Shown here: positions 1 to 64,000 of the stretch, in pieces
Layout: each line of letters begins with the position of its first letter
How positions within the stretch are numbered: the first letter of the stretch is position 1
Source: Spizellomyces punctatus DAOM BR117
Taxonomy: Eukaryota > Chytridiomycota > Chytridiomycetes > Spizellomycetales > Spizellomycetaceae
Length of the DNA stretch: 64,000 nt
Assembly (NCBI RefSeq): GCF_000182565.1
Contig: NW_015971553.1
Span: forward strand, 186,001-250,000
Reading direction: 5' to 3'
Made by a program: the position numbers and the translations under genes
Notes under the pieces: model-generated
Database searches by the model: none
What the model was told of the DNA's origin: nothing
Seen by the model: the letters and a program-made list of their open reading frames with translations, nothing else

Positions 1-135
1 ACAGCTCTTCAGAGACATCTACCCGAAATCGAATATGAGCCAATTCCCACAGCGTCTGTCGCATCATTTTCCAAATTCCATTACGTTGCTTCCCAAACTG
101 TCCGTTGTCGAGAACTCGGGATGTTCCGTGCTTAA
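1..135 (+). CDS. possible 3' end of a gene entering from the left edge
   Basis: The frame that starts at base 1 is open for 44 codons and ends with TAA at 133-135. It reads as ordinary mixed-composition protein (for example LPEIEYEPIPTASVASF). It could be the terminal exon of a gene that begins to the left of the window. I see no family motif. A chance open frame of this length is possible, so the call is weak. Confidence 0.3.
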   Translation, partial: TALQRHLPEIEYEPIPTASVASFSKFHYVASQTVRCRELGMFRA

Positions 136-796
136 GGCTCCCATGTGCAGCATCAACATTTGGAGAGTACACATGAACAACGACAAACCAAATATCCGCG
201 CAAGTTTAAACCAGCTCAGTGCACCCCATCTCAAGATATCACGACGTTATATGTACTTTGGCCATTTGATGTTCGAACTCAATTGTGAGGTCCTAGTTTA
301 AATGGATAAAGCAGCGTCAACTTCAACGAGAAAATGTTCCACAGAGAATCACTTCGCCTGCTTAGAATGGCCGAGTGGCGAAAGGTCGCCTCGCTCATTG
401 ACTTGGTTTGGTTATTGGATTTGCCCTGTCCAGATAAAAACTGTCATTTAAACTTTGGATCATAACCAACGTTTTTAAATTTTGGTCTTGGCTCGGAGGG
501 GCAAACCTTCCTGAGAGCCGAGGCTTCGCAGATGTTCACCACTGAAGCTTTTGACAGTGGACATGCCCATCGGGACGAGTAGTACTGACTTCGATGGCAT
601 TTAGAGCGAAATTAGAGATCTCAACTTATTTTTTGATCAACAACAAGAAGACAGAACAGAATAGTTTATCACAGAAAAACATAGTACAAACAAGGGTTCT
701 AAAGGCAAACTTGCATACAGGATGAAAAACCAAAAAAAAAAACGGCTAGATAAGAGAAAAGTACTAGACAAAATAGTCCCGGACAGACCAAACAGC
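136..796. other. intergenic stretch, nothing recognised
   Basis: About 660 bases between the possible left-edge gene and the stop codon of the ABC transporter. The open frames here are short and without motifs. The part next to 797 should hold the 3' UTR of the minus-strand transporter. Confidence 0.5.
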
Positions 797-3700
797 TCAA
801 TGTCCCCGGTCCTTGTCGGCTCGCTTTGCCATCTCCACCAAAATCGGGTACTCGCCCGTCTCTTCACACATGCCACGAAACACTGCATCGGGGCCGGGCG
901 GCTTGGTCATCAGCTCGTAAGGTGACCCGAATTCAGCAACAGTTCCCTGCGATAGAACAAGGATCTTATCGTAATCGGCTACAGTCCTGTGAGTTGTAAA
1001 CAAGGCACGTTACACACTTGTTGAATAACCAATGTTTTCCAATTGCTGGGATTCGTACCTCAACCGATGTGCAACACAAAGCAACGTCGCTCCTCGGAAC
1101 TCTGTACGAATCGTTTCCTGAATCCTTGCATCCGTTTCATGGTCTACACTCGCCGTTGCCTCATCCAACACAATAACTTTACAGCTTCGCAACAACGCTC
1201 GCGCAAGGCAAAGGAGCTGCCGCTGGCCTTGAGAAAAGTTTTGACCACCTTCACTTACAATGGTATCCAAGGTAAGGATGTTAGCAGAGCGATAGGATGC
1301 AAGCGAAGTGTTTGATGAACGCCTTCTCGTGGTACGGGTTTCAGAAGCAAGGGAATTGACAGACGCGCGCCGGGAAAGAGTTGGTGTCGGTGTTAAACTT
1401 TGGTGGCGGGAGGGAACCAAGGATCCTGTCCGATCTTGTACCAGGTTAGTAGTCAAGCTTGAACCGTCACAGCTAACTCCAGCTGCATCTCTACCGGGAA
1501 TGGACACTGCAGTAGCATGCGAATCTAAAAGATGCGCTCTACGCAACGCTGTCCATAGTTGCAAATCGGTGTGCTCAGAAAATGGATCAAGATTGGAGCG
1601 AACTGTCCCCGTGAATAGGATAGGGTCTTGCGGAATGATAGTCAACCGTGACCTAAGATCTTGCAATCCAATCTGCGATATGTCAATATCATCAACCAAT
1701 ATTCGTCCGCCAGAAGCTTCCAAAAATCGGAACAGAGCCAAGGACAGGGTAGATTTCCCTGCTCCAGTACGCCCTAAATAAAATGTATTCTAGCTATGTC
1801 CGAAAAGATCCAGAACAATCATTCCCTTCACGATACATACCAACAATTCCGACTTTCTCTCCTGCCTTGGCAATAAAGTTAACATGTCGAAGAACAGGAG
1901 TCAAATCAGCGGAATATCTAATCAAGCAAGATGTCATGAAAAAAGGGCTGCCGTACGATAACACCAGAGCGATAAACGTACCGAACAGTGAGATCTTGAA
2001 ATTCTACTCTTCCAGCAGCTGGCCACTGTGCTGGGGGTCAGATATCGATCTCCATGACAATCAAAAATATCTGATACATACCGATACGGGTGGTCTTGAG
2101 CCCTCAATGACGGGAGGCGCCTCCTGCTCAATAGACAGATATTCCTGTATACGTTCCACAGAGTTCATACTCATTTCCATCAACGCGTGCATTCTGACGA
2201 CCCACTGCACCAGTCCCGTATTGGTAAGAAAGAGCAAGGACACAAGCAGGGGATTTACACAAACCCATCCTTACCAACAGCGAGTCCGTAAATGTCAACG
2301 CGTAACTCAAACTTAAACCAGCAGCGCCTGGGTCCATGCCATGGCCCCAATGGACGGTTGCCAAAATTGCGGCTGCCGAGCAAAACGAAACCATGGCACC
2401 AACCAAGTCAACTCGCACTCCAAGCCAGCGATTCGACACCCAGAGGTAGAAAAACGCTCGATGATTGGTATCCACACTATCATTGCAGCCAAAACATGAG
2501 AAATCAGTCAGCACTATATGCAGATGATGCGAGCCTACCGAGCGTAATTTTCTTTCATGAATTTGTCTTCCGCGCCATATGCACGAATAGTTGATGCCCC
2601 CCTACAAATGAAGAGAGCATACGTTACGATACAGAGTTTCAGGAAAAGAAGTTTTATCCAACTTACACAATCGTTTCGCTAAAGTGCGAGAATATAGGAG
2701 ATCGGGTAGTCGACTCTAAACGCTTCAGCTCCCTTGAGGTTCGAAGGTATAACCGGGCAACCGAGATATATATTAGCGCTAATGAAAAAAGCATTCACAT
2801 GAGTCCACAAAAGACCACAGGTACAGGCAAGTCCCGAAAACTCAACCTACCAATTGGAACAATACCACCCAAAAACACTGGCGTGACGACCGCGACAACT
2901 GCGACGACTCCTACTGCGGCAACTGTATTTGACAAAAAGTCGCCCCCAAACGCTGCAACCTCTTGATCCAAAGACTGAACATCTTTCGAAAATCTATTCA
3001 AAATGCGTCCCATGGGAGTAGTATCAAAGAACCGCATCGGAGCATGAAGGAGCCTTGCCAGCATTGCGCTATGGAGGTGGCGCGACGCATGGAGGGAACC
3101 AGTGCAATTCACAAGGATTCGGATGAACAGAGTTAACATCGTCAGCAGTCCGATCAGCGCGTAGATAATAAGGTAATAGTTGACCCCCTTTCTGTCTTCT
3201 AGTTTTGAGGAAGGTCCAAGATGATATGTCGGGAAAACCGACAAAACTATCTGCGGCGATTCTGAACCTCCCATTGTGACACGATAGGTAGCTCGTCGGT
3301 AAGCTGCTGCCCAAGACTTTAACCACCAATCTTGGCCAATAGTAGATAGTTGAACGGTAAGGTAGGCAAAAATCAAGGCCATCAAGAACACAAAGCCACC
3401 CGCCGCGCTAATGTACGCCCAGTACACTTTGCCCTTGACGGAACCAACAGCGCGAGCCTCATCTTCGGTGAGTCGAAGGATCTTGCGCTGAGAAGGTTGA
3501 ATACCGGCCGGTCTTAATGCTTGATCAGATTCCAAGCTTGCACCGTCATCAAATTCAATGTCTACGTCTTGGTCTGGATCCGAGTCTCCATCCTCCATGT
3601 CGAGCAGTGGTTCCATAGATGAGGCATCGTTTATCTCTGGGGAGGGAGCAGTGCTCATAATATCGCCTTCTCCGTCACACTTCTCGACTTCTGCCTCAGG

Positions 3701-6700
3701 TGTTTCATACAAAGTTGTCAGACTTCGAGAATCCGTCGGCAACCCCTCTTCCCTCTCCTCGTCTGGTACAAGGTCAATTTTTCCAGGCCCTCTTCCTACG
3801 ACCGCGCTGGGAGGACCTTGTGTGGCGATGCCTCCTCTCCGCATCACTACAACATGGTCCGCACGGGGAACACATAGATGTACAGCATGCGTGACGAGGA
3901 CTCGAGTTCGTCCGCCCAGCAGTCCCAGAATGCAGTGTTCAAACAGGTGTCGGGCTGTTGGAGCATCAACAGCTGATAAAGGGTCATCCATCAAAACAAA
4001 TGCCGCTGGAGAATAGGCTGCACGCGCAAGCGAAATTCGTGCTTTCTGTCCACCCGACAGGTTTACGCCTGGTCAGAGGAGTGTGCATATCAGCCTCAGC
4101 GTTGGAGTAACTAGTCAGCACAGAGCAGCAGACCTTTCTCGCCGATTTCGGTCATATCCCCGCCTTCAAGGGTTTCCAAATCTCTCAATAAGGCGCACGC
4201 GTGAATTACACGATCATATTTGGCTGGATCATATGGTTGACCGAATAAAATATTATCGCGAATAGTTGCGTTCATGAGCCATGCTGCAAGATATTTTAGA
4301 AAGAGACTTTCATCATTGCACTTGCTAAAGGAGTCAATTTACCTTGCTGTGCAGCGTAAGCGACGCTATTCGTAAGACCAGTTGAAGGATTCAGCCGCCC
4401 GTACCGACTGTCCGGCAAATATACCTCGCCAGCCAGACGATTCATCTCTTCAAAAGGTAGAGCGCAAAAGTTCAGAACCACTCTTTTGAAGTTTCAAAAC
4501 TGTGCCCGCCAGACTGTACCTCCTAGTAGCGCCATAACCAAACTTGTCTTGCCACATCCAGTGGTTCCCACTACCAAGCTCAGGCCACCAACTGGGAAAG
4601 TGATTTCCAGATCCTTCAAAACAAACTCCTTCTGCATCGAATCGCTATCTCCATCTTTGCCTTGCCAGGAAAACTTTGCGGGGCCTGTAAAGCCAACGAT
4701 CTCTGTTCCATCTTCGCTGCCTGGGCCGCCCTCCGCGCGATGGCCATCGGCTTTTTCCGACTGATATCGTTCCAGTTCATTCTCTCCCAAAAAGTCTTCC
4801 ACTCGCTTCATGCTCACGAGTGCTTCACTCACGCGAACGATCATGTCTGGGAAAAGCTGCAACGGTTGCCGCAGCGCATTAAACAAAGCCAGTCCAGTGA
4901 ACGCAATTTCGGCAGTCAACTCTCGATGGGCGACGATAGTGAACGTCATGAAGGTCAAGAATGACACGATAATCGGTGCAGCGTACCAAAGAAGACGGGA
5001 CGTGGCAACAGTATAGAGGTATCCTCGTAAACGGTTAATCTCGGAATTTCGATAACTTGTGAGCATATTGAAATAATGTGTCTCCCATGCAAAGAATTTC
5101 ACAATGCGAATTCCTTGCAAGGTCTGTCAGAAACCCGGGTTAATGGTAGTACGGGAGGGAAGACAGCGGAACTGGGTTCACCTCATTCATGGCTGTAATC
5201 CGTCGGTCTGTGGCTTTAATTAACATTTTCTGCTTCATAGCAACCATCTTGCCTAAGGTAGCCCCAATTGGGAGCATCGCTATCATCACAGCAAGCCCTG
5301 CAATAGCTGGCCACCCGAGGACAACCATCAGAAGTGTCACGCATATAGCAATCTGTAGGGGAGCAGTCCATAGATACATAATGTAGCAAGAAACTTCGAG
5401 AATCTTTTGCGTATCTTTGTGTAGCATGAGCGAAACATGAGTTCAAGAACAACATCCTTCCATTGTAAGGCCCTGACTTACCAACCGACATCAAATTAGT
5501 GATCTGACCGGTCGACGCGCCAGCTTGCTCTTCTTTCGTTGGGACTGCCACCGCCCGCCTGCGTAGAGCCTTTCCATAAATTTGCCCTATGAGAACCGCG
5601 CGCACACGGGTACCAATTCTTCTTCCATTAAAATAGACTTGGCCATCACATGCTGCTCGTATCAGGGCCGTGATCAATAGAGCAAACGTATACGCCAGGC
5701 CTTCCTTCGGCGAAGAATCCTCGCGGGGACGCGACACATGAGCGAGAATACGATTCAATAAATAGGGACCCGAGAAAGATAATAGGGCAGAAACGAACGC
5801 GTATGCAGCTTGTATTGAGAGTTCCGGACGGACGAGATGGTAAAGAGCCCTAAGTAAGCTACTATGCTGGAGCCTGCTTTGAGAATTTAGCTGTCCGTGG
5901 CGCAATTTATATAGTAAAAGTGCGAAGGTCCACTGACCGAATTCGGTTGAATCGGTCACACACGTTCGCAGCCTTGTCCCCGTCCACCAGATGAGGGACA
6001 TCGTTCATGTCCAGCGTCTTTCGGTAGCCTCGCTCAATCACATTATTGAACCATGAGAAGGAAAACTTGGCATAAAGAGAAGCTCCGGTCTCTCGTGACG
6101 CTGGCGGTTCCCTATGCTGCAAACGAACCGTTTCAGCGATTTAGGTGAATTACTCTTCTGCAAATGACATCAACCTCCGACTGAAAGCCGCCAAAAATAT
6201 GTCGCCTTCTCCTCAATAGACGCTCTCCAGAAATCCATGCTCCCATAGCAAGCATCACAAGCGCAATGCTTGCTTGTGCTCCAACAATGATGACGATCGC
6301 TCTGCTCATATGTCCAGATCCATACCACGCCCATACTGAACGAAGCTGCACACTTTTACATAAGGCAAAGAGTCCAAAATAGCTCAGGAGATAGCATAAC
6401 GACTTTCGTTTAGATCTTTCACAGGGGAAGTAGAGTGAGGGGCGATTGGCTGGGCAGGTCGCAACAGTTAGGTATCCTAAAATAATGTTCACGTAGAGCT
6501 ATGATGAAGAAAGATTAATAAATTATATCAAGCTCCACGTCGAAACGAAATCTAATATACAAACGTACCCATTGGAACGTGACAGTGATGACTTCCATTG
6601 TTACGTACGGCTCGTTCTCGTTAACTGTGTTCCCATTTTGTGCAGTTTCAATGCCATACCCGATCAAGCTCACGCCAATATGAGACAACGCCAGCCCCAA

Positions 6701-7147
6701 CAAACAGATCCAGACCCACATATCCCTCCTTCTCGGCCCTTCCTCGTCAGAGGACACGGGATAACTCTCGTCACCGGCACCATAATCATTATCCGCACCA
6801 TGGCGGCCTGGGTCGTTCTGAAGGACGGGTAAATATGCTCGAGGATCGAGATTCCGGCGTTGCCAAAATACGTGACGGAGGAGTGCAAATGTTCCGACTA
6901 GGAGAATATACGCCGTGGGTATTATCGACACAATTATACTGCAATTTCGAGAGTTGTTCTAGCTGAAGTACAAATTCTGAACTCTCGCATGCAATGATCA
7001 ACCATACCTCCGTTCAAAACAATCGGTGAAGTCCGAATCAACCCAAGGGCCCTTACAATAACGTAAGTTGGTATCTCTTTTGCTATTTAGGCACTTCACT
7101 TTGCTTACCCATGGTTTTCCTCCACATAATTTCTCTGGCAAAGACAT
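797..7147 (-). CDS. ABCC-family (MRP/YCF1-type) ABC transporter, 19 exons
   Basis: Full-length ABC exporter of the multidrug-resistance-associated (ABCC) type. These typically move glutathione conjugates or organic anions across vacuolar or plasma membrane. Exons read 7147-7109, 7051-7008, 6938-6569, 6498-6154, 6116-5938, 5873-5482, 5414-5182, 5123-4520, 4447-4343, 4283-4134, 4068-2851, 2778-2667, 2601-2539, 2476-2275, 2204-2082, 2025-1982, 1917-1841, 1773-1059, 986-797. All phases join, giving about 1734 residues. The N-terminus has the ABCC signature (LCGGKPW, then [13 protein letters not shown]), followed by a TMD0. NBD1 has Walker [10 protein letters not shown] near residue 721, NLSGGQ near 823 and Walker B LMDDP near 848. 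NBD2 has GRTGAGKST near 1437, NFSQGQ near 1611 and VIVLDEAT near 1634. A Ser/Thr/Arg-rich insert of about 80 residues lies between the Q-loop and signature of NBD2. The substrate cannot be read from sequence. Confidence 0.93.
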
Positions 7148-7481
7148 TTTTTAATACTGTCAAATGTACAAATATCCCACTCTCCAAGCCCGTGGGCACG
7201 ACTTCGCAAAAGGTGATGGTTGCCGAGGAATATGATGGGAAGGCCCCATACGGAGTTTGACTTGACCAGATCTGCTAATTAATAGAGCAGCAAGCATTTC
7301 CACGGATGGCACAGCAGTTCGCTTACGTACACATTCGTCATTGCCATCTCCTACTTTTACTTGCTTGCAAGTCTTACTTGCCATGAAAGAAGGTTACGTT
7401 GGAAAGCATTGATTTACTCTTATTGTGTTCTTATTGATTGAAAATGTACATGATATATGGACGAGAATCTCTGCGATGCTA
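7148..7481. other. intergenic region upstream of the ABC transporter
   Basis: Presumed promoter of the minus-strand transporter plus the 3' UTR of the next minus-strand gene. A 74-codon minus-strand frame at 7160-7384 contains a plausible donor (gtacgt) and acceptor (ttagcag). I recognise no domain and do not call it a gene. Confidence 0.4.
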
Positions 7482-7816
7482 CTATTTTAGGTCCTCCCTG
7501 TGTCCTGTAGTAGGGCCGCCGGCAAGAATGTTTCCAGGCTTGGTAATAAAAGACAGATCAGCATCATTATGTGAATGAAATATCAATCACAAGTCATACT
7601 CACCTCATTTCCAGAAGCATTGGGGACATTGCCTTGAATCTTGTCCCAAACTTTCTGAACTTTGCCTTTCTCGTTCTGCGGAGTATTGCGACCGATGGCA
7701 TCATCTTCCTGACCACTCTTGAGTTGCGCGTTTTGCTTCTCCTGGCTCTTGAGGAAGTCGGGTGTGAGGTTTTCTGCTAAATGCGTGTGTATACTCTTGC
7801 GGCCGGCGTCGGACAT
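7482..7816 (-). CDS. Hsp12/Hsp9-like small stress protein
   Basis: Two exons (7816-7604 and 7538-7482) give 89 residues. The protein starts MSDAGRKSIHTHLAENLTPD, which follows the pattern of fungal Hsp9/Hsp12 proteins (MSDxGRKxF...TPDSSKS). It is hydrophilic throughout, rich in K, Q, N and G, with no cysteine. Family members are small, largely unfolded proteins that bind membranes and accumulate under heat, osmotic or stationary-phase stress. The intron has a gtgagt donor and an aag acceptor. A TATAAAA box lies 43 bases upstream of the ATG. The N-terminal pattern supports the family; the C-terminal half is not distinctive. Confidence 0.6.
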
Positions 7817-7858
7817 TTTGGCTTGATAGTTACTGGGGCTTTTGGCCAGGATCTGGGC

Positions 7859-7865
7859 TTTTATA
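7859..7865 (-). promoter_or_regulatory. TATA box of the Hsp12-like gene
   Basis: TATAAAA on the minus strand, 43 bases upstream of the start codon at 7816. A strong TATA element is common on inducible stress genes. No heat-shock element or STRE was found with confidence. Confidence 0.5.
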
Positions 7866-9295
7866 AATGGTTCACCGCACCCACGTCACATTTACGTGTC
7901 ATCGATCAAACTCCCTTCCAATGCTTCTCTTCCATTTTCTCCGCACGATTGCGTGCAGGTCTTATGTTGGCAGACTAAAATATCCCCAGAAACTAGCACA
8001 TGACAAGGCTATGCAACAGTTCACTGGTTCCACAGACCACTAAATGCTGTAGAATGATGAGAATGACGCTCTTCAAGCGGATAGGTACTCAATTCATCCT
8101 GCAATCAGGAAAAGATCATCTTCAGCGTCTTCATTAAACGACATACAGTAATAATAGATCATCACGCCCGTTCCATTGTACCCTCTAATAGGTCTATTCC
8201 CTCTACACTCTCCCTTTCGGTTTGCATACGCAAAGGCTATAGCCAGCTGTTTTGGTATCTCAGAGGCTTAATAACGACAACTGACGCCTATCGGCATATC
8301 GCTTAAATATAACACTACCATGACTTGAGAGTTCTTCGCTTTGATTTTGCCACGTTGTCGAGGCTGTGCCTACTCTTTAAAGAACAGACAAGCCCACTAT
8401 GTCCAATAGCATGGTTAAGCGCCTAAAATATGGAACAAATGGAATACTGCTGCATATAGCATTATTTTCTGAACATACCCAGGATGACTACGGCAAAAAC
8501 GAGTAGAAAGGGGTAAGAATAATCAGCGGGCTTCGTTTTCAGCGTTATGCGGACCCTGGAATGGGCGATCGTCTTTGTCGCACTCTCGATCGGTTTGATA
8601 TCAGCAGGCAACGTTTGAATCATTGAAAAGCACGTAATAAAGCAGGCTACAAAAGTGAGTAAGAAGGTGTCGTAGATTCCGGTCTATATATAGCAGGGAT
8701 CAGGCTTGTTTATCTTTGCATACGAGCTTTTAAGGATCATCCCGTTTATTACGATCGAGCTCTTCTGGAAACGCAAAGAGAGGAAGTACGCATAAAGGAA
8801 TCCAAATTGGACGCAGAGGTTCACATGTGCATTGCTAACGTCCAAAGTACGTTCGACATACTGCACATCAAAGAGTGTTTGCAACCTCTTTGCACTTGCC
8901 ATGTCCCTGAGGCATAAGGCCAATCAATTCCTACGTGTGGGCATTAAACCTCAGACGTTTCAACGCTTAAATCAGCGCTTCCGAAACATTCCTTTTTGAA
9001 TCGCTCACATGCTTGTCCAATGCAATGCTCCATCATCGACATTTATTTGTGAGATACCGATGTGTGCTCCAGATGAAGTAATGGCTTACGTCATCAAGTA
9101 TGACTTTATGGCCAGCCACCAGAACTTTTCGACAGCTTCTTTCGGAGGACAACCCGCGTTTGCAATTTGTTCACCACCAATGTGTTGAGGGCAGAACGTC
9201 AGAGTGTCAAACCGGCGAGAAGATACGTGCCAGCTTCTCATGATTTTTGCCCCGGAAGGCCTGTGTGAATTCTTCGGAGCCTTTTGAGCAGTGCA
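7866..9295. other. long intergenic region, nothing recognised
   Basis: About 1.4 kb between two divergent genes. Open frames are short. The longest, minus strand 8684-8923, has no recognisable domain and ends in low-complexity sequence. No RNA gene was identified. Confidence 0.45.
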
Positions 9296-11410
9296 ATGAG
9301 GACATTACAGGGTATCCTATCTTCGGTTACAAACATTTGGCACAGCTTGCACTTACGGTGTGCTTATAGGTTTCAACAACCCTACCAGTAACCCATGGCT
9401 GTCGAACCCGGGACAGCTCCCTACTGCCAAAACTTCAAAGTCTAAATACCCAAGCGCGCCGTCATTAGTCTCTGAATTCCCAGAACTTACGCGGCTGCAC
9501 GGAGCGTTGTCGAATGAGTCACTAAAACATGTCCCTAATGTCGACCGGACTCGAAAGGATCATGCAGGCGCCAAGAACCCGTCCTTCCGCTCCACGGGCT
9601 CACTTGGGCTCGGGTTACGGGGACATGATATTCAGCATCCAATCATGGTCGGTAGAGTTCCTGTGGCCCCTCCCAGGCCGTCCGTGTCGTTAGACAAGGC
9701 AAAGCAGACAATAGACTCTCAGGAAATCACGCGACATGCAATACCTATCGCCATACTTTTGTCCCTTTTGCTCGGTCCGTTTGTGCCTCCGCTGTTGCGA
9801 GTAGTTGGTGTGATAGATTTTGTGAACCATCCCCTGGTATTCCGGCTCTTGTTGTGTGGATTCAGTGTGGCCTTGATATGGACTGTGGGAAGGAGTATTC
9901 TTCTGAGACTCGGATTACGAATATCTCTGCATGGCGATGCTGGGAAGCGCTGGTGTAGAGTGTGGATCGGTGTACCGCCGGGTTGTCAGCCGCCATCCAC
10001 GGGTACCAGGTCCAGATCACTTAGTAAAGGAACCAAGGGTGAGGTACCGAAAAAAGTACTACATCAAGTTACTGAGGAGGAGAGGGCACTGAAGGCAGCA
10101 TTGTTGTCTGGTAAGATGGTGATTACCATTGAACGGGTAGAAGCTGCGGTTCATAAGCGGCCCTCGGCCGTGCCTACCCATTGCGGCTTCTGGGCACGAC
10201 TCAGGCAGAAAGTCAGCCCTCCATACCTTAACCTGCGTCTGACAACCATTCGGATCTATCTCCCCGCTGCAAGCTGGTTGGGCTTCCCTATTCCCAGTAT
10301 GCCACCCAGTCCTCTGTCACGAAGCATTCACGCCATTGTCTCGTACATTGCCGTCAACATTATTTTGCCATTGATTCGTCTTTCTATCACTGATCTAAAG
10401 ATACACCTTCCCTCGGCTTCCGACGTCAGTGGCCCATTATCTCCAGGTATCCCTGGTCGCTACGACCGTCCCATACCATCTCCAACCATTCGCGAAACCC
10501 TTGTCAACCTCTTTCGCCAGTCTCCGCGAGATTCTCACCTGCATGGTGGATTTGAATCCGCGCTCGTTGAGTACCATGTCGCGCGCTCAACATTGGAGCA
10601 AGTTACCCGGAAGAGATTCATGTGGTGTGTCACTGTTCAGGAGGCTGTTGTAGGGTCCTACTGGGACATTGTGGAGGATCCGATAGTAGGTGGCGGTATT
10701 CAAGCACAGACAGGCGATTCGGGAAAAGAGAAAGTTGTCATGAAGCGCATGCAGCTATGGCTCTTTGAGAGAGATGACGAAGTGGATAGAGTTCTTGCCG
10801 ATGTAGGCAAAGTTGAGCTTTTGGTTGCGAATACTATAGTGGAAGCGGTGGACACTATTGCGAAAGAATCAGATACTAAGCGTGAACCAATGGATGACTT
10901 GTTTTCCAACGATAGTTCCGAGTTCGATAAGCGCTCCAGTACCTCGTCTGACGAGCTATCGATTGCATCTGTTCAATCATCCCCTCAAATCGAAGAAAAT
11001 GAACCACAGATAATGCCGGGAGCTTCTATCCCTGATCTCACATGTGCATCACCAGATCGATTACACCGTCTTCGCATTACACTTGTCGCCAGCCATCTCT
11101 GTGTCACTGTCGACTCGTCACTCCTCCTTCTTGTTAAGGATCTGTCAAGAGGATCCAAAATAGGGGCACCGGCAGGACCTAAAGACTCGAGGCAAAGGAA
11201 GAATCCGTTACGAATCTGTGGAAGGGTAAGATCGACAAGATGATAATTCAATCATGTCTTTATAATTGTAAGAGTTTGATTACTTATTCTAATACCGTAT
11301 CTTTGCAGATGTACAGGCGATTCACCTCCATGGCAACACGTGCTGCTGTAGCAGCTCTTAGTGATAGAATGTTTGAATTCAAAAGCGTCCAGAGGGAACT
11401 TGTTGTATAG
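9296..11410 (+). CDS. unrecognised membrane protein
   Basis: Three exons (9296-9311, 9370-11225, 11309-11410) give 657 residues. The tiny first exon, ATG AGG ACA TTA CAG G, joins in phase to GT TTC AAC. The first 130 residues are Ser/Pro-rich and probably disordered. Next come two or three hydrophobic segments (AIPIAILLSLLLGPFVPPLL and the FRLLLCGFSVALIW region). The rest looks soluble, with a basic stretch, isolated beta-like strands (LRLTTIRIYLP, LSITDLKIHLP) and an acidic Ser-rich linker. The repeated hydrophobic-I-x-I-x-L pattern recalls bridge-like lipid-transfer proteins, but that is only an impression. I do not assign a function. Confidence 0.75.
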
Positions 11411-11440
11411 GATTAGGTAGTTAGTTAAAACATTTATAGA

Positions 11441-11470
11441 GTAGTCGTCGTCGTAGTAGTAGTAGTAGCA
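11441..11470 (+). repeat. short GTA/GTC trinucleotide repeat
   Basis: About ten triplets of imperfect GTC/GTA repeat downstream of the stop codon at 11410, probably in the 3' UTR or intergenic spacer. Confidence 0.8.
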
Positions 11471-11618
11471 GTAATAGTTCGCCGTAGGTTGATACTGAAC
11501 GAATAGATGGGACTTGAACTTTGTTTGGTCACGTGTCCCGCTTACTTGATGGCTTACCGCACTGATTCCGACCATAGGGTGGTCGATCGTTTCTATTTTT
11601 TATCCAGCGTCTCCAGCA

Positions 11619-13131
11619 ATGGGCACCATTTTCTCCCGCTCCACTCCAAATCTTCTCCCACAGTCCAGAGCCCAATCCACCTCCAATCCAACATCAAAAT
11701 CAAGGGATGCAGACGTCAACCTCGACTTTGGGCCGGCATTTGTGGGACCGCTTGGCAAAGGCCTGGCGGGTGGATGGGGCGCCGAAGATGAGGAGGAAAG
11801 CAGTGAGGTTCAGCAGAATCAGATAGATAGTATGCTGGGGTGGAAGGCAAAAATTGGGCAGAGTTTTGGGGATACGGACGCGGGGAGGGTAAAGTGCTTG
11901 TATGACCAGGTAGGTTTTTTTTTTAGCTGTATTCCTTTTTAACACAAACAGTCTAAACGTCTCCCTTTCAAGACCCCGCAAAAACCCACCACAACACTTC
12001 AATCCCATTTCCATCTCCGCAGGAACACGCTCAAACTCGTTCGAACATCTTCCAACACTGCAACACTCTCCTTCCAACTTGACACAACCGTTCCCTGCGT
12101 CATCCGAATAAATGTTCCCGCCCATTCACCGTACTCTTGTATACCCAATAGAGATACACATGTGAAACCAGGCTTAGATCAGAGTCTGTCGATCCAGTTT
12201 GGGATGCCTGCAGAGAGTGGGGAAGATGTGACCATGGTTCTTGTTGTGGAGAATGACGCAGATTCTGAAGATGACCGGCAGACTCAGATAACTTTCTTGA
12301 CTGTTATGCATCAGAAAGAGAGAAGGGAGGAGGAGGAAGGGGAGGAGGAGGGCGGAGGCGTGGCTGAAGTTAGGGTCATTCGCCAGGACGTTGTGGTATG
12401 TTATGATTGTCTTTTTTCTGATCAACCAGCTCAGCACTCAAAAGTCACCATTAGATAAACTCCATAACATATACCCTTCAAGAAATATATGGTCTCTCCT
12501 CCATTTCTCAGTCTGCGCCGCAGGATGCAAGTTCGATGGACTGCGTTATTTGTCTTTCCGAGCCCAAGGATGTTGTCGTCGTGCCATGTCGGCATTTCTG
12601 TCTATGTATTGGATGTGCGGAGGCGGTTAGAATGCAGGGGCGAAGTAGTGATAGAGGTGTTGGAGTACCGAGGTGCCCCATTTGTAGAACGAGTAAGTTT
12701 TTTGATTGCCTTATTTTTGGGGTTTCAAGGTAGGCTCATGACGGTTTTCCATGCGTGTTCCAGTCGTGCAATCCCTCCTCCGCATCAAACTACCAGAAAT
12801 ATACCGACCCAATACCGCAATGTCTCAAACCCTCTCTCGCTCCCGTTCTCGTCCTAGTACCGCCCGGCCTACAATCCAACCTTCCAGTCCGCCACTGCCA
12901 GCAGCACCTCTCGCATCCGTTACAGCACCACCGTTGGAGCCAACGGCGCTCACCTCACCCCCACCATTAGATGCCTCTCAATCCGATCTCCAACATATAC
13001 AAGAATTACCACGTCGAAAAAGTGATATAGATGTGCATATTATCCCGGGCGCTGTGCCTATTGAGGAAGACTTGGACGATATTGAAATGGGGGTTATGAA
13101 TACAGAGAAGGGTTGGCGAGATTGTACTTGA
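11619..13131 (+). CDS. MGRN1/RNF157-type RING E3 ubiquitin ligase
   Basis: Four exons (11619-11909, 11952-12395, 12512-12692, 12764-13131) give 427 residues. MGTIF at the start carries Gly2, so N-myristoylation is plausible and would place the ligase on membranes, as for plant LOG2 and animal mahogunin. The middle holds a beta-rich substrate-binding region (LKLVRTSSNTATLSFQLD ... VPCVIRINVPA). Near residues 255-305 is a C3HC4 RING: CVICLSEPKDVVVVPCRHFC, then CIGC, then CPICRT, followed by IVQSLLRIKLP, the helix typical of this family. An acidic Glu/Gly run precedes the RING. The tail is Pro/Ser-rich and disordered. In the family the protein acts in endosomal sorting of membrane cargo; the substrate here is unknown. 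Confidence 0.85.
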
Positions 13132-13876
13132 TTATGTGTGGCCTAACATGAGTTGCAACAACTCTTGCAGTCCTAGACATTTGGCTACCAATTTTTTTTT
13201 CTCGCGGAGAATCCAATGCCAATTGAGGCTGTCAAAATACGCAGTGCATTGGGACAAGAATGGCGTTAAGCAGAGTAGTCAGCCACAATTGAGTCTTGCT
13301 TCTGTTGAACTTTGATCCATTGTTCATAAAGTTAAAACGATTTGCCCTAGAAGGCGCAAATATGAACGGGATTGCTCACTATATAAGGGCAGTTGTTGGT
13401 GTACATGTACATGGACGAAGCGAGGGGAACTTTCAGAAGTTCTGCCATAAGTGCTAACCACGCAATGAATGATTCTGAACAACATGAATCAAATTTCATG
13501 ACAGGAACACTCTTCACAAGCCCAGGGGACAGAAAATGTGCAGCACATCCTGCGATGGACGTAGAGACAAAAGGTAGTTGAGAATGGAGATAGGACCGTA
13601 ACCACTGCAAGGACATTCTTCGTACCACTGGAGGGTGCACAACCATATCGGCCATGTCTTTGGAATAGATCCGTGCAACATGGATTTACAACAAAATGGG
13701 TTGGTTTGCCATAACCTATCTTGTTGCAAGATTGAAGTATATCTGGATTGCATTTTGACCATCAATACTTGTCTACGATCGATCGGCATTCTCGTATATT
13801 CAATGCAATTCTGATAGATCAGGGGGAGGAGGACTATTCCTCGCATATATTGAGTGACATTCAATAAAAGGTTACA
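13132..13876. other. intergenic region between convergent genes
   Basis: About 745 bases between the stop codons of two convergent genes. Minus-strand open frames at 13347-13864 lack motifs and have unusual composition (Trp, Cys and Tyr scattered), so they are not called. Confidence 0.5.
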
Positions 13877-15868
13877 TTATCCTTGTATCTTACTAATCTC
13901 CTCCTGAGGTTTCTCTTCCCCCGGTTCGACACCATCTTTATTGTCTTCAGGCTGGCTTGCGTCCACTTGCTGGCGTTTGATTAAAGCTGAATCACTATCC
14001 TCCATCTCGGTAACGATTCGAAGAACAAGTTCAGCAAATAAGGAATTTGCCCAGGCGAACCTGTAAAAGCCAGCTTGCTAAATGCTCTGCGAATGGTAGC
14101 GAAAAGCAAGAAACAAGAAACTTACCATCCTCGAGTAAATTTGTGTACATCATCTTTCCAGAAACTCTCATGCATGAATCCTGTCCCAGCGGTTGACTGA
14201 ATAAGAGTATTGATGCATTGGGCCCGCTCGGATTTGGATTGAGTCGTTAAAGCCTAAAAACAAGCCTCTGCGAGGTGAACTACAAGATAGGGTCGTATTT
14301 ATCAATAACCACGCAATTTACCTGGATGATGATGGACATGGGCCATATGTACCCTAACCCGCAGTGCGGGCCCCCTACGCCGGCGCCAGCCGTTCCAGTA
14401 AAGTAGTAGGGATTAGCGTCGCTGAGGATGTACGCACGGGTCTTTAGATAGATTGGGTCAGAGGGTGGGAGAAAGTCAATGTAGGGGAGACTGAGAAGCG
14501 ATGGAATATTGGCGTCCTGAAATCATTACACTGTCAAGTCAAGCAAACGTATTGTATGAATCCACAACACTCACATCCATGAACAGGGCATTTCCAAACC
14601 CGTCCACCTCGTACGCAAACACTTTGCCAAAAACGCTATGCTCAATGACACCGTAACGGTATATTGCGTCTGATATCTCCACGGCTAGAGACTGAGCTTG
14701 TTGAGCCAATTCGAGATGGATATCGGCGGTAGTGAGCATTTGAGAAAGGTCCTTGAGTGCAACACTTGCCATCGCATTTGACGGTATCTGTGGGGTTTAG
14801 GTAAGGGTTCGTTTGGGCAGGATAATGCATAACGTTAAATAAATTGAATACTTGCGATGAAAGGAAGAGTAGATGCGTCGTCAGAGGGCCTGAACGGAGA
14901 TTTGACGAGCCCTATCAAGAAGAATCCACGCCAGTTCAATGATTTACATGTTTGTTTCAATTATCTCAGAGGCATCCGCTAGACTCACCACATCGTTTAG
15001 CTGGCGGACCTCTTCCGTCCAACATGAGCGTATCTATTGGCTCAATGCCCTCCCTTCTAAACAAGTAAGCTGGATCATCCAATTCTTCCATTGTCCCTTT
15101 TTGTTGTATCTTGAGCGTTCCAATAACAAGCTCGACTGCACGGGCCCACTCTGGTGTTATGAAGGACGCATCGGACGTGGAGGCGTAAAACAACGTTGAG
15201 AGCTAGGAGAAAAGACATCCCAGGTCAAAATTACGCTCTTGTTGTTGAGCACTCTCTTGGGAATCTACCTTTAAGAACGCCGCCAAACTATCCAGTTCAA
15301 ACTTGCCCTCCCACACTAATGGATCCACAGCCGGCTTAACGAAATCTTTCTCCCATTCCCCCCATTGATGTTTGGACCTTTTGAATGCATTCGAATACGT
15401 CGAGGCCAATACACACTTGACCTGTCGATTGATCACACCATGGATCAAAGCACTAATAGAGGAATCTGAGGCCGCTAAAGGTAGGTATGGAACAACCTGG
15501 TTGGTCGAGTCTCGTAACCACATGGCGGGGATGTCTCCAGTAATAACAAACGTATCCAAATTCCCTTCCTCATCGCGTCCGTGGAACTGGATGGTCGTGT
15601 CCAGTGTGTTGGGATAACATGTTTCAAAGAGTTCTGCGAGGTTGTCGTGGCCGTTTTTTTCTAGTACCAAGCGGACACGGTTGATTGTGTTCTCAACCGC
15701 GAGGCTTGTGAATTTTCGCTTGTCAAGCGGTGGGCGGCCGGTAGGATAATTCGGTTGACTCTGCGGCTTTGATGCGAGGGCCAAAGGAGTAATAGACTGA
15801 AGGGCGGATTTGATGTGCTGCATATTGTACAATGTGTAGACCGTTGAGTCCGAAGTCCTCTCGCGCAT
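13877..15868 (-). CDS. GH125 exo-alpha-1,6-mannosidase (Mug157-type)
   Basis: Seven exons (15868-15269, 15202-14989, 14911-14856, 14787-14575, 14516-14322, 14253-14126, 14060-13877) give 529 residues, the usual GH125 length. The family hydrolyses alpha-1,6-linked mannose without a metal, by inversion. Family blocks in order: RPPLDKRKFTSLAVE, CYPNTLDTTIQF, DTFVITGDIPAMWLRDSTNQ, FRPSDDASTLPFIIPSNAM, YEVDGFGNALFMDDANIPSL, and GPHCGLGYIWPMS near the end. No clear signal peptide is visible, so the compartment is uncertain. The intron after FRPSDDASTLPFI starts with GC (gcaagt), not GT. The C-terminal 40 residues are acidic and variable. A second ATG at codon 16 is an alternative start. Confidence 0.93.
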
Positions 15869-16714
15869 CCTACGCGTCAGGCCATAACGCTAGGAAGTCA
15901 AGCCACGCTTACATCAGCCAGCTGGTGTTAACTTGCACAAGATGGAATGATATATAAAGTTTTACAGCATCTCCTTGGCGGCGACTTGCGCTATTCACCA
16001 TCTTTGTTCATCGCCTGCCAATTTTTACCACGAGGAAACGACAGCGAAGCAAAGGTCTTGTCATCTCTTTTTTTTTTGTCTTGTTCTTTCTTCCATCGGC
16101 AGAGTCGATGGACCGAACGCGTTAAATTGAACCTTTTGGGTCTTAGCGCCAAAACTTCCAACTTGACAGCTGCGACCGTGTCGTGTCGAACGGCGATTTT
16201 GCTGAACCGCTTTTCCCTGCGCCGCTTTGCGATCCCATGAAACATCTTCAAGAGACCCGAGTTCGGGGCAGTTCATGTACTTTATAAAAAGGGCTCATTT
16301 CCTTTCAGCTATCCCTCAACCCATCAACGTTACTTTCTTTTGCACACGATCGACACTCGATATGCTCCTGACCTACTGCCCACCTGCATCGGCACCTTCC
16401 TCAGCATACCCCCCATACCCCAATACTTATCGGGGAAGGGTCGACGCAGGCTGTTCAGGGGTCTAGAGTTATCGAGTCTCGAAAGAACCAGCAAATAATG
16501 GATTCTGCGAGTGGAATGCCTGCTCAAATTCCTTTCACATACATACACTAAAAGATTCGCAGACAAAAACAACCCTACTGCAGCCCACATTGTTTTGCAG
16601 TACCGTTATTTTTGTCGGCAATCTTTTAGTGTTGATGAACTGAGATGGGATACTTTTCAAAGGACAGGGGCATTCATGCGACAGAATATAGTGTGATTGT
16701 ATTATCTTCTATCT
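15869..16714. other. intergenic region with a TATA-like element, no supported gene
   Basis: About 850 bases upstream of the mannosidase. A plus-strand TTATAAAAAG near 16281 is followed by an ATG at 16361 with a 34-codon open frame rich in Pro, Ala and Tyr. I cannot connect that frame to further exons, so no gene is called. Confidence 0.4.
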
Positions 16715-17530
16715 CTATGCAACGTCAACTCTCATTGATAAGGCACTAGGAACAATCTCCCGCAACATGTTATCCACCACATCAGGTTCTACACTCATAG
16801 TTTCCCCACATTCTCTATTCCTTACGTATCGTTGAACATCCATGGCTGCGTGCCGGTCATTCAGCCACGTACCACTGTCCCAACCTTTTGTCAATCTCAC
16901 AAATTCATGAGCAAATGTTGTGCCGTACAGTAGACAACCCGCCAGGATGCAGTCCACATAGGACTGCGGTATAGGAGTGCATGGTGTCGGCGTAAAGGGC
17001 GCGGGAGTAGGTGGGAGTTCGTAAACCCAAACAATGGCATTGTCTGAGAGGCGAGACTGGGAAGGGTATAGAAAGGAAATGTCGGATAAGGAGATTGTCG
17101 AGCGGATATAGTTACTTTCGCGGTCATCTAATTTAGGAAGTTCGCTATGGGGATTTTCGATGGGAATCAGGACACCATTGCAGGTTGCTGGTTCATCGGA
17201 TAGCGCGCACTTTGTAGCGCGACGGACACCGACGGCGGTATATTGTTTCCTTGTGCAGTTGTAGGACCAGCTCCGTTCCAGTCCGTGCACAAGAACGGGT
17301 ATAGCAATTGTAGGTGTTGCCACAGTGCGGAGACGGGATTGTGGATTGATGAGAGAGCCATATCCGAACAGGTAATGTTTGACTTTGGCGGCAGGCGATG
17401 AAAAGAGTGGGAAGGGTCTCTCGGTCGCGTTCTGGCTTGGCGTGATATGGAGTTTCGATGCTTGCGTCTTGCAGATACGACGAGGGAAAAGACCCTTTGT
17501 AGAAGCTGGGGCAAGTCGGAGAAGAACCAT
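16715..17530 (-). CDS. gamma-glutamylcyclotransferase-fold protein
   Basis: A single exon of 271 residues starting at the ATG at 17530. The frame stays open upstream, but that stretch is basic and His-rich without an ATG context that I trust. Residues about 53-60 read YLFGYGSL, the substrate-binding loop of the GGCT/AIG2/ChaC fold. DDRESNY near residue 135-141 supplies the candidate catalytic glutamate (E138). The first 40 residues (MVLLRLAPASTKGLFPRRIC) are basic and amphipathic, compatible with mitochondrial import. Family enzymes release 5-oxoproline from gamma-glutamyl peptides or amines. Exact substrate is unknown. Confidence 0.75.
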   Translation of the reverse strand: MVLLRLAPASTKGLFPRRICKTQASKLHITPSQNATERPFPLFSSPAAKVKHYLFGYGSLINPQSRLRTVATPTIAIPVLVHGLERSWSYNCTRKQYTAVGVRRATKCALSDEPATCNGVLIPIENPHSELPKLDDRESNYIRSTISLSDISFLYPSQSRLSDNAIVWVYELPPTPAPFTPTPCTPIPQSYVDCILAGCLLYGTTFAHEFVRLTKGWDSGTWLNDRHAAMDVQRYVRNRECGETMSVEPDVVDNMLREIVPSALSMRVDVA

Positions 17531-18543
17531 GGAACCTTTCCTTCCTCGTCGTATTATTGTTGGCTCGCTCTGAAGGAATCCACTCTTTCTACGGTCGGTG
17601 CGACGATGATGATGATGCTGCCTTGCGGGTTGCGCTATGAGCGGGCAAAGAAAGTCAAAAGATACATGAACCGAAATGGCTGCGGACCGACGAGAGGGTG
17701 GGCTATGTTGGGGTGGGAGGTGCATCTTGACAAGAGAAAGTCGGGTGCCGTCTATACACTTTTTATGTTGTCTATCGAGTACGTCGACAGATGCACCATG
17801 GGATTGCGCAATGTTTGGCTGTGTATGGGTATTTCACGAGATTTGTGGGGGGGAGACAAACGGCGAGTTGCCCTCGCTTTAAAAAACCCTACGCAGTCAA
17901 AAAATCCGTTCAATTGCTCCAAATGGCGTGCTTTTTGGGCGGAGCGACAAGCTCGCAGTTGATTAACGATTACACGATATTCAGCCAATTAGATCATGTG
18001 GCGCATGAAATCGCGAATTCGCTGACCTCATCACAACTGATAATCAACTTGGGGGGCCCGCACACATTTCTGCTTTTTGCCGTTTGTCGTTTGGGGTTTT
18101 TTATTTTATTTTTGGATGGGATTTCAACGTCCAAGAACGAGTAGAAGGATGTGTATGCAAAAAGAGTTTTGCCAATTCCTCCTGTGTCAAACAGTTCCGT
18201 CTGGGCATGAGACGGTGGAGTGAGGCCGTCTGCGTCCAAATGAAATCCATCCCCACATCCATTCCATATGGTTGACGCTGGTCCAACGACGAACAGCAAT
18301 ACTTGGAACATCTTCCTAAACAGTGGAATGTTTTTTGATAGTCGTTAAGCCATATAATCTATTCGAATGTTCTCTGCTTCTGCTGGAAGAGTCGAACGCT
18401 GCGCGGGCAACTGACGTCAAAGCCCCGCGAAGGGCGTCACCAAAATCACGTAACTTGCCTGTATATATTAGATGCTGGTTCATCCAGCCCAAGGCCCCAA
18501 CGAGGAATATCACTTTGTACATTGCTACCTACATTGCATCGAT
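17531..18543. other. intergenic region between divergent genes
   Basis: About 1 kb between the minus-strand gene starting at 17530 and the plus-strand gene starting at 18544. A TATATATTAG element lies about 80 bases before 18544. Overlapping open frames on both strands show no recognisable domain. Confidence 0.45.
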
Positions 18544-19881
18544 ATGCCAGCTACTCTCGACACTCCTCAGGGCAAGAAGAAAATGACCACTGTCTTGCGG
18601 CAGTTGATCAAAGAAAGTATGTAGCATATCAAATGTCCAAGTGACAAGATCCGGGATAGGTCTGTTTTATGAACGTTGATTTTGTGCAGAGGATCTTCTT
18701 GTTGGTCCGGGAGTGTTTGATGGCATTTCGTGAGTATCCATATTGCTCTATTCTCCATGGAAGAGACCAATTCATGAGTCGCATTTAGAGCCCATGTTGC
18801 CAATTCAGTTGGATTTGACTTTCTTTACTTGGCTGGCTCGGGAGCCAGTGGCTCATACATTGGGGAACCAGATCTTTCAGTGGTAAATACTTACTTTTAT
18901 CCATAACCACAGTACAAAGTACTCATCATACAACGGGTGCGCCAATAGATTACTCAAACAGAGATGGCCGCTCTGGCAAGGTCAATTGACGTTTTCAGCT
19001 TACCAGGCAAATAATGCCAACTGACAGGTGATCACACTATCTCTACAGAACGGTCGTCCACTGCAGCTCTGTCCCAGTCATTGCCGACGCCGACACTGGC
19101 TTTGGCGGTCCCCTCAACATCCGACGGACGATGCAGCTCTTTGAAGGCGCAGGTGTAGCAGGCGCTCACTTTGAGGATCAAACATTTCCTAAACGATGTG
19201 GTCAGCTGGAAGGCAAGCATGTGGTCGCCTTGGACGAGTTCCTTGAACGCATCGCAGCGGCCGTCCAAGCACGAACCGATCCCGATTTTGTCATTATCGC
19301 TCGTACGGATTCTCGACAGGCTATTGGAAACATTGATGAGTGTATTAGGAGGTTGAAAGCAGCATTTGAAGTTGGTGCGGATGTCGGTTTCGTTGAGAGT
19401 CCGGTGAGTAAAGCAAGAGTTTTATATTTTCAATACAGATACTCTTGACGTCTTATTCAAACATTGTCATCAGATGACTAAAGAAGAATGCAAAAAAGTC
19501 GTAGAATCTCTTGCCCCGCGCCCTGTTCTCATCAACGTCCTCCCTCACGGGCTGACGCCAAACCTCACTACCAAGGAATGCGCAGAACTCGGTTTCAAGC
19601 TAGCTATATACCCTTGCACCGGCTTTATTCCAGCCATGCTTGCCATGCAAAACTCTTACAGGGCTTTAAAGGAGACTGGGACGGATCTGGAAGTGTGTCA
19701 GGGCAAACAGGTTTGTATAGTCCCACTTGTGCTGTTACTGGTAACTCGTTGATGAATCCCTGCTCGCATCCAGATCAGAGACTTTTTCATACAGATGGGG
19801 TTAGAGGAAGAGTTTGAGTATGACAAACGTATGGTTGAAATTGCCAAGAAAGCCATTCACGAAAAGCACGGTGGAAAGTGA
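18544..19881 (+). CDS. PEP mutase / isocitrate lyase superfamily enzyme
   Basis: Seven exons (18544-18616, 18690-18729, 18789-18882, 18949-18980, 19049-19403, 19474-19710, 19774-19881) give 312 residues. The TIM-barrel blocks are in order: LLVGPGVFDGIS, VGFDFLYLAGSGASGSYIG, VPVIADADTGFGG (Mg-binding aspartates), FEDQTFPKRCGQLEGK (the catalytic-loop block), FVIIARTDSRQ, DVGFVESP, and VLINVLPHG near the C-terminus. This is the 2-methylisocitrate lyase / oxaloacetate hydrolase / carboxyPEP mutase-like branch rather than glyoxylate-cycle isocitrate lyase, which is longer and has KKCGH. Here the residue after KRCG is Gln instead of the usual His. Reaction is therefore not assigned beyond C-C or C-P bond chemistry on a 2-oxo acid-like substrate. 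Confidence 0.85.
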
Positions 19882-20963
19882 TATCTAGCAAGTGTATTTT
19901 TTTGCATGCTCTGTCTTTAGTTGTATACTTTTATAATGCATGGTCACCCTGTAAGCCAACAAGAGCGCGATTTAGTTGTCTGCTTTTTATGATGGCTGAA
20001 CTACTTGATGCAAACAATGATGCCGATATAACTCTCGTACCCGTCCGGAATATGATCAAACAATAGGGCTAACAGTACACGGATCCAATCAATTGTGGAC
20101 CTCTAAACGTGTCTACAGAATGGTACAGATATTTCCGTTAGATGCATACAGTGGAGAGCTTCGATGAAATATGCGGCAGCTATCATTCTTCTGGAGGCAA
20201 CAAGTCCTTTCAGATACAGTTACTCTCTGGGTCTTCATACTAGTAGTGCTCTCCGTGTATATAATGGAACATGATATGCCTAAGAGTGCAATGCCCTCAA
20301 ATGCCAGGAAATTTGAAAAGCGATTGAAAAAATTGGATGCTGAAAAGGGATGAATACCATTTCATCTCGAAACTCCCAAGACAAGGGGATATTGTCATGT
20401 TATCTTGGTAAGCAAATGTATTGGCGATGACAACTGATCCGAGGTTCTTTGATGCATCTCGAGTCATGAATCCATTGACATCAGGTATTCATCGTGATCC
20501 TTTGCGGTGGCAGGGTTACTTGAAATGGGTCTGCTACATGTAATGGACAAAGGATATCAAGCGCTAAAGTATGTCTGCATTGGCTTTCCTTGCTTTGAAG
20601 TCTAAAGATGTATTCACTTTGTCATATCGCATACCTCTGGACACTCCAAGTGAAAGAAAAACGCTGGCTATCGCTTTTGTAGAGTGTGATCACACTAACG
20701 TAAGCCAAGGGGGGAGAACGCGAACCTTGAACGGGAACGAGGGTGAAAAGGTCACCTGCAACTGTCCAACACAGCACTGACTCGTTGGAAAAAAAAGAAC
20801 CCATACATAAAAAGAGGGGGAAACGATTCATCATGACGCCCCCAACTATTTCTCGTTTATTCAGGCGTCCCTGCATGTCTGACACTTTATAAAAGTTGCA
20901 GATATCTTTGGGCCAGCACATTACGTCCTTAATTATCCAGAGCAAAAAGACTTTTTTGCAAAC
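19882..20963. other. intergenic region, one possible micro-gene
   Basis: About 1.1 kb. Besides the 60-codon frame listed separately at 20171-20353 I see nothing I can support. The last 100 bases should be the promoter and leader of the gene at 20964. Confidence 0.4.
20171..20353 (+). CDS. possible small single-pass membrane protein
   Basis: A 60-codon frame with one hydrophobic segment (VTLWVFILVVLSVYI) followed by a basic, helix-prone tail (KFEKRLKKLDAEKG). The composition is protein-like and the topology is typical of small mitochondrial or ER membrane proteins. It has no recognised family and no splice evidence, so it may be chance. Confidence 0.3.
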   Translation: MRQLSFFWRQQVLSDTVTLWVFILVVLSVYIMEHDMPKSAMPSNARKFEKRLKKLDAEKG

Positions 20964-22149
20964 ATGGCGCCTATTTCGGTACCACCGGTTCAAGCGACTT
21001 TTAGTAGCGCAAAAACTGGTGCTATACGTGACCCGTCGACAGACGACGTTGCCTCAGAGTTTCCTCCTTGGAGGGCGGTATTGGAGGAATGCATCCACAA
21101 GAATTATCAGCAAGGTGCCGGGGATGGTAAGACCATTGCTTGACATGCATCATGCTTTAAACGGAATTTGTATCTTATGGTGCGGCATATGTATAGTCCA
21201 AGTTTCACTGGCCACCATCCGCCCTTTTGGGCGGCCTGCCAATCGGGTGGTCAATTTTAGCGGCTTTATGACAGACCTTCCTCTTGCCACTGGCACGCCC
21301 CAAGCTGGGGCAACTGAAATCAAAAGAGCCAGCACGCCAAAACCAGTAGCAAACAGTAAAATCGGCACGGCTCTCTCGTCCTTTTTGGCAGAATTGATGA
21401 GCAGCAACGAGTACGATGATACCTTGATCGAATCCATAATGGGAAGCAAGGCCCGAACCAAATGTGATCCCCGTGCGAGATTGAATGAAGCGATTTTGTT
21501 TGCTGTTGATGCTAGGAGTAAGGTTGTGGAGGATGCGTTGTTTGGGAGCAGGTTTACCGAGGCGTCTTGGTACGTTTTTACTTTTTTCTCATGTTTTTTT
21601 GGTTTTCTCAATCGTTATAACTCACCTTTCTTGTTTGCCAGGCCCATGCCTCACAGTCCAGACCAATTTCGCCTCTCAGGTACCCTTCACGTCATTCTTC
21701 CCCCTTCCCACCCCTTACATGGGACAGCCCAGATTGCACCGCCAATGTCAACTTCCAACGACATTGATTGGGAAGCTAAACGCCAAAGCACTTGGGCCGC
21801 GCTTCCCGCGCACCGACGCAACAGCCTTTCCAATCCATCCCTAAACACGGTCGGCCGCCCTCTACGTCGATTCTCCATTGTGGAGTCCTACCCTTCCGAA
21901 CTGCTGAGTCAATCCGGTAAAATGGTAGCGGAGCCTCAAGAGTCACCGGAGGAGACAAGGGAAAATAACTTGGCCTTGCTGATCCTGGAAGTCGATGGGG
22001 TTGACCATCTGGATGGACATGGCACTGGCAAGAGGACGAAATACAGGAGAACAGTCGGTGCTGAGGGACAGGTGGAGGACGACATTAATTCTTATGATGA
22101 AAAAGTGAGAAAGGTGAAGCACTGGTTGATTCAGGATATGAGTGCGTGA
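20964..22149 (+). CDS. Alr4036-like flavin-binding (PNPOx-fold) protein
   Basis: Three exons (20964-21126, 21197-21569, 21642-22149) give 347 residues. The pattern matches the Alr4036-type pyridoxamine 5'-phosphate-oxidase-like domain: FPPWRAVLEECIHKN at the start, VSLATIRPFGRPANRVVNFSGF (FMN-contacting strand), then FAVDARSKVVEDAL, and EASW..PDQFRLSGTLHV. Between the second and third blocks lies an insert of about 60 residues, Ser/Lys-rich. The C-terminal half holds a charged extension that ends VRKVKHWLIQDMSA. Members bind FMN; the electron donor and substrate are generally unknown. Intron 1 has a gtaaga donor at 21127. It is a distant fold relative of the pair at 59.8-61.7 kb. Confidence 0.75.
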
Positions 22150-23494
22150 GCCTAGGGGAATCATGAATCTTTAGCCAAGTACATGTATGGACTGTCGTGT
22201 GTGTGTATTGAAAATCGTTTCCCTTCTCTTGTTTGTAACACATTTCACTCGCCCTGCTGCCAGAAATCTCTTGTATTCTTGGACCGTTCAAACGGCTGTT
22301 GGCCACTCACCCGTAATCGGGATGGTTCGGCTGGGGAGAGATTGCTGAATAAATGTCTCCCGAATTTTATCAGATGCCAAGAGCGCTATTTTGTATGTCT
22401 TTTGATAGCAGAGGAGGGGAAGGATCCCTACAATCTTCTCTCCCTTTAATCACTCAGCAAAAACACACACAAAAAACTCGTTGTCAAAAAACAATACAAT
22501 CCGTTCTTACGCAAAAGAAGTACTTTTTATGGCGCGCTCACTTTATGTTTTGCTTCCGCCCCCATGGGTAGACCATGCTGTTCCCCCCCCCCTGTCGTAA
22601 TGAGCCAAAAGTAGGAGGGAACGGCAAGGCTTTTTGATTTGCTCTGCAAGGTACGAATTGCCACCTGAATTTACCAAAAGAAGCGAACAAAACAATGTCG
22701 CTCGAAGTAACAAACGCAAGTAAATTGCGAAATCTAAGTAGCGTTTTTTGTCCTTGCCCAAGTTGGCTATCGCCCCTTTGTTCAAATCGACGGGCGTAAC
22801 AAACACGGCAATGGGCTGGGTGGACAAAGAGCGTTCAATACGTCAATTTGGGGGCGCAAAGTGTTCCTTTTTGCTGTTTGGAATTTTTAACCTTTTGCAA
22901 GTTGACTTGCTGGAGGGTCACGCTGGTCACTTTGCAATTGGGGGATTTCCATTCAAACAACAACAACAACAACAAACTGACTGGAGTGATTCAAGTCCTG
23001 GAAGGAAAAGCAACTGACCTTCTTTTTTATCATCCCCAAAGGGCGGTCATTCTTTTTTTTTTTTCTTGTTGTATTTTGGTTTTTGTGTTGTTTTTTAAAG
23101 TGCTTCTTTGGGCAAAATGGGTGGTAAATGCCAAGAACGGTCCCCGTTTTGCGCTTTTTTTTTTTTCGAACGTTCTGGTATTGTTTTTTCTAGTCATTCG
23201 TTTGGATATTGGGGGGTTAATATGCGTGTTGAGGATAACTGCAAACGCACAGAAATATAAAGTGTTCCATTTCATTCCTTCCCCCCCCTCCAATCCAATA
23301 ACCAACTGTTTATAACATACACTTGCACATTTTCTGTGACTGCACTTGTCGACCTTTTTTTGTCGGACTCTAGTGTGCCTTCTACCGCACCTTCCCTTAC
23401 TGGTCTGACGTTTTCGGCCATTGTTTGCTTTGAGTCCCTCCTTCCTCATCCACTCTTACTACACGTTCTCCGCTCCCTTTTTTCAAAGTACGCA
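22150..23494. other. long intergenic region with homopolymer runs
   Basis: About 1.3 kb rich in T runs on the plus strand (for example near 23050 and 23160) and a C run near 22575, plus a (CAA)n tract at 22958-22975. No gene or RNA recognised. Pyrimidine-rich stretches just upstream of 23495 are common in fungal promoters. Confidence 0.5.
22958..22975 (+). repeat. (CAA)6 microsatellite
   Basis: Six uninterrupted CAA units in non-coding sequence. Confidence 0.85.
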
Positions 23495-23958
23495 ATGTCG
23501 ATAAAGTCAGTGGACGTAGGGATCCTCCGCAACTCTGCCGAGTTTGTGCAGTTGCGGAAGGAGTGTGCTTCTTGGGCTATCGTGGCTGGAGCTGCCGGTG
23601 GTGTTGCAGGTGCGCAAATAGAGTTGCCGGTACACTTTTTGATAGCATTGCTGAACAAACCATTTATCTGATGACTAGGATATGGTTTAGGACGCCTTGC
23701 CGTCCCACGTTCCAGCGTCCTTGGCATCGGTACGTTACCTGTCGTGTCTTTTAGTTCATGTGCTCTTTCACTCACTCTTTGTCGTTCACCTCTACAGCTT
23801 CCACCCTCGTCGGCGCTGCCGTGGCCTCCACCATCGTGTACAATAACCTCGAAAACAAACGCCTGAACGCTCTCCGCGTCCGCAAAGTCGCAGAACACTA
23901 CCATTACATGCGTCCCCTTCTTGCTCCAACGGTGGTCGAGCAGGGTGTCGAGATCTAG
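23495..23958 (+). CDS. small glycine/alanine-rich membrane protein
   Basis: Three exons (23495-23609, 23679-23729, 23798-23958) give 108 residues. A soluble head (MSIKSVDVGILRNSAEFVQL) is followed by two Gly/Ala-rich hydrophobic segments, WAIVAGAAGGVAGYGLGRLA and ASTLVGAAVASTIVY, then a basic tail with RVRKVAEHYHYMRPLL. Two short glycine-zipper helices joined by a Pro-containing turn recall small mitochondrial or ER hairpin proteins such as the OCIA domain. I cannot name a family with confidence. Both introns are phase 1 and the frame is open across them, which supports a real gene. Confidence 0.65.
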
Positions 23959-25577
23959 TGTCGTATCGAGAGCCTGCGATACAGATTGGGCGGCGATTTC
24001 GCTCCGGTTGGAACTTTTATATTTTCTTGTAGAAATCGGTGGTGTAGTGAGGATCTTTCTTTTCCGTTTCCTTCATGTTGCTATATGTGTGGTATACCCT
24101 TTTTTTTGTGTCGATTGAAAATTGTACATTTGAAACTATGTTCCTTTAGTCAAAGTACCAATGCGATTGGCATTCGAAGAGCATCAGATATTACTGGCAT
24201 TTGAAAAGTTGTGTGCTGCATTACCATCATCCAACTGTGTGTCCACATCAGAACTTTGTCTTTCAGGTCTACCGTATCAGCCAGTGGCGGCATCCGCAAT
24301 TGTGAGATTGATTCATTCTTTTGAAGTTGAGGTGGATTATTCAGAAGATGGGGGCATATCGCTAACACTTCTTGGTGTTATTTATTACACAGATGAGCTG
24401 CTTGTAATCTTGATGATTATGGCAAAGACGCTACACAGTGGATATTCAGAAAGTTTCTCCTCAAGCTTGCATCGGCGACACCAAACTTGGTCTATGGACC
24501 CTTAAACATACGCCGAATTGAAATGCGCAACAAATTAGATTGCAATTCCAAATTGTTCGCCTAGATATTCACAGAAACTGACACAGCAAAATGAACGCTG
24601 CTAGAAAGTCAGATTCATCGACGTTTGGCAATGGGTCGTCATGTTACAATATAGAAATTAGAAGCAACGGTCTAAAAAGTTTCTCGACAACCATTCAACG
24701 GGCTGTTGGATCTCCTGCGCAAGGACATGCGAAATGCAGATCAGGCAAATTCCCAATGTTGGTTCAATATCATGCATTCAGCGCTGCAATGCACCGGTTG
24801 CTCCAAACATTTTACAGTAGTGCCATTGTCTACAACTCAAGTCAAAGTATCTAAATGACTAATATGTCCCCATTTGCTGCGTGCCCGTAACAAAATCCGA
24901 GTGTTCCATGCGATTGCTGAGGCAGATTCGTATTTTCTTCCATTGTGAGTTGTTGTGGGTGCATGCTTTAACTCTCGCACCTAGTTAGCGGCGCTGCTAT
25001 GTATCTGCTGTATCTATCCGATGAAAAGATCGATACGAGTATTGCACCTTGTTGATTTTTCGGACACTGGATGGAAATTTCAAAGTGCAAGGATACCACC
25101 AGACAGCACACCAAATGTTTCCGAGTTTGCAAGTCTCTCCGCACGTGGTGGAAAGTTCGAAGCTTCAGCCATTTTCCAACAAGTTTTCAATGTCTAATGG
25201 ATTCTTTGTTTATATTGTTTATAATAATTTCAGACCAAAAATTAAATTTTGGGAGAGTGTAATTATGCGGGGAACGCGGAGGACGCTTGCTCCGATAGCT
25301 GGATTTTCAAAAATGTTGATTTTTTATTCTTGAAACCCATGACAATGGGCATAGAAAATGAAGAAGGTCAAGCAAAAAGAAATTATTTCAGACAACGGCG
25401 CAGTGCATTCTACTGCTCTTTCGGATTGCGGTCGACGTTAAAAATGGTTTTTGCATGGCAAGACATTAACGGTGAAAGTGATGAAAAAGCTGGCATTGTG
25501 CTACTCGGTTTTCTTTCATGGCTTTTTTTTTTTTTGGTTTGCGGCCCTCTGCACCCCCACTATAATCAACGAATTAT
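23959..25577. other. long intergenic region, nothing supported
   Basis: About 1.6 kb, AT-rich in places. Plus-strand frames at 24161-24505 and 24591-24854 have no motif and no coherent splice extension. I looked for terminal repeats or transposase motifs and saw none. Confidence 0.4.
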
Positions 25578-25584
25578 TATAAAA
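25578..25584 (+). promoter_or_regulatory. TATA box of the secreted cysteine-rich peptide gene
   Basis: TATAAAA located 73 bases before the ATG at 25651. The leader between them is C-rich then pyrimidine/A-rich, typical of a short 5' UTR. Confidence 0.55.
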
Positions 25585-25650
25585 GGTGGGGTGAACAGCA
25601 GGCTACCCCCCCACACTCCATCAGTAACTACAACCTCTTTCAACACAATC

Positions 25651-26016
25651 ATGAAATTCAGCCTCATCTCTCTCTTTGCTATTGTCGCCATCGGTGCGAC
25701 CACCATCTCCACAGGCGTGGAAGCGAGCCCAGCTCCTGTTCCCATTCCAGCTGTAAGATTACATTGCTAGATCCAACCTCTGACAATACAAGCTCTTTAC
25801 TGATATATGCTTTGTTGAATCATTAGCGTGAAAACCCATGCCCGCATTGCGCACCTGCCGGACCTGGCGCTGGAGGCTGCAGCAGTAGCTTGCCCTACAA
25901 GGTGAGAATCCAACTGCTAAATATTCATTTTTACCCTGCCGCTGACTCAAATACCCAAATAGGAATGCTGGGTCGATGGCAAGTGCTGGTGCTGCCCTAC
26001 CGTTAACGGTTGTTAA
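25651..26016 (+). CDS. secreted cysteine-rich small protein
   Basis: Three exons (25651-25752, 25827-25901, 25963-26016) give 76 residues. The first 26 or so form a clear signal peptide (MKFSLISLFAIVAIGATTIS...), followed by a Pro/Val spacer (SPAPVPIPA). The mature part has eight cysteines in about 42 residues: CPHC, a single Cys after a Gly/Pro stretch, then ECWVDGKCWCC and a final Cys. It should be exported and folded by disulphides. Exon ends match domain limits: signal plus spacer, first Cys pair, Cys-dense end. No known family is recognised; size and layout are like small secreted cysteine-rich proteins of fungi, whose roles are mostly unknown. Confidence 0.8.
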
Positions 26017-26317
26017 AATCGCTACATTGCATAATGTCTTTTCCTGTAATCGTTGTCGGTCTGTAATTACTTGGCAATGTGTCCCATCCGAATAGTATAC
26101 CGGATGGGCTCTTGATAGATAGTTTCAAGTTTAATAATAGATTTTCATAGTTTTGCATCGGATTATTGCTGTATGTTTTCGGCTGGTGCGCGCAAGTGGG
26201 CAACATCGCCCTCCTACGTAACTTGCTTTTGCCAATCTCTGATCAATGATACACTGCATTGCAAATCTATGTCTCTCTCTCTCAAAACCTTTAAATACAT
26301 ACACTGATAAATTCATC
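26017..26317. other. spacer between convergent genes
   Basis: About 300 bases holding the 3' ends of two convergent transcripts. AT-rich, no gene. Confidence 0.5.
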
Positions 26318-27394
26318 TTATGATTTCAACTGCGCCAACCGCTTCATTAACGCATCCGATTCATCCTCTCTTTGGACAGATTGGGTTGCGTCCAATCGTG
26401 TCCGCGGTACTTGAGCAGCCTAAAAATCCAGGAAAAACCAGGGTTATTACCATTCAATCCTTTTCGTCCCATTTTTTTTTTGAAATATGGGTTATGCGAA
26501 CAAAAAAGAATTTGTTTACCTTTGTTGTTAGATCCAATCCAATTTCATCAAAGACGGCGTTCATGATGTTTTGTGATTCTTCTTGATCACCCTCTTCGTC
26601 CATCATTGAATCTAGGACGTCGTTTACTGGGGATAATGACACCAGTAAGTCACAAAAAAACATTAATGAACATGGATGGGCTTTTTGTAAAAACTCACTC
26701 ATGTCATCCTTCATATCCATCTTTGTATTCTCTTCCCCAAATTGCATCATGGTTTTCTGTAATTGTCCTAAATCGGTAGCCTTGTTTGATGCCGCCATGA
26801 CACGGGTAGCCGAACTCATTGCCTTGGCTGTGGCTGCTTGTGAGGCCATCGTCTACCAAGTAATCTATCAGCATCTATGCAAAAAAGATCGGCACATTTC
26901 TCATCTTGCTTACAGTCGCTTTGACTCGGAGTCCTCCAACCTGGGCATTGACACGGGTGTTTTTTTCAATGTGCTTTCGAAGCTGGAGGAGTTGTTTTGC
27001 TAGGGTTTTTGCTTCGGCTGTTCGCCCTTGTTTTGCAGCCTTTTTGATGTCCGCGATCTGTTATGGTGAATGCAGCGTGAGAAACGTTGCTGGAAAGATA
27101 GTTTCCAACACTCTCTAGCCTCCCATCGATAACCACCGTTTGCAGCAGTTACGGTAATACATCTCCCACCCCTCGTTTTGCTATGTGCCGAAAAATACTC
27201 ACAATCTGCTTCTCTTGGCGCTCCAATCCGCTACGATCTTTCCCCAGCTCTCGCTGAATGGTCCGTACTTCGCGACTGGTTGCCCGTACCTGATCTATTT
27301 CCAGTCAGCATATAAGTATTCCCATTGCAAAAAGACTTGGCAGGAAACACGGCAGCAGACCTTTTACATTCGGCTTTTTTTGTAGCAAATTCAT
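26318..27394 (-). CDS. CHMP2B: CHMP2B (ESCRT-III subunit)
   Basis: Six exons (27394-27361, 27294-27203, 27057-26914, 26852-26699, 26626-26520, 26419-26318) give 210 residues, close to the animal CHMP2B length. It is an SNF7-family subunit that polymerises on endosomal, nuclear and midbody membranes and recruits Vps4. Visible blocks: RELGKDRSGLERQEKQI (helix 1), IKKAAKQGR..AKTLAKQLLQLRKH, ATAKAMSSATRVMAASNK, QKTMMQFGEENTKMDMKDDM, INDVLDSMMDEEGDQEESQ, and NAVFDEIGLDL. The C-terminus carries a MIM1 Vps4-binding motif, DALMKRLAQLK. The DRxxLExQEKQ, EENxKM and EESQ..V.DEIG patterns fit CHMP2B better than CHMP2A/Vps2. Its start lies 208 bases from the left end of the Fanzor element. Confidence 0.88.
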
Positions 27395-27598
27395 TATGGT
27401 TGTGTTTTGAAGAGTGAGTGAAATAAAGTGCACTCAGTCCATGCAAGCAGGTGGAATGATGTCAAGAAAAGCTTGGCAAGTGGTTCCGAGGTTGACCCTC
27501 AAATATCCCTAGGATCTGTGATGACGATGCTTACATAATGCCCCGTTTTCGCACACATCACACCAGTATTGAGAAAATAAAACGAGTTCAAAGGATAA

Positions 27599-27602
27599 CA
27601 TA
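27599..27602 (+). other. CATA at the left insertion boundary (candidate target-adjacent motif)
   Basis: The four bases before the left end are CATA, of which TA is duplicated at the right end. From memory, CATA is the target-adjacent motif reported for the S. punctatus Fanzor. Its position next to the left end is as expected for TnpB-like systems. Confidence 0.75.
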
Positions 27603-27630
27603 GTGCGGAGCCGATGGGTATTGGCCCTAG
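27603..27630 (+). repeat. left terminal inverted repeat of the Fanzor element
   Basis: 28 bases starting GTGCGGAGCCGATGGGTATT. It pairs with the right end except for two mismatches (A/G at position 12 and C/A at position 24 of the repeat). Confidence 0.93.
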
Positions 27631-27728
27631 TGCAATGATTCCAACCAATTTAATCATAATTTTACTCGATTTAGGCAAATGAACTATGGTGCGATGCATA
27701 AAAGATGCTCCACCATTGAAAAACGGGT

Positions 27729-27773
27729 CCAATATGTGCGGGAATTTTCGCAGTTGCCACATTTCTATATAAA
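27729..27773 (+). promoter_or_regulatory. Fanzor promoter inside the element (CCAAT and TATA boxes)
   Basis: CCAAT at 27729-27733 and TATATAAA at 27766-27773, the latter 77 bases before the ATG at 27843. Both lie inside the left end, so the element brings its own promoter. The leader between them is pyrimidine-rich. Confidence 0.55.
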
Positions 27774-27842
27774 CCCCTCCACTATCGTCTCTCCCTGCCC
27801 ATTTTCCCAGGCTTTCTTTCATCTTTTTCCACAGATATCATC

Positions 27843-29759
27843 ATGCCGCCAAAGAAGAAGCAAAAGCTTGAAAGGCTCAAAAAACTCGACAAACCCACCT
27901 TACATACCTGCAACAAGACGTCCTTTGCAAAGGCTTTCTTGCCTAATGAGACCTACCGGCAGCGTCTTCTAGATTACATCGCCATCATCCATCAACTCGC
28001 TGACCATGCTTCCCACGCTCTCAAATTCTACATCCTCTCTACATCCACATCGTCTTTCCCGGTTGTTCACGAAGATACAATCGAAGCCATTCTCTATCTT
28101 CTCAACAAGGGGGAGGCTTGGCATCCAAGAAAGGAAGCAAAGAAGGCATGGCGGGATTGTTTGTTGCCATATGTTCAACGGTACTGCCAAATCGTCGGCT
28201 TCATTCATCCAAATCTACGAGGCGAGCAGCAGTCAATTAATTACCTGACAGTGAGTATGATGACGAACCTGAAAGTCAACGTTCAAGAGCATTTCATGCA
28301 GATGCTGCTCCGGTACATTAATCTGCGGTTCGACGTGAAGGGACAGAAGCAGCGACTGCCACCGAAAAGCGATGCGCGAAAGGCTTTCTTTACTCGGCTA
28401 CGCTACTTGAAGTCGGTTTTCCTTTTTGATGTGGTGCCCGAGTTGGAGTTCCTGGATGACTTGACACCATTGGAGAGCGAGGTTCTTGAAGAGATTTGGT
28501 CATTGGATCTCCCATTCCTTCCTAACGATCCCCTTGCCTACGCCATTGTTGCTGATCCGATGTCATTTTTTCCCGCGTACTGCAAACTCTCTGGGCTGTA
28601 TGAACAATATGGCTTCCAACGGTTCAGTGCGATACCTCTGCGCCGCTCGCTCATTCAAAGTCACGTGCGAATCGACACCATCATCCTGTACCAGCATATC
28701 CTTTGCATCACGCGGCGAGACGCAGAAACTGTCGAAAAGGATGATCTGTGGATGCGCGTCTGCAATCTATGTACCAAGGCTTTTCGGTCTCGCTGTGGTA
28801 TGCATTTTGAAGGCTCAATCACCACGGATGGAGCCTCGGTGTCTGTATACCTAAAGCACCCAGAAGCAGACAAGTATGGAAAGCGCGGAGCGAGAAAGTC
28901 AGCAAACACGGTGGCTGCAGAGGTTAAAGCGCTTTATGTGGAGAACAACTTACCTGCTTGTCGAGCAGCAGAGAATGTCGTCGTTATCGACCCAAACAAG
29001 CGCGACATTCTCTACTGCCAAGACAGCAATGGTACGACATTTCGCTACACCGCCAACCAGCGAGCCGTGGAGACTGGAAGCCGGCGGTTTGCAAAGAGAC
29101 GAGAAGCAATGAAGGAAGAAGCTGGAGTTGATCTCATAGAATCACGAATACCATCCCACAAAACAATGAACCTCATGGACTTCACTCGCTACCTTCTCGT
29201 TCGCCGCGCTGATTGGGATCGTCGCAAGGAATTCTATTCGCATCCTGCTCATACTCGATGGAAATGGCACTCCTTCATAAACCGTCAGAAGAGCGAATCA
29301 GACCTCATAAGTAACATGCGCAACAAGTACGGTGAAAACTTTACTGTTGTGATGGGTGATTGGAGCGACGCTGGTCGAACTGCGAGATTTCAGACCTCAT
29401 CAAAGACAAAAGGCTGGCGCACCCTCTTTAAGCGCAACCGCATTGATTGTTTCCTTCTCGACGAGTACAAGACCTCATCTGTTTGCCCTCGCTGTTCCTC
29501 ATCTGAGTTTGTGGAGAAAAAATTCAAAACACGACCTCATTCAAGACCTTGGCGCCGTCGTGAAGGCAAGATTGAAAAAGTCCACGGACTGCTGGGTTGT
29601 ACCAACCCTAACTGTTTGCAGCAAGCCTGGACATCGGGAATGCGCTACTGGAATCGAGATATGCTGTCAACCTGCAACATGCTATTGATTGTGAGATCAA
29701 TGTTGGATGGACACGGTAGACCAGAAGTGTTCAGCAGGAGTGTTCCAGCCGTAGCGTAG
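27843..29759 (+). CDS. SpuFz1: Fanzor RNA-guided DNA endonuclease (eukaryotic TnpB homologue)
   Basis: An intronless ORF of 638 residues in a neighbourhood where almost every gene has introns. The start codon has a basic nuclear-localisation-like N-terminus (MPPKKKQKLERLKKL). Residues about 20-375 are the helical and wedge/recognition region. The RuvC nuclease follows: D383 in VVVIDPNKRD (RuvC-I), the VVMGDWSDAG strand at 502-511 (RuvC-II region, no Glu at the canonical place), E541 in FLLDEYKTSSVCPRC, a zinc finger with C548, C551, C586 and C591, and D606 in RYWNRDM (RuvC-III). I believe it is identical or nearly so to SpuFz1, described in 2023 as an RNA-guided nuclease that cuts DNA with a guide RNA from the element's right end. 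All catalytic residues are intact, so the copy looks functional. Confidence 0.95.
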   Translation: MPPKKKQKLERLKKLDKPTLHTCNKTSFAKAFLPNETYRQRLLDYIAIIHQLADHASHALKFYILSTSTSSFPVVHEDTIEAILYLLNKGEAWHPRKEAKKAWRDCLLPYVQRYCQIVGFIHPNLRGEQQSINYLTVSMMTNLKVNVQEHFMQMLLRYINLRFDVKGQKQRLPPKSDARKAFFTRLRYLKSVFLFDVVPELEFLDDLTPLESEVLEEIWSLDLPFLPNDPLAYAIVADPMSFFPAYCKLSGLYEQYGFQRFSAIPLRRSLIQSHVRIDTIILYQHILCITRRDAETVEKDDLWMRVCNLCTKAFRSRCGMHFEGSITTDGASVSVYLKHPEADKYGKRGARKSANTVAAEVKALYVENNLPACRAAENVVVIDPNKRDILYCQDSNGTTFRYTANQRAVETGSRRFAKRREAMKEEAGVDLIESRIPSHKTMNLMDFTRYLLVRRADWDRRKEFYSHPAHTRWKWHSFINRQKSESDLISNMRNKYGENFTVVMGDWSDAGRTARFQTSSKTKGWRTLFKRNRIDCFLLDEYKTSSVCPRCSSSEFVEKKFKTRPHSRPWRRREGKIEKVHGLLGCTNPNCLQQAWTSGMRYWNRDMLSTCNMLLIVRSMLDGHGRPEVFSRSVPAVA

Positions 29760-29853
29760 AACGTAGATTGGTTAGATTAGGTTTTCCGAGCCGGTTGTCG
29801 CGCGGTTCAATCCCTGGTGCGGGTGCTAGTGCCAATACCCACCGGCTCCGCAC
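29760..29853 (+). ncRNA. candidate Fanzor guide RNA (fRNA / omegaRNA) scaffold
   Basis: The stretch between the Fanzor stop codon and the right end can fold. GAGCCGGT (29788-29795) pairs perfectly with ACCGGCTC (29841-29848). Inside, GGGTGC (29821-29826) can pair with GC and ACCC (29831-29840) around a TAGT loop. By analogy with TnpB and Fanzor systems, the scaffold RNA overlaps the 3' end of the gene and runs out of the element into the flank, which acts as guide. The 5' end of the RNA cannot be read from sequence and may lie inside the ORF. Confidence 0.75.
29826..29853 (+). repeat. right terminal inverted repeat of the Fanzor element
   Basis: 28 bases that end CCGGCTCCGCAC, the reverse complement of the left end at 26 of 28 positions. 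Part of this repeat also forms the 3' strand of the predicted guide-RNA stem. Confidence 0.93.
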
Positions 29854-29877
29854 TATCTATAGGTTATGAAATCAAAT
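29854..29877 (+). other. TA duplication and presumptive guide sequence in the right flank
   Basis: The flank reads TA, then TCTATAGGTTATGAAATC. RNA that reads through the right end would carry this flank as guide. Whether the TA belongs to the scaffold or the guide cannot be decided from sequence, because the site before insertion also has TA there. Confidence 0.6.
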
Positions 29878-29977
29878 TACAAATAAATACATCAATGAGA
29901 CGAGTGCCCTGGTGCAAGATCTACCATCTGCACTACTCTTCTCAATAATCTTGCCATTAATTATCTTAGCAGACCAA

Positions 29978-30826
29978 CTATTCCGTTTGCCTTCTTTGGG
30001 CCACAACCGCGGTTGCCTGAGGCATCATATCGGGAAACCATTTCGGCCATACATATCCATACATGACAACCCAAAAAGCCAAGCCTGCAATTGTTCCTGC
30101 AATTTTCTCTTGCCACGTGTGGAAATAAACGCTCGTCGCGATGAGCATCGTGTACCAGAGAAGGAGGAGGAAAATGAGAACGCTGGATAGGATTGCGGTT
30201 GCGTTTGCGTATCGTGGACGGACGACTTGAGGTCTGACTAGGAGTTGAAGTTCTTCGTAAATAAAGAGGGACATGTGGATAAGAATGCTGTAAATGGGAA
30301 AAGGTGAGCCGTGACATTCGTATACCATCATCCAAACCCTGTCAAAATACTCACAAACAATGCCCTGACGTATCAAACCCAATCCACTCTCCCCCATTCC
30401 GAACACAAATCCGTGGATGTCCGTGCCCATCAATGCTGCACGTTCCAGACACTAGTAATACGCGGTCAAATAGCGAATGTCCAAACGCCCACTGAGCAAA
30501 CAACACCCAGTAGCTCGTTGCTGCCGTCCAGCGTATGACGGCACGTCGACGGTATCCCGGTGGCGAGGCAAAGAGGGCAAACAAAAGGAGGGTGACGCCT
30601 GTCCAAAACTGTGCGTAAAAAAGGCTATTGGGTTAGGGGTTTGTCACCACAGGCGCAAAACGACGTGTAGCAACTTTACCCATCCACGCTTGGCAAAGTA
30701 TACATTGAGAGGATTTCGTTTATTCGAGAAGACAGATGGTGGTGGTGGGGCAAAAGTGTGAAGAATGGAGCCAACGAGTACAGTCAAAGAATAGAATAAA
30801 AGGAGGTTTCGTTGGTATCTCTTCAT
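29978..30826 (-). CDS. FIT-family (FITM/Scs3) lipid-droplet protein
   Basis: Three exons (30826-30680, 30608-30355, 30287-29978) give 236 residues. FIT proteins are ER-membrane acyl-CoA diphosphatases needed for lipid-droplet budding and ER lipid balance. Recognisable blocks: NKRNPLNVYFAKRGW near residue 40, FWTGVTLLLFALFASPP, the signature GGEWIGFDTSGHCF (first catalytic His, near residue 130), and VYFHTWQEKIAGTIAGLAFW (second catalytic His, near residue 190). Six hydrophobic segments are visible. The short tail (MPQATAVVAQRRQTE) is variable. The frame upstream of the chosen ATG is open but has no ATG. The gene's 3' end faces the right end of the Fanzor element, 125 bases away. Confidence 0.82.
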
Positions 30827-32052
30827 CTTGACGATCTGCCAAAGATGCGAGAGGGCGACTTTAAGGTTATTCGTGCAAAATGGCAATTAGCCCGGAAAGA
30901 AAGAGATGTAGACCAATTGTAAAATGCAGTTGGTGATCCGTGATGATGGTTGAGTTGACTGAACTCCAACGTCAGACGCTGTCTCCCACTGATGACATTC
31001 GGTGGCATGGCAACAAGGTTGGCACAGCCATATCCAAGAAATCCATTATAAACAAGGCCAATGATCGTATTACGAGATGAAAGTAACATTGCCTGCTGTT
31101 GAATGACCCTGGAAAGGGAAACATTTTACATCATTCGACGGGACTCGAGGAAATGTCGCAGAAACGAGCAGCGCTCATCATCTGCCTAATACACAGCACT
31201 TGTGCGATCGATCAGTGCCTCCGGTAGGTCCAGTGGAATGTCGTCTTTCATGGAGTATCCCGTAAAAAACTATAGAAAAGTGCCTGGATGTTCTATTTCA
31301 GCAAACGAACTTCGGATTCAGCAAACTTTTCAAGATGATGCTGGACCAGGATTGGTATGGACTATGCATTTCGCGTGCACCTCTTTCAAGCACTCGACCA
31401 CTGAGACAGCAGTTCCTACAGGAGGTTATGCGCGATAAGCGATCTTTCATGAAAGCGGTTCTTCCGACAGGTTTCATAGCTTTTCGACTGGTCAAATTGT
31501 CCTTCCCGAGGAAATGATTTCCGGTAAACCTTGCAGGGTACCACCTTTGCTGTAATGTCCTGGATTCCGAGTCGCAAAGTCCCCTCCCGTTGTTCCTAAA
31601 ACACCAGGGAATGGTTCTTTATCGAATCAAAACATTGAACCGCTCTCTTACTGTTTGTCTTGGGAAAGTATGTATATATCTATGTGTTTAGTGATGATTT
31701 ACCTCGGCGCGAGGAAAACATGGCAAGGCAATGACAGTTAGTGGTAGATGACCAGTGAATGGTTTGTCTCGGATCCACCGCGACAGTAATCGGATCTAAC
31801 CCGAATGGAGCCGGAATTTAGCCCAAGAGTGTTCCAAATCCTGCCCAAATATAAAACCTTGCATGGAACGTTCCTGTCCGCGGTCCTTTGCTTTTTGCCA
31901 ATAGGAGCGTTCAACATTTTCCATAACCACTCATGCTATACGCTCAGGTCCATATATGATGTGCAATGAATGTATCCATTATATTACAGATGTTCGGTTC
32001 AATTGGATGTGCTAATCAACTCATGTGGAGAACAATCCAGCACCATTAACGT
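30827..32052. other. intergenic region, nothing supported
   Basis: About 1.2 kb upstream of the FIT gene and downstream of the Clr2-like gene. A few short plus-strand frames (31202-31438, 31335-31517) have no motif. Nothing recognised. Confidence 0.45.
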
Positions 32053-33287
32053 TCACGACCTTTTTCTTAGCCATCCCGGTATGAGAGCATCCATGGCATT
32101 CTTTGGCAAGGGAAATATTGGAGCATGATTGTCGGCTAGCTCCTTTAGGTACTCTTTTACATCTTTGCTACCATCGAATAGTGGTCGGGATGGCGTACGT
32201 ATAGTACTGTTGCGGGCACTTCTACGTGGCAGTGGCGGAGGGGGCGAGTCATCCCAGGCGGCGACAATTATAGGAGGGGTGGCCGACCGGGGTGTAGCAA
32301 TTGGTGTGGGTGTAGTGGGAGTGTGGGGGATTGGGTTATACAATGCTTCCTTGTGTTTCGAGCGTGTGACGATTGTGGTGGCGACTCTCTCATCCATAGT
32401 CAGGATACCATCCCTTTCACCATATACATCAGCTTTGGAGCTCAAAGTCTTCTTCTTTCGCCGCTTTGGACTCGGTACAGAACTGTCCGATTGGGTCTCT
32501 TCGGAGCTGTCATCGAGAACGATAACCTCAAGTGAACCTTCACGAACTACTTTGAAGGAGTTCGCAGACTGTACACTTTTTGAAACCATCTCATGCTGTG
32601 ATCGGCACGTCGGAGGATCTCGTACAGTGCTACTAGATCGCTTTCGTGATGTTGGCACCGGTGAAGGTCTGGGATTAGTTTCTACGGTTTCTTGTTTCAC
32701 TGATGGTCTCTTTGTTCGTTCATCTATGCTGGTGCTCCATTGTGAGTAGCTGGCGCTTGGAGCACTCGCTCCGGGTCTTAAATGCCATGGCAGTCCAGCC
32801 AAATTTCTGGTGGACTTTGCCCCTCTATGCAGCGGCCAGCGTTGACCGGGGAGAGAGCTCCTATTCCGCGCGATGTTCTTCGGTTTATATTGAGGGGTTC
32901 CACATAATAGACAGAGACAATCACTCTTTTGCTCGTAGAGCCATTCCAAATGAGGTTTAAACTCGGATGGGGAAGTAAATCGAGCTCCACTAATGATGGT
33001 TGAATAAACAAAGTGTCAAATTAGGATTATCAGAAAGCACTTGGACAGAGGGGCCCAATAGTCTCCCCATCATATTCATACCTAGGATGCCCACATAGAA
33101 CATGATATTTTGCGTCGTCTACTTTGATAGTCAAGAGCTCATAGCCGACGGGCCATCCGGTGAGTTGAAGTTGTCGTAGCCAGACGCTTGCAACGAGGGC
33201 TTGAGAAACACCCTGAACAGGATGCCACTTTTCTTCGCCATCAGAGTAGGCTGGTGGGGGCCGCCGCCGGTGTTTTGTTGACGCCAT
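32053..33287 (-). CDS. Clr2-like transcription-silencing protein
   Basis: Two exons (33287-33082 and 32989-32053) give 380 residues. The N-terminal 120 residues fit the Clr2 transcription-silencing region: WPVGYELLTIKVDDAKYHVL, then CGHPSGARFTSPSEFKPHLE, WLYEQ, and a CLCLLCG cluster. In fission yeast Clr2 belongs to the SHREC histone-deacetylase/remodeller complex that represses heterochromatin. The remaining 250 residues are Ser/Pro/Thr-rich and disordered, with a nuclear-localisation-like PKRRKKK and a helical tail (KDVKEYLKELADNHAPIFPL) that could be a protein-binding motif. The family call rests on my memory of the domain pattern. The intron has a gtatga donor in phase 2. Confidence 0.65.
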
Positions 33288-33545
33288 AAAGACTGCCTGC
33301 CCACTTGTTCAGGAGAGGTAGTCGGAGGTTTTAGAGCATCGGAAAAGGTCATCAAAGGTCGAAACATTCATTGGAACCACCACAGCCGCCTGGCTAAGCC
33401 TTAGAACCGGATTGTCGACGATCGTTGCGCTTTCTCCTGCTTTTCCTTCTACTAGCCATTGCCCATTGGCAAACACTCAGTCAGCAGGACGTAGGAGAAG
33501 CTTTTACCGCACAAGTCGGCGCAACGGTTCACCTGCGACGTGAAT

Positions 33546-34570
33546 ATGACAACAAAGAGGCCTGTTCCCGAAGAAGGTGACCCAGCAGAAGCCAACGGGA
33601 CAGACAAACGGCCAAAAGTTGATGGGCCCAATGAGGACAAGTTAGGAGCAACAGATGACTTGGTCATTTCCAGTGATGCGGAGCATCCTGCAAACCTCAT
33701 TCCGGAGCTGTGTCGATTGTTTTGGACTCTGGGTTGGGTGACTGGTACCGGGTAGGTGATCTAGGCCCCTTTCCGTATCTCGACGTCGTCGACCTTGTGA
33801 TTCCTTACCCGCGTGTTTGCAGCGGTGGTATCACCATCAAACGGGACAACCATATATATATTGCTCCGTCTGGAGTTCAAAAGGAACGTATCCTACCCAA
33901 GCATCTTTACGTTCTGACAGCCAGCCTTCCCCGCACCATCCTCCGATCTCCTCCCCCGTCCCTCAAGCTAAAACCCTCACAGTGCACACCTCTATTTGCT
34001 AATGCCTACGATATGCGTAATGCTGGTGCATGCATTCACACGCACTCCCAGAATGCAGTCATGGCGACGTTAATGTATGGCAAAGAATTTGTTATAACTC
34101 ACCAAGAGATGATCAAGGGTATCAGGAAAGGCAGTACTAAAGAGAATTTGAGATACTTTGATAAGTTGGTTGTTCCAATTGTGGAAAATACTGCACAAGA
34201 GGAGGATTTGAAGGACAGGATGGCCAAGGTAATGTGACGATATACATGGTCTAGCGGAGAGGCATAAGCCTAACATTTTACCTCCTTATAAGGCCATTGA
34301 GGATTACCCTGACACGAACGCTGTTTTGGTCAGACGTCATGGTGTGTACGTATGGGGAGAGAATTGGGAAAAGGGTGAGTTTTACTTTGCAATACGTTCA
34401 CCACCCCTGGGACTTGCATTTGTTGACGATTTTGCCCATCCTTAGCCAAATCCATGACGGAGTGCTACGATTATCTGTTTGAAATTGCGGTGAAGATGAA
34501 GACTGCTGGGTTGGATCCAACCAAAATACCGGATGACAGCGAATATAGGCACCTCTGCGAGCACTGTTAA
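33546..34570 (+). CDS. MDE1: methylthioribulose-1-phosphate dehydratase (APIP/MtnB/Mde1)
   Basis: Four exons (33546-33751, 33823-34228, 34293-34374, 34446-34570) give 272 residues. The enzyme dehydrates 5-methylthioribulose-1-phosphate in the methionine salvage pathway, in the cytosol, using zinc. It is a class II aldolase fold. Visible are [20 protein letters not shown], the zinc site [12 protein letters not shown] near residue 140, [19 protein letters not shown] (catalytic Glu in the EMIKG loop) and [17 protein letters not shown] with the third zinc His. A disordered N-terminal 40 residues precede the domain. The gene converges on acireductone dioxygenase, another enzyme of the same pathway. 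Confidence 0.93.
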
Positions 34571-34987
34571 GGCTCACCTGGGGGAATGGATGGAGGGCGG
34601 TGAAATCGGCATACCTTCTTCTCCATGTTTAAGGAAGGAATTGACTTTTTTATATTCATACATGATCTGTAACTACGGAGTTTAAGACAATATAACGGGG
34701 TATATACGGATGATAAAATAACTACTTCTACGTTGACGATTCTTGACTGTAAACTATTTAATAACATTTAATTCTCTGGAAACTTATTCTCCAGGATTAT
34801 CCTATGTGGTGATTATTATTCCTCGCAGCAGCAAAAGCACGCTTCTTTCTGAAAGTATCGGCCGGCATCGGCGTAGTTATTCAGGTATGCAATGCGATGA
34901 CTGTTGGTATCGGTGTCTGGAGACCGATTCAGGGATGTCCAAACTGTCAACTGCATGAACAGAAGAACAAACCGACTTGAGTAACCT
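34571..34987. other. spacer between two convergent methionine-salvage genes
   Basis: About 420 AT-rich bases with the 3' UTRs of both genes. No gene recognised. Confidence 0.6.
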
Positions 34988-35556
34988 CTAGAGTAAAATC
35001 AGCAGGCTGACTCTGTATCTAGAACGAACCTCTTTGAAAACACGGACACATCTGATGTAGTTGCTAGCGTCGAGGGTAAAGCGATGGTAGAGGCCTGCAG
35101 GCTAATACAGATGTCCGCATTAGTTCTTGATAATACCCCTTTTGCAGCTAAATCATCTTTGCATCCGCTCACCAGGACAATCAAGTCGCTCGGCCCAGCC
35201 TTGATACGGATCCAAACATCATTGGGACTTCGTACATCAAAGAACCCAGAACCTTCTACAACGAACCGAATCTCTTCATCGGGATGCATGTGTTCCGTGA
35301 AAAACATGTTGATCAACTGTTCATAATTAGGAAGCAGCTCTTTTGAGATTGTAATTTCATCTCGGTGCTTGTAGGCGCGCTCTGTACAAATCTCATCAAT
35401 GTGGAGCATGTAGTTGGGGAGTGATACATCTATCCGTGAAATTTGGATGCCCATTTTTGCAAGGAGTGAGAGCGGGACGGGGCGGTTGGGAGTGTACTGG
35501 TGTGGGTAGCGGCCATCGGAACGGTCGGTCGTATTGTAGTACCACGCTTCTACCAT
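34988..35556 (-). CDS. ADI1: acireductone dioxygenase (Adi1/MtnD)
   Basis: Two exons (35556-35173 and 35101-34988) give 165 residues. The cupin oxidises acireductone to the 2-oxo acid precursor of methionine, the last oxidative step of methionine salvage. Metal ligands are H89, H91 and E95 in TEHMHPDEEIRFVVEGSG, and H134 in PAGLYHRFTLD. The family motif FFDVRSPNDVWIRI and the start AWYYNTTDRSDGRYPHQ are present. The intron lies between IVL and PAG, with gtgagc and tattag borders. The protein is slightly shorter than usual at the C-terminus (ends VSLLILL). Confidence 0.94.
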
Positions 35557-36019
35557 CGTGCAGAAAACTTGTCACTAGATGGGGGATAGTTGGGTTTGTT
35601 GACAGTGAAGGATGGGGTCTGGGCAAAGAGCGTTGCCAGGAAGGTGGATGGGTCTTTCTGAAGCCATGCGTCCTTAAAAGAGGCGGGGTGTACTGACTCA
35701 GCACCCAACGGGCACTGGCCGGCATCCCCGCAATGACGTCGAGGAACAACGGTCACAGGCTCAACTCCTGCGGGCCCTCAACATACACAAACGTTTGTTG
35801 AATGCAAAAGGGGGGGTAGATTCCATCGTGGACAAAAAAAAAAAAAATACAAAAACAAATAAATAAAGGAGGGGAGACAAACCCTAGGAAAAGCGCGGGG
35901 GGATTAATATTACAAGGAATCCCCCCGAGGAACGCGACACGGTGATTGTCCGGAAGCGGCAGACACGACTCTTCAATTCCACTCAACTGGCATCCCCGTC
36001 TCACCTTTCTGACGCAACC
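35557..36019. other. intergenic region between divergent genes
   Basis: About 460 bases between the start codons of acireductone dioxygenase and the glycerate-kinase-like gene, likely a shared promoter region. An A-run lies near 35838. The in-frame stretch from 35942 is upstream of the ATG at 36020 and begins with GTG, so it is not taken as coding. Confidence 0.5.
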
Positions 36020-36943
36020 ATGTCGGCGACGACGACGAACCCCACATCCCTTGTCTCCCTTGTAATTAAACAAGTGATCAGCTGGCTAGGGGCCGATCTC
36101 TCGCAGCAGCCACCAACTGTCCCGCTGACACCTCTCATTGTCGGATTGACAGGGCCGCAAGGGATAGGAAAGACCACCCTTGTACGGCAAGTCGTGCAAA
36201 CTCTAAATAACCCACCTTACAACCTAAAAGCAACACATTTTAGCCTTGATGACCTCTACTATCCCCATGCCACCTTGCAAGACATTGCAAACCATAATGC
36301 AGATAACCCCCTTTTGCAGTGGAGGGGAAACCCCGGTACGCACGACATCGCTTTGGGTGAGCAAGTATTGGAGGCGTTCAAGAGGGGCAACCAAACCAAG
36401 AAGGACATACACATACCTGTGTACGACAAGTCTCTAAATAACGGCAGGGGCGATCGGATTGACCAGGCACATTGGAAAAAGGCTCAACCTCCTTTCCATC
36501 TTATCATTCTGGAAGGATGGTGTTTAGGCTTTACCCCACCAACCGATATCACCCCTCTTTACAACTCCGACACAGTTCCGGACACCTCCCTCCTACCTGC
36601 CTTTCCGCACTTGCGCGCTCACTCTGTAGAGCATATACAAACCGTCCTCGAACACCTGACACACCAACAGCGTCTGACAAAGTACATGGATGCTCTGATA
36701 CATATTCACCCATCATCTCTGTCTCATGTTTACACCTGGCGTCTGGAGCAAGAGCATACCATGAAGGCATCGAATGGTGGATATGGTATGTCGGATCAAG
36801 AGGTTAAAGAGTTTGTCGATATGTTCATGCCACTTTACGCGGCTTGTTTGCCTGGGTTATTAGAGAGAGGATGGCAGGGGGGACATTATTTAAGGGTCAC
36901 ACTTGACGAGCGTAGAGAGATACTGGACGTTAATGGCTCATGA
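36020..36943 (+). CDS. D-glycerate 3-kinase-like P-loop kinase (GLYK/Tda10)
   Basis: A single exon of 307 residues. The P-loop GPQGIGKT is at residues 45-52. The aspartate-rich block ATHFSLDDLYYPHATLQDIA, then PLLQWRGNPGTHDIALG, IPVYDKSLNNGRGDR, and LIILEGWCLGF are those of the plant glycerate kinase and yeast Tda10 family. The family phosphorylates D-glycerate at position 3 in plants; Tda10 of yeast is an uncharacterised ATP-binding protein. The C-terminus has RLEQEHTMKASNGGYGMSDQ, the last conserved block. Start at ATG 36020 is chosen because the upstream extension starts with GTG. Confidence 0.9.
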   Translation: MSATTTNPTSLVSLVIKQVISWLGADLSQQPPTVPLTPLIVGLTGPQGIGKTTLVRQVVQTLNNPPYNLKATHFSLDDLYYPHATLQDIANHNADNPLLQWRGNPGTHDIALGEQVLEAFKRGNQTKKDIHIPVYDKSLNNGRGDRIDQAHWKKAQPPFHLIILEGWCLGFTPPTDITPLYNSDTVPDTSLLPAFPHLRAHSVEHIQTVLEHLTHQQRLTKYMDALIHIHPSSLSHVYTWRLEQEHTMKASNGGYGMSDQEVKEFVDMFMPLYAACLPGLLERGWQGGHYLRVTLDERREILDVNGS

Positions 36944-37244
36944 TCACCATTACACCAAATATTTTCCTCTTTCAGGAAGTTCATGTACCATAGCAAAGCA
37001 TGTACCTAGTTTCTGTGAATATCGGTGCCAATCCATATTCATCAGTATCTGTCTTCATGTAGATTACGGCAAGAATGGCTATTGAATGCACTAAAAGCTT
37101 GTCAAATCTAGTTCGAATATAGATAACATAAATAATTCACTAATCAGCAACGGAAACAGGATTCCATTCAATTTCTTGGCCCAAGGGTCTTATGTAGCAG
37201 ACTCGCTTCTGTTACGGTCCTCGTTGGCGACGACGACCTCAGGT
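36944..37244. other. spacer between convergent genes
   Basis: About 300 bases with 3' ends of two convergent genes. Nothing recognised. Confidence 0.5.
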
Positions 37245-40200
37245 TTAAGAAGGTCGTCTTCGTTGATCTTTCTCTGGTGGCGTCGGCAGAGGAGATTCGG
37301 ATTGTGTCGAATCCGTCGTTCCGGCGGTGGTGATCGATCGGGAAGGGCTGGAGTGGCGAACCGTTAGCCGGCCCTGACTGTATGCAGCCAGTCGAGCCAA
37401 CCATTGCAGGAACACGGACGCAGCCGGCGAGGAAGATAAGCGAACTGAAGTGCCTTGCGCGGTCAAAGGGAATGTTGATTGATCGACACTGAACAAGTTA
37501 AGGAGAAGGGTGAGATTGGAAGGAGAGAAAGGTGGAGGATCGAGATCCTGATAACATGAATTGGATTAGTTATATTATTCTTAAACCAGGTAATGGGGAC
37601 AACACAATACCTCATCGATCACACCGAAGCATGTCTTGATATTCCCAAGCAGGCTCTCCCAAATGTCTTGAACTTCATCTCCAAAATCACTGTCGTCTCC
37701 CATCTCGAGTATCATTGTCATCTTCTCCGCGACGTCTCTTACTGCTTGCAGCTTGTTATGGGGTATACGGGCGACATATACCACCAATGGTGGCATTTCA
37801 TAGCTGTTTGCAGACATAGTGGACGAGCCACGAGATGACAAGCTTCCCCTTGACACAGCCGAAGTAGTAGAGCTTCGCGGGGATCCCTTTTTCCCTTTTG
37901 TACTGCGCCGAGGACTTTTGCTCGCATGGACAAGTATTGCAGTTATACTTTCATCACCTGGGGAAGCCCCGTCGTGGTTAAATGTGCTGGGTGGGACGCC
38001 CATCCAAATGAGGGACCCAACGTCGTCAGGAAGACTGGGTGAGCCAATGTTGGGAGAAATTGGAAGCTCCAGTTTTGGTATAACTGACTCCGTCACACAT
38101 CGCTGGAGAGTGTATGGGGGGCCTACCGCGTCAATCAAACAGGAATGTAGTCGTCGGATTCGGGCGACTACCGCTATTTCCCAGGCGTCAGATGGAGGAT
38201 ACTCAACAGCGGAGCGCTCACGAGCAAGCGCGCATAAACAGTCCATGAGTACATCGCTTTTCCATTTTTGAGCCTGCGATATGCTGGTAGCAGAAGTTCC
38301 TATCAGCTGTGCTCCACTTTGCAGCTTTAGCAAATTTTCACTCCCAGTAACATCGTCAGTCGCCATGTTTCCTTCCGTCATGGCTTTCCATTGATCAACT
38401 TCTTTGATTACCAGGGATCCGATCTCTTGTGATTTGAGCTTGGATCTCCCTTCTAACCGAACACTTTCCAACATTTCACCGCGCATATCATACGATTTTG
38501 CCGCTTGATGCGCCAAGGATGCAAAGAACTCCACCGTTCCATCATCTTCATTTTGTATACGCTCAAAGTACAAGCCAGCAAGTCCGCAAAGACCGCGCGT
38601 GATACCCGCTAGATCATATCCATCGGCCACCAAACCGCTTATCACGCTGATAAGTTGCGCACCAGCAGTCGACCATGCCTCTTGATAAGCGGAGCTATCG
38701 CTGCGATAAATGTATCGGTTTGCGGCACACGCAGTTGCTCGAGATAAGGCGAATGGAACAGCAATTTTTGGAGTAAGATGCACTATATGCCGTACTGCTA
38801 ACGCTGTGGTATCCAGAATGGCCAAACTTGCTGACGGATCGCTTTTTTTCATCCTCCACGCCGCGAGTGCTCGTTTTAGATTGATGGAAACCATTGCTGG
38901 AGCTAAAGCATCATACCCTGACAAGCAGCGGGAGGTCGAGATCGAGAATGCTTTATCAACATACCGTCCCGCGAGATCATAGATTTCAAAGATGCGAGTC
39001 TCGTCCGCGGTACCCACACTTCGCATCGTATCTCCAAGAATTTCCCATCCTCTCGCCAAAACTCCTTCATGACACGCACGGTTAGAAGCCTCCTTCAAGA
39101 TGCTTTCAAACTGTTCAATGCGCTGGACCCAAATTTCAGGGTCATGTGGCACTGATTTAGCTATTGGCGATGTGTCGGTATGGCGTTCACATATAATGGC
39201 CAGCCCGTGGAATATCAGTGCAAACCGAGCATAGTGCCGCTTTTTGGCCTCTTCAAGTCCCTTCCGTGCATACTCGGCAGCCATTGCAAACATCCCTTGC
39301 GCTAACAGCGCCTCAGTCAATTGTTGCAGTGCTTGAAAATAGAAGACTACATTTAGGGTGAAACCCATGGATTGAATATTTCGCGATGGGGTTTTCGGGC
39401 GGTGGGGTGGGTGTACCATGTCGGTGGTTCCAGACTGGGCTTGGAGATCCTCGATAGTGGACACGATGGAAGCGAAACTGCATAAAGTGACGAGTAATCA
39501 GATTGATCCCTATCAATACCTTCTAGTTCAAGACTCACCCTTTTGCTGCAATGTCCAAGTTCCACCTCAGCATGTTGGCTTCACCTCCGATTTCGAAACA
39601 TCTCAAAATCATTTCAGCACAGCTTTCAGTTGCCGTCCTCTCATTTGTCGATTGCAGTTCTGCCTGAAGCTCCGAAATCAACTTTCCCATGATATGATCC
39701 ACCCGTTCCAAAATTGATCCAAGTAAGACAGATGGTTCTCTCCGCTGTGTCCGGGAAATCGATGTGGTTGCTGATGAGTGTCGGCCACCCCGACTGGCGA
39801 CACTTATGTTGCTGGAATGGGATGGCATGCGGCTTAGCGTCTCGCCGATGACCGATCCTCTAGTTGCGTCGCTGGTCAACGGTTTTTGCGGTCCCACGCC
39901 AACGGGGTTGGATTGTCCACCTTGTTCGGATTGGGATACTTCCTCTTGGTGCAGCAACATGGCCAACTTCCTGTTCACAACCTCCGGATCCGCCACATCC
40001 GCTATCTGCAAAATCTTGATTAGTAGCCGACATCGACACAACTCATACTCTCTGACGACATCTGTCCCATAAAACCATCCCAATCTCTCTGTTAAGGCGT
40101 GATCTGCCATGTTCCTCAATATTTTGATGTTATTTGGGGAATCCAGCACGTACACCGAATCCTCGAATTGAATATCTGACACGGGTAGCACAATTCCGCC

Positions 40201-43200
40201 TCCAGATGTTGGGGTGTAAATTCTTCGGTCATCTGGTACCAGCGCCCGTCCACATGAGACGGAAAAGAAGCTCTCAATTCCATCGGCAATGCATCCCATC
40301 GAGACTAAGGCTTCAGCTTTCAGGAGTCGCGCAAATGCCAGCAGCGGAGATGATTTGCACTTGTTCACAGCTATGAACTCAATGAACGAGGTCAGTGGTA
40401 CAGCTTCCCCAGGACGATCGGCCGCGGTCAGGTCACCCGCCACGAAGCATAGTGATTCCGCCAATTCCCATGAATCACATCGGTAAAGGTCAGAAAATAG
40501 GTCCAGGCTTGGGTAGACGTAAGGCGGAAGGTAGCTCGCAAACGAGGGCGGTGTACCAGGATGAGGAATCGTTCCTTGAAGTGGTGCGCTAAACAAATGT
40601 GCAGCGAGAAGTACCAAAGACTGTCGTTTATCAAGGTTTGTCGAGATATATGAGCACTGAACCATTTTCGTGACTGCAACGCCTGCTAGGATGGAGTTCT
40701 TTACTCCGCCAACCAGTGACAATATACGTGGTTTACTTGGTGTCCGATTTGTCCACAAGTCGCTTGGGTCCGCCACCAAAGACTTCCAATCCGCAACAAC
40801 CTTTTCCCTTTCAAACACAGCGTCCACGCATTTGGACCAGAATAAACATGCACTTTCACGGTCGCCTTTGGCAAACAGCAGATTTGCATACTCGTTTGCT
40901 GCCATCGCTATAGCATTGCGTGCATCGTGAGACTTTGCCACACGCAATGCTTCCTCGTATCCCTGTACAGCGGCAAGGAACGTACGGGACATAGTTGGAG
41001 ACTGAATGCTCGCTTGTGCGCGGTCAAGTACAAACTCGGCATGAAGCCCGCGTGCATGCAGAAGTAGTTGCAATGGTGTATTTGTAGGCTGACTTGCGCC
41101 TAGCCACCGATCCAGATCATGTGCAGCCCATTTCTTTCCTACGTCTGTTCCACCTTTGAGATTCTCATAAGCTGTAGCAAGCAAAGGCCGTAAAAAACGT
41201 CCGTAAATGCCTTTGAAAATTGTATCAAAGCGCATGCCGAACTCAATCATGCGGTAGTGTTTTTTTGCACTATGCATGGCTTCGATTGTGAAGAGACTGA
41301 ACTGGGCTATGAATGGAATGTCCACCATGTGTACCTGCACTTCCCCGTGTCGATCGATCCACCCGGCAAGATATTGATGTCCATAGAGTTCGGAAAGACT
41401 ACTGAGAGGCAACACACTAGATGACTCTTGTCCACCGCGAAAGGGATCCGAACCTTTGGCTGCAGTAGTTGGTCGGGAGGGATATGTAAATGTTCTGCCT
41501 GTATTGGGTCGCGAACTTAAGCCAACTGGACTTGAGTTTTCATCCTCTTCGTCAGCCTTCCGGATTTTCACACCCTGCAATAGGTCCAGTAGGCATGTCC
41601 CAGCGATCCACCATGCCCTCCACAAAGAATTTCGGTGAAACTCCGTGCCCGTGACAATATTGCGTTGCAACAGGTATCGCTGTACACTCCAAAGGTGACG
41701 ACAGCTTTCGAGGACTTGAAGCCATTGGCCCACGCGGGTGGCTATTACAATTGACTGAACTATCGATTGAAGCGCATCCGTAATCATGCGAGTTAGGTCG
41801 GAGTGAGCAGATTTTGTTGCAATTTCTTCCGTTGCACTGACTCGTGCATTGGTAGATGTCCGTCCTCGGGCTTCGCTAGCATTGCTGGGAACTCGTAGCT
41901 CATTCAGTAGCACTCTTCCACAATTTCGCAGCTCCAACGCCTCCCTCAACGTTACGTCGACTGCACCGCCGAAATCTCTTCCTTGTGCATCTCTCTGAAG
42001 CTGCTCAAACACTGCCAGTCCGTGGACTAGTGCAAGACGAGAGGACCAGGGCGCCTCATACTCGAGGATAATACGCAATCGACGCGCAAATCGCCGGCGA
42101 CGCCATAAGGACGAGAGAACCAAGTCCAAAATTCTGGCTGCACGATCTTTTCGTTCCAGCTCGGCGGGAGGCAGTCCTGCAAAATAGGTCTGTCGTGCCG
42201 CGCCTCGTTTACGACGGAGGGTCGCGTTATCTAAGGTTTCTCCTTCGGCGGCTGTGCGTGTAGACTGAACACTGGGACTTCGAGATCTCGATCGGGGTGA
42301 TTCAGATTTTGGCGGCTTTGCAGTTGCATCGACAGAAGTGTCGCGCGACGTGCCCAGTGTTCTGTCCGTTGCAGGTGCTCCATGGACCATTTCGCTGCGT
42401 GTTCTCCGTGGGTCGTGATGGTCTGTTGACTCTCGCCGGCCACCCTCGCTTTTCGGTCGCACAGCGGGAACCGTGTCAGTAGTTCCATATTCGGCTGGTT
42501 CTTCTTCAAGTTGTTCCGTGTGAGCAGCAGATTTGGGACGTCGAAGAGTGGGCACATTGCTGGAAGTCCGCCCCCTAAAAGTATTGATAAGAGGAGTACG
42601 TGCAAAGCATACGGTCGGTATGTGAACAGGTGTATGTAAATCCAGGACGTGAAACTCACTTCCTTCCTCGTCTCTTATCATCGCTTTTCCCAATACCAAA
42701 ACCAACTCTCTTGTCAGCAAACAGACTCCTCTTTTTACGCTTAGCCAGTGCTGCATCCTTTCCCCTCGTATCGTCCTCCCCGCCATCATCAGAACGCAAA
42801 ATGGATAAATTCCTTCTCTCAGTCCATTCTTCTGCATCAATACACACACGCACAGCTGCATCAATCAGCGTAGATGCGAGACACCATGCTGCAGCAAACC
42901 ATGATAACTCCATATATCGAGGGTTTTTGCGAAAACGGGTCAGATTTTCCATGGCAATGTCCGGTCCAGAATGTACCAGAACAGAGAATAGTTCTTTCAG
43001 GGACGTTGCTGTTGCGTCGAGAGTTTTGCGGTGGATAGAAACAGTGGAAGAAGCCACAGAAGGCGCTATACCCGCTAAGCTGCCTTCCGGTTGCTGTGAT
43101 GGAGAGGCTGGTGCAAATGCATTGCTTGTCGGGAAACTAGCTTTGGTTATCTGCAACTCCAAGTACTCACAGAAGGCGTCTAGTTTTCTTGGAGTTTGTT

Positions 43201-46200
43201 CCCCGTATCCCTTTGCGGGTTCGCTGGAAATCGCGAGTACAGTATGATACGCAAAATCAACTGAAAATCCCCCAGGCCCCTTCCCTTTTCTTTTTCCCAT
43301 GTTCTTCTTTGCTGCCCGTTGACCGATGCCCAACCACTCATGCTCTAGGTACGATGAACTCATGATTCGCGTATCCAAGAGTCCTGGAACAGAGTGAATG
43401 ACTCCCAGCGCCTCTTCGGCGACTTTCACAGCAAGAGCAACATCTCTTGATCGTCTTTTTGACGTCAGTCGTCGCACCAAATGGAAAGATACGTATGCAA
43501 AATGGTCTCGCACACCTTGGGCCCGATCATCGCCTAAGATGGGGGAACACTTCAGGAATATCACATGGCAGGTCAAAAGAATTTTGATGAGGAACGGCAT
43601 GGGGGTTGGCAATGGCGTGTTGAACGAGAGAAAAGTCGGATCTGGTACATCCTCAATTCGCAAAATTGGGATTAAGATTTCGTAGCATTTGAAGGATGAT
43701 AATAGCATCAACCGATCATCCCCAATCCTTTGAGCCAGCTCGACGGCTATTAGCAGCTCTTTGCAAGAGCGTAATCGTAGCATCTGCGCTCCTAATATAT
43801 CTCTTGTACCTTCTGCATCGGAGTAAGGAATCGCATTGGTATCCGCAAACGTCCGGTCTACATGAGCATAGACACTTTCGATAAATGAGCGAATAATCAA
43901 CGGCGAAGTCTCTTCGGCATCCTCATCGTTCAACTTGAACACTTCCTCAGCATACGAGTCTATGCTTTGCGGCGGACACAGTGTCTTATTCCCTTCTGAT
44001 GCTCGTAAACTGGCATCAGGAGCGTCCCAGGCAACAAAATGAGAGCGTAGAATGCTGTAAGCCAACCCGGCAACACGGTCGCATCCCGCTTCATGTGCAA
44101 TTTGAGCAACTTGACCCCAACAAAGAACCAATGGAAGAGGTAAGCATGCAACAATCGGTCGACAGGTTTCACCCATCCCCCCTATCATGCGTCCATTTGT
44201 ATCATATACAGCGCATGCGAAGGCATACGATTGATTCGGCGTGAGTCCAGATATGGTAATGTCAGTTCCAGGACGTGCCGGAGTGGCAGACCCTTGATAG
44301 AAGACGTCACTGACGGTAACCGGTCCTGTGGGGTGGGATGTCGTGTTTCGGCAGAAAACTTGATACGCATGAGGGAAAATCTGGCGTCCTGTTTTATCGC
44401 ACATGGGTTGAGGGCGGATAGTAATAGATGTGGGTGTTCTTCGGATAAAAAGAGGTGCTGGACACCTGTTTTGCGTGGTAGGATGCGAAGTGGTATCAGC
44501 GGAGAATAACTTGTCCAGTAACCTTCTCTCCTCCTTTTGGGCTTTCGTGAGAAGTTGAGCAGACCGATCCAAGAGGACTGCCTTCTGCTCTTTTCCCAAA
44601 TTCGAGCCCTCCGAAGCGTGCACAGCCACCATCAGTGCGGTCAGGACTAGGTTTTCCCCGCAGCATGCTTTTATATCCTCTTCACTGGGCGCTGTCAGAG
44701 GTTCGCTCAAATGCCGGTGCTTGTTTGTTAGCCGAAGTTGCTCTTGTTCCTTTTTGTTTTGGACAACAATATTTTCGTGATGTTTCAACTTCATCCGACA
44801 CCGAAACAGGGAACGTGAAATGTTCACAGCGGCACATGCAAGCTCGCGACAAGTTGAAGTGGGTTTTGCTGAATCTTTCTTACGATTATCCAATTCAGCT
44901 ACTTCCACATCAGATGTTCTATCGTCATGCAGCCCGTTGATGCGTATTCCTTTATGGAATCTCACGTTGCAAGTAATAGAGTCTAACCCATCCAAGCCAT
45001 CGCCCATCCGTACCCTGGCAACGGCTATCCTCCGCTCCACATCGTCCAAAACGTCGACAGCCTCCTTGAACTCTCCTAAGCACTCCAATATTATTGCTAA
45101 CTTTGCACCAACATCCACCGCAAAGATCGCATCATCTATGTCCAACTCCGTGAGCGTTGCGTGGAGAGACCGCAACAAGATAACACTCATGCTATCCATC
45201 GATAATACGTTGCATTTGGGGGCATCGGATATGGACACAAAGTCCTTAAGCAAAGGCTCAAGAAAGTGCCATATAAACTGACAAGCGTCGCCAATCAGAC
45301 GAGGCATCGTCTGTCCTAAATCTGATTTATCCATGCATTCCGCCAGGGCGTCGAGTAAGCCAGCGGCAGCTGTTTGAAGTTGGCTAGAAAACTCTAACCG
45401 CCGGATCCGAAGATCTGTAGTAGTCGCCGTCAACCGCTGAGTATCAAATCCAACTTTGCGCTCCGAGTGCACGACGGTTTGAAAATTGATAGCTGCAAGA
45501 CGTAGAACGAGCTCTTTGGATGCAACATCTTGCTCATCCTTGGTATACTCCCCATTGAATGCGTCGGTGTCCAACAATGCGTCCAAAATTCTCGCGAGAA
45601 TACTGAATCTCTCCCACTGGTGGTACGCAAAGAGGTGTCTCGCATATGCCATCAAGTCGTCCAGATGAAGAAGGCCCAACCGCCGTTGAGACATGATTCG
45701 AGAGACATCTGCCGGGCGCGGAGACCGTCCCAGTCGCAAATCGGTTGTGTATGCAGACACAAGCTTGGAAAGTGACAGAAAGCTCTCGGGCTCGGAAATG
45801 ATGATTTCGAATCCCACATCCAAAAGCTTCATGGCCAGCTGCTCATTTCGGTTAAAGTCTTCAGACAACTTTTCTATGTACGTCATAGTTACATCCGGTG
45901 AGGCGAGAGCATGAAGGCCTTGCACAACCGCGTGGAATCTGTCCCGATCACCACTGAACGAACCAAGCATGTACAAGACGTCAAAAACCATTTGACGTTT
46001 GGCCCGCCCCTCTTCCGTATCATCCGCGCGCTGACCTGTTTTACTTTTTCGACTACGACTTGTTTGCTGTTTGCTGCTGCCTGCCTTGTAATCCTTCCCA
46101 CCCAAGTCTGTAAACATCGTTTCAGAAAACGAGTCACCCTCTTCTCCGCCATCAACCTTGGAGTCATCGCCCAGTCCATATGCCACCAGGCTTTCTGCAT

Positions 46201-47901
46201 CACTCGTAGTCATTGCCGAGCCCTCCCGGTCCATGCGTCGACGCCCTGGGAAACGGTTGACGCGATCCGGCCCGGGTAGCTGACTGATTGCCTTGACGGA
46301 TAGAGTTCGGACCAGAGTTCGACCGCCACCTCTGGGTCGCCATTGTAAGTCGCCTGTTCCATCTGTCGCCTGACTCGCAGATGATGCACGGGGTCCAGCA
46401 GATGACGGCAAACCCGTTATACTTTGCATAGATCCAGCGAGATCGAAGAAAGACGACGTCAATTGCCTTCCCCGACCAGCAAACCCGTTAAAAAGGGGTC
46501 CACCCCGTGCTGGCGAGGCTTTCTCCAAATTACGCAAAGGCGTTTGAGAAACAACGGAGGAACGCAAGTCTTCCTCGGGAATACTACCAAATCCACTGAG
46601 TGACCCACTTGTTTGTTTCAGGGCCCCGGTGACCACATTTCCCGCAGCCATTATCTGGGGAATGGCATCGGCATTTGCAACTTTCTTTCCTTCCACGATA
46701 GCGCGCACTTCACATGCGAAGATCAGCAAGTTTAGTCGATGCGTAGTGGCGTCAATGATGTCTTGCGTCTGCGGTTCGACGTCACCAGCTGTTTCCGCGT
46801 CGGTTGCCGTCTCACCGAGTTTGGCTACTGCCTCTAGGATGGTCTCCTCAGCTTGCGCGTAGGCTTTCTGTCTTATATAGCAGTTATAGACGGAGACATA
46901 ATATTCAATTCGCCATGGCAGGTATTCTGGCTTGAGAAGGGGAGCGCAGCTTTCAACATATGATATCGCTCGAAGGAGAACATCAACGATCTGCACATGT
47001 CCGCAGAATCAGAGGGCTATACAAGCTGCAATTATTGTCATCATGGAGGACTCACCTCATCCGAGTACTGGATACTTGCGACCTCGTCCGCAATTGTTCG
47101 CACTTGCACGCTGCCCGACCACACTAACCAAGCACCTTCACTCTCCTCCATAAACACACTCCCTTTCATCACATCCAACATGCTTGAAAGTACATCAAGA
47201 ATCTTCTCAAAAATACCACAAGATCGGAAAAGTGGATCGACAGAGCGGAGTGTTAAGTAGGTGGCCATCAGGTGTCCGTATTGTGCACGATGACGAAGGG
47301 TTTGAGGTGATGGGTTTGGCTGGGGTGGAGTATGAGGTATAGAGGAGGGTACCGGAGTGGCCAATCGAGAGGTTAGGAACGCTTCAGGTGCTTCTTTCAG
47401 GAATTTTGTGAAGCAAATCTCGTCCGCTGCGTCGTGAAAGCCTGGAATCCCCAACAATTGCTCCCCAGTCGCAACCATTTTGGAATACAAGTCTTCTTCC
47501 GAAAGATGCGGACCAAACATGTCCCAGCACTTGGAGAGCTGTAGACATAGCATCCGTCTTCGTGTATTTAGCGAAGAATGTAATTTTTCTTGATGGTCGC
47601 TATCTTGCACATGGTGCTTGGCGATACGATCCTTTTCTACAGTGGCATGGAAAGCCCTCACCCTTTTAACGCACGTATTTACCTCATGCTCGAATACAGA
47701 GCGGAGAGATGCTGTAGACATGCGCCCGAGCAGTGGATCGAGAAGTTGTATTGGCGGAGCTTTAATTGCCATGAAGGAGCCAGTAAAACCCTTGTTGAGA
47801 GGGAGTAGCACACCCCCGGCGGCAGTGCCTTTTCTTGCAGTATTTGCATGTTTCAGATTGGTGCTCTTCGAGGGCAGGCTTGACGGCGCCGTTGTCGCCA
47901 T
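37245..47901 (-). CDS. CFAP54: CFAP54, central-apparatus protein of the axoneme
   Basis: Five exons (47901-47056, 46990-42660, 42574-39539, 39477-37611, 37547-37245) give about 3460 residues, the largest gene in the window. CFAP54 is part of the C1d/C1b side of the ciliary central pair and is needed for normal beating. N-terminal blocks include FEHEVNTCVKRVRAF and LCLQLSKCWDMFGPHLSEED; exon 2 starts IVDVLLRAISYVESCAPLLK and has PWRIEYYVSVYNCYIRQKAY. A fibronectin-III-like region lies near residues 1120-1215 (ISGLTPNQSYAFACAVYD). The rest is alpha-helical with low-complexity Ser/Arg linkers near 350-430 and 1730-1850. Dikarya lost flagella and this gene; its presence marks a zoosporic fungus. 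All exon junctions are in phase. Confidence 0.9.
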
Positions 47902-48505
47902 CTTTGGCGTACTGGAAACTGACGGATCGTAGGTTGTGGAAGTGATCTTGGAGTGCTTACGCGATGCTGATTAAATGTGCACTTGATCGACCCCATTCTT
48001 GCCAATACACTACAGCTATTCCAGGACTTGCATCGCAGCATACAACCTTATGATCGGTGAGCCCCAGAGGACGCAATCAAAATAAAGTATTTAATGAGCC
48101 AGAGGATGAACAACATCCTCCAACAATTCTCCAAGACCATCTACCCTTTGACGCTCGCGCGCTACGGCTGGTCTTCATGCGATCATCTTTAGGAAATTCT
48201 AAATTACCATATCGAAAGACATATAACCTACAAATGAGAGCACCCTATTTAGTCCACCACTCCTCCCATAACTACCGTCTGAAATTCCTTATATGTACTA
48301 TGCAAGGGTCGTACTCTCATGTTATTTCCATCCACGTAGCATGTAGGTAGATGACGTCCGTAGATTGAGACCTCCGCAGGGCTTTCCAGTTACGTCACGT
48401 TAGACCATGAAAGATACATCTCCATGCAGCCCATCACCCTAATATAAGAGACTGAGGACATTGAAACTAGCCTTAACTGCCTACCGAACTCATCTTTTTT
48501 GCAAT
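47902..48505. other. intergenic region between divergent genes
   Basis: About 600 bases between CFAP54 and the hemerythrin-domain gene, presumably both promoters. Nothing else recognised. Confidence 0.5.
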
Positions 48506-49224
48506 ATGGCTAGCTCTGAGCAGGTCCATGTCGTTGATGCTGTCATCAAGGACCATAAGCATATTGATGCCTACTACAAAGTAAGAAGAAGGTACAAGCA
48601 TATGCGCCCAATCACACCAGTTTCTCATTTATGCTGCAGCAATACCGTGCTAACGAAGGCAATCCTCCGGAGCAACAAAAATGGGCCAATCAACTGTTTT
48701 GGCAAATCGCCGTCCATTCTATCGCAGAAGAGCTGACCGTGTACCCAGCATTCGAGCAGTACGTCCCTGACGGCGTCGCCATAGCTGAAAAGGAACGTAG
48801 CCAGCATCAGCAAGTCAAAGACGATTTGTATCAACTGCAAAACAAGTCTGTTGGGCAGGATGCCGATTTTGTTCCCCTAATGGAGAAGATGATGAATGAA
48901 TTGACCGAGCACATTCAGCAAGAGGAGACCACGGATATGCCCAAGTTAAGAGAGGCTATCAGTAACGACGACGCTCTCAGATTAGGTAGAGACTTTGAAA
49001 TGACAAAATACTTTGTTCCAACTCGGTAAGCAACGAAAGGCAGCGATTTCATGCAACCATAGTTATGCTAAGCTGTACCTACTCTTTTAAGGTCCCACCC
49101 ATCGGCACCCAACAAGCCTCCTTTCGAAACTGTTGCGGGACTGCTGGCCGCGCCGATCGATCGCCTTCGCGACTTGCTCACTAAGTTCCCGAGTGAGCAG
49201 GAACTCAAAGCCGTTGAACCTTGA
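48506..49224 (+). CDS. hemerythrin HHE-domain protein
   Basis: Three exons (48506-48580, 48640-49025, 49092-49224) give 197 residues. Hemerythrin-like four-helix bundles bind a di-iron centre. Candidate iron ligands: H in VIKDHKHIDAYYK (helix 1), H and E in AVHSIAEELTVYPAFE (helix 2), H in KERSQHQQVKDDLY (helix 3) and H/E in LTEHIQQEETTDMP (helix 4), matching the H-HxxxE-H-HxxxE spacing. In fungi such proteins are linked to iron, oxygen or nitric-oxide handling, but no specific role can be assigned. A short C-terminal helix (FETVAGLLAAPIDRLRDLLT) follows the bundle. Confidence 0.88.
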
Positions 49225-49493
49225 GTGCCTTCATCTTTTGCTTTTTAGTTGCGACCTTTAGCCCTGCATACCTTCACGTCACTACACTGTGTATAGCCTA
49301 GCATATCTGTTAACAAAAAAAAAAACTTTGCAAAACTGGCTGTCAATACAAGATCTCGCGATCAGTGATATGATTGCAATTTGCGTGTATCATTTCATGG
49401 GGTAGATTGCCCAACTTGGCCAAATCGTGGGCGTAGATTACGCAGGGCTTATAAACTGCACACTTGGCGGTTGGTCATCGCAGCTTCAATTCT

Positions 49494-51391
49494 ATGGACA
49501 CTGAAAGAAATATGCTTGACGCAAGTACCAACAACGAACAGGATGGAGAAAGCACACCTTTATTGAATGACCAAAAGAAAAATGAACCAACGAACGCTTC
49601 GAAAATCTATATGTGAGTGAAAGCAGGTGCCTGATGTTGAATTATCGTGAGAGCCAACGCATTCTGTAGAATTGCCGCCTTTGTAATGGCGATCAATTTT
49701 GGAGCAGCTGTCATCTCAAAGAGCTTTGATCAGGCTGTAATTGCGCTCTTTTGCGGTGAGTGTCCTTGCGATAGATCGAGTGGCTGATAGCGCGTATTGA
49801 CATCTGCTTTATTGTGCAGGAAAATATTACCAGGCGAATGGCAGGTCGCCCGAACCTATCTTAGGGACCGTCGATCAACATGATTGTACCATCCCAGGCG
49901 TCCTTACACCTGCGGCCGAGTTTTCCTCTATGTTGGTCGTATTGTCTACAATTCCAAGTACGGTTATTTACTCCTGGCTCCACAGATGTCACACCCTCCT
50001 CACCGTTTGATATCAGGTATCATAACAATACTTGTAGCTGGCCACTTATCCGACATCTTTGGCCGCAAGCCCGTCACCCTCATATGGCTACTGGGACTAT
50101 TTATCGATGTGACCATGCCTTTTGTGGTCTTGCATTGGAATCTCAATGAATACTGGCTGGCAGTATCAAAGGTGGTATTTGGAATCACGGGTGGGGAAGC
50201 AGCTGGGGTTTCCTTGATGGTGGCGGCTATTGCAGATTTGACTGGGTCAAAGGATAGAGCGAGGTTCCTGGCTGTTATTCAGGGTTTTGGCATGCTGGCT
50301 GTCATGGTTGGTAGTCTGTTGGGAGGCTGGTTGGTCAAGGTAAGATTTACTGCGTCTTGGTTGTATTGCTCGGCGTCGGCTTACATCGGTATCCAGTACA
50401 CATCCAGTTTTGAGCCGACGTTCTTCCTGGGTGTACTATGCAATACTTTCGCCGGCGTCACCTATATCCTCTTTGTTCCCGAAACCCGAAAGCCAGTACG
50501 GCCTTCGGAAACTACTGAAGTATCCGCACTCAGTGTCAGTAAACTGCTCCGTGTCCTCCGACCACTTCCCCACAAGATTATGCTAGCAGCTGTTCTGTCA
50601 ACGGCCATGCGCTCCTCGTTTTTTTTTGTTCTTCCCTTCTACGCGGCGCAAGAATTTGGGTGGAAAACATGGGAGAACACACTTTACTTTGTTGAAATGT
50701 GCCTACTGGCAGCTGTGGCAAATTTATTGGTTTTGCCCAATGTGGAAGGTTGGGCCAGGCAAATGTGGGGCAGCGAGCAGCCGCACAACCCTGAGCGGGA
50801 AGTAGCACCATTACTGGAGGACGGTAGCCGGATAGACGACGAGCTAGTGGTTGAAGACAATCCACAAAGGCAACAAGAGAATGTCTGGAGGAATGCTGCC
50901 ATAGCGTTAAACCAAGTGCGCATTTACGCTTGTGTCGAACTCGTGCACATCATTTTATTTGCCATCTCTAACAAAGCCTGGATAGTTTACACTAGTACGT
51001 ATACACCAGTTTTTGAAAACTGCCCGGGCACTTGCTAACTTTCATCCAGTCCTACCCATAGACGCTGTTGCTTCTCTTGGTCACGTCCATGCCCGAGCGA
51101 TCATTCTTGACCTTGTACCCAGAGAGTCCTACGGCATTGTGAATTCGATATTCAACGCTGTCGCTATTATTGGTGTTACTGGGCTAATCAAGGTAACTAT
51201 CGACATTATGTGACGAACTTTATCTGAGAAATGAAACTAGACTGTCGATATTTGCAATTTTCTAGGCATCCAGCGCAATATATTCTGCAACATCAGAACG
51301 CCTTCCTAATGCAGTGTTTATAGCATTCGCTGGAGTCAGCAGTTTTGCCCTGATGTTAGTCTTTTTGGCGAGGGTTACTAGAAGGGCATGA
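49494..51391 (+). CDS. MFS transporter (SLC46/PCFT-like)
   Basis: Seven exons (49494-49612, 49670-49755, 49820-49957, 50017-50339, 50397-50994, 51050-51192, 51266-51391) give 510 residues with about 12 hydrophobic segments. A cytosolic N-terminus with the acidic-dileucine-like STPLLNDQ suggests an endosomal or vacuolar membrane. MFS motif A, GHLSDIFGRKP, follows helix 2. After helix 6 the sequence FVPETRKPVRPSET is the usual central loop. A second large acidic loop sits near EREVAPLLEDGSRIDDELVV. A luminal stretch with HDC occurs after helix 1. SLC46 members carry folate or heme-like solutes; assignment of this subfamily is tentative. A TATA-like TTATAAAC lies about 45 bases before the ATG. 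Confidence 0.8.
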
Positions 51392-51736
51392 GGTTAGGCA
51401 ATACCCAAGATATGTCCGGAAATTTGTAGATATATGTAGATAATTCGGGTCGTTTCCTATGGTGATGGAACATAGCTTTCCTAATTGTTTTGCCGTGCTT
51501 AATAGTTATGGTTCTCATCTACTATCAACTCCTTTGCTCCTTGGTAGGACCCAGCTGTTTGGACTTGCGCATAGGAAGATGCAGGAAGACACCCTTGTTC
51601 AAGACCGGATTACATAAGCATCTTACGTGACTGACGGTGGCAGACCCCGCTGGTAAGATCTGCCCTTTCATTTTCTGCACCAAGATCAACCCGCGGGTGC
51701 AATCCACAACACCCCCATCTGCATCTGCTACTTGCA
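51392..51736. other. short intergenic region
   Basis: About 345 bases between two co-directional genes. Nothing recognised. Confidence 0.5.
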
Positions 51737-52795
51737 ATGCCACCTAAATCTCACAACCAGCCACAACTGCCCCCAAAGGCTCCATCTAATCTTTCTCTTT
51801 CCTATCGCTCATCGTCTTCACATTTGTCTGGACAAGGAAGAAATGCGGTCAAGAATGGGTCCAGAATGGGATTGGGGCGGGTGAATGCAGGAGGTGGAAA
51901 GAGGACAAGAGGAACTGCTAATGGAGAGAGGGAGAAAGATGTTATCGGGTTGATAAATGATAAAAATTGGTAAGTGTGGGGAGAACCCAACTGAGACTGG
52001 GAATGCAAGTAGTCTGGATTAGGCTCTTGGGCCTTATACAACGCAGCTCGTACATATAGTTGGACTTTTGGGTGAACCTAGATGATTGAGAATGATAACT
52101 GCGGTGGTGATTCTTTGTACGCATCTGACGACATTGACCTCTTAGGAAAGATCGACTAGATAAGGAACTGAAATCCCAGAGAGAGTGGAGTGAAAGATGG
52201 GGTTGTTTGGTTGATCCTTTGTTGTACTCGAGTAATCCCCTTCAAGAATCTTGGAAGCCACAAGCAGTAAGACACCATGATTTGTCCCAAGACAATTTCT
52301 GCTGGGCACTGAATCTTTTGATCCTCCAAGCGTCCACATAACAGCCCTTTCAGCATTCTCAACCCCCCAGGAAATAATGTCCTTCCAAATTCACCACCAC
52401 CGACGCCGCCAGACTACATTCCGGCAACATATAAAGTCACGGGCGACAGAAGCAACTACCTCTCCGGATCACCGAATCTCCGTGCTCGCCCTACCCCAAA
52501 CCTTCTCTTTGACACTACGTCAAGACCACCACCAGCTGCTTATACTGCTCCATTTGCAACAGCAACACGAGTTTCAAAATCGTCACTGCCGAAACAAAAT
52601 CGCGGAACACTTCCGATTCGTCATAAGCATCAGTCAAGAGCCGACCCGCAAGCTGTTTATAAATATCCACCCACTACGAATACAGAATATGGATGGGCAT
52701 GGGGTGGAATGAGGACCTTGGAGATATATGGGAGTACGAACGCTAATTTTGTAAAGGAAGGCTGGAAGAGATTAGCAGCCAAGGGCAGCATGTAG
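51737..52795 (+). CDS. CIMIP1 (C20orf85)-like axonemal protein
   Basis: Three exons (51737-51969, 52146-52266, 52331-52795) give 272 residues. Around residue 70 is DVIGLINDKNWKDRLDKELK, then SQREWSERWGCLVDPL, which follows the CIMIP1/C20orf85 pattern W..RL..E......W...WG.L. The last third has EYGWAWGGMRTLEIYGSTN, again similar to the GW.....LE block near that family's C-terminus. CIMIP1 proteins line the inside of doublet microtubules in cilia. The N-terminal 65 residues and the Pro/Ser/Thr-rich middle are extra and disordered. The gene's presence near CFAP54 fits a flagellate. The assignment rests on short motifs. Confidence 0.55.
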
Positions 52796-53169
52796 TCCCA
52801 TCATGCTCTGCTTAGAACCTTTTGTCATCTTGAACGATGCATCCGACTTTTTCGTAACTGAAATACTATTATTTAACATAACTTTCGACTGCTGGCCAGT
52901 ATTACTTAATCACATCCTAAATAGGCTAAATGGAACTGCGCCTTCCATTACTCCTAAACAAAAAATCAAAGCAATACGCAGGAACTGATTTGAAGTTTTG
53001 TACAGGCCAGTAGGTGGGGAAGAAACGCATCTGACTTTACGACTGCGAGAACTGCTTGCTTCTTTACCTACCACCGTGGCGTTTGATACATAAAGCTGCG
53101 GTTTCATTACTGGAGATCTTTACCCCATCAACGATAGATTTGTTATTTTAACCTCTCACGAACGCAAGC
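52796..53169. other. intergenic region upstream of eIF5B
   Basis: About 370 bases, presumed eIF5B promoter. Nothing else recognised. Confidence 0.5.
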
Positions 53170-56100
53170 ATGGCGAAGAAGAAGGGCGGAAAGAACAATA
53201 AACAGCCGGTTAAGACGTAGGTAGCCTTCTTGTAACGACTGCCACGATGTACTGTATTGATATTGGGGTCGCAGGGTCACCCCGCAAGATTCTGACTCTG
53301 AAGTTGAAATTGCTTTTGGTGCCGCCGAACCTGAAGCTGTCGCCAGCCCAGAGGAGACGTTCAACGTTGATGAAGAAGGGAACGATCTTGGTGGGCTCAT
53401 GGCCACTTTAATGGCGAATAAAGGAAAAAAGGGGAAGAAAAGCAAGAAGAATCGGTTTGAGGACGAGGAAGACGCCGCTGCCATTCTTGCACAGCTGGAT
53501 CAGGAGGATGCGGCACAACAGGAAGAGCCAGCCAACAGTGTCAGCAAGCCCAATAAGAAAGCTGGAAAGAAGGGAAAGAAAGGGAAGGGCGACGACTTTG
53601 ATGCGGAGATGGCCAAACTCGCAAGCGAGATTGATGGTGGCGGTAGTGTAGATGCGGAAGAAAAACCAGAAGGTCCGGTTGCTCCCGTTAAGGGAAAGAA
53701 GGGTAAATCTGGCAAAGAAGCGGCACGGGATGATTTCGACGCGGAGATGGACCAAATAGCCGCAGAAACGGAGCAGACCGAAACGTCACCTGTAGCCAAA
53801 CCCAAGGGCAAAGCACCCAAAGCTCAAGACGCCGAAGAGGAGGAAACAGGAGAAATTCGGATAAAATCGAAAAAGGAGAAGGAGCGAGAGCGAAAAGAAC
53901 GTCTGAAGTTGGCGAAAAAGCAGCAACAACCGAAGGGAGCTGGCAAGGTGTCACCATCGCCTGTAGCTACACCGGAGCCTGAACCGGAGCCGATTGAAGA
54001 TGAGAAACCCGATAAGAAAAAGAAGGGTGCAGCAAAGAAGAAGGGGCCAAGTGTGCTGGCTGCACTAAGAGAGCAACTTGCTGCACAGAAAGCTGCCGAG
54101 GAAGAGCTAAAACGACAACAGGAGGAGGAGGAGCGAAGATTAGCCGAAGAGCAACAGAGAATAGAGGAAGAGGAGAAACGGAAGGAGGAGGCCAAACAGC
54201 GAAAGAAGGAGAAAGAGAGGGTACGTGTTGAGCACAAATATCAATCAGCCTTGGGCAATTCCGTCTGAGTTACTTGTTTCTGCTTCTTAGTTAAAAAAAG
54301 AAGAACTCAAAAAACAAGGAAAGTATTTGACACCGGCTCAGAAGGCGGCGCAAGCTCAGCAAAAGGCGCGCCTTGAAGCTATGATTGCAGCCGGGATGAA
54401 GGTGGAGGCTTTGGACACGGAAAATGTGGAAGCCGATAAGAAGCCGAAACGCGTTGTATATACAAACCGTAAGAAGAAGCAGCCTACCAAGGCCGAGCAA
54501 CCTGTGAAGGTCGAAGCTCCCAAACCAGAAGAACCAGAAAAGGAAAACAAAAAGGAAGAGGGAAAACGTGAACAGCAGCGTATCGAGAAAAAGGCTGAAG
54601 AGGATGCTGCCGCGGTTGCCGCTGCTGAGGAGGCAGCGCGTGTTCTGGCTGTGATGCAGAGCACAATGAAGGAGGGTATAAAGGAGAGCTGGGACGATGA
54701 GAGCGACGGTGACGTGAAGGATTCCTGGGATCAAAGTTCCGACGAGGAGACTGTAAAAGACAGCTGGGATCAGGAAAGCGATGAGGAAGACAAAAAGGTG
54801 GCGGCCAAACCTGCAAAGGCGCCGGTTACTAAAACTAGTGAAGTGGTCAAGAAAGTGGTTGAGGTGAAGAAACCTGCAAATGGAAAGGCACCTGTCGCCG
54901 CGAAGAATGCAAAGGTTCAAGAGAAGAAGGTAGACGATGACTCAGATGAATCGGAAGAAGAATCAGAAGAGGAATCGTCTGAGGAAGAAAGCAGCGAAGA
55001 CGAATCGTCTGACGAAGATGATTCCGACGAAGAGTTGACCGCAACTCAGAAGCAGGCTTTGAAGAGGAAAGAGGAAGCGGCTGCTCGCCGACAAGCACGA
55101 CACGAGCAGGCATTGGCCGAGCGATCAGCAGAAAATCTTCGATCACCTATTTGTTGTATTTTGGGTCACGTCGACACAGGAAAGACCAAGCTTCTTGACA
55201 AGATCCGACAAACAAATGTGCAAGAGGGAGAAGCAGGTGGTATCACACAACAAATAGGTGCCACATATTTCCCTATGGATGCCATCAAGGAAAAAACCGC
55301 CCTCCTTCACAAAGACCAGCAGCCCGACTACAAACTCCCCGGTCTCCTTATCATTGATACCCCAGGTCACGAATCCTTTACCAACCTCCGATCGCGTGGG
55401 TCTTCCCTCTGTAACATTGCTATCCTCGTCGTTGACATTGTTCACGGTCTGGAACCTCAAACGCTTGAATCCCTTGGTCTTCTTCGGCAACGTAAAACAC
55501 CTTTCATTGTCGCACTTAATAAGATTGATCGTATGTATGATTGGAAGGCGATGCCGAACCATCCTACGCGGGACACACTGGCACAACAGAAGCCACATGT
55601 GCTGAAGGAGTTCCAGGAGCGGGTGAACAAGGTTATTGTTGAGTTTGCCGAGCAGGGACTGAACGCATGCCTATACTGGGAAAACCCAAACTATGCAAAG
55701 AACGTCTCGCTTGTCCCGACATCTGCCATCACAGGCGAAGGTATTCCAGATCTGTTGCATCTACTGGTTGATTTGACACAGACGCGTATGACGGAACGGT
55801 TAATGTACCTGTCCGAGTTGGAATGTACGGTTTTGGAAGTCAAGGTTATTGAAGGACTGGGTACAACAATTGATGTTGTCTTGTCGAATGGTGTCTTGAA
55901 TGAAGGTGATCGGATAGTGGTCTGTGGTCTAAATGGACCCATTGTAACCACTATCAGAGCCCTATTGACACCACAACCGATGAGAGAGCTACGCGTCAAG
56001 TCAGCGTATGTGCACCACAAGAGCGTCAAGGCGTCTCTAGGTATCAAAATTTCAGCTCCGGATTTGGAAAAGGCCATTGCTGGGTCACGACTAATGGTTC

Positions 56101-57068
56101 TTGGACCCGATGATGATGAGGATGACATCAAGGAAGTTGTTATGGAAGACTTGACATCTCTTCTCTCTTCCATCGACAAGTCCGGAAAAGGAGTCTGTGT
56201 TCAAGCATCCACCCTCGGTTCCCTTGAAGCACTTCTCACATTCCTCAAATCCTGCAACATCCCCGTCTCTGGCATCAACATTGGCCCTGTGCATAAAAAA
56301 GACATCATTCGTGCTTCCGTCATGTTGGAGCGGGCCCCCGAATATGCTCAATTGTTGGCATTCGATGTACCCATCGACAAGGACGCTGAGCAAATGGCAG
56401 AAGAAATGGGGGTGAAGATCTTCACTGCCGAGATTATCTACCATCTCTTTGACCAGTTTACAGCCTACATGAAGAATATGGAGGAGAAGAAGCGGGCAGA
56501 TGCGGCTCCCAAGGCTGTGTTCCCTTGCGCGTTGAGAATTGTACCTGGAGCGGTGTTTAACAAGAGAAATCCAATTGTTTTGGGTGTGGATGTGATTGAT
56601 GGCAATCTGAAAATCGGGACTCCATTATGTGTCGTAAATGAAGAGGTAGCGACGCAAGCCATTCAAACAGCATGCTTTAAACGAATGACTCATCATAGTG
56701 CACTTCTTTTTGTAGACAAAGGGCGTAATCAGTCTTGGTCGGGTGACGAGTATTGAGCTCAACCATAAGGTACAGCAGGAGGCCAAGAAAGGTGGCCCCT
56801 CTGTTGCCATAAAGATTGAATCACCAGAATACGAAACACCAAAACTGTTTGGAAGACATTTCACAGAGCGGAATGAAATTTATTCGCATGTATGCATTGT
56901 GGTCGAGATTTTGGATGACAAGGCATAACTGGGTATACTGACTTTATCCATCTCCAATAGATTACACGAGCTTCCATTGATATTCTAAAGACAACATTCC
57001 GGAACGATTTGAGTAAAGATGACTGGCAGTTGGTAATCCGGTTGAAAAAGGCGCTCAAAATTGACTAA
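53170..57068 (+). CDS. EIF5B: translation initiation factor eIF5B
   Basis: Five exons (53170-53216, 53275-54220, 54291-56645, 56716-56889, 56961-57068) give 1209 residues, close to animal eIF5B. This GTPase joins the 60S subunit to the initiation complex and stabilises initiator tRNA. The first 600 residues are charged and disordered: K-rich and E-rich runs, repeated DDFDAEM blocks, and repeated SWD blocks near residues 455-490. The GTPase has G1 GHVDTGKT near 622, G3 DTPGHE near 688 and G4 NKID near 739. Then come the EF-Tu-like domain II, the IF2 domain ([11 protein letters not shown] region), the second barrel ([18 protein letters not shown]) and a final helix that binds eIF1A ([20 protein letters not shown]). 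A normal single-copy housekeeping gene. Confidence 0.95.
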
Positions 57069-57264
57069 ATGGTCACTTTTTGGTGCGATTGGGAAACGTT
57101 CATCCCATGTATAGGAGTGTGTGTTCTGGGGACAGGGGTGGGAAAGTATGAAGCATTATTATTTGAGGTTTTTTGAATATAGACTCGCATCAGGTCATTT
57201 TTAACAGCTATATAGACTTGGTTGATAAAAGGTTTTTGTCTTTTGTTCTGGTCTACCATGTATC

Positions 57265-58666
57265 TTACACAATATCCTCATCGCGCACGCAGATCTGCCC
57301 CTCACTTTCACTCTCTATCTGGAATGTCCATTCCTTTATCCCTGCCTCCTGAACAATTCTCCCTGCTTCTTTTAGGACCAAATCCCGGGTTTCCGCGTCC
57401 GTTTTGTCGTAGACGACAATGTGAGCGGTGCATATTGGGTACTCTGTTGTTAGACACCATATGCGGGTGGCGTGTATGGATTTTATGTGTGGGAGATTGT
57501 GGAGAGATTCTGGGAGGACTGGGGAGACATGGGCTGGAGTTGCTATCGTCAAGAGAGGGGATGAGTCCTCTTGCAATTTCATCAAGGGATACGACATGCG
57601 GTACGTACCTTCCATGAAAACAAGAACAATGTCGCGGATGATTCGGAATGTCGTGAAAAGGACGACAAAAGAGAAGAGAAATGTACAAATTGGGTCAAGG
57701 ATTTGCCAACTTGGTTTCCTGCCATGGGGATCAAAACGTTTTGAAAGTCAATACCATTTTTCTCGTATCTTGCGTTCGGTCAAATGGTGCAATCACAACT
57801 TACAGTATGATCGCTATCGAGGATAACACCACACCAATGGAGCAGACCAAATCGCCCATGGCGTGGAGAATCGCAGCGCGGAGGTTAATGTTTGGCGAGT
57901 CGGTTTTGGATTCCTTTGAGTGATGGTGGTGGTGATCATCGAGCCCAAACACGTTAATCAATCTAGGCAGAACACAAAGATATTAGTTATGTTGCCCGAT
58001 ATAAAGAGATGGACATGGTGTTCATACATGATGTTGACGACGAGACCAGCGATCGCCAATGGAAGCATCATGGTTGCATTGATGGGTTCGGGGTCCCCGA
58101 GAACTCTTTCGGTTGCTTCTTTTAGGAGGGCGAGTACCAGCGCCCATATGAGGAGAACAGATATCTATAAGACGGGGACAAGTTTGTAAGTTGTTTTTTT
58201 TCCAAAATTTCTCAATCCAAGAAACCAAACGCACCAAAGCACCCAAAACCTCTGCTCTCTTGAACCCAAATGTAAATCGTCCCCCCGCTCTCTTTCTTGC
58301 AATCCACAAGGCAACAAATGACACTGTATACGCCGCTGCATCAGTCAAGAGATGGAACGAGTCGGCAACGAGTGCGAGGGAGTTGGAATAGAGTCCACCA
58401 GCCAGTTCAATGAGGAAAAAGGTGAAGCAGATGGTGATTCCCAATGCGAGGCGCTTCTGGGCTCTGGTGGATGAGGGTGATATTGGGGAAGAGGTAGTTG
58501 TGATCGGTCTTGATGATGGAGAGGTGGAGTGAGGTATGAGGGGGATGGCATCGGGCGTATGTTGGAATTTGGTGGATTCAATGTCCATAGGGATCATGGT
58601 GAGTGAGTCGTTGAGGTCAAAGGAGGTGCTCTCGCTACTGTTGTGGTGATGTGTATTGGGTGGCAT
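57265..58666 (-). CDS. CDF zinc transporter (ZnT/Zrc1-like)
   Basis: Five exons (58666-58235, 58164-58028, 57962-57804, 57718-57609, 57533-57265) give 368 residues. Cation diffusion facilitators export zinc into vacuole or ER in exchange for protons. After a Ser/Pro-rich cytosolic N-terminus come six hydrophobic segments. Transmembrane helix 2 has HLLTDAAAYTVS with the site-A ligand pair HxxxD (usual form S..MLSD or H..TD), and helix 5 has LHAMGDLVCSIGV with the second HxxxD. The loop between helices 4 and 5 is His-rich (DDHHHHHSKESK), as in Zrc1 and ZnT. The cytosolic C-terminal domain (RIWCLTTEYPICTAHIVV) is typical. Zinc is the likely substrate because both sites have HxxxD. Confidence 0.9.
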
Positions 58667-59120
58667 TATTCGTTATTCTCGACAAGCCAGGAATCCGTTT
58701 GGATGGCTGTATAAATCGGAACAGCTTTGACAGAATGAATCCCTTACATATGTCCAGCTTGCCTTCAACAACCACCATCAAAAATACGGTCAAAAGACTC
58801 GTCTGCCACGTTTTGATGGACAGCAAAAAACTGGTATACTTTTTTGCAGACAGTTTTTTTTCCTTTCGTTAATCCCTCCCCCACAAGCAACAGCCATACG
58901 CATACGACGATCGGTGCACGAGCGGGTGGAATTGACCTTCACTTTTAACAAACCGCAAATTCCATTTTCTTAAGTCTTTTTTTTTTTTTTTAATCTTTTT
59001 CTTGGACATTTTACCCAAAAATAAATAATTACAAGAGTGTGTTGCGCAAGTTGAACAACGTGTGGACGTGTTTGGACTTGAAGAGATTTTTTCAACAGCA
59101 CGTTGAGAAGCACACTCTAG

Positions 59121-59140
59121 CACACACACACACACACACA
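59121..59140 (+). repeat. (CA)10 microsatellite
   Basis: Ten perfect CA units, followed by C. It is complementary to the GT tract 180 bases downstream. Confidence 0.9.
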
Positions 59141-59318
59141 CCTACTAGTAGTGTGGAAAAGCTTGTAGATTGCTCATCTCCAGCTTTTGATGCAACATGT
59201 GAGGCAATCGACATGAGGATGATGATGCGGTTAAACTCACTTGTTTCTTTTTTGCGCATGGCAGTTCCTTGCCAATGAACAAGATGGCCAAAATACACCG
59301 AACCCAAATCTCCACCTT

Positions 59319-59359
59319 GTGTGTGTGTGTGTGTGTGTGCGTGTGTGTGTGCGTGTGTG
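59319..59359 (+). repeat. (GT)n microsatellite, interrupted
   Basis: About 20 GT units with two GC interruptions. With the CA tract it could form a stem around a loop of about 180 bases. Confidence 0.9.
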
Positions 59360-59757
59360 ATCACACTCCCCCGATCAAGTCACACTATTCGCTCCGTTGA
59401 TCCACAATAACCATACAAGTAAAGGATAGCGTCCTGCGGCGGGTTTCCGCAGCTCTCGTCCATGTTTAAAGTTGCCCTGCACCTGGACGCAGCCGAACGA
59501 TGGCAGGGTAGTATTATCTTGTGCTATACAAATGAGAGATGGCGAGGTGGTGAAATGTCCTTGCAGTTTCGGTCCGACGACTTCAATTCTGCAGCAAATG
59601 ATGCATGATGGATCAACACCTGGACACCCCCGCAGCCCAGGAGGCTTGATGCCGATAGCGTTTTCATGACACGACACTTGAAATCTTCGAGACGACACAT
59701 CTCAGTTACCTTTGTTCTTTTGTTACTATTTACCTCCTGCAACTATTTTTAAGTGAC

Positions 59758-60610
59758 ATGGCGCAAGCAACTCCACGCGCATCTGAGCCTTCAACGGCTG
59801 CATCGCTTTCTGGAGATGCGGTTGCACAGCGGAATCTGGACACCACAACGCCTTTGAAACACCAATTGGCAGATCTTTACAAGCTTGTGGATAGCATCAA
59901 GGTTGTCTTTCCTCTGTTTTAATTACTGTCAACGTTATTAGAAAAGTCCAGCGCATTCCTATAGGTTTGCATGATGACGACTCGTCGTCCTGACGGCCAT
60001 CTAGTGAGCAGACCTATGGCAGTCCGGAAAAGGATCGGAACAGACATGTGGTGTGTTGTAAACTGCAGAGACCAATGCTGTGGGCTTCAATGATGAGCAG
60101 AGAACGTGTGAATTGAAAAGTGGCCATCCCGATTTGACAGGTTTATTACCAATAACGAGTCCCACAAACTCGAAGAACTCAGGTTTGACCCACACGTCAA
60201 CCTCTCGTTTTACAAGGAGGGAACGGGTGAGTGGGTCTCCATATCTGGAACTGCGGAAGTGAAACAAGATCGGTCATTGGTGGACGCATTGTGGGGCCCT
60301 GATATGAAGGTTTGTTTTCTTGTCAACGGTGTTTTTTGAATGCACATCAAGACCTGACGGAAACGAATAGGCCTGGTTCAATGATCTTGGCGATGGCATC
60401 CATACTGGAGGACCAGACGATCCTCGAGTGACTGTTGCACAGGTTAAAGCTTTCTCAGCGTACTACTACGTTCAAGATAGGTCCAAGCCAGCTGTCCTGT
60501 ATGAATTAGCAAAGTCGACTTTGACGGGTGAGGCTCCCGAGCTTGGCAAGGTACGCTTGATTGATGAGGAAAAGGTGGAGGTTGCAAGGAAGCTAGAGTC
60601 GAGTACATAG
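59758..60610 (+). CDS. PNPOx-like flavin protein (general stress protein 26-like), copy A
   Basis: Four exons (59758-59901, 59965-60050, 60141-60309, 60371-60610) give 212 residues. The FMN-binding split barrel of the pyridoxamine 5'-phosphate oxidase-like type (bacterial general stress protein 26 family) shows as VCMMTTRRPDGHLVSRPM, then DMWFITNNESHKLEEL, DPHVNLSFYKEGTGEWVSISGTAEV and LWGPDMKAWFNDLGDG. Such proteins bind FMN, flavins or heme cofactors; the substrate is rarely known. The 45-residue N-terminus is disordered. The gene faces copy B tail to tail, 210 bases apart. Confidence 0.85.
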
Positions 60611-60820
60611 GGTGGCATTCTACCGTGTGCGATCTTCCCCAGCAAGGTTATATGGAGAGGGTTTGGATAGCACTTGCAGTTCATCATTCGCTCGGCTGTA
60701 AACCGATCTGGTCATCCATATCATGTTCGTTGGAACATGTTCGTAGTAACTTTTGGTCAAAGATACCAGAAAATCGTCTCTTTTAAACAGGATCCTACAC
60801 ATAATATTTACAAAATGCCC

Positions 60821-61741
60821 CTATTCTTCAAGCTTTCTCGCTGCCCCTAATGCTGCAGCGTCAAGCTCCCGCGTCGGTCCAATATGCGGACGCTCTCCCG
60901 TATACGACCCCTTAATGATATCAAACAGAGCCCTGGGCGCAGACTTTTCCTGAATTTGATAATGCGCTGATTCTGCTTCCACAAAAATCAAACTAATACG
61001 AGGGTCCTCGGGGCCACCCGTGTGAACACCATCCTGTAAATCACCAAACCAGGCTCGCAGATCATCCGACCAGAGTTCTTTGATCTTGTTGCGGTCGTTT
61101 ACTATCCGAGCACGGCCAGAGACGGAGACCCAGTTGGAGGTGCTGGGCCTGTAATAGGCGATATTGACGTGTGGGTCAAAGTTGAGGTCATCGAGTTTGT
61201 GGGATTGGTTGTCTGTCACGAACCTGTAAACGGATGGGTTAGAAAGGTGCATGGCATAGGCAAGCTAAATCGGTGTGCTTTGCATGGGCAATGCAGTTCA
61301 ACGCATGTCTCGAGGCCCAATAACCACCCTTTTAGCCCTGAGCGACACTGACTCTTGATTTAGATGTCATTTTTTTGGAAACGTACCATAGATCAACTCC
61401 ATGGACTCGCTTCCTCGTCTGCATCGCGCGACTGACAAGCGACCCATTCGGTGCCCGCGTAGTCATCATTGCCGTCTATTCAAGAGTCGCTCCATTAGAA
61501 ACCTTATTGATATTGATGTGTCAGTTGCACTTTGTGCATTTACCTCGATTCCATCGATCAGTTTGTATAAATCTTCAATCTGCTTCTTAACCGTCGTCCC
61601 GCTGTCCAAAGATTTGGTCTTTGTTGTAGCATCCCCACCGCCAATATGCACGTCGCTGTGTGGAGTGGGAGCATCGCTCTTTGGGTAGGGGTTTCCGGCT
61701 TTGACGGCAGGATCAGTAGGAAGGTGAATGGACGTAGACAT
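60821..61741 (-). CDS. PNPOx-like flavin protein, copy B (paralogue of the gene at 59.8 kb)
   Basis: Three exons (61741-61544, 61475-61387, 61223-60821) give 229 residues. It is clearly paralogous to copy A: TAMMTTRAPNGSLVSRAMQT, DLWFVTDNQSHKLDDL, NFDPHVNIAYYRPSTSNWVS, and DLRAWFGDLQDGVHTGGPED match block by block. Intron positions 1 and 2 match copy A, but the intron before AWF of copy A is absent here, so one was gained or lost after duplication. The N-terminus is disordered and longer. A TATA box (61834-61842) lies about 93 bases upstream of the ATG. Confidence 0.85.
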
Positions 61742-61833
61742 GGTTTGAGAGTGTATTCTTTGATATGGTGTTGATATGTCTTTTTTCAAAACACAGATTG
61801 TTATTCCAAGGCAAGACTGCTGGCAGATAGCGT

Positions 61834-61842
61834 CCTTTTATA
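61834..61842 (-). promoter_or_regulatory. TATA box of PNPOx-like copy B
   Basis: TATAAAAGG on the minus strand, about 93 bases upstream of the start codon at 61741. Confidence 0.5.
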
Positions 61843-62269
61843 CAAGTCTTGGAGGTTTTGGGGGGTGACGTCAAAAAGAAGGAAACCTAATGGATCATGA
61901 GGTCATAACTCTATATTTGAAGGCTGGTTGGGGGGAAAAGTGTTAGTGCGGATTTCAACTTACAACCCGCCTTTGGGCATTCTTAAAAGGATTTTCTTTC
62001 ATCTTTATTTTATTTTTGTTTTGCCATGGCATATCATTTCACCAGAAATGAAATCTCAACACTCAAAGAGTGGTGCAGTTTTCGGATATCCTTAGCTCTC
62101 ACGAAAAGGTACAGTAGTGTGCGTGCAAGTGATGCGACACGCCATTACGACATCATCCCAAGGAGGCTTGGCCCTTTGGGGACGATCGTCCCGCTCCAGC
62201 CTTTGAATTCCGCCAACATCCACAAAGACAAAACACAGCACTTTCCGCTAAAAGAGTGAAATACCCCAA
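61843..62269. other. intergenic region between divergent genes
   Basis: About 430 bases. A plus-strand frame at 62026-62259 starts at an ATG but has no motif and is more likely the leader region of the gene at 62270. Confidence 0.45.
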
Positions 62270-62666
62270 ATGTCAAAGGAAGTTGACACAACTCCCACGG
62301 GAGCTCAAGTCCTGTCTGCAACGGAAGAGCAAGTCGCAGCGGAATGTCCCGCATTGACAAAGACCTCTGATGGCAAGGTTCTACAAACACCGCTCACTTG
62401 AATGCTCGAATGCAATTATCACCTAACAAAGCAAACCTCCCCAAAAGGCAATCGTACCCACAGAACTGAAATCAACAGCGTCTGAAATTGCACACCTGGT
62501 TTCAATGTCGCGGGACTCATCTTTGAGTTCTTTTGAGCGCGGACAAGCTGCACAGAAAGCGAGTGACAAGCATGCGGCAATTGGGGTTGGCGTACGGCTT
62601 CCTATTGATCAGACCTTAATGGATGGGACGGAGGGACTGGGGAGTGCGATGAGGATCGTGTTGTGA
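62270..62666 (+). CDS. small unrecognised protein
   Basis: Two exons (62270-62377 and 62448-62666) give 108 residues. It is hydrophilic, with no signal peptide, membrane segment or cysteine cluster apart from one Cys in the first exon. The middle (SSLSSFERGQAAQKASDKHA) is Ala/Ser/Gln-rich and helix-prone, with a faint likeness to late-embryogenesis or seed-maturation type repeats. The intron borders are gttcta and aaaag, both weak, and that lowers confidence. Function unknown. Confidence 0.5.
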
Positions 62667-63338
62667 GTCCATCCGAAATCAAGCTATGTGGCCAGATATC
62701 AAGTTTGGACAGAATATGTTATAGCGGTCCTGGTGGCATTACGCTGGATCGAAATGACACAGAGCAAACATTCTGGCTTTTAATGATAGGGTGGAGTTGG
62801 AGGCACATTTTGACAATGCCATCAAAGCGGCTTTTAACACCATATCTCTCAACAACAACACCCGCTGAAAAGCATCCGAGGATCACGGCAACAGCATTCT
62901 ACTCTATCTCTTTAAAATAGTCTACAAAACATCCTTTTGGGTCTCGGTGGGGCATAGCGTCAACCAGCTGGGGTCATGGTCCTGGGCACATGCAACTTGT
63001 GTTCGGTCTGACTATACGTGAATTTCAAGTACAAACACTCTAGTCCATGTATGGCATTGGTGCTATCATCCGAAAAAAAGAAAACTGCCCACCACTGTAC
63101 TGCATAGTCTCATCATCTACTGCCGTCATAGCACCAATGTAAAGTTGACTGGGGCGATTGAACTGGAGCCTTTTGAACACTTGCAATTTGGGTGGTGACA
63201 TCAGCTGTGGCACAGCCATACAACAGCTGGATGGACAGACAACCTTTCAGCTTGCTCGATTCTTCATTCTCCATTCACCCCTCATTCCAACGTCCAATAT
63301 TCCTTCCATCGTAGATCCTTATTGATTGATTGATGACA
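62667..63338. other. intergenic region, nothing recognised
   Basis: About 670 bases upstream of the aminotransferase. Nothing supported. Confidence 0.45.
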
Positions 63339-64000
63339 ATGTCGACAACTCCACCACCAATTTCCAATCGGGCCCGAGCCAATATCCAAAAAGAAAACCT
63401 ACTCGCTATCGGTATGATGAAAGTAAGAATATAAAGTATTTCCTTGATAAAACAAAACTGGGGGCGCTTATAATATTCATGTATGCAACAAAAGTGGTGG
63501 AGAAATCAATATCATGCCGAAAAGAATCCAGATGGAATTATTAACCTCGGTACAGCGGAGAATAAGTTGATGGCTGGGACACTCGTCGATTTGGTGAGGG
63601 AGAAAATTTAGATATTTTGGAGCACTGTACAAAAGATGCCAAGTTCAACTGATATTTTTCGCATTTACAGGTTGCAAAGATGTCTGCACAATTAGTGGAT
63701 GCTACATTCTCGTATGGGCTCATGTACGGGTCGCAAGAGCTCCGCGAAAAGTTAGCGGATATGTTCAATCTACAGTTTCGACCGATTCAGCGTGTGGAAG
63801 CTGGGGAGATTGTTGTCACGAATGGAGCGTGTTCGGCGGTGAGCAATCTGGTGCAAGTCGTGTGTGATGTTGGGGATGGGGTCTTGGTACCTGGTGAGTA
63901 ATCCGTGGGTGGTACATTGTAGATTTCGGTCTAACTTGAATCTTTCCAAAGCTCCTTATTACGGAGGGTTTGGTCCCGATGTCAGCAACTACTCGCAAGC
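63339..64000 (+). CDS. PLP-dependent class I/II aminotransferase (ACC-synthase-like), 5' part
   Basis: The visible exons are 63339-63422, 63495-63593, 63671-63893 and 63952 to the right edge; the gene continues beyond the window. Motifs at the start are those of ACC synthase-like aminotransferases: NPDGIINLGTAENKLMAGTL, then FSYGLMYGSQELREKLADMF (substrate loop), IVVTNGACSAVSNLVQVVCD (PLP-phosphate-binding turn) and APYYGGFGPDVS. The catalytic Lys is beyond the edge. Fungal members of this family are mostly general alkyl-transferases or aminotransferases; ACC-forming activity cannot be claimed. Confidence 0.85.

Follow-up and report, generated by a model that had tools for sequence, protein, structure and literature searches.

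Background

The closest described system is SPu-1, which was reported in the consulted parts of Bao & Jurka 2013 (PMC3627910) with 33-bp terminal inverted repeats (TIRs), putative TA duplications and 17 full-length copies. The consulted sections of Saito 2023 (PMC10432273) report 42 Fanzor loci and 134 ghost loci in Spizellomyces punctatus, together with inverted repeats, a conserved CA ahead of the left inverted repeat, the structure of SpuFz1, a 75-nt omegaRNA and a 14–15-nt guide; CA is reported at the left inverted repeat of ghost elements as well. RNA-guided DNA cleavage by SpuFz1 was demonstrated in the same work, its TAM was given as CATA and changing any TAM base abolished cleavage. 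SpuFz1 binds the 3′-end omegaRNA, whose guide is the host sequence immediately beyond the right end of the element, and the known reader of the CA is the Fanzor TAM contact (PMC10432273). In 11 Fanzor loci other genes are embedded according to this work, Gypsy/Ty3 being named among them and read as possible past transposition. Strong selection or recent duplication behind the Fanzor copies is left open there, and the discussion describes the biological role of Fanzors as still unknown.

PpFz1 of Parasitella parasitica (PDB 9CF0) belongs to the same Fanzor1 family but is distant in sequence and has the TAM 5′-ATN according to the consulted part of PMC11423790. That part gives the TAMs of GtFz1 and SpuFz1 (CATA, TTAA) in an order opposite to that of PMC10432273; the genomic left flanks in S. 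punctatus fit CATA for SpuFz1. TnpB of IS200/IS605 likewise has a RuvC triad, a four-Cys zinc finger, a right-end guide RNA and a left-flank TAM (in part from PMC10432273). SPu-1 is unlike IS200/IS605 in that it has TIRs and a TA duplication, contains no TnpA and leaves a target footprint that is partly palindromic. In the published SPu-1 and SpuFz1 accounts, as far as these were consulted, we did not find the split of the target footprint, the dS and omega values or the retrotransposon enrichment that are described below.

Identity and structure of the window element

The window analysed here is a stretch of 64,000 nucleotides of the S. punctatus genome. By its sequence, the element that it holds is certainly an intact SPu-1 carrying SpuFz1, and as such already published. 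The copy spans positions 27603–29853 (2251 bp) with TA adjoining both ends (27601–27602 and 29854–29855, forward strand). Its terminal arms, a left TIR at 27603–27630 and a right TIR at 29826–29853 on the reverse strand, are identical at 26 of 28 positions, and with the TAs included the inverted arms (27600–27630 and 29826–29856) extend to 31 nt that are 94% complementary. On the left, CA in the flank and the TA duplication together make CATA (27599–27602, forward strand), which equals the SpuFz1 TAM published in PMC10432273. TIRs, a TA duplication, a single ORF and an element of about 2.1 kb are what define SPu-1, and all were found in the window copy at its length of 2251 bp.

An ATG ORF on the forward strand at 27843–29759 (638 aa and stop) encodes SpuFz1 and is the sole long ORF inside the element; the remaining ATG ORFs of at least 80 aa that lie fully inside it measure 80–97 aa and all overlap the SpuFz1 frame. 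In the alignment to solved structures the window protein was the same as SpuFz1 (PDB 8GKH) at all residues 2–638 and matched PpFz1 (PDB 9CF0) with E 4.9e-53. The RuvC residues D383, E541 and D606 are present, as are N385, cysteines 548, 551, 586 and 591 of the four-Cys zinc finger and a further cysteine at 611. A Pfam search with the SpuFz1 protein returned 0 families at E values up to 1, a Pfam model match not being what defines Fanzor1, and membership therefore rests on the direct match to the solved Fanzors. The match to a characterised Fanzor1, the RuvC D/E/D residues and the four-Cys zinc finger together place the protein in Fanzor1.

The omegaRNA scaffold was assigned to 29781–29855 on the forward strand, its extent of 75 nt being inferred from the published length (PMC10432273, consulted in part), so that the right TIR falls within it. 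By the guide length given in the same source, the guide corresponds to the first 14–15 nt of host DNA past the right end (29856–29870, forward strand), and CATA joined to this guide is the predicted empty-site target. A first-pass annotation of the window had described a 2251-bp element with 28-bp inverted termini, a TA target duplication and a single intact 638-residue nuclease gene with RuvC residues D383, E541 and D606 and a four-Cys zinc finger, and had taken the protein to be SpuFz1. Each of these readings was borne out, including the kinship to Fanzors, which was recovered in the alignments to 8GKH and 9CF0. Its claim that the element limits, target duplication and guide flank were newly read did not stand, as these are published in PMC3627910 and PMC10432273, as seen in the consulted parts. 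No difference from the SPu-1 and SpuFz1 of 2013 and 2023 was found within the element, the protein at 2–638, TIRs, TA duplication, omegaRNA region and CATA all being the same.

Copies in the genome

The host assembly (G000) comprises 24.0 Mb in 29 contigs. The SpuFz1 ORF gave 70 matches in it and an 18-nt TIR pattern gave 74 (60 exact and 14 with one mismatch); in these counts, as in that of the omegaRNA below, several matches may share one locus. The reversed 18-nt control gave 34 matches at up to 3 mismatches, and the 23 listed TIR matches with 2–3 mismatches are for this reason mostly noise. The omegaRNA had 41 matches including that of the window itself, and one of the 40 others was only 34 nt long. 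Its fold was weakly better than that of shuffled sequences (z −1.88, with 8 of 200 shuffles equally good). No tRNA or Rfam match was found, the searches covering the whole window and 27400–30000. Ghost elements were not recovered in the assembly with the omegaRNA DNA search, an omegaRNA core pattern or a guessed ghost inverted repeat (1 hit).

The motif GGTTCAATCCC lies at 29804–29814 inside the omegaRNA and recurs, with no more than 3 mismatches allowed, in the 41 sites hit by a 24-nt pattern. It resembles a Pol III B box; the B-box-like GGTTCAATCC was considered as a putative Pol III promoter of the omegaRNA.

Two loci at contig 9 (L100 and L101, C9:617-625k) represent a second, distant and decayed Fanzor subfamily with protein 58–60% identical to SpuFz1. 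At contig 17 an inverted left-end fragment of another SPu-1 copy (C17:397559-397723) lies about 70 bp past where the intact copy L004 ends on the right, and no left end belonging to L004 itself was found; L004 and the displaced fragment are a rearranged or nested pair.

Target footprint of SPu-1

Shared termini were read in the one assembly at 35 left and 38 right ends whose outer flanks are distinct, and this does not refute the first-pass annotation. Copies with identical flanks were collapsed, the right end of L010 was left out of the counts on account of its altered inner sequence, and L111, L131, L133, L134 and L135 yielded no ends at the TIR threshold used. Left of the TA, A was present at −1 in all 35 left ends and C at −2 in 31 of them; one of the 35 is the displaced fragment beside L004, without which CA is seen in 30/34. 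The four exceptions carry T at −2 (C16:381k, C5:920k, C18:524k and C21:317k) and are partial or split copies. Among the 14 copies with ORFs of at least 600 aa, the 13 that have their own left end all show CA-TA. The mirrored TG right of the TA was found in only 4 of 38 right ends as opposed to 31/35 for CA on the left (Fisher p 5e-12). ACTA, not CATA, was present at 38/38 right ends and the guides were distinct in all 38.

The flanks were further compared with a background of the 2899 TA sites of the window. At −4, deviation from background was observed on both sides (p 1e-7 and 1e-5) with no difference between the sides (p 0.35), and the deviation at −3 was weaker on both sides (p 0.005 and 0.03), again with no side difference (p 0.88). 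At −1 and −2 the left and right sides differ (p about 1e-6), the right side showing no departure from background at −2 (p 0.56) and a slight one at −1 (p 0.026). The shared palindromic preference is chiefly T at −4 and A at +4, centred on the TA, and the palindrome rests mainly on −4, as −3 on the right (p 0.027) is no more deviant than −1 on the right (p 0.026). The footprint is thus partly palindromic about the TA, as a symmetric cut-and-paste transposase would leave it, while the CA is one-sided and lies outside the element and outside the omegaRNA.

An IS605-like insertion without duplication predicts the same junctions and was rejected since the −4/+4 preference is palindromic about the TA. 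The marks of an IS200/IS605-like element (no TIRs, no duplication, a one-sided target motif) are not those found in SPu-1, which has TIRs and a symmetric −4/+4 preference; the junctions by themselves would fit either assignment.

Proposed retention by cleavage of the empty site

The left CA provides the TAM on one side only and outside the element, from which we infer that a copy is retained if the nuclease is able to cleave the empty allele. SPu-1, which lacks a transposase, would be moved in trans by a TA-targeting cut-and-paste transposase. After excision, the SpuFz1 RNP would cut the uninterrupted CATA-guide sequence on the sister chromatid or homologue, and repair from an occupied copy would then restore the element or spread it to the cut site. 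The own right end, which reads ACTA-guide, would be spared given the strict published TAM. Copies landing without CATA on the left could not be retained in this manner and would be lost, leaving the one-sided CA, and selection for retention would keep each ORF open. Taken as a whole, retention through SpuFz1 cleavage of the empty site is the account that we consider probable, and copies appear to survive at sites that, once empty, their own RNP is able to cut. An empty allele was not seen.

As right ends read ACTA in 38/38 cases and the guides all differ, each copy is predicted to target the empty counterpart of its own site and not to cut itself. With the window guide, the only one searched, CATA followed by its first 14 bases was matched nowhere in the assembly with one mismatch or none. 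At 2 mismatches this target matched its own right end (ACTA) and one site in contig 21, and at up to 3 mismatches 10 matches were obtained versus 29 in the reversed control.

The main rival to retention is a transposase that recognises CATA by itself and sets the orientation of the element, in which case the CA would reflect insertion preference and not survival, and the TAM would have evolved to match as in IS200/IS605. The TAM and the transposase target coincide in IS605 elements, A at −1 is invariant in the 35 left ends, and the target preference of a mobilising enzyme could itself be one-sided. The subterminal sequences also differ between the ends of SPu-1, by which end recognition could be asymmetric. 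Against this, the preference at −4 and more weakly at −3 is palindromic about the TA, as near-identical TIRs and a symmetric TA target predict, and a reader of the CA would need to act at one end only. On this evidence we regard a transposase that reads the CA as unlikely.

Retention through cleavage of the empty site predicts the loss of insertions that lack CATA, and the same test fits other TIR-borne Fanzors with a known TAM. The split footprint separates transposase preference from nuclease need by sequence alone. Whether a eukaryotic RNA-guided nuclease that works as a drive for retention or homing has left a selective footprint in the genome, in the form of a palindromic transposase footprint with a one-sided TAM, private guides and long-open ORFs, is to us an evenly balanced question; if true, such a drive would be a testable answer to the role of Fanzor in the host.

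Selection on the ORFs

Selection was evaluated on 21 loci, made up of the 15 best ORF matches and 6 chosen loci and hence not a random sample, 14 of which carry an ORF of 600 aa or more. For the 91 pairs of the 14 intact ORFs the median dS was 0.515, dN 0.084 and omega 0.154, with omega spanning 0.13–0.28; the closest intact pair had dS 0.046 and omega 0.23. An interrupted copy with 6 stops, at dS 0.048 from its nearest intact relative, had omega 0.67, and its contrast to the closest intact pair was modest (Fisher p 0.03 on substitution counts). A second interrupted copy had omega 0.39 at dS 0.075. The other five of the seven interrupted copies gave omega values of 0.15–0.26, inside the intact range, which indicates that most of their divergence predates their death. 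The interrupted-copy control is accordingly informative only for the two copies with close intact relatives. The dS and omega values favour selection on mostly old lineages. Intact ORFs could be kept by the movement of mobile lineages or by host use; pairwise omega cannot separate the time before insertion from that after it.

Stops in degenerate Fanzor copies were nearly all TGA (71 of 78 over the ORF-match rows). The CpG ratio was low in six of the seven interrupted copies (0.58–0.85, the seventh at 0.99) and was 0.92–1.07 in the 14 intact ORFs. It was ordinary in the 2.1 kb outside interrupted copies (0.85, with 0.87 for the window). The excess of TGA and the loss of CpG look like CGA to TGA decay of methylated DNA.

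Host use would make each copy a domesticated gene, retained because it serves the host, for instance by defending it against other mobile DNA. The omega of 0.15 at a median dS of 0.5 over 14 ORFs and the normal CpG in these speak for such a role, but the guides in 38/38 cases are a distinct host flank, the window copy's guide, the sole guide searched, is without a close target elsewhere, and other mobile families do insert into Fanzor loci, which together make domestication improbable. It is more improbable still that these are plain neutral transposon copies with intact ORFs that arrived recently and an inert CA: dead or interrupted copies are common (7/21 loci lack a 600-aa ORF and there are 7 further interrupted copies) and one intact pair is young at dS 0.046, but this is the only one of 91 intact pairs with dS below 0.2, the next being at 0.249 (0.195–0.199 by a second alignment), and the one-sided CA coincides with the TAM.

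Candidate mobilising transposase

Retention through cleavage of the empty site calls for a transposase acting in trans. SPu-1 shares with Tc1/mariner the TA duplication with a palindromic preference but has no DDE transposase of its own, SpuFz1 being the sole long ORF inside it. It is filed as non-autonomous, without assignment to a superfamily. A search for an autonomous partner by shared TIRs with 18-nt and 24-nt patterns at up to 3 mismatches, in which some lone ends were followed, gave no end pair assignable to a transposase element. The inserts examined inside Fanzor copies turned out to be either retrotransposons or large elements that have long inverted repeats.

A DDE_3 search gave 2 matches, one intact gene and one fragment, while a DDE_1 search gave 0 matches, its controls likewise giving none, so that this zero does not speak for absence. 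The intact gene is a lone 402-aa Tc1/mariner-type (DDE_3) gene (L136:1327-2535, at C3:533344-534552 of the assembly) without TIRs in the 3.4 kb examined. It is a possible trans-acting mobiliser, by family alone, or a domesticated gene.

Insertions into Fanzor loci

Seven interrupted copies were picked for their long inserts, and the LTR search was performed genome-wide. One LTR family was found in 7/7 of these copies, in two of which (C1 and C4:353-372k) it lies inside a larger insert and not directly in the Fanzor. Clean LTR junctions show 4-bp duplications, for example CTCC (C8:958-976k) and TCAT (C9), while that at C10 is not clean. One open reading frame of this family encodes a Ty3/gypsy polyprotein that includes a chromodomain.

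Genome-wide, the LTR pattern gave 64 ends and the reversed control 0. Nineteen of the 64 ends are no more than 60 bp from a Fanzor ORF match versus 0.56% expected by length, and flank alignment adds three more Fanzor-joined ends. The chromodomain Ty3/gypsy LTR directly adjoins Fanzor sequence at no fewer than 14 loci (e.g. L029:1224, L035:1924 and L016:1161). By hand grouping, the 64 ends correspond to about 45 insertions; from the area of Fanzor DNA, 0.19 of these events would be expected to fall there. With Fanzor spans set by hand, 3 LTR ends fall outside these but no more than 10 kb off, two of them being the distal ends of elements inserted in Fanzor, and 25 ends lie farther away. Measured against area as the sole reference, Ty3/gypsy is joined to Fanzor loci far above expectation. 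The target of the retrotransposon may be silenced mobile DNA generally, since several other insertions sit in large elements with long inverted repeats.

Such large elements break Fanzor copies at C1, C4:353-372k and C16, the last of which also holds the LTR element; at C5:369k the break of a Fanzor by a large element is seen by a 60-bp match only. Large inserts at three loci (L021–L024, L025–L028 and L033–L034) measure about 17–35 kb with nested inserts counted and have inverted repeats of about 0.4–1.36 kb. A Copia-type polyprotein in a single frame that a stop interrupts, and which in addition contains a chromodomain and a Retrotrans_gag domain, was observed at L022:723-5330, and the large element at C4 (L033–L034) encodes a D5_N (primase-like) domain.
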